Positions 1 to 64,000 of a DNA stretch of 64,000 bases are shown piece after piece (positions within the stretch are counted from its first letter, which is position 1; each line of letters begins with the position of its first letter). Source of the DNA: Sabellastarte sp. h YS-2021. Taxonomy: Eukaryota; Annelida; Polychaeta; Sabellida; Sabellidae. Where the stretch lies: contig OZ024940.1 of assembly GCA_964017235.1 (NCBI GenBank), positions 26,727,615 to 26,791,614 of the forward strand, written 5' to 3'. Position numbers and translations under genes: made by a program. The notes beneath the pieces are model-generated. The model was not told the DNA's origin. It saw only the letters and a list, made by a program, of their open reading frames with translations, and did no database searches.

Positions 1-319
1 AGTCGGTTTCTCTAAAACATCTGCTTGCAATCCTATAACCTCCCGGTCAGATAATCACTGGATGCAATAAATAGTATTAAATACAGTTATCAATATGCAC
101 GTCACAACGATACATATTAATTACCCTAGATCTGTAAATTAATTCAGACCACATGTTCTCCTCGCAAATATTGTCTTTGTAATATTATCGCCTCTATGTA
201 TTATACCGTCAGTAAGTTTTAGGAAGGGATAAATGATTTATTGGTGAATCTTTATCAAGTTATAATCTATGCAGCCTTTATTATCCATCCAATCACTAGC
301 GACAGGGCAGTACAAAACC

Positions 320-990
320 ACGGGGAAATGTCAGTTTGTGAGAGGGGTAATGACTTCATTGAAACTCGACTATTTGGATAACAGAAGATTAATAAAACAG
401 AAGAGGTATTTCAGTGTATAAAAACAATAGGGAAATACAAATTTGTGAGAGTGGAAATGAGTTCATAAAACTGAATATTCTGATATCAGAAGGTTTCATT
501 AAATACAAGTGTCAGTCCAGTATAAACCAAATAAGGAAATACACGTTTGGCAAAGTGTTGATGAGTTCATAAAACTAAATGTACGGAGAAAAGAAAGTTC
601 GTTGAATAGAAGTGGAATGTTAGTGTAGACAACACTAAAGAAACACAAGTTTTGTGAGAGAGGAGAGGTGTTAATAAAACTGAATATTTGGATAATGAAA
701 GATTTATAAAATGACAAGAGATATTTAAGCATGAAACAATAAGGAAGTACAAATTTGGGAAAGTGGAAATCAGTTGATAAAGTTGACTGTACAGACATTG
801 GAAGTTTCATTAAAAACACAAGAGGAAATACCACTGTGGAGTACGAATGAGTTTCTTAAAAATTAAATATTTGGATAACAGAAAGTTGATAAAAAGAGAG
901 ACGCCATCAAGTGTAAAACAACTGGCAAATACAAATTTGTTAATGAGTGTTAATGCGTTGATCGAGAGAATGAATTTATAGATAAGCAGA
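320..990 (+). repeat. Degenerate ~105-bp tandem repeat upstream of the TRIM-NHL gene
   Basis: About six diverged units start near 326, 434, 537, 641, 745 and 835. They share GAAATACAAATTTG, GTGGAAATGAGTTCATAAAA, TATTTGGATAACAGAA and GTGTAAAACAATA. Diverged single units in the opposite orientation occur near 27285-27430, 45700-45760 and 60110-60260. Bases 1-319 and 991-1106 show nothing recognisable. Confidence 0.65.
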
Positions 991-1106
991 AGGTCCAATC
1001 ACGGGGATTTTAACTGTGTACGTATTTGCTAAGTATGGGATCATACATTCATTGTTTCATGACCACTACCTAATATGGTATGTATATATATTTTTTGTTT
1101 TTGCAG

Positions 1107-1551
1107 ATAATCAGGCTAATATGAATGAAAATGTGAGGGCCTCTCATGACAAAGACTAAACAAGAACTACGATGAAACAGAAAAAGTCTTCCTGACATCG
1201 CATAACTCATCAAAAAATACCCAGTGTAAAAATTACGTCATCCACACTTTGAAGATGTATATCCCGCCAAATTATATCATATCACTGAACTACTGTGTAA
1301 TAGAATGTAGACTCATGGCCCGGGATATGAGGAGTGAGCCTTGATGTCGAATGTGATATTAATGAAAAAAAAGAACACTTTTTCCAATTATATGGTATTT
1401 GTAATTTCCTGCTTGCCCGTTAGATGTGAGTGACATGATAACTACTTGCAAACTGCTGGAAAATCACATCCCTGCAACACTCTAAGTGCTGCTGTTTATG
1501 AGTGTACTGACAACACAGAACAGGCTAGATCAAAAACACAAAGACAAAGCT
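1107..1551 (+). other. Probable 5' UTR and candidate upstream acceptors
   Basis: No promoter can be assigned. Two acceptor-like sites precede the start codon: a T-rich tract ending TTTTTGCAG at 1106 and TGCTTGCCCGTTAG ending at 1423. Either could join an upstream non-coding exon. Several short upstream ATGs, for example at 1121, are followed by early stops. The true 5' end may lie upstream of or outside the window. Confidence 0.4.
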
Positions 1552-3134
1552 ATGGCTGGCACGATCCCAAAGGTGATTGACGACAGCTTGCTGAAATGCA
1601 AGTTATGCATCAATCCATTCAACGAGCCAAAGATTCTGCCCTGTCTGCACGTCTTCTGCAAAGGTTGCCTGACGAAATACATGGGCACGCTACCAAGGGA
1701 GAAACACAAGAGTGCCGCCCTGGATCCAAAGGTTCTAGAGGAGGCCCTGAGTGCCAACAACTTCAGTCTGGACCAGGAGATCCCTATCCATGGTTACGAT
1801 GATGTGGTCGGCCATTACCCCTCACTGCCCAAAATGCCGAAGTCCAACAGAACAAGCTTGAACAGGCAGAGTCAGAAGAAGGTTGAAGGAGAGTATAGTG
1901 AGGTGGCTTCTCCAGAGGATGATACAACTGGATTGACACCAGGTGATCAGGCAGGTGATGAAGGGAGGAATCTCAGTCTTGGCGTGTACACACTAGAAAA
2001 GGCCCTGCCAGCCAATGGGATGCCGTATCTTCCCATGACCAAGCCAAATTCTTCGGAGAGGAGCAAGTCAGACCCCATAGATGAAAGGAAGGTACAAGAG
2101 CATCTCCACGGTCAAAGTCAGAGTGCAAGGTCATCCAGGGTGGAGCCAGGCAGTCAGGGCAAACTTTCGGCAGGTCCTGGTCTGGTCAGAACCAATACCT
2201 ATCTGCCCATGGATAGGGGGTCACCAAAAAGTTCTCAGAAAGACCTGAACCATGTGGGTGAGCCAGGGATGGTGGATACTATGAACAAAGGCTACGAAGT
2301 GATGGTAAGTGGCCGAAATGTTAATGGGAATAAGAAGCATAAGCCAGACAATGATGCTATGTTGACGGGAAGAGCGGGAGAATCGAGTGTTCCAGTGGAC
2401 AAGCCATTGAGTCTCATCACCCCTACCTCTCCCGATAGCTATGATGTTTCGGCAGCCAAGAATCAATCCATGCAGCTGACAGGCTTTGGCTTGGCTAGCC
2501 CTGTAAATATGTCTTTGTTCAAGACCAGCAGGCCAGCTGTAAACAACCCCGAGTCCATCTACCAAATGGAGAGGACGGGCATCACCACGACTACGTCCAA
2601 TGCGGAGGAGACTGGAGACCGAACGAACACTGTACTCTCGAAACGTACCAGTCAATCTGTGGATATGCTTAGTACAGCTACGGTATTGGGTGATAAGAAA
2701 ATATCCAAGCAGTCGAGTGAAGGTGACCTGAAAGGCCTTCAGCTGAGCATAATGACTCATTCCCTCTCTACCGGTGACATGGCTGTTGAAGCGGAACACC
2801 AGACAGCCTCTTCAACTTCAGACCAGACCTTGTCTCCAAAAGTGGAGGACCCCAGTGCTAATCCAGGAGAAAAACTGACCTACTCTCCAACAAGTGGTCA
2901 CGATGGTTATGAGACGCCCCTGACCCAGAGAAACCCCAGTAACGAGTTGTCACCTTCGTCTACAGTCGGTTCCCCGCCCATGCTCCACAAACTTCCACCT
3001 AAGCAGGCTTTTGTCAGTGACGAGGTGATACCGGCACTTCCACCAAAGCAGGGGCCATCCAGCAGCAAACGGCTGAGTTGTGATACCGTCAGTCTACAGG
3101 CAATTGAGATGGGACCAGCTCCACCAGTGCCGAG
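1552..3134 (+). CDS. Coding exon 1: RING first half plus long disordered insert
   Basis: Encodes residues 1-527 and two bases of codon 528. Zinc ligands Cys16, Cys19, Cys31, His33, Cys36 and Cys39 sit in CKLCINPFNEP and LPCLHVFCKGC, the first six ligands of a C3HC4 RING. The expected final CPxC does not follow; about 490 Ser/Pro/Lys-rich residues do. ATG 1552 is preferred because it has G at -3 and G at +4 and puts the RING near the N terminus. An in-frame ATG at 1498 has a weak context, and a TAA stop lies at 1483-1485. The insert holds two YLPM motifs (Tyr159, Tyr217), YSEV (Tyr115), YDVS (Tyr297), YETP (Tyr453), and proline motifs LPPKQ (twice) and APPVPR. The donor is CGAG|GTATGG in phase 2. 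Confidence 0.9.
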
Positions 3135-6100
3135 GTATGGGCAGATTTTTGGTAATGGAAATGTAGGCTGTAAATGTGATTTTCTTTTCAAAACTTTGTG
3201 ATAAATTTGCACCGGGAAAATCTTTAGGGGGTTATGAGTTATGACTTAATATTTTGGGTACATTTGTAGCAACCTCCAGCTTTAGACTATGGAGGTATAA
3301 TGATAAGTAAACTGGGGTATGAAAGACATTTCTCTTCCTTTTGAACTATATCTTAATTCTCAAATTGTGACCTTTACTTTACAGAATGAAGCAAAACTCT
3401 GACAAAACTGCCGGCATTCGAAGGCGTCTGGCCGTTGGGGAGACCCTGAGCCCCACAAAGTCCGATCCAGACTCTAATCCCGACAACTGGAGAGACTCCG
3501 TCTTTGTGGACCACATCTACGAGGAGATCCAGTACAACGCGTCGCAGAGAACCCTCCGACGATCCAAAGAAGGTGGCGTCAGTAAAAACCATGCAAACGT
3601 GCCCATGATGCGCCCCCTGAAGTCGGGAAAAGTCAAAACCTCATCCACCAGCTCGGCATCTCGCTCCAAAGGAAGTACGAAAAAGCCCGCCGCCGCGGCA
3701 CCAACAGAGGAATTTAATCCTCGTCTTCACAAGGCTAAAAATGTGCTGAAGAAAAGCAAGCAATACCAGCCACCCAGACACGCCAGTGGTGACAGCGAGG
3801 CAGCAAGAATCGGCGGTTTACAGGTAGAGATTCCAATACAGTTTCAATACCGATATATCATACCCTCTAAGGAGTAAAAGGTACTTGTGGAGTGCAAACC
3901 TCTGTCTAGGGCTTGTTAATTTCACCTTATAAACTGCTTTTCTAAATTTTAACCCTCATGTTGGGATAGCACCATTAACCATGATGAAAATCATTGAAAT
4001 TGGGGCTGTTGAAAATTCGAGACCGTTGTGTATCCAGAGTATGATTCGGATCTTTCCCAAAATATGATTATTTCTGCCTTTTGGTCATGCCCTACCCACA
4101 AACAAAAGATGTGTCCAAACAACTATGCTCCTTTGTGGAGGTAAAAAATATAGTCTTCTTTATTTGGTCAATTTATATTACCGGTAACTTGAAACTGAAA
4201 TACACTGTCAAATCGAGATATCAAACGCTTTCCCTAATCAATGTTTTACTGAAGCTTAGAATTGTGTTCTTTCAGGTAAATAGCCAATCAGTTAGGAGGT
4301 ATTCCACACAGATATCACCACTTTGACCTTTGTTACTGCTATGTGACCTGTTTCATATTTACAGGTGGGCAGTAAATTAATGAGAAAGTCCTCGGTCCTG
4401 CTTGATGAAAGTGGCTTTCCTTACATCTCCGACCATTTCGAGAAGGTCTCCATTAACCACAACAATGAGGACATAGAATTGATTTACTCCGAGGTCAGTG
4501 ACCTTGCATCTTCAACCAACCAACTGCCGCGACCGCCAGTGAGTACAATCCCCACCAACGGTGACACAAGCAAAATAACCCACAATAGCAGCAGCAATGC
4601 CAACCTCAGGGAAATGGCCTGTCCAACCTGCCAGTCGCTCTTCCAGTTACCAAACGGAGACGTCAACAATCTGCCATCCTGCACGTTCATCGAGAATCTC
4701 AAAGGCGTGAGAGACTTGGAAAATACGCTACGGCCGTCCTGTAAGAACTGCAAGCAGAAGTCTGCCGAGTTCAAATGCCTTGAGTGCGACCACTACCTGT
4801 GCCGGCGCTGCAACGACAGCCACAAGTGGTTCAAGGTCGTCCAAGGTCACCATGTCATGACCTTGACGGAGCTGCAGAGCGGCAAGTACACCAGCCAGAT
4901 CATGGGCAAAAAACGGGAGGTGTGCCCAAACCATTGCAACGAACCGCCTCAGTTCTACTGCGACACCTGCAACCATGCGGTCTGCAAGGAATGCGCCCAC
5001 TGTTACCACCGGGGGCACCCCTGCCTGCCCATGGGCGAGGTGTCCCAGAGGGGCGTGGGGCTCCTGACGGACTTCCAGTCGATGACCAGGCACATCTCAC
5101 AGCAGTACCGGGAGGAGAACCTGCAGCTGGACAAGTACCGGATGCAGTACAACCACGACAAGAAGAGGTTAGCCAGCCAGGTCATAGGTCAATATGTCCA
5201 CGCCACCAAGATGCTGGAGGAGTCCTACCAGGAGCTGTTACGCCATATCGAACACAGGTATGTAGAGTCAAGGTTGGTTTGTATATCCAAGGTACATTTG
5301 TTTGTTCCCACAAAGATTCTTGTAACTGTACATGTACTTGTCTTCACGAATTGCAGTCATCAATGGACTTTTAAGAGACTGTGCACAAAGTTTATTTGAG
5401 AAATGAACTGACCACTTTACAGGTGTGGGCAGTAACTAATGTATAAACTGTCCACTTTACAGACATTCTGAGTAGTTAATGTATTATCTAACCACTTTAC
5501 AGGTATGATGAAGAGTTAATGTATTACCCATATTCAAGTGTGATGAAGAGTCCATGTATTAACTGACCACTTTACAGGTGTGATGAAGAGTTAATGTATT
5601 AACCACTTTACAGGTGTGATGAAGAACTAATGTATTGACTACTTTTCAGGTGTGATGAAGAGTTAACGCATTAGCTGACTACTTTACAGGTGTAATGAAG
5701 AGTTAATGTATTAACTGTCCACTTTACAGGTACGGTGAGGAGGTGATGTACATCGATGAAATCCAGAAGAGAAACAAACAGTTCCTGACACGGGTAGAAC
5801 AGACTAACCGACTAGCGGACCATGTGTCCGAGTATGGCAATGACTGTGATGTCATCAACATGACCAAATTACTGATGCAGAACCTTCTCGACATGGAGAA
5901 CTACCAGCCAATCAAACTGGAGAACAAAATGGAGATACATTTCACGCCTCTGTTGTCGGTGAGACCCATAGATGTCTTGCCCCTGATTGGCCAAGCCTCA
6001 CGAGAGTATAAGCCAATCAAAAAGGTAGAGGGTCTGGATGTTCTTTCTGCTGGTGAAAACGACTGGAGCACTTCAAACGAGCCAATCAAACACCTCCACA

Positions 6101-9100
6101 CATTCACACCCAAGACAGAATCGGACAAGAAGGGCTGCAAACCAACAGGCATAGCACTGACCAGAGACGACAACATTGTGCTGGTCGATGACATCAACAG
6201 GAAGATCAAGATCTTTACGGAAGAAGGTCAACTGGTGCACGAGATTGTGCCGACCAATCGGGAGGAGCTGGTGGACCCCTGGGACGTCACCGTGACCAAT
6301 TACGGCAACTTTGCAGTGACTGACAGAGGTTCTAAAAGGGTGAGAGTTACCTAGATGTTAGTTAGCTCATCAACTGTAGCAATTTAGCTATTACAGACAG
6401 GCAAATTTTAAAAAAGTAACACTGAATACACAACTAGATTGGGCCAACTCGGCGCCAACATATCCCCAGACAGGTCATCACTCACGCCACAGGTTTTGAT
6501 CGGGAATTTTTTAAAACATAATTACCCATTATTATATGAACTTCAGCACATCAATCTACTCTGTTTATATCTTCCCAAGGAAGATGGTGTATCCCCAGAC
6601 GCCGAATACATAACTCAAATTATATTTTCAATCTTCCTGCAATGATAACTCTAAACCTATTTTCAAAGTATTTAAATGATTGATGATTGAATGTCCATTC
6701 TAAAATAATAATCCCAAAAGAGCATATCTGTTTCTGTATTTGTTGACAAGATATTATTTTTAACTCAACTCATCATACTTTTCAATCTTCCTTCAAAGTA
6801 TTTAAATGATTGATGATTCAATGTCCATTCTAAAATTCATAATCCCAAAAGCGCATATCTGTTTCTATATTTGTTCACAAATAAAATATTATTTTAAAAA
6901 AAATTATTTATATTATTATTTTATTATATTATTTTTAGAATTTGCAAATTGTTTTCAGTTATTCATTTCCTCTATACCTATATATGTGGTCCATATATAT
7001 GCAACCTAAATATGTGACACAATCTCAGTTCTGACTCCCCTTTGTGTTATATGTAATGAAGCCCACCACCTCCCACCCCCACCCCTCTCCCTTCTCCACA
7101 CCTCTCTCACTATTACACAAGATCTGCAACCCCATTGAGTTCTTTGTTTCTCATCTGATATCATTAAATACCTTTGTTTATTTAGTGTCACTCAATATAG
7201 CTGGAGGTCCCAGAGGGACTGGGCTAGTTGAGGGTTAAAAATCCCCTAGTTTTACTACATAAGGATATAATTTTATTAATATTGGGACTTAAAGCTCACT
7301 TAATCTGTCCATTTTGTCTACTTGAATATGTTTAACCAGTTTCATTTTAAAAAGTTAAAAACTCAGCAAGCAGAGGTATAACACACAAAAATAAGTTCTT
7401 AAAAGACTAAGATAGCCATAACATTATTAATATTCAAAATTTAAATAGACAGGCATTTCCTTTTAAAAATTCAAAGATTTCAGCTCTATAACCCACATAG
7501 TTTGACAGTTACTGGGCTTTAAAGTGGCATAATGTCCATAAATTGGGTTTCTGTGGGCATTTTACAATTGTTAAAGAGACCTTAGCAATTAAACTACAGA
7601 TCTGAAACTTTTTGGGGGACATACATAACAAAAAAATTTTTTTGTAATACAGTTTAAGACTTGTCACACTAAGCATTTCCAAATAACAGGGCAAAATACG
7701 GAAAAAATGTCAAAAAAGGCACTTGGGCGAGTGTCTATGGCCCTCATACACAGGTTAAATGTCTACTAAAAACCTTGATTTTCGGCATATGTAAAAAGGA
7801 CATAATAATGCATTCCTAGATGGGATTTCAGCTCCATCAATGACATAGTTTAACAGTCACAGGGCTTAAAGGTGGTAAAAAGTCCAAATATTGGGTCTCT
7901 GTGGGCCTTTTAGAGATCTCGATGTGCCTTTCAAATTAAAGCTTCAGACTTAAAATTTGTTACATACTAAGATTACACATAGAATATGTATCTAATAAAG
8001 TTTGAAACTTCTCAGACTTACCATTTCCAAGTTACAGAGCAAAATATGTGAAAAATGTCTTAAAAGGGTCACTCAGGTGGGTGTTTAAGGTCCTCATACA
8101 CAGGTTAAATGTCTACTTGAAGCCTTGATTTTTGGCACATGTAAAAAGAACATAATAATGTATTCCCAGATGAGATTTCAGCTCCATCAGTCACATAGTT
8201 TAACAGTCACAGGCCTTAAAATTGGCAAAAAGTCCAAATACTGGGTCTTTATGGGGCCTTCTAGAGACCTAAATGTGGCCTTCAAATTAAAGCTTCAGAC
8301 TTAAAATTTGTGACATACTAAGATTACACATAGAATATGCATCTAATACAGTTTGAAACTTCTTAGACTTACCATTTCCAAGTTACAGGGCAAAATATGT
8401 GAAAAATGTCTAAAAATGGTCACTCGGGTGGGGATTTATGGTCCTCATACACAGGTTAAATGTCTTCTTAAAGCCTTAATTTTTGGCACATATAAAAATA
8501 ACATACTAATATCTTCCCAGATAGGATTTGAGCTCTATCAGTCACATAGTTTGACAGTCACAGGGCTTAAAAGTAGCAAAAAGTCCAAATATTGGGTCTT
8601 TGGGAGCCTTTTAGAGACCTCAATTTGACCTTCAAAATTAAAGCTTCAGACTTAAAATCTGTTACATACTAAGATTACACACAGAATATATATCTAATAC
8701 AGTTTGAAACTTCTCAGACTTACCATTTCCAAGTTACAGGGAAACAGACGTGAAAAATGTCTTATAAGGGTCACTCGGGTGGGTGTTTATGGTCCTGATA
8801 CACAGGTTAACTGTCTATTAAAGGCCTAAATGTTGGGGCACATATAAGAAAACACATAGATATATTCCCAGATGATATTTAACTTAGATGAGAGACATAG
8901 TTTGAAAGCTACAGTGCTTGAAAGTGGCAAAAAGTGCATAAATTGGGTCTCTGTGGGCACTTTTGAGACCTTAAGTCGACCCCTTTGGGTAAACCTACAG
9001 CCCTAAAATTTTCTACAGACAAGGATTACATATCAAAGTTATACCTAGCGCAGTTTGAGACTCATCAGAATTACCACTTCCAAATTATAGGGCAAAATAT

Positions 9101-12100
9101 GTGAAAAGTATAGCAAAAAATCCCTAAGTGGGGGTATTTATGGGCCTCAAACACAATTTTCTCCTCAACTTAAAGTCGTGATTTTCGGCACATGTACTAA
9201 GAACATATTAATGTGTTGTCAGGTAAAATTTCAGCCAGCTGAGCATCATAGTTTGTGACCTACAGGGCTTTAAGTGGCCAAAAGTCCAATTTCTGACCTT
9301 AAGGTGGCCATAAGTTCTTTTTTACTGGGACTTTAAGGTCACCTTAAAATAGGGATCTTCCTTTGGGCACCCTTAACATGTGTACCAAGTTTGAAAAAAA
9401 AAAATTTGTTTTTGAGTTATCGCGTCCACAAGGAAATTTCTACAGCGGCGGCGGCGGCGCGACGGACCTGAATCCAATATATCCCCGACTTTCGTCTGGG
9501 GATATAATTAATATGCTGGCTGTGTGAGAGTTTCACATACAGATGTAGGTGTATTAGAATTACTATGTTTCTGACATTCCATGTTATCAAATTTTGACAC
9601 TATAAGATTCAAGGGTTTGTTTTCACAGAAGAGTTCAAGGTCAAAGGTCAGCAAATAATCAACTCAAGCATAAAGTTTTTTCTGTATTTTTTACAAATAC
9701 AATCCCAGTATTATGTGCTTGTAGTTTTTGGCTATTGAAGTTGCATCTAAAATTCAATTTAAGTTTTCTTGTCTCTCAGGAAAATGAGTAAAATATTACT
9801 AGAACTTTGCAATCACAATTGACTACTGTGGGGATGTCACATTTATACTTTGTTGCATCTTCAGGTGAAGATCTTTGACCCAGATGGAGACCTAGTCTGT
9901 GAGTTTGGCCCTCATCTTGCCAACCCCTGGGGCATCTGCTGTAACCGGAATGGCGACCTCATCGTCACCGACACCGACCACCGCTGTGTGTTTGTTCACG
10001 ACTCCAACGGCAACCTCAAGTTCAAGGTCACGGCCCCGGCTAAGCTCGCCAAGTTCCCAGAATATGTGACCACAAATTCCATGGGCGACATCATTGTGTC
10101 TGACCTCAAAGCACACTGCGTCTATGTTTTTAACCTGCTGGGCCAGTTCCTCTTCAAGGTCGGCCCCAAGGACATCAAAAACCCAAAGGTCAAGGTCTTT
10201 CACAGTCCCTGTGGCATCTATACGGATGCTGAGGATAATATCTTGGTCGCCGACTACGAAATGGTCCGTGTCTCCAAGTTTAACCGCAATGGCAGATTCC
10301 TGTCGCATTATCTCACATACATGGACTCACTACAAGCACCACAGAGTCTAGTTGTGAACAGGAAAGGCCATGTGGTACTGTCGGATGGGAATTTTGTGAA
10401 GACATTTGCCATGGACGAAGCTGAGTTGGTGAATCTGGAGCTCAAGCCAAAAGTTTATAATTTGAAGAAGGCGAACGCCAGTGGTTATCGGAAAGAGGCT
10501 CTTCAGAGACCAGGGTCACAGTCACCAGAAGTACCTGTGAAAGCAGTGCATGGGTCGGTGGATGTGAAGACTGACAAGGAAGACTACGGGAGTGAGGAAC
10601 ATGCCAAAGAGTCACGGACTGCTGACAGTCATCCAGTGGCGAGGCCTGTGAAGTCTGATCCAGGTCAGTGGCAGGGTATTAAGTACTGAAGTAACACAGG
10701 AGGTCTTAAGTGGCCTAGTGGTTAGCTGGCTGGCACCTCTGTGTGGGTTTGAGGGTATCTCAATTTTCAAATGTAGACTACCAGCCTATGAGGTCTCTTT
10801 TTTGAAGTCATCGGAAAAGTTTGTGAAGCATATTTCAAATGTGAGTTCTTACGAACTGCACAGAACTGTCTGAACATTTCTTCTTTTATTTAATAGTTCA
10901 TTTCATAAATCAATACTTTTCTTTTTCTTCATATATATAGTAACTTATTCCAACCATAACTTTTTAAAATTTACTAATACACCTATTTCACAAAATAAAG
11001 ATATATTTTGTCAAGTTCAATTTCAAATTTCTACAGACTGTTTTAATTATTTTTTTATTTTATTCCTTACTTTAATTTTACTTTCATACTTTTGACAGTC
11101 GCTGAGCCCTTCTCCCGATCCAGACCCTCCAGATCGTCCAGCACTTCTCGTTACCATGACAACTCGGACAAGAACACCTTGCCCAACTATGGCACACCCG
11201 CCATGCTGTTACGCGCCATACAGGACTACGATTCTCCCCGAGTGTCCGTCAAGAAGATCAAAGAGAGGCTGACAAGCATCGACCGCTCAAACAGTGGCCG
11301 GGACAGGCGCGACGAGAACGGGAATGGACGCGGAACTCCAAACCCCGTCATAAGGAACATCGAGACCTCTAAAGTGTCCATAGACAAAGTGAAGGAACAA
11401 CTGCTTTCAAAAGACAGTGGTAACCATGGTGGCGGTGTCATGGGACCAAAACCTAAGTTACAGCCAAAGCCAAGCTTTAAGCAGATTTCTGAACACATGA
11501 TGGGCATGGAAAGTAACAAGAAGATGGTGAATGAGGGACCATGCAAAGCTGATGATGGTAGGACCAGGCCAGATGGAAAGGTTGACACTGATGCTGATGA
11601 TGTGGCAGGCACTGATATGAAAAATCATCAACATCGGCTGAAACAGGATCAAACACAAGTTTCAGGGTCAACGGTCAGTGATATCAAGGACACAGCTCAT
11701 GAGTCAAAGGTCAAGGATATGAATGATCATCACCACAGGATAAGCCAACAGGATCTACTGCCAGTTGAAGGGTCAAAGGTCAAGGACACAAAGGACATGG
11801 GTCATGACCTGAAAGCAAAGGATAATAACACTGGTTCAAAGGTGAAGGACGTTGAGTCAAAGGTCAAAGATCCTGATACAAGGGAGAATGGTGTAGATCC
11901 AGAGGTCCAGGTTGTGGTCAGTAAGGTTTCAAGTGAAGACGCCACTGGTGGTCTAAATCTTGCTCAAAAGGACAAAGAAGCGAGTTCTGTGATTAAGTCA
12001 AAAGAAACGGACAAGAAATCGGGTTCAGCCAATACCAAAATGTCCCCGTTAAAGGTCGGGGAGAAGAAGAAACAGTTAAAAGTGTCTCCCAGTATTAGCC

Positions 12101-12186
12101 GGAAAGATGGAAAGTCTAAAAAGTCACCGAAACTCTTCCGAACCAGCAGGAAACCGACCAATAAGGGGAATTCATCTGAATGTTAG
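1552..12186 (+). CDS. TRIM-NHL protein with split RING (gene model, six coding exons)
   Basis: Joining 1552-3134, 3385-3823, 4365-5257, 5730-6339, 9865-10663 and 11099-12186 gives 5412 nt with no internal stop (1803 residues plus TAG). Every junction is GT-AG and phase-matched. Domain order: RING first half (Cys16 to Cys39), about 720-residue insert, RING last pair (Cys760, Cys763), B-box 1 (Cys800 to His836), B-box 2 (Cys861 to His892), coiled coil (about 898-1045), linker without a recognisable filamin domain, six NHL repeats (about 1108-1368), 435-residue tail. In the family, the RING gives E3 ubiquitin ligase activity, the coiled coil dimerises, and NHL propellers bind RNA or protein. Two B-boxes without filamin resemble the Brat/Mei-P26 layout more than TRIM2/3 or TRIM71. 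Known relatives usually end at the propeller and have a compact RING. Orthology is not resolved, so no symbol is given. Ligase activity is inferred and depends on the split RING folding. Confidence 0.9.
3385..3823 (+). CDS. Coding exon 2: middle of the RING insert
   Basis: Encodes residues 528-674. The acceptor TTTACTTTACAG ends at 3384. The first base completes an Arg codon split with exon 1, and the exon ends in phase 0 at TTACAG|GTAGAG. No folded domain is visible; the sequence is basic and rich in Ser, Pro, Ala and Lys. IYEEIQYNAS (Tyr573, Tyr578) contains YEEI, the classical Src-family SH2 ligand when phosphorylated. The exon carries only part of the insert between the two RING halves. 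Skipping it would shift the frame (phase 2 to phase 0), so it is needed unless an earlier donor in exon 1 is used. Confidence 0.85.
4365..5257 (+). CDS. Coding exon 3: RING last Cys pair, B-box 1, B-box 2, coiled-coil start
   Basis: Encodes residues 675-971 plus two bases. The acceptor is CATATTTACAG|GTG, so the first codon is Val. After about 85 disordered residues (with IYSEV at Tyr715) comes ACPTCQSLFQLPNGDV then LPSCTFIENL, the usual end of a TRIM RING. B-box 1 fits C-x2-C-x8-C-x2-C-x4-C-x2-C-x3-H-x8-H (Cys800 to His836). B-box 2 fits C-x2-H-x8-C-x2-C-x4-C-x2-C-x4-H-x2-H (Cys861 to His892). All ligands are present. The helical stretch from about residue 898 (DFQSMTRHISQQYREENLQL and on) starts the coiled coil. 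The donor is AACACAG|GTATGT, phase 2. Confidence 0.93.
5411..5729 (+). repeat. 36-40 bp tandem array of 3' splice-site-like units in intron 3
   Basis: Eight units precede the true exon-4 acceptor. AG dinucleotides end near 5422, 5462, 5502, 5537 (degenerate), 5577, 5613, 5649 and 5689; the authentic one ends at 5729. A typical unit has TATTAACTGACC (branch-point-like), CACTTTACAG (acceptor-like), then GTGTGATGAAGAGTTAATG, which resembles the first bases of exon 4 (GTACGGTGAGGAGGTGATG). Confidence 0.85.
5730..6339 (+). CDS. Coding exon 4: coiled-coil end, linker, NHL blade 1 and half of blade 2
   Basis: Encodes residues 972-1175. The acceptor CCACTTTACAG ends at 5729 and is the last of a row of nine near-identical acceptor-like units. 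The exon opens with YGEEVMYIDEIQKRNKQF, continuing the coiled coil. A linker of about 70 residues around PIDVLPLIGQASREYKPI has no clear filamin fold. NHL repeat 1 is KPTGIALTRDDNIVLVDDIN; repeat 2 starts at DPWDVTVTNYGNFAVTDRGS and is cut by the phase-0 donor AAAAGG|GTGAGA. Confidence 0.93.
6460..9505. mobile_element. Tandem-cored non-autonomous element in intron 4
   Basis: ATATCCCCAGAC at 6460-6471 is the reverse complement of GTCTGGGGATAT at 9494-9505. A second possible left end, TATCCCCAGACG, lies near 6590. The right end carries a (CGG)n stretch (9445-9458) and a hairpin around TTTCG. The interior is AT-rich with a 130-bp direct repeat (6661 and 6791) and then a 350-bp tandem array. This plan resembles the bivalve 'pearl' and Helentron-associated elements, but no transposase or target-site duplication is visible. 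Confidence 0.55.
7430..9370 (+). repeat. ~350-bp tandem repeat, about six diverging copies
   Basis: The motif CATAGTTT(A/G)ACAGTCAC recurs near 7497, 7845, 8195, 8546, 8897 and 9248, spaced 348-351 bases. Each unit also has AAAAAGTCCAAATA, TTCAGACTTAAAAT and TTACCATTTCCAAGTTACA. Copies 2-4 are closest; the outer copies are more diverged. No long reading frame spans the units. Confidence 0.85.
9865..10663 (+). CDS. Coding exon 5: NHL blades 2-6 and start of the C-terminal tail
   Basis: Encodes residues 1176-1441 plus one base. The acceptor is TTGCATCTTCAG|GTG, phase 0. Val-Lys-Ile-Phe completes blade 2; blades 3-6 begin at NPWGICCNRNGDLIVTD, FPEYVTTNSMGDIIVSD, SPCGIYTDAEDNILVAD and APQSLVVNRKGHVVLSD. 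The spacing of about 40 residues gives the six blades of a Brat/TRIM71-type propeller. After about residue 1368 the sequence becomes charged and low-complexity. The phase-1 donor is GATCCAG|GTCAGT. The frame reads through the donor to a stop at 10689, so intron retention would give a protein with the full propeller but no tail. Confidence 0.93.
10705..10765 (+). repeat. tRNA-like SINE head fragment in intron 5
   Basis: GTGGCCTAGTGGTTAGCTGG resembles a tRNA A box and GTGTGGGTTTGAGGG a decayed B box; it matches the head of the SINEs near 23220 and 31265. The rest of intron 5 is AT-rich and featureless. Confidence 0.45.
11099..12186 (+). CDS. Coding exon 6: long charged C-terminal tail
   Basis: Encodes residues 1442-1803 and the TAG stop. 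The acceptor ACTTTTGACAG ends at 11098 and a split Val codon restores phase 1. The tail is Lys/Asp/Ser-rich with no known fold. Two related helical segments, VSVKKIKERLTSID (Val1490) and VSIDKVKEQLLSKD (Val1534), lie 44 residues apart. Four copies of SKVKD lie between about 11704 and 11874. The last 40 residues are strongly basic (KKSPKLFRTSRKPTNKG). Exon assignment rests on frame continuity, the splice sites and codon-like composition; there is no homology support for the tail itself. Confidence 0.85.
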
Positions 12187-13200
12187 GAAGAAAAACTGGA
12201 AAAAAAAGTCATGAAGGTTATTAAATTCTGGAATACTTGAAGTATTACTGTCGCAAAGCTTTTGCCATTCAAATTCCCCCTAATGAGTAGAAGTCGCAGG
12301 TTTTCTGATGACAGGGAGAATTGTGAAATTGAAAAGTGATGAAAACACAAGGGCATGTCAACACTTTCTCTCATGACGAACCTGATCTGATTTCATAACT
12401 GGTGCCCACGTTTTTGTGTTTTCTGAATCGTTAGCTTGTGTGATACAAGGACAGTGTATGTACTTAGTCGGCTTGAAACTCTAAATAGCCGATTTCTAAT
12501 GCGGACATTCTATTTTCGATAAGAATGTTTGCCAATAAACCGCCATCCTTGCATTACATGTACTGGTTGCTACTAAAGGGCTGGTCCCCAGATTCAGGCT
12601 GGGCTTCACAATTGGAGTTTCCAATACTTTAAGCCCATTTCAAAACTGATTTCACTCACGCTCAAACTCAATCTTCATTGGCTTTACTCATACTAACGTT
12701 CAAGCCTATATGGCCAACATATACATAGATAGCTTGACTGAAATCTCAGATGATGCCATCGTTACTCAGTACATCTCTCTATAAAGACAGTATTATTTGT
12801 AACACAGTGTAGTCATAATTATGTTTGTGAATGTGTAATAATGTTAATAATTATATTAATACTTATACGCACACTTTGTACACTGCCTTGTCGTTGTAAA
12901 AGCTGTATTTTGTTACAGTGACTTTCAACACCTTTTCAAATACAGTTGCAATAGGACGACCCATAAGACCCATTACTTTACTACTTAATAGTACTTATAT
13001 TACTTATTACTACTTACTGTACATATGTCAATATCGATAATTATAACTATCATATGTCCATATGTCAATACTGACAACAATTGGTATCATATGCACATAT
13101 GTCAATATCAATAATAAAATTGTTAATTTCAATATCTTTTCCAATTTTTCTCAATAAAGTTTACTGATTTATGTCAACTAAGAATAAAAGTCTTCAAGTT
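12187..13200 (+). promoter_or_regulatory. Probable 3' UTR with poly(A) signals
   Basis: AT-rich sequence directly after the TAG stop. AATAAA hexamers at 12534-12539 and 13153-13158 are the best cleavage-signal candidates, about 350 and 970 bases past the stop. A cluster of CATATG palindromes lies around 13024-13102. Which signal is used cannot be told from sequence. Confidence 0.45.
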
Positions 13201-14085
13201 TTACCTTTTATGATTCAGAGATATGACTAGCATTTCAAAGCTTTGGGAATCTCCTTTAAAATCCTTTTTGAAAGCGTAACATGAAACGACACAAGTTATT
13301 AGTTGATCGAGTCTGTGTTTACTCGAGCTTTTACGGTTTCCATGCTCTGAAAAGATTATTTCTTTGTAAACGCCCATCCCCTGTCCAATCTGGTGTTATT
13401 GCCCAAGGATAGCCAATAGGTCACTCCAAGCTCAACTGATGCCATTAAAACTAAACACCAGGTTAAGCTTGATTAACTTATATATGCGTTTCTAACGTGA
13501 TGTTCCTAATTTTATCAGTCATTTCACATTTCATTTGCTCACATCAAAGACATTTTGCTTCAAGTTGGCATTCCCCACATTAGAGTAATTCCATTCTGGA
13601 CAACTTCTATTTCGAAATACTGGTGTAGCTTGAAATCCTACTCCCTCTCCCATATAGCATGTTCTGGGGAGAAGGTATTCATGGTTACACTAGTATTTCG
13701 GTAAAAAATATTGACCAGAGAATTTAATTTTCAATCTGATTACTGTCCACTCCCAAACTTTGCAAATATTTAGTCATGTCACACGTGGGCTTTTGAGAGA
13801 GTCGTGACGCATGTGTAACTTACGAGACACAACATGGAATTTCAAAGTGAAATGAAACGTTGACATCGCTACTGAGATTTCAGTTTCATAGAGAGGCTAG
13901 TATATACCGAGGACCTCTTCAAGATTTGTTACCTGTGTTCAGTCGGTCACACGATTACTTGCATTTTCTTGATGGTTTTTACATTGAAATCTCATTTCAT
14001 TCCGTACCATTGTGTGGAGTTACCCATTTTCTGTCTTTGTTGTTGTGTGGATTATATAATGAAGCAGTTTTGTACACCTGACCCC

Positions 14086-14116
<31 letters not shown>

Positions 14117-16499
14117 AAAAAATCCTGCAAGTTTTTCAAGGATAAATGATAAAGAAACGTGCATTTTTTACGTTAGTGTGTTATTTCTCTCTTACAATGA
14201 GTAACCGACTGTATATAACTAATAAAATCTCAATCTATATCTCTAAAAGTATTTATTTCTCACATATAACCCTTTTACCACCTCTTGGTAAAGCTTCCAT
14301 GCACCCTGAGTTCCACCAATATATTTCAGAAATATTGCCTTGGGCATTTATTTCTTTTCTATTTCATTTTTAATAAAGTTAACTTCAAATATACAGTAAA
14401 ACTTCTAATATCCAAACCATACCTGAAGAGTAAGACTGTGTTCAGATAACAGAAGGAACGCGAAATAGGTTAACGAGTACAGCATTCGGGAGTCCATCGG
14501 GAAGAGTTTACAAGAACTTCAAACGCTGTGAAATTATGGCAAAGCTCTCGCGATTTTCACCAGATTTATGATATCGTACACCCATCGGATTGCCATCTTT
14601 TTAATCTTACAGCGACCTTAAACCCATCTTACACTCTTACAGCAATCTATTCCATCTTACAAACGTATCTGTTTCATCTTAAGTCAATCGTATACCAATC
14701 GGAAAACTATCACAAACCTTTTGGAGGATTTTCTGAGGCAATGGCAATGCTAATTGGGAAGCCATCGGGGAAAACATCTTGTACATCGGGAATATACATT
14801 GAAAACCTATCGTAAACTATACCCTGGATTGTGCATTTATTTAATTACTTCAAATTGTAAACCTATCGTAAACCACACCAGCAGAAATGGAACAGGCCCC
14901 TAAGAACCTAAATTTTAAGATCTGTAGTGAATCCAGTCCCAGGGCAATGTTTCTGAAATGTGTGGTATGCAACGCAGTCTATTTTTTACACTCGGACAAG
15001 AGAATGTGTTTAACATTCCAACAACTATGTGTGTATATAAAAACTAACTCAAAAGGTAATCCTTTGTTGCCTCAGGATAACATCTGTTACTCGTTAACAA
15101 AAATGTAACATAATTGTATCAGATGGTGAAGTCAAGATCTGAGATGAGAATCTGTTTGCCATATAAGGTAATAAATAAATATGAAGTTTATGATGTCGGG
15201 TAATGGGGTTTGAGGGGGGGTGCATAATTTTATTATTACAATATGACAGACAGTTTTATTTAATTGCCTTTATAGCATGTTCAAAAGCCCTGTCTGGACG
15301 GGATTATTTCTCAGTATTATCGACCACAGGTTCTTCTGAATAAACAAAAATGTTCCTGATGATATTTTCTTTTAAACGAGCAACGGTCTGCAGAGTTCTT
15401 GTGGCTTCTGTCAGTGGCTTCCACAGCCTGGGAGCCATAACAGAAAAAGATCTGTCATCGGATTCAGTTCTGGGTGTCAACGCTTGATTGAAATTAAGGC
15501 AAGATTGACTTATAATGATGATCATGTAAAATTAATGTAAATTTGACTGCATGTAGATAAAACTTTGCTGTGGCTCCAGCAGCCAGAAGTACCAGCAAGT
15601 AAACCAGTGTTTTACTGAAGTAATTGTTTGTGGCATATCATCTTCCTTACACTTTGTTTCGGATTATAAATTTTTGAAGTTTTATGTTGCTTTTTCATCG
15701 AACCTAAGCTTTACACGTTTGATGTATGATTAAAGAAAACACTGATCTGCATATTAAGAACTAATGACGTACTTAAAACAAGGAATGCACTTAAAACTAT
15801 GAATCCTTAAAACTACCAATCCTTGACCTTTTTTGGAGATGGATGTTATCAATTACACACATCCAATAAGGTGCTGTTTTTACCTCCCCAATAAAAGTTA
15901 AACGCTATCAATCATCTGTTTATTTGTTTATTGTTTGTTTACTGTTTGGGGTTTATATCCGTTTCAAAGGCAAAGCTCACATCAGTGCATCTCATGTATC
16001 GTCTTGGCCTGGATCCGAACCCATGACCATGGAGGTCAGAGTCCAGTCACTGAATGCCAAACTTGTTATCACTACTCTGGCACTGGGTCCTCTCAGGTTT
16101 GAACCCAACAGCTCACACGTGGAGCACTAGTATGTTACCCACTATACCAATGGGTCACCTCCCCCCCCCACTCAGCCATTTAATGAAAAGTCAACTCGAT
16201 AACGTTGAAGAAAATAACGAACACTGGGAGGCGAGCCAATTGCGGCGGACTTTGCAAAATATTTGCTAGGTATATTACTCAGTCTGCTAAAGATTCAAGG
16301 TTATTGACCCGATTCTGCCCAAATTCGAATCAGTTCTTCCTTGTAGCAGTTCTGATACTCTCTAAAAATTTCATAAACATTCGTGCGGAAGTTGTGAACT
16401 TGTGCGTTAAACAAACAAACTTACGAACAAAGAAGCAAACAGAACTAGACCAAGCACGCCTCTGTGGTAAGATGCAAGATGTATCCACTGTAAAAGGAC
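13201..16499. other. Intergenic, no gene
   Basis: AT-rich. It contains a poly-C/poly-A run (14083-14122), a stretch rich in ATCGG/CATCT motifs (14460-14880), and at 15310-15500 a diverged dispersed repeat. Short frames of 60-103 codons here lack supporting splice sites or codon structure. Confidence 0.6.
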
Positions 16500-17210
16500 A
16501 AGTAACATGGTTTTGAAGATAAAAAGCATTTTAGTAATTGAGTTATAAGTACTTTTAAGTTTGGCTATCCTCATCTGACCTTGAAGGAGGGGCCCAAGGT
16601 CAAATCTGACCACATCAGAAGATTCCCAGCCCATGATTTCCTAAAGGTTGGTTTCACATTTCAAACCTCTAGGACCAATAATAAGGGAGTTATAAGCACT
16701 TTTCAGTTTGGCTCTCCTCGTTTGACCTTGAAGGAGGGGCCCACGGTCAAATCTGACCACATCAGAAAATTCCCAGCCCATGATTTCCTAAAGGTTGGTT
16801 TCACATTGCAAACATCTAGGACCAATAATAAGGGAGACATAAGCACTTTTCATGACTGACAAAGAAACGCGTGTAGCGGCCATCTGGTTTTTCAAAATGA
16901 GGCCAAAAATATTCTCAGGCAAGATTTTGTAATGATGAACATATCCTGTGAATTTGAGATCTTGAGAGCAAATACCCTTTGCTCTTGAGGGCCAACGAAA
17001 TTACTTGTCTAAAGTCGAAAAAATGCCCGTGGTGGCCAAAATGTGGCCAAAACTATTCCCAGGGAAGATTTTATGGTTATAAACATATCCTGCAAATTTG
17101 AGAAGTCTACCTATAATATTTTTTTGTTAGAATGGTAATGGTGAAATCTCTCTACACACTGCGGCGGCGGCATAAGGAAGCAAAGTCCATAGTATCCACC
17201 AGATGCAAAT
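16500..17210 (+). mobile_element. Copy of a 147-bp tandem-cored element
   Basis: Two full units and part of a third with period 147 (starts at 16557 and 16704) contain TTGAAGGAGGGGCCCA, AATCTGACCACATCAGAA and TAGGACCAATAATAAG. Then come two related segments with AAGATTTT(G/A)T and ATATCCTG, and the end GCGGCGGCGGCATAA followed by TAGTATCCACC. It is the same family as 61005-61865 but lacks the second half of the terminal palindrome. Confidence 0.75.
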
Positions 17211-17659
17211 TAACAAGACAAGTGCATTTATTTTGTACTGTAACTTAATCTCTCACAAATTCCTGCACACACTCAAGTATAGAGGCTACGATAATTGTAT
17301 CTCACAATATCATACATTGTTATGCTTTAATTTGTCATGTGTTTATTATTTCCTCATAATGTGATCAAAATATAAAACGATATACAAAAGAAAATAAAGC
17401 TTTTATAAAAATACACAAACACTCGTTTTTCTATTTGTACTATTCTGCACACAAAAGCCTTCTTAAAACCCCTTTTATATTACCAGTAGTACATCCCATG
17501 GTTATAGGTTTTACTCGCTGGCAGAACTGCCTTCTAGGCTGCCCATATCTTCCAGGGTTTGGTGTGTAATCCATCACACCACAGATGGGATACCCGTGGT
17601 TATATGCCTTGGGTGAAACGCCCCTAATCCTTCAATTACCGTCTGAGCTTCAAATGCGA

Positions 17660-17880
17660 ACTTTTGACACAGTGACGAAATGTCTAATACCTCCACTGAC
17701 CTTATGTAGCCGTGTTACACCATAACGCGACCGAGTCACAAACCTTCTACAACACCATGGACTACACCTTCAGTTATCATAGCCAAAATATTCATCTGCG
17801 CATGCTTGCGATGAGGCGGAAATTTTCAACATTTTAAAACTTTTCTAAGACGTTTCACCACTGTGTCTAGCGGTATTAAT
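17660..17880. mobile_element. Fragment of the 44-kb MITE family
   Basis: GGCGGAAATTTT and CATTTTAAAACTTTTCTAAG match, in reverse, internal sequence of the element at 44020-44881 and the copy at 48296-48450. The ends are not clear. Confidence 0.45.
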
Positions 17881-18430
17881 GTTCTAAGTCTAAGTCTATC
17901 CCCTCCCGCTAGCAGGGAGTGACGTTTATTAAAGCAAAACATGGCAGCTGTGATCAAAGACTCGTTAAAAAACTACAAAAAATACGAGATAAAAGTGTAC
18001 GATTTCTTCAGATTAGAGGCTTACTTGAAATTTTTACAGTGTGAGTTTATACCTTAACCCCCTCAAATGGTGATATTGATATTATGTCTTTGTATAATGA
18101 CATCGGTAACCCTGTCCCAAAACAATATTGATAAACAACGTACCCACCCAGTCAAAACCTAATATAATACTCACAAGAAAACCCATGTTTTGCATTATAA
18201 TACTCCACACATTCACACCAACCTTTATCTAGAGGAGTATATCCGTGATGGCGGCACCAGACGATCATCCGACGCCTATCCCACAATTCCATGCTCTGGC
18301 TGTGACCTTCACCTTGCGACAGAATGCTCTGGGCTTTCCTGCGAATGGCAGCAATTCTCGTCAGCTAAAATAAATAACAAATATACACAAATTATGAAGA
18401 CCGGAAGTGTGCAGACAAGAAAAAAACCCT

Positions 18431-19402
18431 GGGGCTGGTTTCACAAAGGGTCTCAGACTAAGGGACTTAAAGCTGAGCCTTTCGTCTTTGGACTTCAATA
18501 GATTTCACACAGGGTGACTTAGCTAAGTCCATGCTTATCATATAACCACTGTGGTTTTCTATGTCACGACGTGACCCTTTACATCTAGTCGAAATGTTTT
18601 TGTGGTGACATGTATCCTTTGTTTAACCCATTTTATCTTTGAAAAATATGCTGTTTTTTGCAATGGAAAGCCTTGTAACCACATATACATGCCCAAAGAT
18701 TAATTTAGGGAGGTGTTCCATATACATGTATTTATTCTTTATGTTCAATCATTTGAAATTTTGCAGTAAGAAAAATATGTGGCAGCCATATTTAGGTCTT
18801 CGTTTACAAAAGTTAAGCCTAGCTTTGTGAAACCCTCTAAGTCTAAGACCACAGACTTAGCCTTGTTGTAAGACAAAAGTCTTAACTTTAAGCCTAAGTC
18901 CAGCCTACCGTAAATGACCTATTTAGCGCACAGTGCGCTAAGCAAAGTCTATTTTTATTCAATATTTGTTGGGAAAAAATGTCCCTTTTAGCGCACCCAT
19001 CATGAAACACTTTCCGGGATGAAGTTTCGGTCAATCCGGTAGAAAAACGGTGTTTCGACATTTAGAAATACCCACTTCCTGTAAATATGGCGGTAGATGA
19101 AAACAAACTCGAAAGTCGTGATAAAAATGTCAATTTATAAAGTAAAAATACGTAAATTATATAGAAAAATATGTGGATATTGAGAAAAATTAAGAAAGGT
19201 AAGATTTAAGCTGAATAGTCGATCATTAGAAACGTTTTGTAACCAACCGCGAGTGTGCACTGTCACTGTCTAATCGTCCACCGACTAGATCTTCTAGTAG
19301 AAGTTGTTAAGGACCATCAATTTATTGAGATAGGGTGCGGTTACAAGGGTGGATGCGCTAAATAGGTCATTTACGGTAAGTCCTTTTGTGAAACTGGGCC
19401 CA
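18431..19402. mobile_element. MITE with GTTTCACAAAGG ends, host of a nested insertion
   Basis: The left end GGGGCTGGTTTCACAAAGGG pairs with the right end CCTTTTGTGAAACTGGGCCC (inverted). Internal motifs such as TGACTTAGCTAAGTCC and ATAACCACTGTGGTTTTCT recur at 33855-34162 and 50860-51390. A second MITE (18908-19376) sits inside its right arm. Confidence 0.65.
18908..19376. mobile_element. TA-flanked MITE (Tc1/mariner type) with 23-bp TIRs
   Basis: CCGTAAATGACCTATTTAGC at the left is exactly inverted at the right (GCTAAATAGGTCATTTACGG). TA flanks both ends. The related copy near 51350-51375 shows the uninterrupted target (CCAGGCTAAGTCC), confirming a TA duplication. The interior from about 19003 to 19286 matches the hAT-type MITE at 23589-24011, including its decayed right end. 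Confidence 0.85.
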
Positions 19403-19999
19403 GCAGTGTGCACATTTATGCTGTAAAATTCTCTATAGCAATCAATGGACAAGGACTATTGCATTCAGCTATGCATCCATTACAAATGGTGGGGCAATCT
19501 CAATTACAAAACCTCATTTTTCAACCAAACTCGTGAGTTTTTTTCCGGTCTGTATTCTGGACCAGGTAACTCAAGTAAGTATATATTATGTGAGCACATT
19601 ATGTCATATCTCTCCCAACAAATGCCTGTATGAGTACAAAATGACTCCAGTTGCCTCTTTTTATTAAAAGGACAATAACAACAAAATGGACTATTACATT
19701 AATCATTAATGAATGAGAACAACCTGAAACACTGTATGAAATTATCCACCACAGACCTTGAATGTTACAAAACCATCAATCTTAGAATATATTACAAGTT
19801 AAAATAAATTGGGGAGGACGGGCAAGAGGGGGGGGGGGGGGGGGGGCATGTATTTTGTGTACACGAGTAATTCTGTACTGAAAAAATAATCTGTAACGCG
19901 AATCCAGTAATTAATACGCTTTTAACAGTACTTTGAACACATTGTACAGGGTTACATCACCACAAGTAACTGAGGGGGGATGGAGGAAAACAGTGCATA

Positions 20000-20205
20000 C
20001 TAGTTGGTGACCAGATTTCACCTGAAAACCATTGCTGGCTGTTGAACAGGACGTAAAACCCCAACTTTGACCTTTGACCTGAAAACCATTGGGCTACCTC
20101 AGCGAGCCACGACCAACTTTTCCCACCTCAGATTGGGCAGGAAATTGAACTCAGAACCTTATAGGTTGGAGGTGAGTGGGGCAACCACTACGCTAGCACC
20201 CCCCC
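20000..20205 (-). mobile_element. tRNA-derived SINE (variant), 5' end abutting a poly-C run
   Basis: On the minus strand the head reads GCTAGCGTAGTGGTTGCC (A box) and TTCTGAGTTCAATTTCC (B box); the tail has TTTTACGTCCTGTTCAACAG. The + strand shows 14 C next to the head. Confidence 0.6.
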
Positions 20206-20703
20206 CCCCCCCCCTCTGTTTTATAACTAATCCAAGGGCATAATCTCATGTATTTTTGTCACTGACAGTTACCATCAATGTTGTGGTCCAGCAAAACAGA
20301 ATGCAGAAAAAGAAAGTGCCAGTCAGAGGTTAGCCTGGCCTTCCAGGCTGTCTGAACCACAATGCAAACATAAAATATTTTGGCCATAAGGCACACTGTA
20401 CCAGAGGCCTTCCTCGGCAAGCTAGGGTAAGTAAATATATGGGCACATTATGACAGATACTTATAATGCAATCAAACATTGGAGTCTATATTATACATAG
20501 GAACGCCTGTGGCAAGGCTAGTCAGAGGTCTCTGCCATGTTATCTGGGTTGCTGATAAGGAGATAACGGGCTGAATTAGTGTCCATCTCAACAATTAGGT
20601 ATGTGGGTATGTAGGGTCAAGGTATGGACTGGGATGAATAGACTCCCAAAGAATGTGGGCTGACTGACTTCATGTGCAGATGAGACATAAGTGAATCCTT
20701 GGA

Positions 20704-20937
20704 TTTACTTATTTATTTGGGGTTTTACGTGGCTTTCAACACTGTACATGTTATATCACGACGGGTAGTTGGAAGGGCAGTGGAAACCAGTACATAGAGT
20801 TCGTTAGGGTTCTGTACTGTAAACTACCGACCAACGGCAAGCAACTACCAGCTTTCTCACTTGAGGCGGTGCCGGGAACCAAACCCCTGCCTCAGAGGTG
20901 GGAGGCGAGAGTGTTACCACTCTGCCACCGTGGCCCC
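20704..20937 (-). mobile_element. tRNA-derived SINE, full length, 13-bp TSD
   Basis: Minus-strand head GGGGCCACGGTGGCAGAGTG (A box TGGCAGAGTGG) and a decayed B box in GGGGTTTGGTTCCCGGC; the tail ends CCCAAATAAATAAG. The duplication GTGAATCCTTGGA is perfect at 20691-20703 and 20938-20950. Confidence 0.9.
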
Positions 20938-21238
20938 GTGAATCCTTGGAGAGTCTACACCTTGATGAACAAGAAATACATACTTTTCTTGGGATTATTT
21001 CACCTGATTGGATGGATGTCAACAGAAATGTAATGTAAATGTCAATAGAAAAGGCATTCTAACGAATTGACACAGTACTGAGAAGAAACTCTATTATACG
21101 AACATAATTTACTTACTTTACTTGCCGTGTATGCGGGGTACGATAAACAGGTAATAACTAATTACACAGTCAAGAAAAAAAAGGGGAAAAAGTATTTATA
21201 ACATTATATTTGCAATAATTCATTTCAGAGTAATGACA

Positions 21239-21382
21239 TAGGAATAACCCCTCGACCAAACCATAGTATACACAGAATTTTACCATGATTTGAGGTTCTA
21301 TTGGCTCAAACCATGGTAAAATTCTGCGTATACCGTGGTTTTGGAAGGGGGGGGGGGGGGGGGGGGGGGGGGGTATTCCTAT
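21239..21382. mobile_element. Foldback element with a long G run in one arm
   Basis: Arms of about 55-60 bases pair imperfectly: ACACAGAATTTTACCATG on the left against CATGGTAAAATTCTGCGT on the right, extending to AGGAATAACCCC and GGGGTATTCCT. The left arm has CCCC where the right arm carries about 25 G. Confidence 0.7.
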
Positions 21383-21556
21383 TCTAACATGACAAGTGTT
21401 TAAATTTAGTAAATATCATTTGCTATTTGCATTTTTATGACGAAAGTCAAGACAGTCATAATGAGTGATAATAGGGAACTACAGGGCTGTGTTGATTTTA
21501 ATCAGGAAGTATTTGTTGTTTATCCAAAATTCACGGACACATCCGTGTCTTGTTAG

Positions 21557-21792
21557 TTCTTTATTTATTTGGGGTTTTACGTCGCTTTCAACACTGTACA
21601 GGTCATATCACGAAGGGTAGTTGGAAGGGCAGAGGAAACCAGTACATTCAGTTTGTGAGGGTTCTGTACTGTAAACTGCCGACCAACGGCAAGCAACTAC
21701 CAGCTTTCCCACTTGAGGCCGTGCCGGGGATCGAATCCCGGCCTCAGAGGTGGGAGGCAAGAGTGTTACCACTCTGCCACCGTGGCCCCCCT
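21557..21792 (-). mobile_element. tRNA-derived SINE, full length
   Basis: Same family as 20704-20937, with B box GGGATTCGATCCCCGGC. Flanks GTGTCTTGTTAG and GTGTCGTGTTAG form a 12-bp duplication with one mismatch. The 5' end shows extra G residues. Confidence 0.88.
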
Positions 21793-22129
21793 GTGTCGTG
21801 TTAGAATACCATATATAATATAACATAATATCCTTTGAAAGATACTACAACATAAGGGTACTGCAACATAAAATTAATTTCCTCAATAAAGTTTTTACCG
21901 CTAGTATCTCTCATTGAGAACAAATCTTGGATATGTGAAATACATTCTGATTGGATAATGTGAGGTTTATAATGTAAGGTGAAAACTTCATGAATGACAT
22001 CATGCAATAAAAAAAAATATGGCTGAAGTTGACAATGTAATTGGAGTGAGTAGACACGAGCGTATATTGTTCATCTTTATGAATCACGAGTGATTATACA
22101 CTTTTTTAAAAGTATATTCTAATTCTAAC

Positions 22130-22400
22130 AGTATTTTTATAGTGCCTAATCTCCGTCTAAAGACAGGCTGTACGCACACCAAACAGAAAGCGCAGAAACC
22201 TAAAATCTTTAACCTGACACATAGGCAGGGGTCAACACTACGGAGAGAGACAGGGAAAAGCAGAAATTAGAGTACAATATGATTGTGCATAGAGATTAAG
22301 GTTCTTTGGAGCATCGTAAGCAACGCTGAGGCCAAAATGCTTAGCAGACTTAAATACTGAAGTGGCAAAGTGTGGAACCTCAAGGAACACATCATCAAAG
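22130..22400. repeat. Dispersed repeat, related to 53400-53660
   Basis: Shares TAGTGCCTAATCTCC, GTCTAAAGACAG, AGGGGTC and CCAAAATGCTTAGC(A/C)GACTT with the 53.4-kb copy in the same order. No open frame or terminal repeat; possibly a retroelement tail. Confidence 0.5.
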
Positions 22401-22474
22401 AAAAGTCACCGATGAAGTCGTTTCATGTGACATAAAAATTCAGACAAGTCATAAATGTTTGATTTGAGAATAAA

Positions 22475-22648
22475 CAAGGCCGGAAGGGGTTTTGGTCTAC
22501 TAGTGCGAGCAGCAAAGCCATCAGAGACACGAGTGGTGCACTGAGGCGGTCACCCATCCCAGTACTAAGGTAGCCCATTGCTGCTTAACTTCAGTGAAGA
22601 GACAGATACTCGTCACACTATGCCACAATTCATGGAAGTCCGGAGACT
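22475..22648 (-). mobile_element. 5S rRNA-derived repeat
   Basis: On the minus strand, GAAGTTAAGCAGC, TTAGTACTGGGATGGG and GGGTGACCGCCTCAG follow the order and spacing of 5S rRNA box A, intermediate element and box C. The 5' part (GTCTCCGGACTTCCATG) resembles the 5S start. A non-5S body continues to about 22475. It is not a functional 5S gene: the 3' stem is replaced. SINE3-like origin is the likely reading. Confidence 0.75.
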
Positions 22649-23099
22649 TAAATGAAGAAAAAGATCTGTAGAGCTAGAGGTCGCTCTAAAAAAAACTTGC
22701 AGACTTTTTGTGAACCAAGTCTGAGAATCTTCACATCTTGAGGGTCTTTTCACCTGATATTAATACGCTGTGCTTACTGCAGACCCCCAAATAAAGTGAA
22801 GGAGGCTCTTCTTCAAGAGAATGCTCGGGTCCACCACACGTTATCTGGATTAAATCACAGCACACGACAGGCCACTGGAGAGGAACAGATAGCCGGGCAA
22901 CTCTAGCGGCTCTCAGAAAGAAACCGACAACAAAGAGAATCTTAACGAGCAAAACCCAAGCTTTATGGTAACAAGCTGGAGTGGCCACTTCTTGAGAAAA
23001 CTGAACAGAACTGGCACTACGAGATACCTAGTCCTACACAGACATACAACACCACGAAAACTCACATAACATTTCCCCTTCCCAACTTTGACAAATTCT

Positions 23100-24300
23100 G
23101 CTCATGTCAAAACTGCACTGTGGTTTTGTGCTCGACACAGTATCTCCTTCAGTACAGCACTCAAATCACCATTGGGCCAGTCCTCCACTGCGCAAGTACA
23201 GCCCAGATGTCCTCAATGGCCTTAGTGGGTTAAGCAGGTATGGCATCTAATCACAGGCTGTCACCTCTGTGTGTGGGTTCGACTCCCACAAGTGGCAAAT
23301 GCTGAGCGGACCTGTCCCAATAATTGACCCTGGCTGTTGAACGGGACGAAAAAAACCCCAACTCTGACCTTTGGCAATTACAGCCCAAGCTCTAGAGACT
23401 CGGACATTCATCTGCAACTCAAGGACAGAATCGCAAGGATGACCATTTATAAACACCCCTGAGGTTGCTCTGCCTGCCAGTGGGGTATTATAAGAACCCA
23501 TTCACTCAGGGCGTCATTTAAAGTGGTATCTAAGATACCATCCCAGTCCTATATGTTCCTATACAAGTGTATCACCATTTATAAACACTAGTGCTGGGAA
23601 TCGCCTCCAATTTTCATGGTCGATTATTCCTCCATTTTTCCGAGTGATGACCGACCCATAATCGATTATTTTACTCCATTATTGTTTATTATATTTAAGA
23701 AACACTTTCCGGGATAAAGTATAGGTCAATCTGGTAAGAATAATGGTGTTCTGACATTTAGAATCTACTGAAAGCATCCACTTCTTGTAAATATGGCGGT
23801 AGACATAAACAAACTCGAAATGCATCACAAATCTGTTGATTTATTAAGTAAAAATTCGTAAAATATATGGAAAATGTGTGGATATTGAGATAAATCAGGA
23901 AAGGTAAGATTTAAGCTGAATATTCGATCATTAAAAAACGTTAATGACCGGCCGCGATTGTACACTGTCACCCACGATTAATCAACAAAACGTCTAATCG
24001 CCACACCACTAATAAACACCCCTGAGGTTGCTTTGCCTGCCAGTAGGGTATAGAACCCATTGACTCAGGGCGCCATTTAAAGTGGCATCTAAGATCCACA
24101 GTCCTCCTCCATCCCAGTCCTCTGAGTTCCTAGGCAAGTGTATTACCAACTAGCCTACAGTGGCAGATTGCAATGGAGAAGACATTGACTCAGCGGGTCA
24201 TTTAAAGTGGCATCTGAAATCAAAGCCAGGTCCTCGGTGTTCCTAGGCAAGTGTATTACCCACTTGGTTACAGTGGAAGATTGCAACGGGCAAGTGCGAC
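23100..24300. mobile_element. Nest of SINE fragments
   Basis: Pieces of the SINE family seen complete at 27908-28216 lie in reverse (23158-23215, 23375-23588, 24012-24300). They are interrupted by a different tRNA-headed SINE at 23218-23372 (+; B box GGGTTCGACTCCC) and by the hAT MITE at 23589-24011. The head segment with AGGCAAGTGTATTACC occurs twice at the right. Confidence 0.6.
23589..24011. mobile_element. hAT-type MITE with perfect 8-bp TSD
   Basis: The left end TAGTGCTGGGAATCGCC and right end (inverted) TAGTGGTGTGGCGATTAG are hAT-like. ATAAACAC is duplicated exactly at 23581-23588 and 24012-24019. The core is shared with the TA-flanked MITE at 18908. No transposase is encoded. Confidence 0.85.
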
Positions 24301-24499
24301 AGAGCCTTTAAACTCCACCCTTTTTTTACTGGTCACATACTTCAATCCAAATATTTAGGATATTTGGAACCATTTATGGAACGGAGTAAGTGTTATGTAC
24401 GAGACCGGTGCCTGGTACTAGATTACAAAACTTTGCAAAGTGTCAAACAAGTATTTACCATTCCTCAGATACTTGGAAAACTGAAGCAGCAACACTCAG

Positions 24500-24880
24500 C
24501 TAGAACCTCCAATATCCACACAATCTGGTTCTAGTTGTGGCTAACTTCCACCATATATTGTAGACTCTGTATAACTAGAACCTCCAATATCCACAGGATT
24601 TGGTTCTAGTTATGGCTAACTTCCACTATATACAGTAGACTCTGTATAACTAGAACCTCCAATATCCACAGGATTTGGTTCTAGTTATGGCTGACTTCCA
24701 CTATATATTGTAGACTCTGTATAACTAGAACCTCCAATATCCACAGGATTTGGTTCTAGTTATGCTGACTTCCTCTATATGTGGCAGACTCTGTGTAACT
24801 AGAATCTCCAATACCCCAAGGATTCAGTTCAAGTTACGGGTAACTTCTACTTTATAAATCATACCACTCTCTGTGTAACT
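24500..24880 (-). repeat. 75-bp minisatellite, about five copies
   Basis: Units contain CTAGAACCTCCAATATCCAC, GGATTTGGTTCTAGTTATGG and AGACTCTGTATAACTAGAAC. This is the reverse complement of the array at 58190-59130. Each unit holds the inverted pair GGTTCTAGTTAT and ATAACTAGAACC. Confidence 0.9.
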
Positions 24881-25124
24881 AGAACCTTAAGGCCTGTACA
24901 CACCAGACCGATTCAATATGCTCAGCCCTCCTTAGACCAGACAAAATGGTGAAAAAATGCCAAAAATCGGACCAGAAGTAAAAAAGTTCTGGTTACATAT
25001 GAAAATGATTAACTACCAATCTTATGAAAGTTGGAAAATTCTTTAACATCATAATAATAAAAAAACACGTCATCTCGTCTTGTACACAAGCTAAGTCAAC
25101 AGCAGTTTCCACTAAATTGTCTAT

Positions 25125-25360
25125 AGGATTTACTTGGGTTTACAGTCACTTTCAACACACTGGTATTGGTCACATCACGACGGGTAGTTTTATGGGCAGA
25201 GGCAACCAGTACATACCAGCTGGTCAAGATTCTGCGCTGTAAACTGCCGGACATTGGTAATAAACTTTCCCACATTAATAAGGGTCAGGTCTGGGGTTCA
25301 AACCGCCAACCTATGAGGCCAGGGAGGCGAGTGTGTTGCCCAGTACACCACTAATCCCTA
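25125..25360 (-). mobile_element. Diverged tRNA-derived SINE
   Basis: Retains ACGACGGGTAGTTTTATGGG, TCTGCGCTGTAAACTGCCG and a decayed head near 25300-25350. Older than the copies with intact duplications. Confidence 0.7.
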
Positions 25361-25513
25361 TGTCAGAGTTTTGCTTTGAGTAAGTATTCAATTTTATGCA
25401 TTCATTTCAACTCTTCCTCAATTTGATTTCCCTATTTTTTTATAGAATATCTCTTGTATGTTATAAACTTAAAAACTCCAAATAAAATCCAATTCCCTCA
25501 GGATGGTCAGATG

Positions 25514-25550
25514 GGGTGTGTGTGTGTGTGTGTTTGTGCGTGTGTGTTAC
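25514..25550. repeat. (TG)n microsatellite
   Basis: About 14 TG dinucleotides with a few interruptions. A diverged repeat with period about 150-165 follows (ATTACTCAnTTAGCTAT near 25593, 25757 and 25908). Confidence 0.7.
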
Positions 25551-26169
25551 ATGGAACATCTGATTTACTCAATGACAAACTAGCAAAGTGGCCATTACTC
25601 AGTTAGCTATGGAGCTAGACCAATTAAACCTCTCCAAGGTAGATTACACGAAAAAAAATTTCTGAACATCATCTTTTACCAAAACATTGTGACTGTAACA
25701 GTTATGAAGAAAAAACCCCACTTACTCATTTTGTTAACTTAAAAACAGAATATAGCTATTACTCACTTAGCTATTGAGATAGACCTCTGAAAAAGGAACC
25801 ACCTTGTAGGTAGAGAGAAACTAGCTGAACAAAATACTTCATTGAAATGCTCCAAATGCAGTTGTTTTTGGAGTTATAAACAATTTACTCACAGTAGCTA
25901 CTAGTGCTATTACTCACTTAGCTATGGCCGTAGATCTGCAAAGGCAGCAAACATTATTTAAGTAAAAACACAAACCCTCCACTTCAAAGAAAACCTTGTC
26001 ATGCAGACATGCACACACGCACACACACACATATGCAAGAAGCGGGAGATAAAAAAAAGTACCACAAATAATGTGATAAAATTGACATTGTGTCGACCAT
26101 CGGCTACAAGGAAACACACACAAAAAGGTACAGACATGTATTAATGGTTCCAGCATTTTCACACTGTCA

Positions 26170-27000
26170 TTTACAAATGCATCGGTGGGGCCAAAGATTA
26201 ATTGACCATAAACTTGTTACGAGGGAGAAAGATATGAACTTTTGAACACAAGAGGCCTCCCCCACGGCCCCGAGATAAGCGTACTCCCAGATAACATCAA
26301 TTCCAATCCATCACGGCTTATCCACAAAAACCCCAGAGTGAATGACAATTATAATGCAATACCAATGTCAAAATGCCGGCTTTTTATCTGCAAACAAACG
26401 CTCTGCGATTCCCAGCACCCAATGGATTCAAACAATGAATTTTTCTTAGTAGCCTTGCCCAGAGAAATGAGAAAAAAAAAACGGCTTTCAATAAGTAGCA
26501 GTCTGCTACACATTTCCCTTCTAAATGTGGACCGAAGTTTGTTTCAAAATGAATGAAACTTTGATCCAAAAACTAGAGTTCCTTTCAAACCGGCGACCTC
26601 AGAGGTTGAAGGCAAGCACTCTAACCGCTACACCACCGAGCCCTCTATAATGGAAGTAAATATCAATTATACACTGGATGAACACATGGGATAATGTCAT
26701 TTACTCATTGTATTTGAAAGTGTCTTACAAAGGAGATTATGTCAGAGTAGGTGGATGCACTACTCCCACATAAAATTGAAAATTATAATTACTTAAATGT
26801 AGCTTTGATAAAAGCTACAAGCTTACCATGTGTGGCTAGATACTATCTCAGTTGGCCGCACGCACTCCGGCCAACTCAAGAAAAAAGACCATAATATTAC
26901 GCAGGTACCTTATTCGGTGATTAGCCACTAGTGAGGTGACGCAGATAGTGACAAAGAATGCATCTTCCTTCTTTGACTTGTGTTGCAATGTGTTTTTTTA
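26170..27000. other. Mostly unique sequence with a SINE head
   Basis: 26230-26560 is less AT-rich and repeat-free, with an open frame of 104 codons on + but no homology I recognise. At 26580-26643 a minus-strand SINE head (A box TAGCGGTTAGAG, B box GGTTTGAA) is present without its body. Confidence 0.5.
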
Positions 27001-27002
27001 AA

Positions 27003-27180
27003 ATTTATTTATTTGGGGTTTTACATCGCTTTCAACACTGTACAGGTCATATCACGACGGGTAGTTGGAAGGGCAGAGGAAACCAGTACATAGAGTTCGT
27101 TAGGGTTCTGTACTGTAAACTGCCGACCCCGGCCTCAGAGGTGGCAGGCATGAGTGTTACCACTCTGCCACCGTGGCCCA
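27003..27180 (-). mobile_element. tRNA-derived SINE with internal deletion
   Basis: Tail and head are intact, but about 50 bases between CTGCCGACC and CCGGCCTCAG are missing. A run of about 20 T follows the head side. Confidence 0.85.
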
Positions 27181-27907
27181 CTTTTTTTTTTTTTTTTTTT
27201 TTAAAAAACATACCTTAATTGCTACCAAAAATTAATGGCCAAGCAGTACAACATCCCATATCCAACCTTCTTAATTATCTGAACATTCTATTTTATGAAC
27301 TCATTCACAATCACACACATTTATGTATTCTATCACTGTTTATGTACCAAGATTTTAGGAACTTTCTATTTTTCAAACATTCAATTTTATGAACTCTTTT
27401 CCACTCTCAGAAACTGGTATTTTCTTATATGTTTACATCAAATCACCTCAACTATTTTTTATAGTTTTACAATCTTACCCTTCAAGGTTGCATAATAAAG
27501 ACTCTATTACACTTGTGTCGATATTATTCTATTATCGTTATGTTTCACTGTAAATATTGGTTAAATCTTACAACAATCCTAAAATTCCATCTATATTTAT
27601 AGTGACACGGACTGGCAATAAAACAACAGGGGTGTTCTTTGTAATAAACAGAGAGCTGAGAGACTCAGACAGGCTGACAAAGTACTAGACCTACAGGAAA
27701 CCAGGCTCCAAAGCTTTCTGTGTATTCAAGTGGGGAGTCTAGCCTTTTTCAAGGCTCACATTTTTCAAAGGGCCCATTTCTTTTATATTATATATAAAGT
27801 CATCACCACACAGATGTGGCTTTCATAATATCTCATGTTTTGAACGATATCATCACCCTTAAAAACAGATGGTATTTCAGAATGGTGAAGAACTTATGAC
27901 AAGTTAT

Positions 27908-28216
27908 CTGCCACTGTGGCCTAGCGGGTAACACACTTGTCTAGGAACACAGGAGGACGTGGGTTCAAACCCAGGTACAGGCAGATACATAGTGGCTCAG
28001 ATGACCACTTAAAATGGGGGTCCTCTGTCATTGGGTCCTATCCCCAGTGGCAGGTTAAAGAACCTAAAGGACGTTGATAAAGGGTCATCCTTGAGCCTCT
28101 TTCTTTTAGTTAGGAGAATGTCAGTAATTTGAGAGCTGGGCTGTACTTATGTACAGTCAGATGAGTCCTGTAGTACATGGAGATATTACACTGAGTATAA
28201 ATACAAATACAATACC
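27908..28216 (+). mobile_element. Second tRNA-derived SINE family, complete copy
   Basis: Head GCCACTGTGGCCTAGCGGGT (A box) and GACGTGGGTTCAAACCCAGG (B box). The body contains CAGATGACCACTTAAAATGG and CCCCAGTGGCAGGTTAAAG; the end is ATGGAGATATTACACTGAG then AT-rich. Partial copies: 43358-43675, 45845-46025, 63500-63712. Confidence 0.85.
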
Positions 28217-28839
28217 TCGGTCACTGCACAGCCTACCATTTTACAATACAAAATACATATGTGAGTACTTATTTTTATGAGAACATACTCTGACAGAGTA
28301 ATGTACTATCTGGAGCTGAGAATTGCAGAGTTTGATTATCACCAATTTTGCAAATACTTTCATAAAACTTGACTTCAAAATGACACACTTTTCTGCAATT
28401 TCTTATTCCAGGTCTACCTTTTTTAATACTGTTATAGCAGCAAATGTTTTTTCTAAGGGTGTTAGACAAGAATTCAAGCACTTCTTAAACAACAGAGCAA
28501 TAGTCTATTCTAAGCACATATTGCAAAAAGAGTTTAATTATTAACAATTCCCTACATAAAATCATAAAACCTGGCTTAAAATTGACACATTTTATGTACC
28601 TTCTTCTTCTAGGCCTACTTATTTTTTGCACTGATCCCAACACCTACTGTTACAGTATCTAATGTGTCTTTGCGGCACAAGCCTGATCGTATCAGCTATT
28701 TGGTAAACATCCAGTAAATCTCTGCCACCAACAGCACAGATATCTCACAATGCCATCCTTCCTCATCTACCTATCTGAGAAAAGCCTGTTTTATTATTTT
28801 GTTGTTTCCTGCTTATTTCTGATATACTACTCGGGTTTA

Positions 28840-29400
28840 AATAGACACCTGGTCGAAATAAACACCTGGTTCAAATAAATGTCTGCGTCCAATAAATACC
28901 TGGTTCAATTAAACAACTGGTTCAGTTAAACACCTGGTTCAAATAAATGTCCGCTTTAAATAAATACCTGGTTCAATTAAACAACTGGTTCAGTTAAACA
29001 CCTGGTTCAAATAAATGTCCGCTTTAAATAAATACCTGGTTCAATTAAACACCTTGTTAAAAAATGGCAGCTTTAAATAAACACCTGGTTCAAATAAATG
29101 TCCGCTTTCAATATATACAGGGTTCAATGAAGCACCTGGTTCAAAAAAATGTCTGCTTTAAATAAACACCTGATTCAAATATCTGCTTCCAATAAATACT
29201 TGATTGAAATAAACCCCTGGTTCAAACAAATCTCCACTATAAATAAACACCTGGTTCAACTGAACATCTGTTTCAAATACACATCTGGTTAAATTAAACA
29301 CCAAACATTTGGTTCAAATAACCACATGAATCAACTGGTTCAAATAAATACCTGGTTCAATAAATGCACAGATTAAATAAACACTTAATTCACATGGTTT
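28840..29400 (+). repeat. Short-period array of ACCTGGTTCAA units
   Basis: A 16-18 base motif (A(A/C)ACACCTGGTTCAAATAA) repeats about 30 times with drift. Between about 28920 and 29060 it forms a clear 68-bp higher-order unit. Confidence 0.8.
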
Positions 29401-29511
29401 AAATTATAGTCCAACTTCTTCAAAGTCAAAGTTTAGGGTTTTATATCACCTTCAACAGCCAAGGTCATATTGGGACAGGCTACAATCATTTCCCAGTCCA
29501 TAGCAGTTTGA

Positions 29512-29746
29512 TTTATTTATTTATTTGGGGTTTTACATCGCTTTCAACACTGTACAGGTCATATCACGACAGCTAGTTGGAAGGGCAGAGGAAGCAAGTA
29601 CATACAGTTTGTCAGGGTTCTGTACTGTAAACTTTCGACCAACGGCAAGCAACTACCAGCTTTCCCACTTGAAGCGGTGCTGGGAACCAAACCCCGGCCT
29701 CAGAGGTGGGAGGCGAGAGTGTTACCACTCTCCCACCGTGACTCCC
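29512..29746 (-). mobile_element. tRNA-derived SINE, 14-bp TSD
   Basis: CCATAGCAGTTTGA is perfect at 29498-29511 and 29747-29760. A diverged SINE tail (TTATATCACCTTCAACAGCC) lies just upstream at 29425-29480. Confidence 0.9.
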
Positions 29747-30037
29747 CCATAGCAGTTTGAAAGCATTTAACTCTTGTGTCATCCTTTGAGTACAATATGG
29801 TAAATATGTGGTTTTTACTGATTTTGTAAAACTTGGCTTTGAAGTCTCCAAGAGTTACAAATGACTGCAAAGGTTGGCGGTAGAGATTTCTGAGGAACAC
29901 AGATATCAGCCAAGTTGACCTACTTAGTGCAGATGGAAAGCCGAGACAAAAACTCACTGATCAAGCATGGTAACTTTGGCAAAATTTTGTTTGGTTTTTC
30001 TAGATCAGTTGAGGATTCCCCTGTAACCATTCATGTA

Positions 30038-30266
30038 TTTATTTGGGGTTTTACATCGCTTTCAATGCTGTACAGGTCTTATCACGATGGGTGGTTTTGT
30101 GGGCAGAGGGAACCAGTATATATAGTTGGTCAAGGTTCTGTACTGTAAACTGCCGACCAACGGCAAGCAAGCGCCAACTTTCCCCACTTGAGGTCAGGCC
30201 GGGAACCGAACCCCGATCTCAGAGGTGGGAGGCGAGAGTGTTACCACTCTGTCACCATGGCCCCCT
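30038..30266 (-). mobile_element. tRNA-derived SINE, 14-bp TSD
   Basis: TAACCATTCATGTA is perfect at 30024-30037 and 30267-30280. Head and tail are complete. Confidence 0.9.
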
Positions 30267-30352
30267 TAACCATTCATGTAGACCAGTCCATTTACAATGT
30301 CACAACAGAATAAATGAGCAATGATCCCTTAAACTAAAACCCTGATGTAGCA

Positions 30353-30704
30353 GCCCCTAACTCAATATCAGTGGTGAAATTCACAAAAAGTCTTAGTTGA
30401 AGCATTCCCTAACTCAATATCAGTGGTGAAATTCACAAAAAGTCTTAGTTGAAGCATTCCCTAACTCAATATCAGTGGTGACATTCACAAAAAGTCTTAG
30501 TTGAAGCATTCCCTAACTCAATATCAGTGGTGACATTCACAAAAAGTCTTAGTTGAAGCATTCCCTAACTCAATATCAGTGGTGACATTCACAAAAAGTC
30601 TTAGTTGAAGCACTCCCTAATTCAATATCAGTGGTGACATTCACAAAAAGTCTTAGTTGAAGCATTCCCTAACTCAATATCAGTGGTGACATTCACAAAA
30701 AGTC
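30353..30704 (+). repeat. 52-bp minisatellite, seven copies
   Basis: Units of CCCTAACTCAATATCAGTGG, TGACATTCACAAAAAGTC and TTAGTTGAAGCATT recur at exactly 52 bases with only one or two changes per copy. Confidence 0.95.
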
Positions 30705-31002
30705 TGAGCCAAATCTGAGACTGAAGTTGGCTGTAGTTTTTTTTATAATTAAAGGTTCGTGTTGTCTTCAGCTGGATTCGAACCCGGGACCAAAGGGATG
30801 TAAGCCAAGTGTTCATTTATGAATCGTGATAAGGCAGGCAGAAAGGCAGGTAGGCAGTAACTGTCTCGTCTGCCAAAGCTTTTTCAATTGAAATGGTAAA
30901 TGATGTCACCCAATGAATATTGACAGAGTAGTTCAAAACATAGAAGTTAATCTTACACCCATCAGAACCACTGATACAGAAACAATAGCACCGCAAGCAG
31001 TA

Positions 31003-31242
31003 TGTTGGCTGGTTGTGCGTCCATTTAAGCCACCAATTCTCGCCTTCAACCTTTGAGGTTGCTGGTTCGAATCTTGGCCCGGGTGCCTCATGTTGCAAAG
31101 TTGGTAATTACTTGCCAATGCCCAGTGGTTTACAGTGCAGATTCTTGACCAACTAGTATGCACTGGTTCCTCCACCCATAAACTACCCATCGCAATATGA
31201 CCCTGAGGCTGTTGAACGTGACATAAAAACAAAAATAAATCC
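31003..31242 (+). mobile_element. Third tRNA-derived SINE subfamily
   Basis: B box GCTGGTTCGAATCTTGG, middle AGTGGTTTACAGTGCAGA, tail GGCTGTTGAACGTGACATAA then AAATAAATCC. A tRNA-headed fragment of another type follows at 31265-31400. Confidence 0.8.
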
Positions 31243-32612
31243 ATGTAGAACTCGGAGGTCCTCAGTAACCTAGTGGTTATCAAGTTTGATATTGAATCAC
31301 TGGCTGTCGCCTATGAGTGGATAACTGACCCCCACAAGTGGTAATGCTGACAATCTGTCCTAATATGACCTTGGCTATTGAACGGGATATATAGTTCTTT
31401 GACCTTTTTGGGTCAAGTAGAAATTGTATTGTCGCCCCTTAAAGACTCCTTCAGAACTTTAGCTATTCTTCAAGTCAAGTTCACTTGTAAGATATTTTCA
31501 TGTCCATGTTACAAAAATATTTTTTTTTTGTTTAACTGCACAAAAACAAATTAAAGTAGACATGATTGTATTTAAATTGAGCTCAATTACTAAGCCAAGA
31601 TTAAACAGTATTGATTTTTTGTGGACATGGCCAAATAAGGACATAACTTCCTGACAAGCTACTTCCTTCATTATATGTTTTATCTCCACACACACATATT
31701 AACTTGCACAAAGTACCAGCATCCACTCTGCAAGGGACATTCATACTTTGAACTGTTATATATCCTCCTCCCCCCCCCCCCCCCCCCCCCCCCCCCAATC
31801 TGGCTTCTTAAAAAAATCTGCAACATACACTTAATTCAACCTCCCACTGTATAGAATAGTGCTTCTGAAGTCCCCGAGGCCTCACTGAGATTAAGTCTGA
31901 TAGCTGAAGTATTGCCTCTGGGCATTCTTATAGCTTTCTGGGAACTCAGAGTAACAAAATGCTGGGAAAGCATTATAACAGGCTTCTGACAAAGCAGCAT
32001 ACTAATACACTGTTCACACTTGTCCCATGAGATGTCCCTGCGGTATCCCATGTTTGAAGTGTCTTTGAAGTCTGCGACTGAATCGCATAATTTTTCTTAA
32101 AGTGTATTTACTCTATCCGCCCATTGAAGCGCCCATTGGGCAAAGTGGCCAAATATTTGCAAAAGTTGGGGATGGGCATTTTCAGACAATGAAAAACCAG
32201 CTGGGCATTCCAAAAAAAAATAACCCGAATCTGGAGCAACCGTGTTTTAGCACACACCTTTAACTGGAAGTAAAATATGCGGTGGATAAACAAATGTCTG
32301 TGCACTAAAATGCTAAATAACTGCTAAAATAAGGAATATTCTGTTGAAAATGGATGTAAAATAAACACTTTAGAGCGATTATGGGGTTTTGGTGGAGAAA
32401 GTCTACATCAAAACGACATATTAGTAATTTATGAGCGATAACGTAAGATTGTTGAGTTGCGCTTAGGAAAGCATGGCCGATACAGAGCACAGTACCAGTA
32501 CATGCTTGTATTCAGATCTGTGAGTTCAGTCCAGCAAACCCTACACATGGTTGTTAAGGTCATACATCAATGAAAACACAACATCATATAATCCAATAAG
32601 CTGGAACTCGTA

Positions 32613-32839
32613 GGTTTATTGGGGGTTTTTACATCGCTTTCAACACTGTACAGATCATATCACGATGGGTAGTTTTATGGGCTGAGGAAACCAGTACATA
32701 CAGTTGGTCAAGGTTCTGTACTGTAAACTGCTGACCATCGGTAAGCAACTACCAGCTTTCCCACATAAGGTCTGGGGTTTGAACTGCCAACCTCAGAGGT
32801 GGGAGGTGAGTGTGTTACCACTGCGCCACCATGGCCCCT
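32613..32839 (-). mobile_element. tRNA-derived SINE
   Basis: Complete; duplication TGGAACTC(G/A)TA (11 bp, one mismatch) on both sides. Confidence 0.85.
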
Positions 32840-32999
32840 TGGAACTCATATGACTATATAATAGCCAGTTTGAAGAGGGAGGTTGAAGCTGTAGAGAGCT
32901 ATCTGAGTCTGTCGTAACTGATTCTACTGGATCAGTGTGTACATATGTCTTTACAAGCTCTCTTTAGTCATGTTTCTAGAACCTTCCTGAAACTTCAGG

Positions 33000-34329
33000 G
33001 ATCCATTACTGTTACGGTGTCAACATTTGGCCCACATTATTTTATGCATTTTATCATGCCAAGACTATGATGTTCTCCATTTAAATCTCAGTTAAGACCA
33101 TGAGTCTCTGGGTTCAAGAATTCCGGTCATGGTCGAAGACCATGGACCAGACCATAGTCAAGGAATGCATGGACATCCATGGACCTTCAGACCAAGGACT
33201 TTTATGGATTTCCATGGACACAAGTCCTTTTTCCAAAATGACTTCATTCACAACGGTTTTATTGTGTCAAAATTATAATATGGACACGTTTAATTTCTTT
33301 TTGCAGATTTACTGATCAATGACCGTGTCAAACCTCAGTGTTGTCAGAATTACATCAGAGATTACCCAGTAACCGGAGGAGTGTGAACACTTGACTAAGT
33401 CACGGGCAAACCATAGTCTTTTTGAAGAATACACACTTTTGGGTCCTTGAATATTTTTGTGAGTAATTTATGGCCAGTATGAGAGGCTTTAAATTTAATT
33501 TTGGCCCAGTTCTTAAGATACTCGTGTATTTATTGGTACACTTACCACGAGACCTCACTTCTGTACTGGAGTACACTGTTACCATAACTCTTTAATGATG
33601 ACTTATTTAAGTGACAAAGGGAAGAGAAAACTGGGCCGTTTTTCTGTGAAAAAGTACACAGAAGGAGATACTTATAAACACACGTTTTTTCTCAACGTGA
33701 ATATCGTACAAATACAATGGAACTTTATCGGGAAGATTCTTAAAGGACAAAAAAATACTACTTATTCCTGAAATCCACATAACAGGTGTCAATTGTATAT
33801 GTATACTAAATGTGATATCATTCAAAGAATTTAATTTGTATCCAATTTCAACTACTTAAAGTACTTACCCAGACTTAGACTTAAATTTAAGACCTTCGCA
33901 ATTGCAAAACAGCATTTTCCAAAAATAACATGACATTGTGTTAAATGAAGGTAATGTATCAGCAGTAGAATATTTGATTTGCAGTAAGGGTCACATGACC
34001 CAGAAAACCACTGTGGCTATACGATGGGTTATATGAAAAGCTTGGACTGAGCTAAGTCACCCGTTGTGAAATCCATTTAAAGACTTAGCATTTAAAGACT
34101 TAGCAAAGAAATCGATTAAGTCTGGGCTAAGTTTAAGACCCTTTGCGAAATCAGCCCCTGCTGTAGTGTAGAAAATACGGCACAAAAAAGTTTGTGATCC
34201 CTAAAATTTATTTCAGATCACAATTAACAACTAGAAGTGCCAGCGTCACTACAACTCATGTTTAAAAACGAGGCTCTCGTCAGACACTGCCATCTACTCA
34301 AACAACTCTGTTCATATTATAGCAATAAG
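33000..34329. other. Intergenic with a MITE copy
   Basis: 33855-34162 is a minus-oriented copy of the GTTTCACAAAGG-type MITE (end CCCTTTGCGAAATCAGCCCC). At 33306-33386 an acceptor-like site precedes a short possible exon. 33100-33215 is rich in CCATGG-like motifs. The rest shows nothing. Confidence 0.5.
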
Positions 34330-34554
34330 TGTGGGGGCTCGGTGGTGTAGCGGTTAGAGTTCTCGCCTGCAACCTCTGAGGTCGCCGGTTTGAATCTCGG
34401 GCCGGGCGCTTAATGTGTAGAAGGTTGGTAGTTACTTGCCGATGCCCGGTGGTTTACAGTGCAGTATGCACTGGTTTCCTCCACCTGTAAACTACCCATC
34501 GCAATATGACCCTGGCTGTTCAACGCCACGTAAAACAACAAATAAATCTAAATC
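34330..34554 (+). mobile_element. tRNA-derived SINE (third subfamily), 12-bp TSD
   Basis: Head GGCTCGGTGGTGTAGCGGTT and B box GGTTTGAATCTC; tail CACGTAAAACAACAAATAAA. TATAGCAATAAG is perfect at 34318-34329 and 34555-34566. Confidence 0.9.
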
Positions 34555-34566
34555 TATAGCAATAAG

Positions 34567-36219
34567 CGAGTGATAATACAAGATTTTATGAACCCATTCC
34601 ATTTCTAAAACTATTCGAAAGAGAAGTCTTTCACCTGCTTTTGAAAGCGGCTGAACCATCACCAGTTGACGACTTTTAGAAGTTTTTCAGTCTGCACTAG
34701 AGTGAGACTGGACTCAGGATGAGATGTTGGTACCGACTCAAAACACCACACTTTTAACAACATATTCAGATAACGGGTCGGCTGCTTACACGTGATTGTT
34801 TTTTTTTCAACGCCCAGAGTTTCTCAGGTGGTGGGAACATGGCCTCTGACCCTGTAGCCTTTCAGTCAGTGACATTTCAATACACACAACATTAAGTCAC
34901 CTTTAGACGAAGGTGTTTCCAAATGTCAGATGGAACAGTACATTGGCTGTAAAATTAGAGTTTTTTCTTCCCTCTAAAGAGATTTAAGCACAAAACATGT
35001 AAACAACACAGAGGTAAGATTCAAGTTGTAACTCCTATAACATTTACCTCAATATGACGCGGGAAAATGATTATACCGAGTGTTTTCAGAGCCATGCAAA
35101 ATATCTTGTATTTTTTTAACACCAGCCAAATTATTCGAGTGAGATTTAATTTCTAAAAATGTTTCACTCGCAAATCGTATAGTTGGAAGGCAAACCCACA
35201 AGAGAAGAAACAGTGGTATTAAGACTTTTTGATTTAGGCAGGGATCATGGATAGTAACAGATTTTTCTGCAAAACTGTTCCAATTCCGGGATACTGAAAT
35301 AAATTAATATTTTGTTTCGGTATTTCGGTAAAATGGTTTCGATACCGTAATAGCGCTGTTACCATCTCCTCCCTAATTTAGGACTAAATAAACAGGTTTT
35401 ATCATCATTAGAAAGAAAATCAAGTAGCCTTGCTAAAGGCTTGAGTTTCTTTATAATTGGGGAAAGCTTACAGGTTACATAATAAACTTTCAGTTTATAA
35501 AATCATTATAATGTACTCTTAATATGCCTTGGCTTTGACATCAGTGCAATTCTCTCTGATGAGTTTATATATCTTAACATATACAAGTGTTTTGTGAATA
35601 ACAAATATCTGTGTACATGTTTGAAAAGATATGGTACAAATTTGAACCTTCAGCAAGGCTACCAAAAAAGGTTTTTTTATCATCCAAACACGAGAATTTC
35701 ATAATTCTAACTTGATAACACAAGGAACAAGTTATTCAGTTAAAAATATTTAAAAACTGTAATATCACGAAATAACGTATGAGTTTTATAAACTGGTTCT
35801 TTTTTCTCAGCCAACGGCACACAAAAAAAGACTACAATGTAGTTCAGAAATGATTTTTGACGGCAAATGATAATGGATATCAAAGCTCTGTAGTTTTTGC
35901 ATTCCTCTGTCAGCGTGATGGATGTCTGTGAATAGATAGACTCGGCACAGAAAACCTGTGGCACAGCAATGCCTTATAATAGTCAAATACATTGTAAACA
36001 CACACATGAACACCCCCCCCCCCGCACACTATAATGGTCCAAGGTATGTGTGGACTGACGGCAATCCAATCCAATTTTAAGTTGGAACTGACATGACATA
36101 TCCAATCAACCTGTACCAGAAGGGATACAATTTGATCCCAAACAGATAAGAAATTTCTCCAATTTTCATAGAAAAGGTAAGTATCATCTGCATACAAAAT
36201 TACATCATTTTCATTCTAA
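34567..36219. other. Intergenic, nothing recognised
   Basis: AT-rich sequence without a convincing frame, terminal repeat or array. A short C run lies near 36010. Confidence 0.5.
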
Positions 36220-36730
36220 AATATACCATTTTCATGCTAAAATATACCAGTTTCATGCTAAAATATACCAGTTTATACTGTCTTTCCTATATTTCTTATA
36301 CTGTATATACTAAACCTTGTAATAGTACTTTTAAAAGACATAAGCACAATATACTGGTTGTACAAAAGTGCCGCAGAGAGAAAAATATACCAAAACAAAC
36401 AATTTTACACTAAAATATATCATCTTTCCACAAATATATATCGAGCTTCTGCAATGTTCTTTGGTTCTTGGACATAGCAAGGGTTATCACCACAGAGACT
36501 CGGTAAGACACTATGGTGGGAAGGCTTTGGAAAACATTTTATACCATTTTATACTAAAATATACCATATTTATACTACTATTATACTATTCACACAGACT
36601 CGGTAAGACACTATGGTGGGAAGGCCATGGAAAACATATACCATGTTACAGTAAAATATACTTCCGTAGTAAAAGGTACCATTTTATACTAAAATATACC
36701 ATATTTATACTACTATTATACTATTCACAC
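36220..36730 (+). repeat. AT-rich array with a duplicated block
   Basis: CTAAAATATACCA repeats at irregular spacing. GACTCGGTAAGACACTATGG occurs at 36498 and 36597, and ATACTAAAATATACCATATT occurs twice, showing partial tandem duplication. Confidence 0.75.
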
Positions 36731-36750
36731 TACACCACCACTACTAATTA

Positions 36751-37000
36751 GGCAGCCATGGTGGCACAGTGGTAACACACTCGCCTCGCACCTCTGAGGT
36801 TGGCGGTTCAAACCTCAGACCTTATGTAGGAATGTTCATTATGTTGGTGGTTGTTTTTCTGATGGTCGGCAGTTTACAGTACAGAACCTTGACCAACTGT
36901 ATGTACTGGTTTCCTCTGCCCACAAAACTACCCGTTGTGATATGACCTATAAGTTGGCTATAACAGTGTTAAAAACGACATTAAACCCCAAAGAAATAAA
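36751..37000 (+). mobile_element. tRNA-derived SINE
   Basis: Head GCCATGGTGGCACAGTGGTA, B box GGCGGTTCAAACCTC, tail AAAACGACATTAAACCCCAA then AAATAAA. No clear duplication. Confidence 0.85.
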
Positions 37001-38360
37001 CATTACTATCTAATATTTATGCTTGCTTAAGTGTTGACCCCTTTAAGTTCTAATAAAACAGAAAAAACAGGGCCAGAGGGTTTAACAGTATATAGTTCAA
37101 CTCAATTCCTCCTGTTTGGATAGTTATAAACAAGCCTACTGTCTGAGCAAATAGTGTCGATGTGTCATTAAGAAGTCCAACAAAAAGGTCTGTAAATTCT
37201 ATTCTACTCAGTGAAAGCTTAAACTCACTGAGTGAGAAATACATATCTGTCAACAGGAGCCTCCTGGTTAGTATCGGCCATAAAAATGGGTGTAAAACAC
37301 GGCAGCGACGGAGAATAATACACTCCACTCGGCAAATGTACACCATCAATTTACTACGGAGCATAAATCACCCAGAGAGGCTGCCAAAACATATACAGAC
37401 CAATGTAACTGGCTTATACAGTGTAACCTATTGCCAAGCTGAGACAAAGCCCCTTTTAAAGGGAAAAGTTTTCCTTCCTGGAAGAAAATCTTATTAAATT
37501 TCATTTAAGCATATTTAGAGGTGTGATGTTAAAGAATCAATAAGTCTCCGCCTGTGGGTAGTGATGAGGGTATATGAGCAAATCGCCGACAAGACAACTC
37601 GCAGACATCAACTCACCGACAAATTTTAAATAAATTAATGACACATTATCACCCATGTTTTTGTCATTCTTTCACTGAAAAGATGTTACATCTATGCATG
37701 TCTTCAAGCAGGCAAAGCTACATTTTTACTGTCCAAAAGATGGACTCCTCTGTCATTTTTATTGTGAATGGTCCGTTAAGTTGCACACATACTTAAACTT
37801 GAGGATCCAAATTCCGGTACTCGCTTTTTAGTATGCACCAACGTGAATGTTAAGAGCGATAGATATAAACATTAATGTATCTGCAATGAAATGCGGAATA
37901 ACTGATAAAATAAGGAAAATCATGTTGAAAACGAATATCGGGTTATCAAATTTCACCTGATATTTGGTTTTAAGGGATTCGCTTTGCAATTTATGGGTGA
38001 TGATGTAAGTTTTTGAGGGTGGAGCTGGATGGGCGGGCGGGAGCGGTGGGCTTTCAGAGAGTGCCTACAGCAGACCCCAAAGCCATTCAGTTTTTGAGAT
38101 ATTGTGTGAAAAATTCCTAAACAAAATTGTAGTCTTGATGCAGATTCAGACTATCTTTGGGGTGAACCTGAGTTACAGGTGGACCCCATCTTGTGTCAAA
38201 ATGTGACCCCGGTTTGAGGAATATGTTTTGATCGAAGCATGTGAACAGACACATGGCTGTGATTAAAATACCCCTTGCAAGAGTAAATATGGGCATATTC
38301 ATGCATCAAAGTGATTTTTTTGGCACAGATTTTTGACCCCGATCTTGTCTGCCCAGTTAT
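37001..38360. other. Intergenic
   Basis: 37860-38010 resembles 32270-32470 (both contain ATAACTG(A/C)TAAAATAAGGAA and GTTGAAAA), a dispersed repeat of unknown class. No gene is visible except a weak exon-like start at 38326. Confidence 0.45.
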
Positions 38361-38494
38361 TTATTTATTTTGGGTTTTACATCGCTTTCAACACTGTACA
38401 GGCAACTACCAGCTTTCCCACTTGAGGTCAGGCCGGGATTTGAACTCTGATCTCAGAGGTGGGAGGAGAGTGTGTTACCACTGCGCCGTGGCCC
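38361..38494 (-). mobile_element. Internally deleted tRNA-derived SINE, 14-bp TSD
   Basis: GTCTGCCCAGTTAT is perfect at 38347-38360 and 38495-38508. About 100 internal bases are missing between CACTGTACAGG and CAACTACCAGC, so the copy either inserted in deleted form or lost them later. Confidence 0.9.
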
Positions 38495-39421
38495 GTCTGC
38501 CCAGTTATAAACTGTGTCAGAATTATATTGAAGACTACCGACCTGATAAGTGTGACATGGCCATAAATCACACCTCAATTTAAGACATGTTCATTTAGCT
38601 TTTTCATTTCCCCCCCCCCCCCCACCCCCTTGCAAAAAACTAGGTTAGGAGAAGAGTTATCATGTCAACCCCCCGGTCTTGTGTTGCAACCAATGAAAAA
38701 GTGCATTTCCCATGTGTGAAACAAAACAAGGGGATTATGTCGGTTTATCTATTCATTCAGCGAGACGACTGAATTTCATCTCTGGGTTAAAAACAGTTGC
38801 TGTTATGTAACACAACAAACTTATGGCGCATCCATCAACGGCACTAAATGTGGTTATAGGTGATGTTGGGAGGTCTATAAATTTCCCATCAGAGTTTGTA
38901 AAAAGAAGCTTTTTAACACTTCCCTACTCTTAACTACAGCTCTTCCCATCAACACGACTAAATGTAATTATACAATCTATTGGAAGGCTATAATTTTGCC
39001 CATCATGTAGTTACAAGAAAAATGTTTCTTTTTTTAAAGATTTCACAAGGAATAATAAATATGATTTTGGTAAAAAGTGAACACAAAATTTGGAGATAAT
39101 TAATTTAGCTGGGAATGTTTTTGTGAAAAAAAAATGTAAATGTGGTTATATTATCTGTCAGAAAGCCTATCAATTCTCATTCGTGGTGGAGTTACAAAAA
39201 AGAAAAATGAAAAAGAAATCACACCAAAACATATTGCTAATTTGTGTTTATGTTATGTGTGAACCAGTATGGGTTATCTATTTCTATCAGGGTACTGACA
39301 CAAATGACATTGATGAACAGACGTTACGCAAAAACAACCCAATTTAAAGGGGAAAGTTTTCATCCTGGCACAAAAATCTCATATTAAATGTCACTCTTAG
39401 CATATCTACAGGTGTCACCTT

Positions 39422-39598
39422 AAAGAACAAGGCTGAAAGGGGTTTCAGTCTACCAGCATGAGCCGCAGAGCCATCAGAGACACGAGTAGTGCACTGAGGC
39501 GGTCACCCATTGGAGGGTTAACATAGCTCAATGCTGCTTTACTTCAGTGAACAGACAGGCACTCATCAGGCTATGCCACAATTCATTATAAAGACCGG
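39422..39598 (-). mobile_element. 5S rRNA-derived repeat
   Basis: Second copy of the 22475-22648 repeat. On the minus strand CACTGAAGTAAAGCAGC and GGGTGACCGCCTCAG keep box A and box C order; the region between is diverged. The same non-5S body (CTCTGATGGCTCTGC) follows. Confidence 0.7.
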
Positions 39599-42306
39599 AA
39601 TTGTGCAGACGACACAAAACAATGCAGTGCGCATATTTCTGCATCCACTTAATATCTGATTCAATAAATGGGCGATCGTCGATAAAAAGAGAACGAAACA
39701 ATATAGTTTTAATTTTTTGCATGTAGAAAGCCAACTTTTCTTGTGTTGCCAGACATCTGGTTGCAGTTTTTTATGCTGCCCTGAGGATGTGGTCAAGCTA
39801 CTGCTCCCAGTCATAACTCACATTACCCACCGGCCTGCTGTTAAATGGACATTAGACCCCAACCAGTAAATGTACTGCACTACACGTAAAGAGGTCAAAG
39901 GTCAATCACACACTGCTGCAACTCCGATGTGATTTATAGTTTGTTGTTTTCACACTACGTTCAACACACTGTACCGATCATATTTAAACAGGTGGAGGAA
40001 GTCGGTACACAAGTGTTGGTTAGGAGCTTTTGGTACAGAAGATCACTGAGTGTGAGTCCATTTTACTTTGGAGAGGGCACTGCAGCACGTCACTATAAAA
40101 CACTGACTATGCTTGCGATTTGCAAACACTTCTCAAAGGTAAACAATAAGGTAAATCTCATGATTGTGTTTCTTTGACCACAAACAATGAACGCCTGTGA
40201 ATTTTACTGATAATTTCCTGCCATCAAAAGACAGAGAAGATGTATGGAAACACCCTTTTTCGGTTTGTCATAATAAGTAAATAATTAAATTATGCAAAAT
40301 CAATGCAAATCCTCTAATGATTAGCCACAATAATCTTTAGAGTAAGAAATCGAAAATTTGCCACTTATCTGAAATTCGCCACATGTTGAAATACTAATAA
40401 AATAAATTAATTGAAGTGAGATTTGTTGAATGTACAGTAAATTAAGGCTTCTTGAACTGAAAAATACCAATTTTAAGACAAAACGTCATTTTCTTCATAA
40501 AATTAACTAAGGTTTTAGAGGTGGCGAATTTTAGAATCCTGGTGAATTTTAGATTTCTTACTATATTTGTTTTGCCGATAAAGAGGCTGGATCTTTTAAA
40601 CTGTCAGCTTTATTAAGCTTTAGTTGACAAATATTGGTTATTAATCAGGGATTTCTGTCCAGTCGGCTAAACAGCCATACTGACTGTATTTTGACCGAGG
40701 TGTAGGAGATTCTCTACCAAATCCTGACCGTTCAGAGGTGTGATGGATGTTTTTGTATGCATGTGGACTATAATGTCCTTGTCAGGATGTTTATTTCAGC
40801 ATCACATCTGACAGAAGAATGAAAGACTGATTAAAATGCGCTTTAACTGTTGAACTTTGAGCTTTAAGCAGATTTGAGAACATTGGCCTTATTCTTATCT
40901 CAAAAATAAATGGCAGATAGTTCAGAAGGGGAGAACCTAACAGTGAGTTATCGTTCATACATTGACAGCTCGAGTGTTGTGATTTTGATGGACACGGTGT
41001 CCCCCCCCCCCCCCACTGGTCAATGGAGTGGGCTACACACAAAGGGGGTCAAAGGTTAATCGCATTCCATTTACAATACCAAATACCAGGACAATACTGG
41101 GTTAAGTGAGTCAGATTTCAACCTTTTTGGCACACTGGAAGTTCAACGGTTAACTTTACGTCATCACATGTGGACTACGACTCTGGCGGCACAAATCCAC
41201 AACATGCCAGTGGAGGCAAGGGTGATGTTTTGAATAAAAAACATCACCCTTGCCCCCCAATGCCCTATTGATGGCTAGGATCCAGCCAGGGTTACATAAA
41301 CCTTTCAATTTATGGCTTTTCTTGATTGAAAATAAAAAATATAAGAAGCCAAATTTACGGTGAAAATAATAAAAGCACAAATGGGATTATCTGTAAAACA
41401 TCTCTGTTGGAATGAAGCGATATGATGCCCCATGTTTCAGTGGATTTCATGTGGGACATAGTGTTATAATTGTGAAAATATGGCAAGTAGGTCAGAAGGG
41501 GGAAAACCTAACACTGATATATGTTGTGTGATACACAGACAGACTGTGTGATATAATTTGATGGACCATGGTCCCCCCCCACTCCCCCCACTGGTCAACT
41601 GAATGAGCCACACAGGAAGGGATCGAAGGGTTAATCACACATCGCATTCCACTTACAATGCCAGATAAAATATCACACCATGCCAGGCAACGCGTTGTGA
41701 AGGCCTGAGTACACCAAACCCACCTGAACAGATTTACTAGGGAAATAAAACTCGCAACTACTAAAAACGACACAGTCTGACCCAGAATGACCCAGTCAGG
41801 CTACAAGCAGTATTTTTGGTGGTTACGATTCGGCTTGGTGGTGTAGTGGTGAGAGTGCTTGCCTTCAACCTCTGAGGTGGCCGTTTTGAATCTCGGCCTG
41901 GGCACTTCATGTTAGAAAGTTGGTAGTTACTTGCCGATGCCCAGTGGCTTACAGTGCAGAATCTTGACCAACTAGTATGCACTGGTTCCTCCACCCGTAA
42001 ACTACCCATTGCAATATGACCCTGGCGGTTGAACGTGATGTAAAACAAAAAAATAAATCTAAATTCAGTGGTTATGGAGAGTAGGAAATACAAAGGGAGA
42101 GTGCTGTACCTTGTGTGAAAGCCACTTACACACACCTCTGGTTACAGTTTTGCTACTGAAGAGAATAGAATTGGGGCAGAACAATGGGGTATGACACAGA
42201 AATGATACAGACAAGATACAGTTATATTGTAGCATTAATAATGATCTTCACTGGAGACACACAGAAGGCAATGGAAGAGCTACAGTAATCAGAGTGACAC
42301 ACTGCA
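39599..42306. other. Intergenic with small repeats
   Basis: A SINE tail fragment lies at 39940-40010 (-). A MITE-like pair AGTAAGAAATC and GATTTCTTACT brackets 40341-40561. A perfect 17-bp hairpin lies at 41215-41254. C runs occur near 41000 and 41575. Confidence 0.5.
41830..42061 (+). mobile_element. tRNA-derived SINE (third subfamily)
   Basis: Head GGCTTGGTGGTGTAGTGGTG, B box region GTTTTGAATCTCGGCC, tail GGTTGAACGTGATGTAAAAC then AAATAAATC. Confidence 0.85.
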
Positions 42307-42538
42307 TTTATTTCTTTGGATTTTAACGTCGTTTTTCAACACCATAATGCTGTACAGGTAGTTTTATGGGCAGAGGAAACCAGTACGTACAGTTGATCAA
42401 TCTTCTGTACTGTAAACTGCTGACCGTTGGTAAGAAACTATCCCACAAACCATCGCTAAGCAACTACCAACTTTCCCACATAGGGTCCGGGGTTTGAATG
42501 GGAGGTGAGTGTGTTACCACTGCGCCACTATATGACCC
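42307..42538 (-). mobile_element. Diverged tRNA-derived SINE
   Basis: Tail (TTTTAACGTCG) and middle (TTCTGTACTGTAAACTGC) are clear; the head is partly deleted. Confidence 0.75.
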
Positions 42539-43357
42539 CTCAGGAGAAAACACAGTACGGTTACCTCACAAAACTTGATGGCGTTTATTTTAGGTAGACA
42601 ATTTAACAGCTTAAAATTAAAGTGCTTTTGGGTTGCCACAGAAAGCAGAAAATGACAAGGTATGTAAATTTTATGTACAGAGGTGTGGTAGTACATAGAG
42701 AAATGAGGAGCTTTCTAAAATGCCCATAAATATAGGCAATATCACTTGCAATAGCGTTTGGCCATTACAAAGAATTCCTATCAAAATTTGTCCAAATCTT
42801 ATGACACATGTGGTAATAATCGCGTTCATTTATACCAAATAAACTGTCATCCAAAATGAGGAAGATACTGACGGAGCCATGTCTAAAATCTGTGATCCCA
42901 GTAAAACAAAAAGTGTAAATACTTATACCTGAAGGTCCCTTTTGTGAGTCATGACCACTTCCCAATGTAACCATCAGCAGTAGCCCCACCAACCCCCTCC
43001 CCACCACTGAGAAGCACTGTTACAAATAAGACGGGGTCAATTAGGCATGAGTTATGGCCGCTCTTCACTTGCAATTAGATGGACTTGGAATGTCAGGATG
43101 AACACTCATGAGTGGACGGACCATCAATTCACAGTGAGATGTACTCCTTATACCAAAACTACTAAAGGGGCCATTCCATTGTCACGAATCGTCTAATGAC
43201 CCCCCCCCCCCCCCCCCCCCAAATAACCATGTTTTAACTTCTCGGAATTTTGAGATACGAAGGTATTACTTCTTTCAAACTGACTAAGTCAAAATAAGTG
43301 ATGTCTTTTTTTATTGAAAACAAACCCTCACAGAAACCAGGAGGAAGTGTGAACTAC

Positions 43358-43675
43358 GTGTTATAATACTCATTGCAATATCTCCATGTACTATAGGACT
43401 GAAAGTGCTATACAACCCATCCAACTGCACAAGTACAGTCCAAATCTCAAATCACTGACATTCCCCTAACTGAAAGACAGAGGCTCAAGGATGACCAATT
43501 ATCAATGTCCTTGAGGTTCTTTAGCCTGCCACTGGGGACAGGACCTAACGACAGAGGACCGCCATTTTAAGTGGTCATCTGAGCCACTATGTATCTGCCT
43601 GTACCTGGGTTTGAACCCACGTCCTCTGTGTTCCTAGACCAGTGTGTTACCAAGTTGGTTGCAGTGGCGAATTTA
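43358..43675 (-). mobile_element. Second-family SINE, near complete
   Basis: Reverse of 27908-28216: TGGGTTTGAACCCACGTCC (B box) and CCTGCCACTGGGGACAGG are present, ending in AATATCTCCATGTACTATAG. Confidence 0.85.
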
Positions 43676-44019
43676 TGGTAGTTTGTAAATGTACAAGATC
43701 GGTCATTAACATCTGGTTCATGGAAACAATAGTACTTCTCATTGGATGCCAGCTCTGATGGAACACAGTCTTACTTACTTGATTTCTTGGTCAAATTCTT
43801 TTGTAAATTCACCATAAACCTTATTGGTCATAACCTGTTCCGCTAACACATATTCTTGCAATTAGTAATTCTGTGGCGGTCAGTTGTTTTAGGGCCATTA
43901 TCCCCACTCAGACAGTACTTAACTGCATTTCTATACCAAATACCTCGCTATCACAACATATCCACATAAACGTCTGTCACACTGCCCTGTTCTATCACCC
44001 TGAGATAGTTACATCATCA

Positions 44020-44881
44020 TAATACCCCTTTCACACTACAGGCAGTATCACCCACAGTAAGCCTCATTTGGTGAAATTTCCCTGTCCTTGGATCACCGCC
44101 TGATGTCCATTTGCAAACTTGCAAGTGAGTGGCGAACTGTCCATTACCTTGCGCGTCCTACGGAAGTTTTGAAATGTTTAAAATTTCTGTCCCTGAATTT
44201 GGTAACACAGTGTACATAAGGTTGTGATTCAGTCGTCTGTTGGGTGTAATACGGCGACATACAGCAAGTGGAGGTATATGGACATTTTGCCACTGTGTCA
44301 CAAGGTCGCATACGACTCGCAGACGGTAGTTGAAGGACAGGAGTGTTTGACGTCAAATGCCTAGAACCACGAATTACACCGCCTGTAGTAGGGGTGCGAC
44401 CGAGCAATCGACACTCGTCGAGCGAGGCAAATTTTACGAAAATTCGATCCCAATTTTAAGGGTCGACTACTCGTGTGCATATAACAACCTATTGAAGCGG
44501 TTACGTTTTTTTAGAAAATAAAAAATAAATAACATACCTTGCTGGCATTGAATCACATATAATCCACCATTTTTAACATAATATTAAGTATATTATATGA
44601 AGACATCAACTAATTCAAGTGATTCAAAGCTTTTACCTTTATATTTTTGTTGTTAACGGGAGCCGCCATGTTGGATGTTGTTTCCTACAATGGTGGATAC
44701 TAAACTGTCGAGTCGATTTTTTGTCTGCGAACAATCGACCCGAATCATTTGTACTCGTCACACCCCTAGCCTGTAGAGTGAACAACCTGGATGAAATGGG
44801 GCGACCTGGGACGTGGTTCCGCCACAGAGGAGCACCTGTAACCGTGGGACATATTGCCTGTAGTGTAAAAAGGGGGCATTA
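44020..44881. mobile_element. MITE with CCCCTTTCACACTACAGGC ends, hosting a hAT MITE
   Basis: Left TAATACCCCTTTCACAC and right GTGTAAAAAGGGGGCATTA are inverted. A related copy without a clear left end lies at 49778-50257, and a rearranged one at 48296-48450. The hAT MITE 44389-44768 is nested inside. Confidence 0.7.
44389..44768. mobile_element. hAT-type MITE with perfect 8-bp TSD
   Basis: Ends TAGGGGTGCGAC and, inverted, TAGGGGTGTGACGAGTAC. GCCTGTAG is duplicated exactly at 44381-44388 and 44769-44776. Confidence 0.88.
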
Positions 44882-47324
44882 ATCGCCATATCCTGACATC
44901 ATCACAAAAAGCTCGAAATCATGATTGCACTTTTTTACAATTGGGACATCAACTGGATTGCATAACATATTCTACAATTTTTAAGGCAAATATGGCATCC
45001 CCTGAGCACACAGACACTTCAAACTTAGTTTCCTCTAATACTTCATATTTTATTTTATTAACCGATTCTAAAAACTTCCCATAGCATCTTCATCGGCACA
45101 TAATTACTTTGATGTATGGCATTATGTGTACTCCTAAACATTCATATTTGATCTCATAATATTCAAGACCTACACTGCAAAGGATCATTAAGAGAAAATG
45201 TCCCAGATTCCAAAGATTCAGGAGTGACGGGGAGGCGGAGTGGAAGGGGGGGGGGGGGGAGATTTCTAGCTGTGCTAATTCCCCACAACATATAAAAATC
45301 ACCACTTGGGCAAAGAAATTCTTAACATAAAGCGAGTTAAAAGATGCAACAGTCAGCAAAACTCTGTAACAGACTAGGCCTAGTGCTTAACATGGGCATA
45401 AGACTCACAACTTTGAAAAATGAAGCGAAATGGGGGTGGGGGGGATTTCCTCCCTCAGTCGTGAAGTTTATATATGTGGCAAAGTCACATTTTTTTTCTG
45501 TGGGTAAAATGTTTGGGAAAAGTAGGAGTGGTTGGAATCTGTGATGAATCTGTGGCAAGTGCCTGCTTAATGAGTCCAGGAGAAAACCCCAAGTGGACAA
45601 AACCCCATACGGACAGAAGGTCTAGCATATGGTGTTATCCATTTGGAAATATAAAGTGCATGACTGACAAAAACTACAAACTCCAATATTCTCAGCCCTT
45701 CTATCAACTTTTATGAACTCATTTCCACTCCCACAACAGCATATTTTCCTAATTTGGGCATGGAACATAAATTTTTTAAATGTATGGTATTATATTTTAT
45801 ATCTAAACTCAGCACAATAGATCAAGTAAAAGCACTATTTGACCCAACCTGAGTGCCCTAGTACTGCCCAAGCTCTAGTGACTCAGCCATTCCCCTAATT
45901 GAAAGACAGAGGCTCATGTATCAAACCAACCCTCGGGTTCTTTAGTCTGCCACTGGGGATAGGTCCCAATGACAAACAGAACCCTGAATGACAGAGGACC
46001 GCCATATTTAGTGGCAATCCGAGGAATTTCCGTTTGAATAGAATTAAATATCAGGTGTATAGAGAAGTTACTAACCCTGAAATCTGCAACGCCTGTTCAA
46101 GTGATAAGATAGTTAAATTTTTATTGGACTTCACCTATTCAGATATATGCTTGTGGGATTTTTACCTGACTACCTTTGTCCATGTTGGGCTTTCATCCAT
46201 GCAGCTAACATAATTGGAGAGAAAAGGGACTTTGATTACCTTGAGACAAATTCCCTGCAGATTTCACGCAGGGAATGAACTTATGTAAAGGTTGAGTTGT
46301 CTTTATCTCCAATACACAAATAATAATTGCAACTGCGGCATTTCTAGCCCTATTACCATTAATATTAATAAATCTTTCAACAATAAACAATTGTAACATA
46401 TATTTTCTCCGTGTAAGCTCTTTTATATGGAATACACATACAGTAATATGTGGCACTAGTACCAGGTATTCGCTTGTACATCATCCTCTGCAACAGTTTT
46501 CCCATTCCATGTAAAACCGGTCTGACTCCAGGAAGCCGAGAAAGTTCCTGCAATAAACCTCAATCGAATACACCTGCTGAAGGGAATGATGTCAATGAGA
46601 ACACAACATTTGAGTTTCGCCCCAATAAATCGCCTTAACATTCATAATAAATTTTTAAAAATTTGGTGCAGAAATAACAAAGTTCTGGCAATTGTCGGTC
46701 TTTACTTTGAATACCTTATATGGTATTGATATTTTCTCAGAAATGTACAAGTGTTGTGGATATTGGCATCCAATTGTCAATAATGTTCTGTAATCAATCT
46801 TCCAGTTTGTACCAAGATGAAATGTGTGCTATACTACGACAGCGAGCGAGCAGTAAACGGCTTAAGAGAAGGGGCGGGGGGGGGGGGGGAAATTTTGACA
46901 TGAAAATCATATCTTGGATGTAAAAATTTCCCACAGTTCAAAGAAAATTCATTTGGGGGAGGGGGGGGATATCTATCAGCTCTACTCAGCAGACATTTGC
47001 TTTGATGTGTGAAGCAGAAGCTTTGTTTAAATATCACACGACAGTTTTGACAAATGCCATGTGTACTACACGCCATTGTTCTCTGCAAGAAAACGTATAT
47101 ATTTTTTTTTTTGGGGGGGGGGGGGGGGGAGGAAAAAATGGAAGCAATTACAGAACAAAGGTTGTACTGTCTCACTAATTGTAACTGGTTCCAACGACCG
47201 ATGTTGGCGTCACTAACATCTGGTTTACGGCCACTGGGCCATTCATTAATTTGAGTCGTGGTATTTCCTGAATACCGTAAGTCTCACGAGATCTTGCCCC
47301 CAGTTATGTTTACTCCCATGTATT
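44882..47324. other. Intergenic with SINE fragment and G runs
   Basis: 45845-46025 is a minus fragment of the second SINE family. G-rich runs lie near 45247, 45430, 46870, 46960 and 47114. No gene is supported. Confidence 0.5.
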
Positions 47325-47405
47325 ACGGGTCTCAGTGGTGCAGTGGTAACACACTCGCCTCCCACCTCTGAGGTCGGCAGTTCAAACCCTGGACCTTTTG
47401 TGGTA
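47325..47405 (+). mobile_element. SINE head only
   Basis: CAGTGGTGCAGTGGTAACAC and GGCAGTTCAAACCCTGG keep A and B boxes; the body is missing. Confidence 0.75.
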
Positions 47406-48129
47406 CAGTTTGTAGTTGGAACTGGGCAACCTACACCACACAGACTGATGGATAATGATTTTCCGTCGAATGAATGGTAACAATTTCCAAAATGGCAGCC
47501 GAGCTGAGGCCATCTTGGTTTTTTTCACTATGGGCCACAAACTAAGCTACTGACATCAAACAGATCAAGACATGAAATATAATGATGCTAAACAGAGACA
47601 GGTTTTCCTTACATGAGCAGAAACCATTTTCAAAATGACTGGTGGGACCATAATCTGGCTTTTTGACATGGTCCGAAATCATACATGGAAAACTATTGAC
47701 ACGATAAACCAACTTATGAAATATGTGGGGAGGACATTCGGAAAGGTATTTAAATGATTGCTACTTTGGCAATAGAACGACCCTGTGAACACGAAATTTA
47801 AAATCCTCTGTGGAAGGCACATACATTAACAAGACCTCAATTTAAACCAGGGCACAGTTTTTGCATGTTTACGTTACCAGTAAAACAGGTACCAGAGTTG
47901 CAAGGTTTCTTGTCTTATTTTCCACCATTAATAACGCATTGGTGACCTTTGGTGGGGGACCACTAAACCTGTTTGTTGGCGATTGCTAAATGTCATTTTT
48001 TGGAGCATGTGAGTAAACTCATTCAGGGCATTCATTAGACAAGCTTGCTATTGCCGCCAGAGGTTTATGATCCAGAAATGGTTTATGCTGCCTCCAAACT
48101 GCTTTCATGGTAATGAGAACTGCTAATAC

Positions 48130-48283
48130 TTTGGTAGTTGCTTGCCGTTGGTCGGCAGTTTACAGTACAGAACCCTAACGAACTGTATGTACTGGTTTCC
48201 TCTGCCCTTCCAACTACCCATCGTGATATGACCTGCACAGTGTTGAAAGCGACGTAAAACCCCAAATAAATAAATAAATACAC
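48130..48283 (+). mobile_element. 5'-truncated SINE
   Basis: Only the body and tail (TGCCGTTGGTCGGCAGTTTA to CCCAAATAAATAAATAAATA). Truncation fits target-primed reverse transcription. Confidence 0.85.
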
Positions 48284-49049
48284 CAAAAGACAACCGAGTC
48301 ACAACCTTGTATACTGTCCCGAATTCAGAGGCGGAAATTTTAAATATTTTAAAACTTCCGTAGAACGGCCGCAAGGTAATGGATGTTTCGCCATTGTGTC
48401 ACACGGTCGCACACGAACCTCAGATGGTAGTTGAAGGACAGGGGGTTGGGGTTTGGGGGTGGTGGGACTCTCCTCTTCAAGTAACAGTCTCAGTTTACAT
48501 TGAAATATAAGTACTACAGTTACCATTTCACTTTTGATTATTACATGAGTTATAAGGGCAAGAAGGTGTACACACAGAAGAACAGAAAGACGGAACGAAA
48601 CTGATACAACAACCCTCTCTGATCGTCAAACATTAACAAGCAATAAAGATTTGGGGAGAAACAACTTTTCAATAAGGTAACACTAAAACTGAGAGAGAGA
48701 TTAAAGGCATCCTATTAATCCCTTTGAAAAGTATTGTTTGAAATTTATCTGGGCATCAGTGAACAGCAATTTGTTGGCTTACTGCAGACAATCCGGTTTC
48801 AAGTTTTTTTGTGGTTCAAGAGGGAAAAAAACTGACAACAGCGCAGTGCTAATGTGGCAGTAAACATATGGAGTTAGCTGGTGTGTCAATCAGAAAAAAA
48901 TGCCAATCCAACTTGTTTCAGTCTGAGCAACTGTAAACTTTAATGCTTTCATATGTTCATGTGGTAGATTGTGAATAGTTCCAGTTTCATAATGTCTCTG
49001 AATATTGCGGAAAAAGGCTGAAAATGAGTGAATTTTTATTTTTTAATAT

Positions 49050-49201
49050 AGGAATAAAAGACGTATTCGAGTGATTTATGATGGATTTAAACTATCGAGC
49101 GGCTGTATTAAAGCCACGAAGCCCGAAGGGCTGAGTGCTTTAATACAGCAGATCGATAGTTTAAGTCCATCATAAAGCACGAGAATTTGTCTTTTATTCC
49201 T
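49050..49201. mobile_element. Foldback (long inverted repeat) element
   Basis: Arms of about 65 bases: AGGAATAAAAGAC, TTTATGATGG and AAACTATCGA pair with their inverted partners on the right. The centre AGCCCGAAGGGCT is itself a small hairpin. Confidence 0.8.
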
Positions 49202-49777
49202 ATTCTAAAATGGTTACATTTATATTTTCGTCAAAATAAGCGGTAATTCTTATGCAAAAATCAAAACAAATCCAACGCCATGTTGGCTGTTCCATCAATA
49301 CCACATACATAGTGATAGCTGTTGTAAAAATAAAGGATATTTGTTACTCTATTTTCACATAATTTGTCATGAAATATATGCGAGATTGTCACTGTAGATG
49401 GTTTCAATTTGTTGTAAGCTTTAAAACGATATGCTATTTATTAAAATCAAGGAAAAAATAACAATTTTATAAATATTTTTACCGCGAGTCATTTGTTGAC
49501 ATTTTTACGCGAAGGGACGATGTAACAGATTTCAACAGCGTGCTTTATTTACCGTTCTATACTCGCGGTTCAAGCATTGGGCAAAAGACGTGTCCAAGGT
49601 CACTGCGCAGCGTACCATTTTAGAATTTTTAATTGTGAAATCAAGATTAACCAAGTTTAAACGTGACAGAATGACGTTGTATTACTACACAGTTAAAATG
49701 GCAACAGAATAGACAGGAAGGTCCTGAAATGTGACACATCCTGCATTCTTAACCTACGATTATTCAACACGTTGATC

Positions 49778-50257
49778 GTTTGGTGAAACGTCCCTGTCCT
49801 TGGATCACTGCCTGTTTGCGACCTTGTCATTCAGTGGCGAACTGTCCATTATACCTTGCGCATTCCCTTGGATTTCAGTACTGAGAGCATGCACATATGA
49901 ATTTCTTGCTACAGTAACCAAAGGTGTGGTCCACGCTGTACATAATGTTGTGATTTGGTCGTCTTTCAGTGTAATATGGTGACATAAGTTGAGCTAAGGT
50001 ATTGGTCGTTTGGCCACGTGTTCGTCCAACAGCTACCAAAGGTGAGTTGAGGTTAATGGACGTTGCTTCTCGGTGACCAACGTTTATAGTACTGTCATTC
50101 TACTATTATTGACTGTTAAAAAAACCGTGTTCAATCAGTGGCCGTCTGCCTGTTGTGTGAACCACTCGGACGAAATGGGGCGACCTGGGAGGCGGTACCA
50201 TCTCCCAGTAAAACTTGTAACCGCGGGACGTACCACCTGTAATGTGAAAGGGTCATT
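49778..50257. mobile_element. Member of the 44-kb MITE family
   Basis: CCTGTCCTTGGATCACTGCC, TTCAGTGGCGAACTGTCC and GAAATGGGGCGACCTGGGA match 44080-44810 in order; the right end is GTGAAAGGGTCATTA. It lacks the nested hAT MITE. Confidence 0.7.
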
Positions 50258-50859
50258 AGAGTTTGTCAATGATGCAGATTAAGGGCTATAAAAGTTCACA
50301 TTACATTGGTTTAGATGTCTACATAAACATAAGAATATTTGTGCACATGTACCCTGAACTGAGCAGTGTGAGAGGGGAGATCTCTTCACTTCTGTCCAAA
50401 TCAACAAACCATCCACTTCACTCGGTAAACTTTGTAAGCTTATACACCCCCCTCCCCCCACAAAAAAACACACTTTAAAAACACAGCTGACTGATTTTAG
50501 GTGGCGAATGTAGACTAATTTAGCAATTACCTGGCAGTCTTAAGCATTACTTCCACTTTCAAGGGTTATATATCTTTAGACCTTTGTCTGGACTGGCCAT
50601 ATTAAAAAAAAAAATATGTGAAAGATCGGCAAAAAATTAGCTTATATTAATCCAAAACTTAAGTTTAAGTTAAGATCATTTTTTGATTATTTTTAATCCA
50701 CCTGCCCAAATGGATGAAATTTTGTATTAAAAATAGTTGAATCTGCCGGACTTACTCCAAAATCAGCTTAACTTTGTGATTACTGACTTTGCACCCAGAT
50801 TAGCTAAGCCATTATTTTCTGCATTTCTCAACCTACTCTACCTGCCTCACTTGTCTTAA
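50258..50859. other. Intergenic, nothing recognised
   Basis: No gene, array or terminal repeat is visible. Confidence 0.4.
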
Positions 50860-51390
50860 AAAGGGACTAAGTCTGTGGTCTTAGACTTAGAAGGTTTCAC
50901 AAAGCTGTTTTGTCTAGGCTTTGGCTGAGTCTACTTTGCTTAACTTTCATAAACAATGACTTAAATATGGGTGTCATATATTTTTCTCACTTCAAAATTT
51001 GAAATGTCTGAAATTAATGAAGAATAAATATAGAGTACACCTCTCAAACTTAGTGTTTACACATATTTTATGTGGTTCTAAGACTTTCCATTGAAAAACA
51101 GCAATTTCCCAAAGGTACAATGAGTTAAAAAATGTGTGTAATCAATAAAATATTTTGACGAGATATAAAAGGCACATAATACCGTAAAACCACTGTGGTA
51201 AAATGATAAGCTTGGACTTAGCTAAGTCACCTTCTGTGAAATCCATTTAAGCCCAAGACTTAGCAAAGACAAAAGACTCAGATTTAAATACCTGACTTAG
51301 CCTAAGTCCAGGCTAAGTCTGAGACTCTGAAACCGTCCCCCGAACTTTAAGTCTAAGTCCAGGCTAAGTCCTTTTGTGAAACTGACCCTT
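50860..51390. mobile_element. GTTTCACAAAGG-type MITE, uninterrupted copy
   Basis: Shares ATGATAAGCTTGGACTTAGC, TTCTGTGAAATCCATTTAAG and the end GTCCTTTTGTGAAACTG with 18431-19402. It preserves the empty target of the TA-flanked MITE. Confidence 0.65.
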
Positions 51391-52534
51391 GACCTTTAGA
51401 AGTGCAGTGATTAATTGTTCGACCAATCAGAACGCACACCACATACTCTGGATGGTCTGGAAACAAACTCGTGAGATTAGAACTGCGGTATAACAGGTAT
51501 ACCTAACAGGGCCACGGCAGGTTAGAGACCATCTGCTGGTAACAGACATTTTAGGCTGTTTCCTCAGCACTTAAAGCTACTCTTCCCACACCCCTGATAT
51601 GAAAGACCAATCTCGAATAGTTCTGCAAGCAAAAGCCTCAAATTTTCTTTAACGCAATTTAAACTGTAACTTTCCAGTCTTCCAACCGATTTTGATGATG
51701 TTCTTTAGCCGTCATAAAATGGAACTTCGCTATAACTAGAACCAAATACTGTGGAGTGTGGAAATTGAAGATTTGAGTTATACATAGTCTACTCCACAGC
51801 AAATTCCATGTGTACGTTTATTGGATATTTCTCTCTTATTATTTACTTGCACACCGCCAAATTTTTGCCAATAAAATCTGGCAATTTTTCTTGGCAAAGT
51901 AACAGCAATCATTGCAAGTCAACCGCACTTATGTCAATTTTTATGTCCATATTAATTTAATCGCTATTATAAATGTTCAAGCTGATACAAAATACTCTCC
52001 TTTTTATTATTCTACTCTATAACGAGTACTGAGAAACATTCTTGTATAATAAATAATTTAACAGCCAAAGATTAAACGTAAAGCACAATTCCAACAACAT
52101 GCATACCTTTTAAGTTCAAAGGATTGCAATGTCTTCCTAAGATCTCGCTTACCGGTTAAAAAACCCTCAGAAAAGTGGCAACACCTTTTAAGTTCAAAAC
52201 CTTTAGTGTAGGGTTTTTTTTTTCGTTTACAAAGCTGGAATTTAGATTACAATCAGCATGCTTCCATGGAAGGGCAAATTCCTTCAGAGTTTGATGGTTT
52301 TTGCAGATTCATCAAGAATTTCGAGTCATCGTATCATAAAAACAAATCTTTGCAACAAGCGTGTGATGAACCTATCTTTGTATCTGGACTTTTTTCCAGA
52401 GATACAATTAATTCCTCGAACAGGTCGAGAATCACCAAAAGCGATCAGCAAAAACACCACAAACAGAAAATCAAAAAGTTTATGGCTTTTCGTATTAAAC
52501 TGCAGTTGAGTTATTTTTATCTGATTTATTTATC

Positions 52535-52566
<32 letters not shown>

Positions 52567-52732
52567 GGGGGGTGGGGTGGGGGTGGGGGTGGGGTGTACA
52601 TTTCTACCATTTAGATAGAGACCAGGAAGTATTCCCTGAGATAGGTCCTTCCTGTAATTGTTTACAATGTTTGTATTTATATTATGTCTTTATAATATTT
52701 ATATTATTTAACACCTCTACCATTTAGACAGT
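51391..52732. other. Intergenic
   Basis: 51735-51795 is one decayed unit of the 75-bp satellite. A T run with a G-rich tract lies at 52538-52596. The 153-codon frame at 52266 reads through these runs and is not credible. Confidence 0.5.
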
Positions 52733-52950
52733 TTATTTATTTGGGGTTTTACATCGCTTTCGACACTGTACACGTCATATAATGACGGGTAGTTTTGTGG
52801 GCAGAGGAAACCACTACATACAGTTGGTCAAGGTTCTGTACTGTAAACTGCAGACCATCAGTAAGCAACTTCCAACTTTCCCACATAAGGTCTGGGGATT
52901 GAACCGCTGACCTCAGAGGTGGGCGGTGAGTGTGTTGCCACCGTGGCCCC
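52733..52950 (-). mobile_element. tRNA-derived SINE
   Basis: Complete body; the flanks TACCATTTAGACAG and TACCGTTCAGATAG look like a decayed duplication. Confidence 0.8.
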
Positions 52951-53399
52951 CTACCGTTCAGATAGAGACAAAACCTAGTCCTTGAGTCATGTACTTCCTA
53001 TGTGTATTTTTAGTGTTTGTTTACAATATTTACATTTACATTTTATTTATACTGGGGTTGTTTTTTTTCACCCCAATGTAATTTGACCCAAAGGAGTTTT
53101 AAATTCCTCAGGGCAAATTAATACAGATGATTCCCTTTAACTGTCAGCACCGATACGGAAAAGACTTAAAGTCAATGGAACTTTACCTCCAGGCAATAAT
53201 GGTGAAAAAAATTAAAGCAACAAGAAACGGAGGCTGTAAAAAAAATCCAAAAACAACCCGAAGAAATGAAAACATTTTAAGTACATATAAAGTACAGGTA
53301 TTGCATAGTCCTCGGAAGTATAAACCTTTATTGTTCCACAGTTGGTGTCTGGTAATCAGAACTATATAATTGTCTGTCGTTTTCATTCTATTTCAAATA

Positions 53400-53660
53400 G
53401 TACTTTTAAAGGTGCTTAATCTCCATCTAAAGACAGACTCTAGGCACCCCAATATAGTAAAGTAGAAATTGATAATTGTATAACCAAAAAGGAAACATAG
53501 CAGGGGTCGGCGCCATTGAGAACGACACAAATTAGGGTGGGTATGCTTTTGCAAAGAGATAGGTTTTTCAGCTTCTTTCCGAATAAGTGAAGAGAAGTGG
53601 CTGAATGTACAACATCGGGCAAATCATTCCAAATCTTTGGCCCAAAATGCTTAGCCGACT
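53400..53660. repeat. Dispersed repeat, partner of 22130-22400
   Basis: GGTGCTTAATCTCCATC, TAAAGACAGACTC and GCCCAAAATGCTTAGCCGAC match the 22-kb copy. Class unknown. Confidence 0.5.
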
Positions 53661-54435
53661 TATGTACTGTTTATTCATTATAAAAACAGACAAATGCACG
53701 TGCCCAACAACAGAGTCTCCTGTTGGAGGTAAACGTTGAAAGAATCTTGCCACAGACATAGTAAAAGTGTGCTTGCCTTATCAACGATGTGGTGCTAATT
53801 ACAAGCACAAAACCTTAAGTGTGACTCCAAGGGCAAATTAATTCTAAACGCCTAATCTGAGGCCTATCCCACACGACCCCTGGAGCATTAATTCAGTCGC
53901 AATCTGACCAATGTAATGCAAAAACCACATTGTATGTGCTTCTCATTTGGCAAAGTCAGCTGCAATATATTTCAGACATATTTATCTAACTTCCACAGCC
54001 ACCGGATTTTGTAAAGTTTTGCAACCGAGGTTAAAAAAAAAAGACCACCCTTAGGGGTCCAAAGCATTAAGACATTTTTCTCTTTGATTAGCCTTGAATT
54101 TTAATCCAGTTTCACATTAGCGGCCAAGTTAAAAGTAGCAGGAAAACCCAGATTTGCACTGTGACCAAAAGGTTTGTTGGGTTGTGTTTTCATGACTCTT
54201 TCAACAGCTCAGGTTATAATTGTGCAGACTCAAAGTATTTCATACATCTTGCTGTGTGAGTGGGATTTTATAGAAAAACTTCGCGAATAACATATACAAA
54301 AATATATCACAAATAAAGATAACAATATTATATGAGTGCGTAGCGAGAGTAATTGTTAATCTTCATGAGTGATATATATTTTCTGTATATGTCTGATTAG
54401 GGATGTTTTACTTTTATTATCCACCATTTTGTATA

Positions 54436-54665
54436 TTTGTTTATTTGGGGTTTAACGTCGCTTTCAACACTGTACAGGTCATATCACGACGGGTAGTTGG
54501 AAGGGCAGAGGAAACCAGTACATAGAGTTCGCTAGGGTTGTGTACTGTAAACTGCCGACCAACGGCAAGCAACTACCAGCTTTCCCACTTGAGCCCGTGC
54601 GGAGATCGAACCCCGGCCTCAGAGGTGGGAGGCGAGAGTGTTACCACTCTGCCACCGTGGCCCCC
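54436..54665 (-). mobile_element. tRNA-derived SINE, 12-bp TSD
   Basis: CCATTTTGTATA is perfect at 54424-54435 and 54666-54677; the head is complete. Confidence 0.9.
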
Positions 54666-54939
54666 CCATTTTGTATAATTTATGAGTTAAATCAATCAAT
54701 ATTAAATGAGAGAATGTGAAAAAGGCTGTCAAAAACATGGGTACCAGTGTATATAAAAACTTTAATTGTTTAACTTGCAATATCTCAGTCATTTGTGCAT
54801 GGATTTTGACGCAACAAACATGAGCAGAAGCGCTGTAAAAGGACCATTCTAAGGATGTATAATACATGTTTGTAGGTTACATAGTTTCCAAGATATTGGT
54901 CAAAAACTGGAAGTTATTGTCAATTAATATCCACTAGCA

Positions 54940-55035
54940 GATCCGGGGGGTGGGGGTGGGGGGGTCGGGGGGGGTTCAAACCTCCCCGGGGAGGGGGGGG
55001 TTCAGGGGGTTTGAACCTCCCCCCCCCCTTGAAAA
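54940..55035. repeat. G/C-rich low-complexity block
   Basis: Dense G runs, then GTTCAAACCTCCCCGGGG and its partial inverse GGGTTTGAACCTCCCC. A G-quadruplex is possible on +, a hairpin across the block. Confidence 0.7.
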
Positions 55036-55447
55036 ATAATGTAAATGGGTTCAACCCAAAGTACAAAATTATGCACTATATTTTTACCAAAAATTTATTT
55101 TTTTCCCGGGGGGGCATGCACCCTGACCCCCTAGTTATGGTATGTCTGATGTGAACCCCCACCTTACTTAAAAGCTGGATCCGCCCCTGATATCCATGGT
55201 GTGTAGGTGCCTGTGAGCCCAAAAAATATCCCACTCCGACTGTGTCACCCTATACATGTCAAATACTGTCTTTCGCTGGATAATAAAAACCACATTGACC
55301 ATGGCCTTGAAATAAAAGAAAGGTAAACAGTCTTTGAATCCCTTTAACGGTCAGGGAATAGCCTGCAGCCAGGATTTCTCACATCTTATGAGCAGTCCAG
55401 TTCCCAGAATCGAGACAAGATGCTGCTCTGAAAACAACCAATGAGAA

Positions 55448-55518
55448 ACTACCTAGGGATTCGAAAGCAGGACCTCGCAGGTGGAAGGGGAGTGCATCAG
55501 TCACTGCGCCTCCCTCTG
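55448..55518 (-). repeat. tRNA-like SINE head
   Basis: Minus strand GGAGGCGCAGTGACTGATG (A box-like) and GCTTTCGAATCCC (B box). No anticodon stem can be supported, so it is not called a tRNA gene. Confidence 0.5.
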
Positions 55519-55631
55519 GGCAGGAAGAAGTGTATCCCCTGAGTCTGTGAAACTACAAAGCAGCGGACACTATGCTCGACACAAAGTGCTTCAAACTCAA
55601 CCTACACCTTCTTAAACCAGATACCAGATTT

Positions 55632-55790
55632 TATTTGTTGTTTTACGTCGTGTTCAACAGCCAGGGTCATATTGCGATGGGTAGTTTACAGGTGGAGGAA
55701 ACCAGTGCATACTGCACTGTAAACCACCGAACCGGCGGCCTCAGAGGTTGGAGGCGGAGAACTCTAACCGCTCCACCACCGAGCCCCCTA
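55632..55790 (-). mobile_element. Internally deleted SINE (third subfamily)
   Basis: Tail TTTTACGTCGTGTTCAACAG and head GGGGGCTCGGTGGTGGAGCG (minus) are present; the middle is shortened. Confidence 0.8.
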
Positions 55791-56003
55791 AATCTTCTTA
55801 AGCATCAGAGATGGGTCAACGATTGGCTTGGTACTTAAACCGAGTGTTTACTGGTTTAGTTCCAACTTATATCCTTTTTGGTGCAACATTTATATTATTG
55901 ATCGTAGAAACTCCTTTAAAATAGTACTTATAAGTTACTCTTAGACTAACATATTTTTCATGCCAGGTCAACTTGTGCCTGAGTCAATGGATATTTTAAT
56001 CGC

Positions 56004-56299
56004 AAGGAAGGATTGCGGTAATATAGAAGCAAATCCAGTTTATCTGGTTACACTCTGGTAAAGAAACCCAGTTGTAAACCCTTTCAAAACCAGTTGTTGT
56101 CTTCAAGCGTGGATTATAAACTTTTGTTCACACTTTTGATAAAATATTATTAAGGAAGGATTGCGGTAATATAGAAGCAAATCCAGTTTATCTGGTTACA
56201 CTCTGGTAAAGAAACCCAGTTGTAAACCCTTTCAAAACCAGTTGTTGTCTTCAAGCGTGGATTATAAACTTTTGTTCACACTTTTGATAAAATATTATT
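56004..56299 (+). repeat. Perfect 148-bp tandem duplication
   Basis: 56004-56151 and 56152-56299 read identically by eye, starting AAGGAAGGATTGCGGTAATA. A very recent event or an assembly artefact. Confidence 0.9.
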
Positions 56300-56918
56300 A
56301 AAGGTTATAAATGACTAGCTGCTATCTGATAGAATATCATATTATTTTAACTTTCTTAGCTTTTATTTTTTGCAAAAATTAAAATACAAATTTCAGCAAA
56401 CTGTAGTGTGGTGTTTGAAGAGATGTCTGATACATTTTTAAACCAGTTAATAACCAGTCAAAAATTATTTTTGAAAAAGTATAATCGATATTGAAATATT
56501 AATAACCACTGCCACTCTAGATTAAAGGATCCACACAGAGTCAGATTAAAAGTGGAAAAAGTGGAAACAGTAACATCTTGTTCCAGATGCACTGACTAAT
56601 ACCACATGAGGCGGTAATTGAAGACTTATAAGTCTGACCGCTTGGCCGATGAAGCCGTCAGTAATTAGTGATGCCTGTCATCATAAACCTCAGTAAGTTA
56701 CCCAGTACACTGATTTACAGTGCCATGTGTTTGCGTTCAGAATGACATTCACTCCCTAGTTATATCTCCTTGCTTGCTCTACCGTGGCTGGGTAAGTGAT
56801 AACACCTCCGCTCACCCCCTTTCTTTTTCCCTCTGTAAAAGTATGACAGGAACAGATTCATTGATGTTCTGCTTCTGCTGTCGCCTCTTGCAGGAATCAA
56901 CTAGATTCATACTTGTTT

Positions 56919-56966
56919 GCCAAGATACTCATCACGCTATGCCACAATTCATGAAAGTCCAGAGAC
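56919..56966 (-). repeat. Fragment of the 5S-derived repeat
   Basis: CATCACGCTATGCCACAATT and CATGAAAGTCCAGAGAC match the 5' part of the 22.5-kb and 39.5-kb copies; the box A-C region is absent. Confidence 0.6.
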
Positions 56967-57017
56967 AAAAAAAAAATGATATCTAGAAGTGCGAGCCTCA
57001 ATAGTGCTCATGCTTAA

Positions 57018-57255
57018 TTTACTTATTTATTTGGGCTTTTAAGTCGCTTTCAACACTGTATAGGTCATATCACGACGGGTAGTTGGAAGGGCAGAGGAAA
57101 CCAGTACATACAGTTCGTGTCAGGGTTCTGTACTGCAAACTGCCGACCAACGGCAAGCAACTCCCAGCTTTCCCACTTGAGGCTGTGCCGGGAACCGAAC
57201 CCCGGCCTCAGAGGTGGGAGGCGAGAGTGTTACTACTCTGCCATGGCCCCCGCGA
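57018..57255 (-). mobile_element. tRNA-derived SINE, 12-bp TSD
   Basis: GCTCATGCTTAA is perfect at 57006-57017 and 57256-57267. B box GGGGTTCGGTTCCCGGC. Confidence 0.9.
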
Positions 57256-57267
57256 GCTCATGCTTAA

Positions 57268-58189
57268 AAACTAGACTTAGGGAGGGGAAGACTTCTGAAA
57301 CATTGAAATTGTGCAGTCTCAATCTGGATCAGCTTCAAGGAGGACTGATCCATGTGTAGAAACCTGGCGTGGAAATATGACCTCGATCATATGCATAGGT
57401 TTCGAGTTGAAAAAAAAAATGTAAAGAGGTATCTACAAGAGCTTATTTCTGGGTGGGGACTTTTCTATCTGTAAAACTGCTCTCAGACCACAAAACCTTC
57501 GGCCTGAAGATCACAGTACAATGTGCTGGTAAGAGCCGTTATTAAATAAAGTAGTCCCAAGTCCCTGTGTTACAGCTATCAGTGCAGTTGTTTATAGTGT
57601 GGAACCTCCCGATAAACCCTTGGTTGTCACTTGACCCTGAGATGACCTTCGGTACTCAGAAAGCCCTCTCTGCCTTGTTCACTGTTTCGACACCTGACAG
57701 CCTCACAACGGATCAAAGCCCGGCTTTTCAGGGATTAAAGATTCTCTATGTTTTTTGACCCAAATCTGTACAAGTGCCGCACTTTTAGAACACCTCAGAT
57801 GTTTGTTTTATACTCTATGCTAGAGTCACAGTCAGTTTTTCATTTTCTGAAACCGTTTGTTGGTTAAAAAAAAACAACAATATGTGGTTGAAATTGATTA
57901 TAGAATTTGATAAAAAAATATCTGACAACACAAATCACATACTGCCATCAAGCTGGGGGGGCTTTGAAATAGTTTTCTTTGTTAAAAAAGTGAACCAAAG
58001 TTGGAATTGCTATATCTCTGTACTAGATACAGTGGAAGAGAGCACTAACCAATGAAAACTGATGCAATGCCAACCTTGTTAACATGACCAGGTCACTGAG
58101 GTCTCTGTAACATGAAAAATAAACTACAAAAACTGGAATAAAATGACTTAAAACAGCACCTTGTCCAAGTATGGCTAACTTTATTTTAA
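57268..58189. other. Intergenic, nothing recognised
   Basis: No repeat family or credible frame. Confidence 0.4.
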
Positions 58190-59130
58190 AGTTAATCATA
58201 AACTAAAACCAAATCCTGTGGATATTGGAGGTTCTAGTTATACAGAGTCTACTGTACATTGTGGAAGTTAGCCATAACTTGAACCAGATCCTGTGGATAT
58301 TGGAGGTTCTAGTTATACAGAGTCTACTGTAAATAGTGGAAGTTAGCCATAACTAGAACCAAATCCTGTGGATATCGGAGGTTCTAGTTATACAGAGTCT
58401 ACTGTATGTAGTGGAAGTTAGCCATAACTAGAACCAAATCCTGTGGATATTGGAGGTTCTAGTTATACAGAGTCTACTGTATATAGTGGAAGTTAGCCAT
58501 AACTAGAACCAAATCCTCTGGATATTGGAGGTTCTAGTTATACAAAGTCTACTGTATATAGTGGAAGTTAGCCATAACTAGAGCCAAAATCCTGTGAATA
58601 TTGGAGGTTCTAGTTATACAGAGTCTACTGTATATAGTGGAAGTTAGCCATAACTAGAACCAAATCCTGTAGATATTGGAGGTTCTAGTTATACAGAGTC
58701 TACTGTATATAGTGGAAGTTAGCCATAATTAGAAACAAATCCTGTGGATATTGGAGGTTCTAGTTATACAGAGTCTACTGTATGTAGTGGAAGTTTGCCA
58801 TAACTAGAACCAAATCCTGTGGATATTGGAGGTTCTAGCTATACAGAGTCTACTGTATGTAGTGGAAGTTTGCCATAACTAGAACCAAATCCTGTGGATA
58901 TTGGAGATTCTAGTTATACAGAGTCTACTATATGTAGTGGAAGTTAGCCATAACTAGAACCAAATCCTGTGGATATTGGAGATTCTAGTTATACAGAGTC
59001 TACTGTATGTAGTGGAAGTCAGCCATAACTAGAACCAAATCCTGTGGATATTGGAGATTCTAGTTATACAGAGTCTACTGTATGTAGTGGAAGTTAGCCA
59101 AAACTGGAACCATTAGTCTAGCGGATATTA
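58190..59130 (+). repeat. 75-bp minisatellite, about 12.5 copies
   Basis: The motif TACAGAGTCTACTGTATATA recurs at 58241, 58316, 58391 and onward every 75 bases (one unit 76). Unit ends GGTTCTAGTTAT and ATAACTAGAACC are inverted. Same family as 24500-24880, opposite orientation. Confidence 0.95.
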
Positions 59131-61004
59131 GAGATTCTACTGCACATTACTAATAGCAACTCAGTGTACATCTAGTTTACATTTTTGCATATTTACACAT
59201 TAGTCACGCTGTTATTGTTGTGGTGGTTCAGAGAAATTTGGAGGCCCCAAAACAAAACAAGATATACTTTCTAAAGTTTCTACAAATATCGGCTACACTT
59301 ATTGCACTGTTTTATAGTCACTTTATCAAACCACTTCCTGTTCGATTGCTGCTGACTGGAGGCTCTGTCATCCAAAACTCTGTCACTCCAAAAACAAATG
59401 CATTTAGACTTCTTTTAACCTCAGCAGAAGTTGTATCACAATGGACAACAGATACTTCTACTTTAGCAGAGAATTCCAGATGAAAGGGGTTTCTCAGTTT
59501 ATAAGCTAACAGGGTATTAAGACTTCAAGGTACCTGTTCAAGTAAATGGGATCACAGCTGGGGCATATGTGTAGTACACAAGGTGGGTTTTAACTATGGC
59601 CTGGACCTTGTCAAAGATGGTCTGGGTCCAGATGTGAATGCCATATCCAGTATTGTTTTTGTAAATTTTTTTATTACATATTGTTCACTGTTCATAGGGT
59701 TATATCTTCATAGAAGCTGGGGTCTATTTATGGCTAATGGGTCCTCCTGAAACTCGATCCAGATCTGAACTGAAAATGCAGAATTTTGGGGGGTATTTTT
59801 TTACTCAGCACTGACAAAGGGCAAGGGGTTATGCATTCTTTTAGGCACTGTTCTACTTATATACCGAGTCTATTCAGGACAATGCTCAGTTATAAACGGG
59901 GGGGGGGGGGTTCTAAATTACTGGCTATTGTTATACACCTGAAATAAGCCCTATCACATCCTTCTGCAAGCACTGAATTGACTCTTTATCCAGAGCCGGG
60001 CACTTCAAACCACAACCTTGCATGTATGGTTCCATTTGCACGATTTTTGGATCTCCACATGTTTGAATTTATGTCATTTTCCTTCTGAATCGATAAGCAG
60101 TGTCCATACACAATTGAACCCTCTTTTATCCAACCTTCTATTATGTGAAAATTGGATTTTTCACAAACTCATTTCCACTCTCACAAACTGTGTGTTTTCC
60201 GGTTTTCTTTTACACTAAAATAAAACTACATTGTACTTCCACTTAATGACTCTTTCATTTTCCGATCAAAATCTCACAACATGGCTGGATGACAGAGGTT
60301 CCAGTCTGTATCCAGGTGGGAATGGTGGACACTATACTCTGGTTTCCAGGGCATAGGCACAGAATGAACTTAACTGCGACTGTACACGAGTCGTCATTTA
60401 GAACTGATACGTCTTCTCTAGACACTTTTTGAAGTTAATAAACTTCATTCTCACCGAATGTAACATAAAAAATATGGTTCTACATTCACCGAGTATTCAA
60501 GAAACCAACAAATGCCCACTCCTTACTGCTCTGCACCAAAACAATTTGGACACAGTCCTAAATCAGTGCTTGTTTCAGGTGTAGCAACGTGAGTTTTTTT
60601 TAATTGAACTATGTATTGACACAAGCACAAGATATAAAGTTTAACATACTTTACCCACATAAACTAAAATTAGTTAACCTTTTACAAAGTGCTCTTTAAA
60701 GGGCGACAACATAATTTCTACTTGAAATCAGCGCCCAAACTTGGTACAAATCTCAGAATTTGCATATGGAAATTCCCGATATAATTTAATTCTATCTATT
60801 GTTTCTTTGGCTTCCACCGTCTTCACATTAGTTGTTATGGCCCATTCTCGGAAACATACAAACTCTGTCGATGATAATGCGCTATTGAATATATTTTTAT
60901 ATGTTCTGTTTTGTGCCAAGCTGAGGTGTATGCCACATTATGACGATGCAGCAGCACGGGTACTTCCATTTTAACTAGACCTATGCATCGGAGAACTGAT
61001 GCAA
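59131..61004. other. Intergenic
   Basis: Diverged monomer of the 105-bp repeat at 60110-60260 (-), a G run near 59900. Short frames on both strands at 60730-60970 have no support. Confidence 0.45.
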
Positions 61005-61865
61005 ATTTGTATCCACCAAAAAGACAACTCACCAAAGCCAGTGAACCATCGTTTCACCTTGAAGGAGGGCCCAAGGTCAAATATGAAAACATCAGAAGAT
61101 GCCCAGCCCATGACCTCCTATAAGTTGGTTTCATATTGCAAACCTCTAGTACCAATAATAAGCAAGTTATCAGCACTTTTAAGTTTGGCTATTGTCGTTT
61201 GACCTTAAAGGAGGGGCCCAAGGTCAAATCTGACCACATCAAAAGATTCCTAGTCCATGATTTCCTATAGGTTGGTTTATCATCCAAAACCTCTAGGACC
61301 AATAATAAGCGAGTTATAAGCACTTTTAAGTTTGGCTATCCTTGTTTGACCTTGAAGGAGGGGTCCAAGGTCAAATATGACCACACCAAAAGATTCCCAG
61401 CCCATGATTTCCTATAGGTTGGTTTACCATCCCAAAACTCTAGGACCAAAAATAAGATATAAGATATGAGCACTTTTCATGACTGACAAAGAAATGCCCG
61501 TGGCAGCCATCTTGTTTTTCAAAATGAAGCCAAAGATATTCCCAGTCAAGATTTTGTAATGAGGAACATACCCTGCGAATTTGAGATCTCTACCTATAAT
61601 ACCCTTTGCTCTAGAGGGCCAGCAAAAGTCCTTGTTGAAAGTCGAAAAACACCTGTGGCGGCCATCTTGTTTTTTCAAAATGAGGCCAAAAATATTCCCA
61701 GGCAAGATTTTATGGTTATGAATATATCCTGCAAATTTGAGAAGGCTAACTATAATATTTTTTTTCGTTAGAGCGGTAACGGTGAAATCTCTCTACACAC
61801 CACGGCGGCGGCATAATGAAGCGAAATCCATAGTATCCACCGGATGCTATCCGGTGGATACAAAT
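61005..61865 (+). mobile_element. 147-bp tandem-cored element with 13-bp TIRs
   Basis: ATTTGTATCCACC (61005-61017) is inverted at 61853-61865. About three 147-bp units (TTTGGCTAT at 61184 and 61331) precede a conserved 3' part with CGGCGGCGGCATAATGAAGC and the palindrome TATCCACCGGAT, GCT, ATCCGGTGGATA. The interior matches 16500-17210. Confidence 0.8.
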
Positions 61866-63499
61866 ACCAATACACACAAGCACTTCCCAGGTGGAAACAT
61901 GCATTAAGGCATCTTGTGGGTGCTTGCTGAACGAAATTACCTATCCATAGAACTCACTAATGAGTGGAAAGTTCCTTCTGAAAGCACCCAAATTCCCCCA
62001 AACTCCCCCCAAAACTACAGATCTATGCAGGCAGATCTACGGCAGGTTTTTTCGTTGTTTTCAGTTGTGTGCTCTAAATATATAATAAACAACAAAAAAC
62101 AATAGCAAGACTCAAGCATACCCTACACTCAGTTCCCATCTATCCCATTTTCCAACAATTATTTTTCTTCAGTCAATTTTACAGTTTGTTTGTCTGATGA
62201 ATACCCTCCTCCACACCCCCCCCCCCCCCCCCCCCACCCCCACCGCCTAGTACTAGCCTACTGTGACATTTCCTTACATTTAATACTGGTATATTATTTA
62301 AAGCATACAGCTATCCCCACTCCCCACTATTGTAGCAAAAAAAAAAAAAATCATTCCTGTAGCAAAATTCCATTTAATTTCAATTCTGGCATATTTTGTC
62401 TCAACCATGATAAACTAACCCAACTAGCTACTGAGCTGTTACAAATCATCCGTGTGACACTGTGTATTTAATCCTCTAAAGACCCCTTTTTCAGTCTTGG
62501 AGGGAAAATTTTGTACAATGCAAATTCAAATAATATATGAATCACCGCGTAACTTTTTCTGAAGCAGAGACAAAACCGTTGTGGATTGCATGCATGGAAA
62601 AGCGCATTAACTTTTGATGAATCTCCCTCAAAAAAACCTGAGTAGCTGCTTTCATTTTTTTCCCCCTTTGTAGTAAACAAGATTAACTGAAAGGCAACAA
62701 TGGCCACTCTCATAACGTGCTCTCCGCAGTTATCAGCAAAATACTGCCCATATAACTACTGAAAGGTAAGCAGGCAAAAAAACACCAACAAGGAGGGGGG
62801 GGGGGGGGGGGTGTGTGGCTTTTTGGGCTTCTGTTTTTGCAGTAATATATTTTTGTTCCCCCTTCATCTCAGCTATCAGATAAGGAAAATAGGATGAAAG
62901 GAAGAAACCAGGCAACTTACACAGGATAAAAGGGCACCCACCGAACACGGAACTTCTAGAGGTTGTACAACAATGGAAGGCCAACACAAGATCGCATAAA
63001 CATCTCCGAGTTCAGCAAGCTGCCACAGCGGCTTTTTTTTTCAAGACATCTCTGCAACATTTTTGCACAGTTTATTTTCCACATAATGTAATGGCCGCAG
63101 ACTTTACCAGTGCAAGTTTTTTATGGATGATCTTGTTATGAAGGATTCTGTACAAGATCACAGCCCACTCTAGTGAGAAAAAGTATATATCGGCTTTTCA
63201 AAAGGAAAAGAGAAAATTTTTCATCAGAGGAAAACTTTCTAATACCTTCGGATGTAACATGGGATTTTGAGGACTAGTTTCACACAGCACGATGGGGTGA
63301 GTACTTTCTGTTTATCTATGTTTGTGTTTTAAATAGAAGATTCCCTCTCATAATCTGATCTTTGGTGCTACTTCAATGAAAAGGTTTTTGTTCCTGGAAG
63401 GAAATCCTCTACAACTTTTGATTATGGCATATCTGGAAGCGTAGTGTTTTGTAATAACATTTATACTTGGCATAAAATCTAATTAAAGTAAAGGACTTC
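61866..63499. other. Intergenic
   Basis: C run at 62215-62236, G run at 62795-62812. No gene or element ends are visible. Confidence 0.45.
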
Positions 63500-63712
63500 A
63501 AGTGCTACTTGAGCCATCCTGACTGCACACGAAATTAACCCAAGCTTCCTAGTAATGGACATTCCCCTGAACGAAAGACATAGGCCCAGGGACGACCACT
63601 TATCAATGTCCCAGAGGTTCTTTAGCCTGCCACTGGGGATAGGACCCAATGACAGAGGACGGCCGTTTTAAGTGGTCATCCGAGCCACTATGTATCTACC
63701 TGTACCTGGTGT
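63500..63712 (-). mobile_element. Second-family SINE, head missing
   Basis: GCCTGCCACTGGGGATAGG and AAGTGGTCATCCGAGCCAC match 43358-43675; the A and B boxes are absent. Bases 63713-64000 show nothing. Confidence 0.75.
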
Positions 63713-64000
63713 TACTTATCCATGACTTAAATAACCCAACCGGCTGTTTAGGTATTGCAATCAACTGTGTGACCATGTCACTATTAAACCCTTGTATATT
63801 TACAGCATTGTTACAGCTTTGATATGTTATGAATACTATGTGTCAATTGTTACAATGTTTAGTATAGTATCACATTTCACTGGGAAAACTGAGTGGTTTT
63901 ATAATTATGTTCTTTGACCTCACCACTTTATGCTTTAGAGGATAGTTTGACTTTATTATAGAACCGTTGACAGAGGTCTGTTCATTCATTAAATGATCAA

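Follow-up and report, generated by a model that had tools for sequence, protein, structure and literature searches.

Introduction

The closest described counterparts of the protein discussed here are class VII TRIM proteins, in particular TRIM2 and TRIM3. According to one report (PMC9732051), the activity of TRIM2 is abolished by mutation of either R64, the linchpin residue located after the CPxC motif, or F81; the TRIM2 dimer interface is formed by V12, I16, F20, F82, and L86 with V89, and the E2 is contacted by I25, Y50, P61, and V62. The same report describes TRIM71 as a class VII protein with two B-boxes and a large Ser/Gly-rich RING insertion, whose RING displays no apparent activity in discharge assays (PMC9732051). 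Among Drosophila proteins, Mei-P26 is modeled as a well-folded RING-BBox-CC block that follows an unstructured stretch (residues 1-161), and Brat is described as having no RING (PMC9070667). In nematodes, the absence of the E2-contact proline has been used to argue that LIN-41 is not a direct ligase (PMC4148191).

RINGs are regarded as compact, and a profile search sees the RING described below as a truncated one. A conserved RING with 340-750 residues between its zinc ligands illustrates the extent to which this fold tolerates opening, and proteins with such a split RING may be missed or misannotated. It also provides a natural experiment on whether structural or docking roles preserve a RING after the loss of its catalytic residues. 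No such RING was found among the matches listed in full-text searches covering TRIM-NHL proteins, pseudo-ligases, and RINGs that are split or carry an insertion; this negative result carries little weight, since most subscription journals lie outside the search. One paper (PMC12992792) was rejected as a precedent, its subject being nuclear ring structures.

Gene Structure and Domain Composition

The window, i.e., the whole 64-kb stretch of annelid (Sabellastarte sp.) DNA that was analyzed, carries a gene at positions 1552-12186 of its forward (+) strand, to which the exons and domains below also belong. Modeled from splice sites and open frames, the gene consists of six exons and encodes 1,803 residues with no internal stop, in the domain order RING/B-box/B-box/coiled-coil/NHL. 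Exon 1 (1552..3134; residues 1-527) contains the start codon, the N-terminal half of the RING (N-half), and the first 488 residues of a long insert. Exon 2 (3385..3823) encodes insert only, and a related protein, P0001, reads through the positions of both junctions of this exon in a single frame. The end of the insert, the C-terminal half of the RING (C-half), both B-boxes, and the start of the coiled coil are located in exon 3 (4365..5257), while exon 4 (5730..6339) encodes the remaining coiled coil, predicted as a long helix in the model of another relative, P0002, and the start of the NHL propeller. Exon 5 (9865..10663) completes the propeller and begins the C-terminal tail, and exon 6 (11099..12186) contains the rest of the tail and the stop codon. 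The start codon at 1552 is supported by an in-frame stop upstream, at 1483, and by P0001, which starts with the same residues (MAGTIPKVIDD in both proteins).

Pfam profiles match the N-half as an incomplete RING (positions 1-30 of 40), along with B-box and NHL domains. B-box 1 (4740..4853; residues 800-837) reaches 20.5 bits with PF22586, under that profile's cut-off of 27. For PF00643, two stretches are reported, with a protein score of 25.9 bits (cut-off 24.1), and the place given, which is that of the best stretch only, corresponds to B-box 2 (4914..5033; residues 858-897). The class VII order of RING, B-box, coiled coil, and NHL is thus present in one protein according to Pfam and, for the helix, the P0002 model. 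No filamin family occurs among the 11 Pfam matches at E values up to 1; therefore, the filamin domain that precedes NHL in TRIM2/3-type proteins appears to be missing. The best sequence relatives in the PDB are the NHL domains of TRIM3 and TRIM2.

From intron 3 into exon 4 (5406-5731), there is a 36-40-base tandem repeat of 8.5 copies, each unit of which carries a copy of the exon-4 acceptor and of the bases that begin the exon. The real acceptor, whose end is at 5729, is preceded by six TTTACAG decoys, four of which read R-C/Y-D/N-EELMY, resembling the real RYGEEVMY, before running into a stop. The arrangement suggests that a 3' splice site was duplicated several times along with the start of its exon. 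Intron 4 (3.5 kb) holds a 351-base tandem repeat of 4.7 copies (7475-9107). Between 13000 and 64000, just three stop-to-stop frames reach at least 130 residues, and no other gene of the 64-kb window was recognized among the frames of that region.

A RING Divided by 720 Residues

The RING of the window protein is split. Its first six C3HC4 ligands, C16, C19, C31, H33, C36, and C39, form the N-half (1597..1668), and ligands seven and eight, C760 and C763, are encoded in exon 3, ahead of the B-boxes and 720 residues further on. C760-P-T-C763 is the sole in-frame CPxC and opens the C-half (4620..4733; residues 760-797), which continues with an LPxxxFIxNL stretch. The insert between ligands six and seven spans 1669..4619, introns 3135-3384 and 3824-4364 included. 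The gene model thereby bears out a first-pass annotation of this DNA, which had assigned the first six ligands to residues 16-39, placed the CPxC (Cys760/Cys763) before B-box 1 with an LPxxxFIxxL trailer, and described a RING split by about 720 residues over three exons. An out-of-frame CPKC at nucleotide 1826 was rejected as an alternative second half because it lies in the wrong frame and is followed by an early stop.

When joined, the two halves match the human TRIM2 RING from end to end (E 1e-10). Compared with the TRIM2 C-half, the C-half yields a shuffle p of at most 0.001 in six of the seven split members described below and of 0.012 in P0009. All eight zinc ligands occur in C3HC4 order, though discontinuously, in the window protein and in five relatives; P0009 has the last two only. 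The contiguous, compact RING expected of TRIM class VII is absent: the loop that measures 720 residues here is 11-44 residues long in 11 compact TRIM-like proteins from the database, a set from which P0026 (which has no RING) and L005 are excluded. In L005, a TRIM-NHL frame with a compact RING in the same 1.79-Gb genome, the loop has 13 residues and the linchpin is lysine.

Relatives with the Same Split

Residues 750-1365 of the window protein, used as a query, returned five protein matches, two of which are relatives: P0001 (1,747 aa; 64% identity over 97% of the query) and P0002 (1,074 aa; 32% identity over 99%). The remaining three cover 39% of the query and comprise NHL and other propeller domains. 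With P0002 as the query, 62 proteins were listed, P0002 included, only candidates sharing most words having been scored; among these matches, P0006, P0007, P0008, and P0009 are close, the others are diverse TRIM-like or propeller proteins, and P0001 does not appear. A third search, with an alignment of exon 1 (A2), matched only P0067, which is 100% identical and represents the frame of the window itself, together with P0068, a TRIM33-like protein of Branchiostoma with a compact RING.

P0001, P0002, P0006, P0007, and P0008 have all eight ligands, the first cysteine being residue 16 in each, with loops of 746, 342, 361, 355, and 348 residues, respectively. In P0009, the N-half is missing and the C-half follows after 443 residues. 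The frames of the five relatives with both halves fill most of their contigs (1747 aa in 5930 nt, 1074 in 4300, 1084 in 4571, 1081 in 3675, and 1098 in 4539), whereas the introns of the window gene total 5,223 bases; hence, these five sequences are probably spliced transcripts. Since both halves lie in one frame on single short contigs, the split is not an artefact of the gene model. The same relatives dispose of two possibilities considered in the first-pass annotation, namely separate genes and a missed exon supplying a nearby CPxC, as they read through the insert between both halves.

Core identity between the two split clades is approx. 32%. A tree built from the region that follows the CPxC separates the seven split rows from the compact ones by a branch with support 100/99, which was found in 100% of 200 bootstrap trees; the ten compact rows were those at hand, chosen from the matches together with L005 (P0015, P0026, and P0068 were left out), two of them have long end branches, and P0009 has an odd composition. 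Judged by sequence comparison, the split characterizes a TRIM-NHL subfamily, in which it is conserved. A lone Cys-Pro-Thr that follows the N-half of P0008 (residues 52-54) was considered as a remnant of a compact RING; it has no second cysteine, does not recur in the other members, and was left as chance. P0002, P0006, P0007, P0008, and P0009 share a C-terminal ETEVW, a possible conserved terminal motif that occurs in neither the window protein nor P0001.

Catalytic and E2-Contact Residues

At the places of the TRIM2 dimer interface, the window protein retains I5, I9, L13, F782, L786, and V789, and at E2-contact places it has L18, Y43, and P761. The place of R64 is occupied by Q764 and that of F81 by T781, the latter located relative to the conserved Phe of the F82 place, as the preceding stretch differs in length. 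The TRIM2-type basic linchpin and Phe81 equivalent, which are marks of an active E3 ligase, are thus lacking in the window protein. Across the seven split members, the linchpin residues are Q, S, E, E, E, K, and D, the single basic one belonging to P0008, and the Phe81 place is Ser or Thr in every case. Compact rows have an Arg or Lys linchpin in nine of 11 (nominal Fisher p 0.013 against the split members, the rows not being independent). Conserved positions include the E2-contact proline (7/7), the α1 hydrophobic residues (6/6 of the members with an N-terminus), and the Phe of the C-half helix (7/7). Elsewhere, the place of the E2-contact Ile (I25) is Ala in P0007, that of Tyr50 is His in P0002, P0006, and P0007, that of L86 is Met in P0006-P0009, and that of V89 is Thr in P0001.

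From these residues, the RING is expected to fold but to transfer ubiquitin weakly or not at all; ligase activity of the split RING is doubtful, and P0008, with its lysine linchpin, may be an exception. The first-pass annotation had suggested that the ligase might be inactive or conditional if the halves failed to pair. Loss of activity indeed seems plausible, but the probable cause differs: the linchpin and Phe81 equivalents have been replaced, which would have consequences for a correctly folded RING as well.

The Insert and Its Tyrosines

Between the window protein and P0001, the insert is 40% identical over aligned residues and is conserved in islands, while the C-terminal tail is 33% identical. 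Late in the loop, at the exon 2 end and exon 3 start, residues 671-720 are strongly conserved (12-16 identities per 20 residues) and include GFxYISDxFEKV and HNNEDIELIYSEV; they are possibly a binding site. In ten comparisons of the insert of the window protein or P0001 with that of P0002, P0006, P0007, P0008, or P0009, no alignment exceeds chance (lowest p 0.07), although the insert of P0009 aligns with those of P0002, P0006, and P0008 (p 0.003-0.013). A common origin of the two clades' inserts is therefore unsupported by local alignment; they share a place and perhaps a style, with no recognizable sequence in common.

No residue type of the insert is better conserved than tyrosine (10 of 16, compared with 253 of 710 residues overall; p 0.025, uncorrected). 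YxxM occurs three times in the inserts of the window protein (0.46 expected) and P0001 (0.31 expected). YxN is absent from the window insert and present once in P0001 (1.0 expected), while there are three copies each in P0002, P0006, and P0007 (approx. 0.5 expected in each), three in P0008 (0.6 expected), and two in P0009 (0.6 expected). SH2 and SH3 domains have characteristic motif classes. For a combined tyrosine class (Y-x-x-V/I/L/M/P or Y-x-N), in tests chosen after the sequences had been seen and left uncorrected, the counts are 10 in the window insert (5.0 expected, p 0.007), 11 in P0001 (5.8, p 0.011), eight in P0002 (3.3, p 0.005), and seven in P0007 (3.5, p 0.036), and they are not significant in the inserts of P0006, P0008, and P0009 (p 0.089, 0.065, and 0.15). 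The excess is absent from the C-terminal tails, which are weak controls because five of the seven contain three tyrosines or fewer; the window tail has a slight excess of YxxP (2 against 0.36 expected, p 0.048). Overall, the counts suggest a modest excess of tyrosine motifs in the insert. Our guess is that the insert serves as a phosphotyrosine docking arm; as the motif tests are post hoc and uncorrected, IRS/Gab-like docking, for which motif counts and conservation provide the basis, is adopted as a working hypothesis only.

Probable Pairing of the Halves and Possible Function

According to the cross-brace rule, which we take to apply here, zinc site 1 consists of C16, C19, C36, and C39, all in the N-half, and site 2 of C31, H33, C760, and C763, so that only site 2 needs the C-half. 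A polymer estimate gives effective concentrations of approx. 64 uM for a 720-residue loop and approx. 220 uM for 340 residues, which would be enough for a modest affinity between the halves. AlphaFold2 predictions were made for P0002. With only the six split rows, the RING halves have block means of about 29-50. In an 18-row run, to which twelve unsplit rows were added, the block means of the N-half (residues 11-50) rise to 72-81, and its predicted secondary structure resembles that of a RING (strands 26-28 and 34-36, helix 37-50). Strands 378-381 and 388-391 are predicted in the C-half; the CPxC block (381-390) averages 78, its flanking blocks 55 and 53, and the helix that follows 48. As compact RINGs are present in the alignment, this run is partly circular and indicates that pairing is compatible with the sequence, not that it occurs. 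The Foldseek and VIA matches listed are NHL and other propellers and concern the NHL part. The first-pass annotation left pairing open and pointed to structure prediction, whose outcome is mixed: the six-row run gives pairing no support, whereas the 18-row run and the retention of the site-2 ligands of both halves in all five relatives that show both favor it. On this ligand conservation and one of two models, it is likely that the halves refold into one RING. The large disordered loop envisaged earlier agrees with the values, mostly below 50, of residues 53-373 in the 18-row model; its projection from a RING would depend on pairing.

Our preferred reading, to which we assign a probability of roughly 60%, is a TRIM-NHL subfamily whose RING has been opened by a probably mostly disordered loop and which may dock an E2 and transfer ubiquitin poorly, the loop acting as a docking arm. 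The N-half alone would hold zinc site 1 and the C-half would close site 2, the mostly disordered insert looping out of an otherwise normal RING between ligands six and seven. Such a RING may still dimerize and dock an E2, yet without the linchpin Arg and the Phe81 equivalent it would be a poor activator of E2~ubiquitin. The TRIM scaffold would carry the loop with its SH2- and SH3-type motifs as a docking arm, and its NHL propeller would bind the target. A bolder version, in which a conserved animal family has turned its RING into a split, dimerizing, E2-docking pseudo-ligase with a phosphotyrosine arm of 340-750 residues emerging from site 2, and possibly with inter-chain completion, is less likely than not. 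If it holds, a RING completed between the chains of a TRIM dimer could make assembly itself a switch.

Should the halves stay unpaired, the N-half would be a lone zinc knuckle (site 1), the C-half a leftover ahead of B-box 1, and the RING vestigial. This would suit the low confidence of both halves in the six-row model, the replaced linchpin and Phe81, and the report that nematode LIN-41 functions with a mutated RING (PMC4148191). We nevertheless regard it as unlikely: site-2 ligands have been kept in both clades despite their low core identity, the helix Phe of the C-half is invariant, and the 18-row model is fair for the N-half and CPxC. A conditional ligase, in which the halves join within a chain or swap across the coiled-coil dimer and phosphorylation or cleavage of the loop gates activity, would make sense of a long loop with tyrosine motifs, of the E2-contact proline in all seven members, and of the dependence of site 2 alone on the distal half. 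It is nonetheless improbable, given that a basic linchpin is found in one member only and Phe81 in none, and that changes of this type abolish the activity of TRIM2.

Two further explanations would do away with the long loop. Splicing from within exons 1 and 3 could remove most of the insert and generate a compact isoform: the frame-compatible GT at 1842 or 1893, combined with the AG ending at 4609, would shorten the loop to 61 or 78 residues, and longer loops would result from the GT at 1732 in combination with phase-0 AGs up to 4493. These GTs stand in weak context (judged by eye, unscored), the insert is conserved as protein, and all five relatives with both halves carry it; we consider such an isoform very improbable. 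As for two neighboring genes or a wrong gene model, the join within the window rests solely on predicted splice sites, but the single-frame, short-contig relatives largely refute this explanation, and it is scarcely credible.

Comparison with Known TRIM-NHL Proteins

The window protein resembles TRIM2 and TRIM3 in the match of its joined RING halves to the TRIM2 RING, in its NHL domain, to which theirs are the closest by sequence in the PDB, and in the order of B-box, coiled coil, and NHL. It differs from them in the 720-residue split, two B-boxes, the lack of a filamin match, and the replacement of R64 and F81. With TRIM71/LIN-41, it shares class VII membership, two B-boxes, and a large RING insertion. 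The TRIM71 insert, however, is tens of residues long, lies between earlier ligands, and is Ser/Gly-rich; moreover, the NHL match is weaker than that to TRIM2/3, and the window protein has no filamin match. The Drosophila TRIM-NHL proteins Mei-P26, Brat, and Thin are similar in their NHL propeller, but Mei-P26 is modeled with one folded RING block in place of a split RING. In the tree, the nearest compact row to the split group is the Lingula anatina TRIM3-like protein P0012, a placement that is unsure because of its long end branch; unlike the split members, it has a 15-residue loop and an Arg linchpin.
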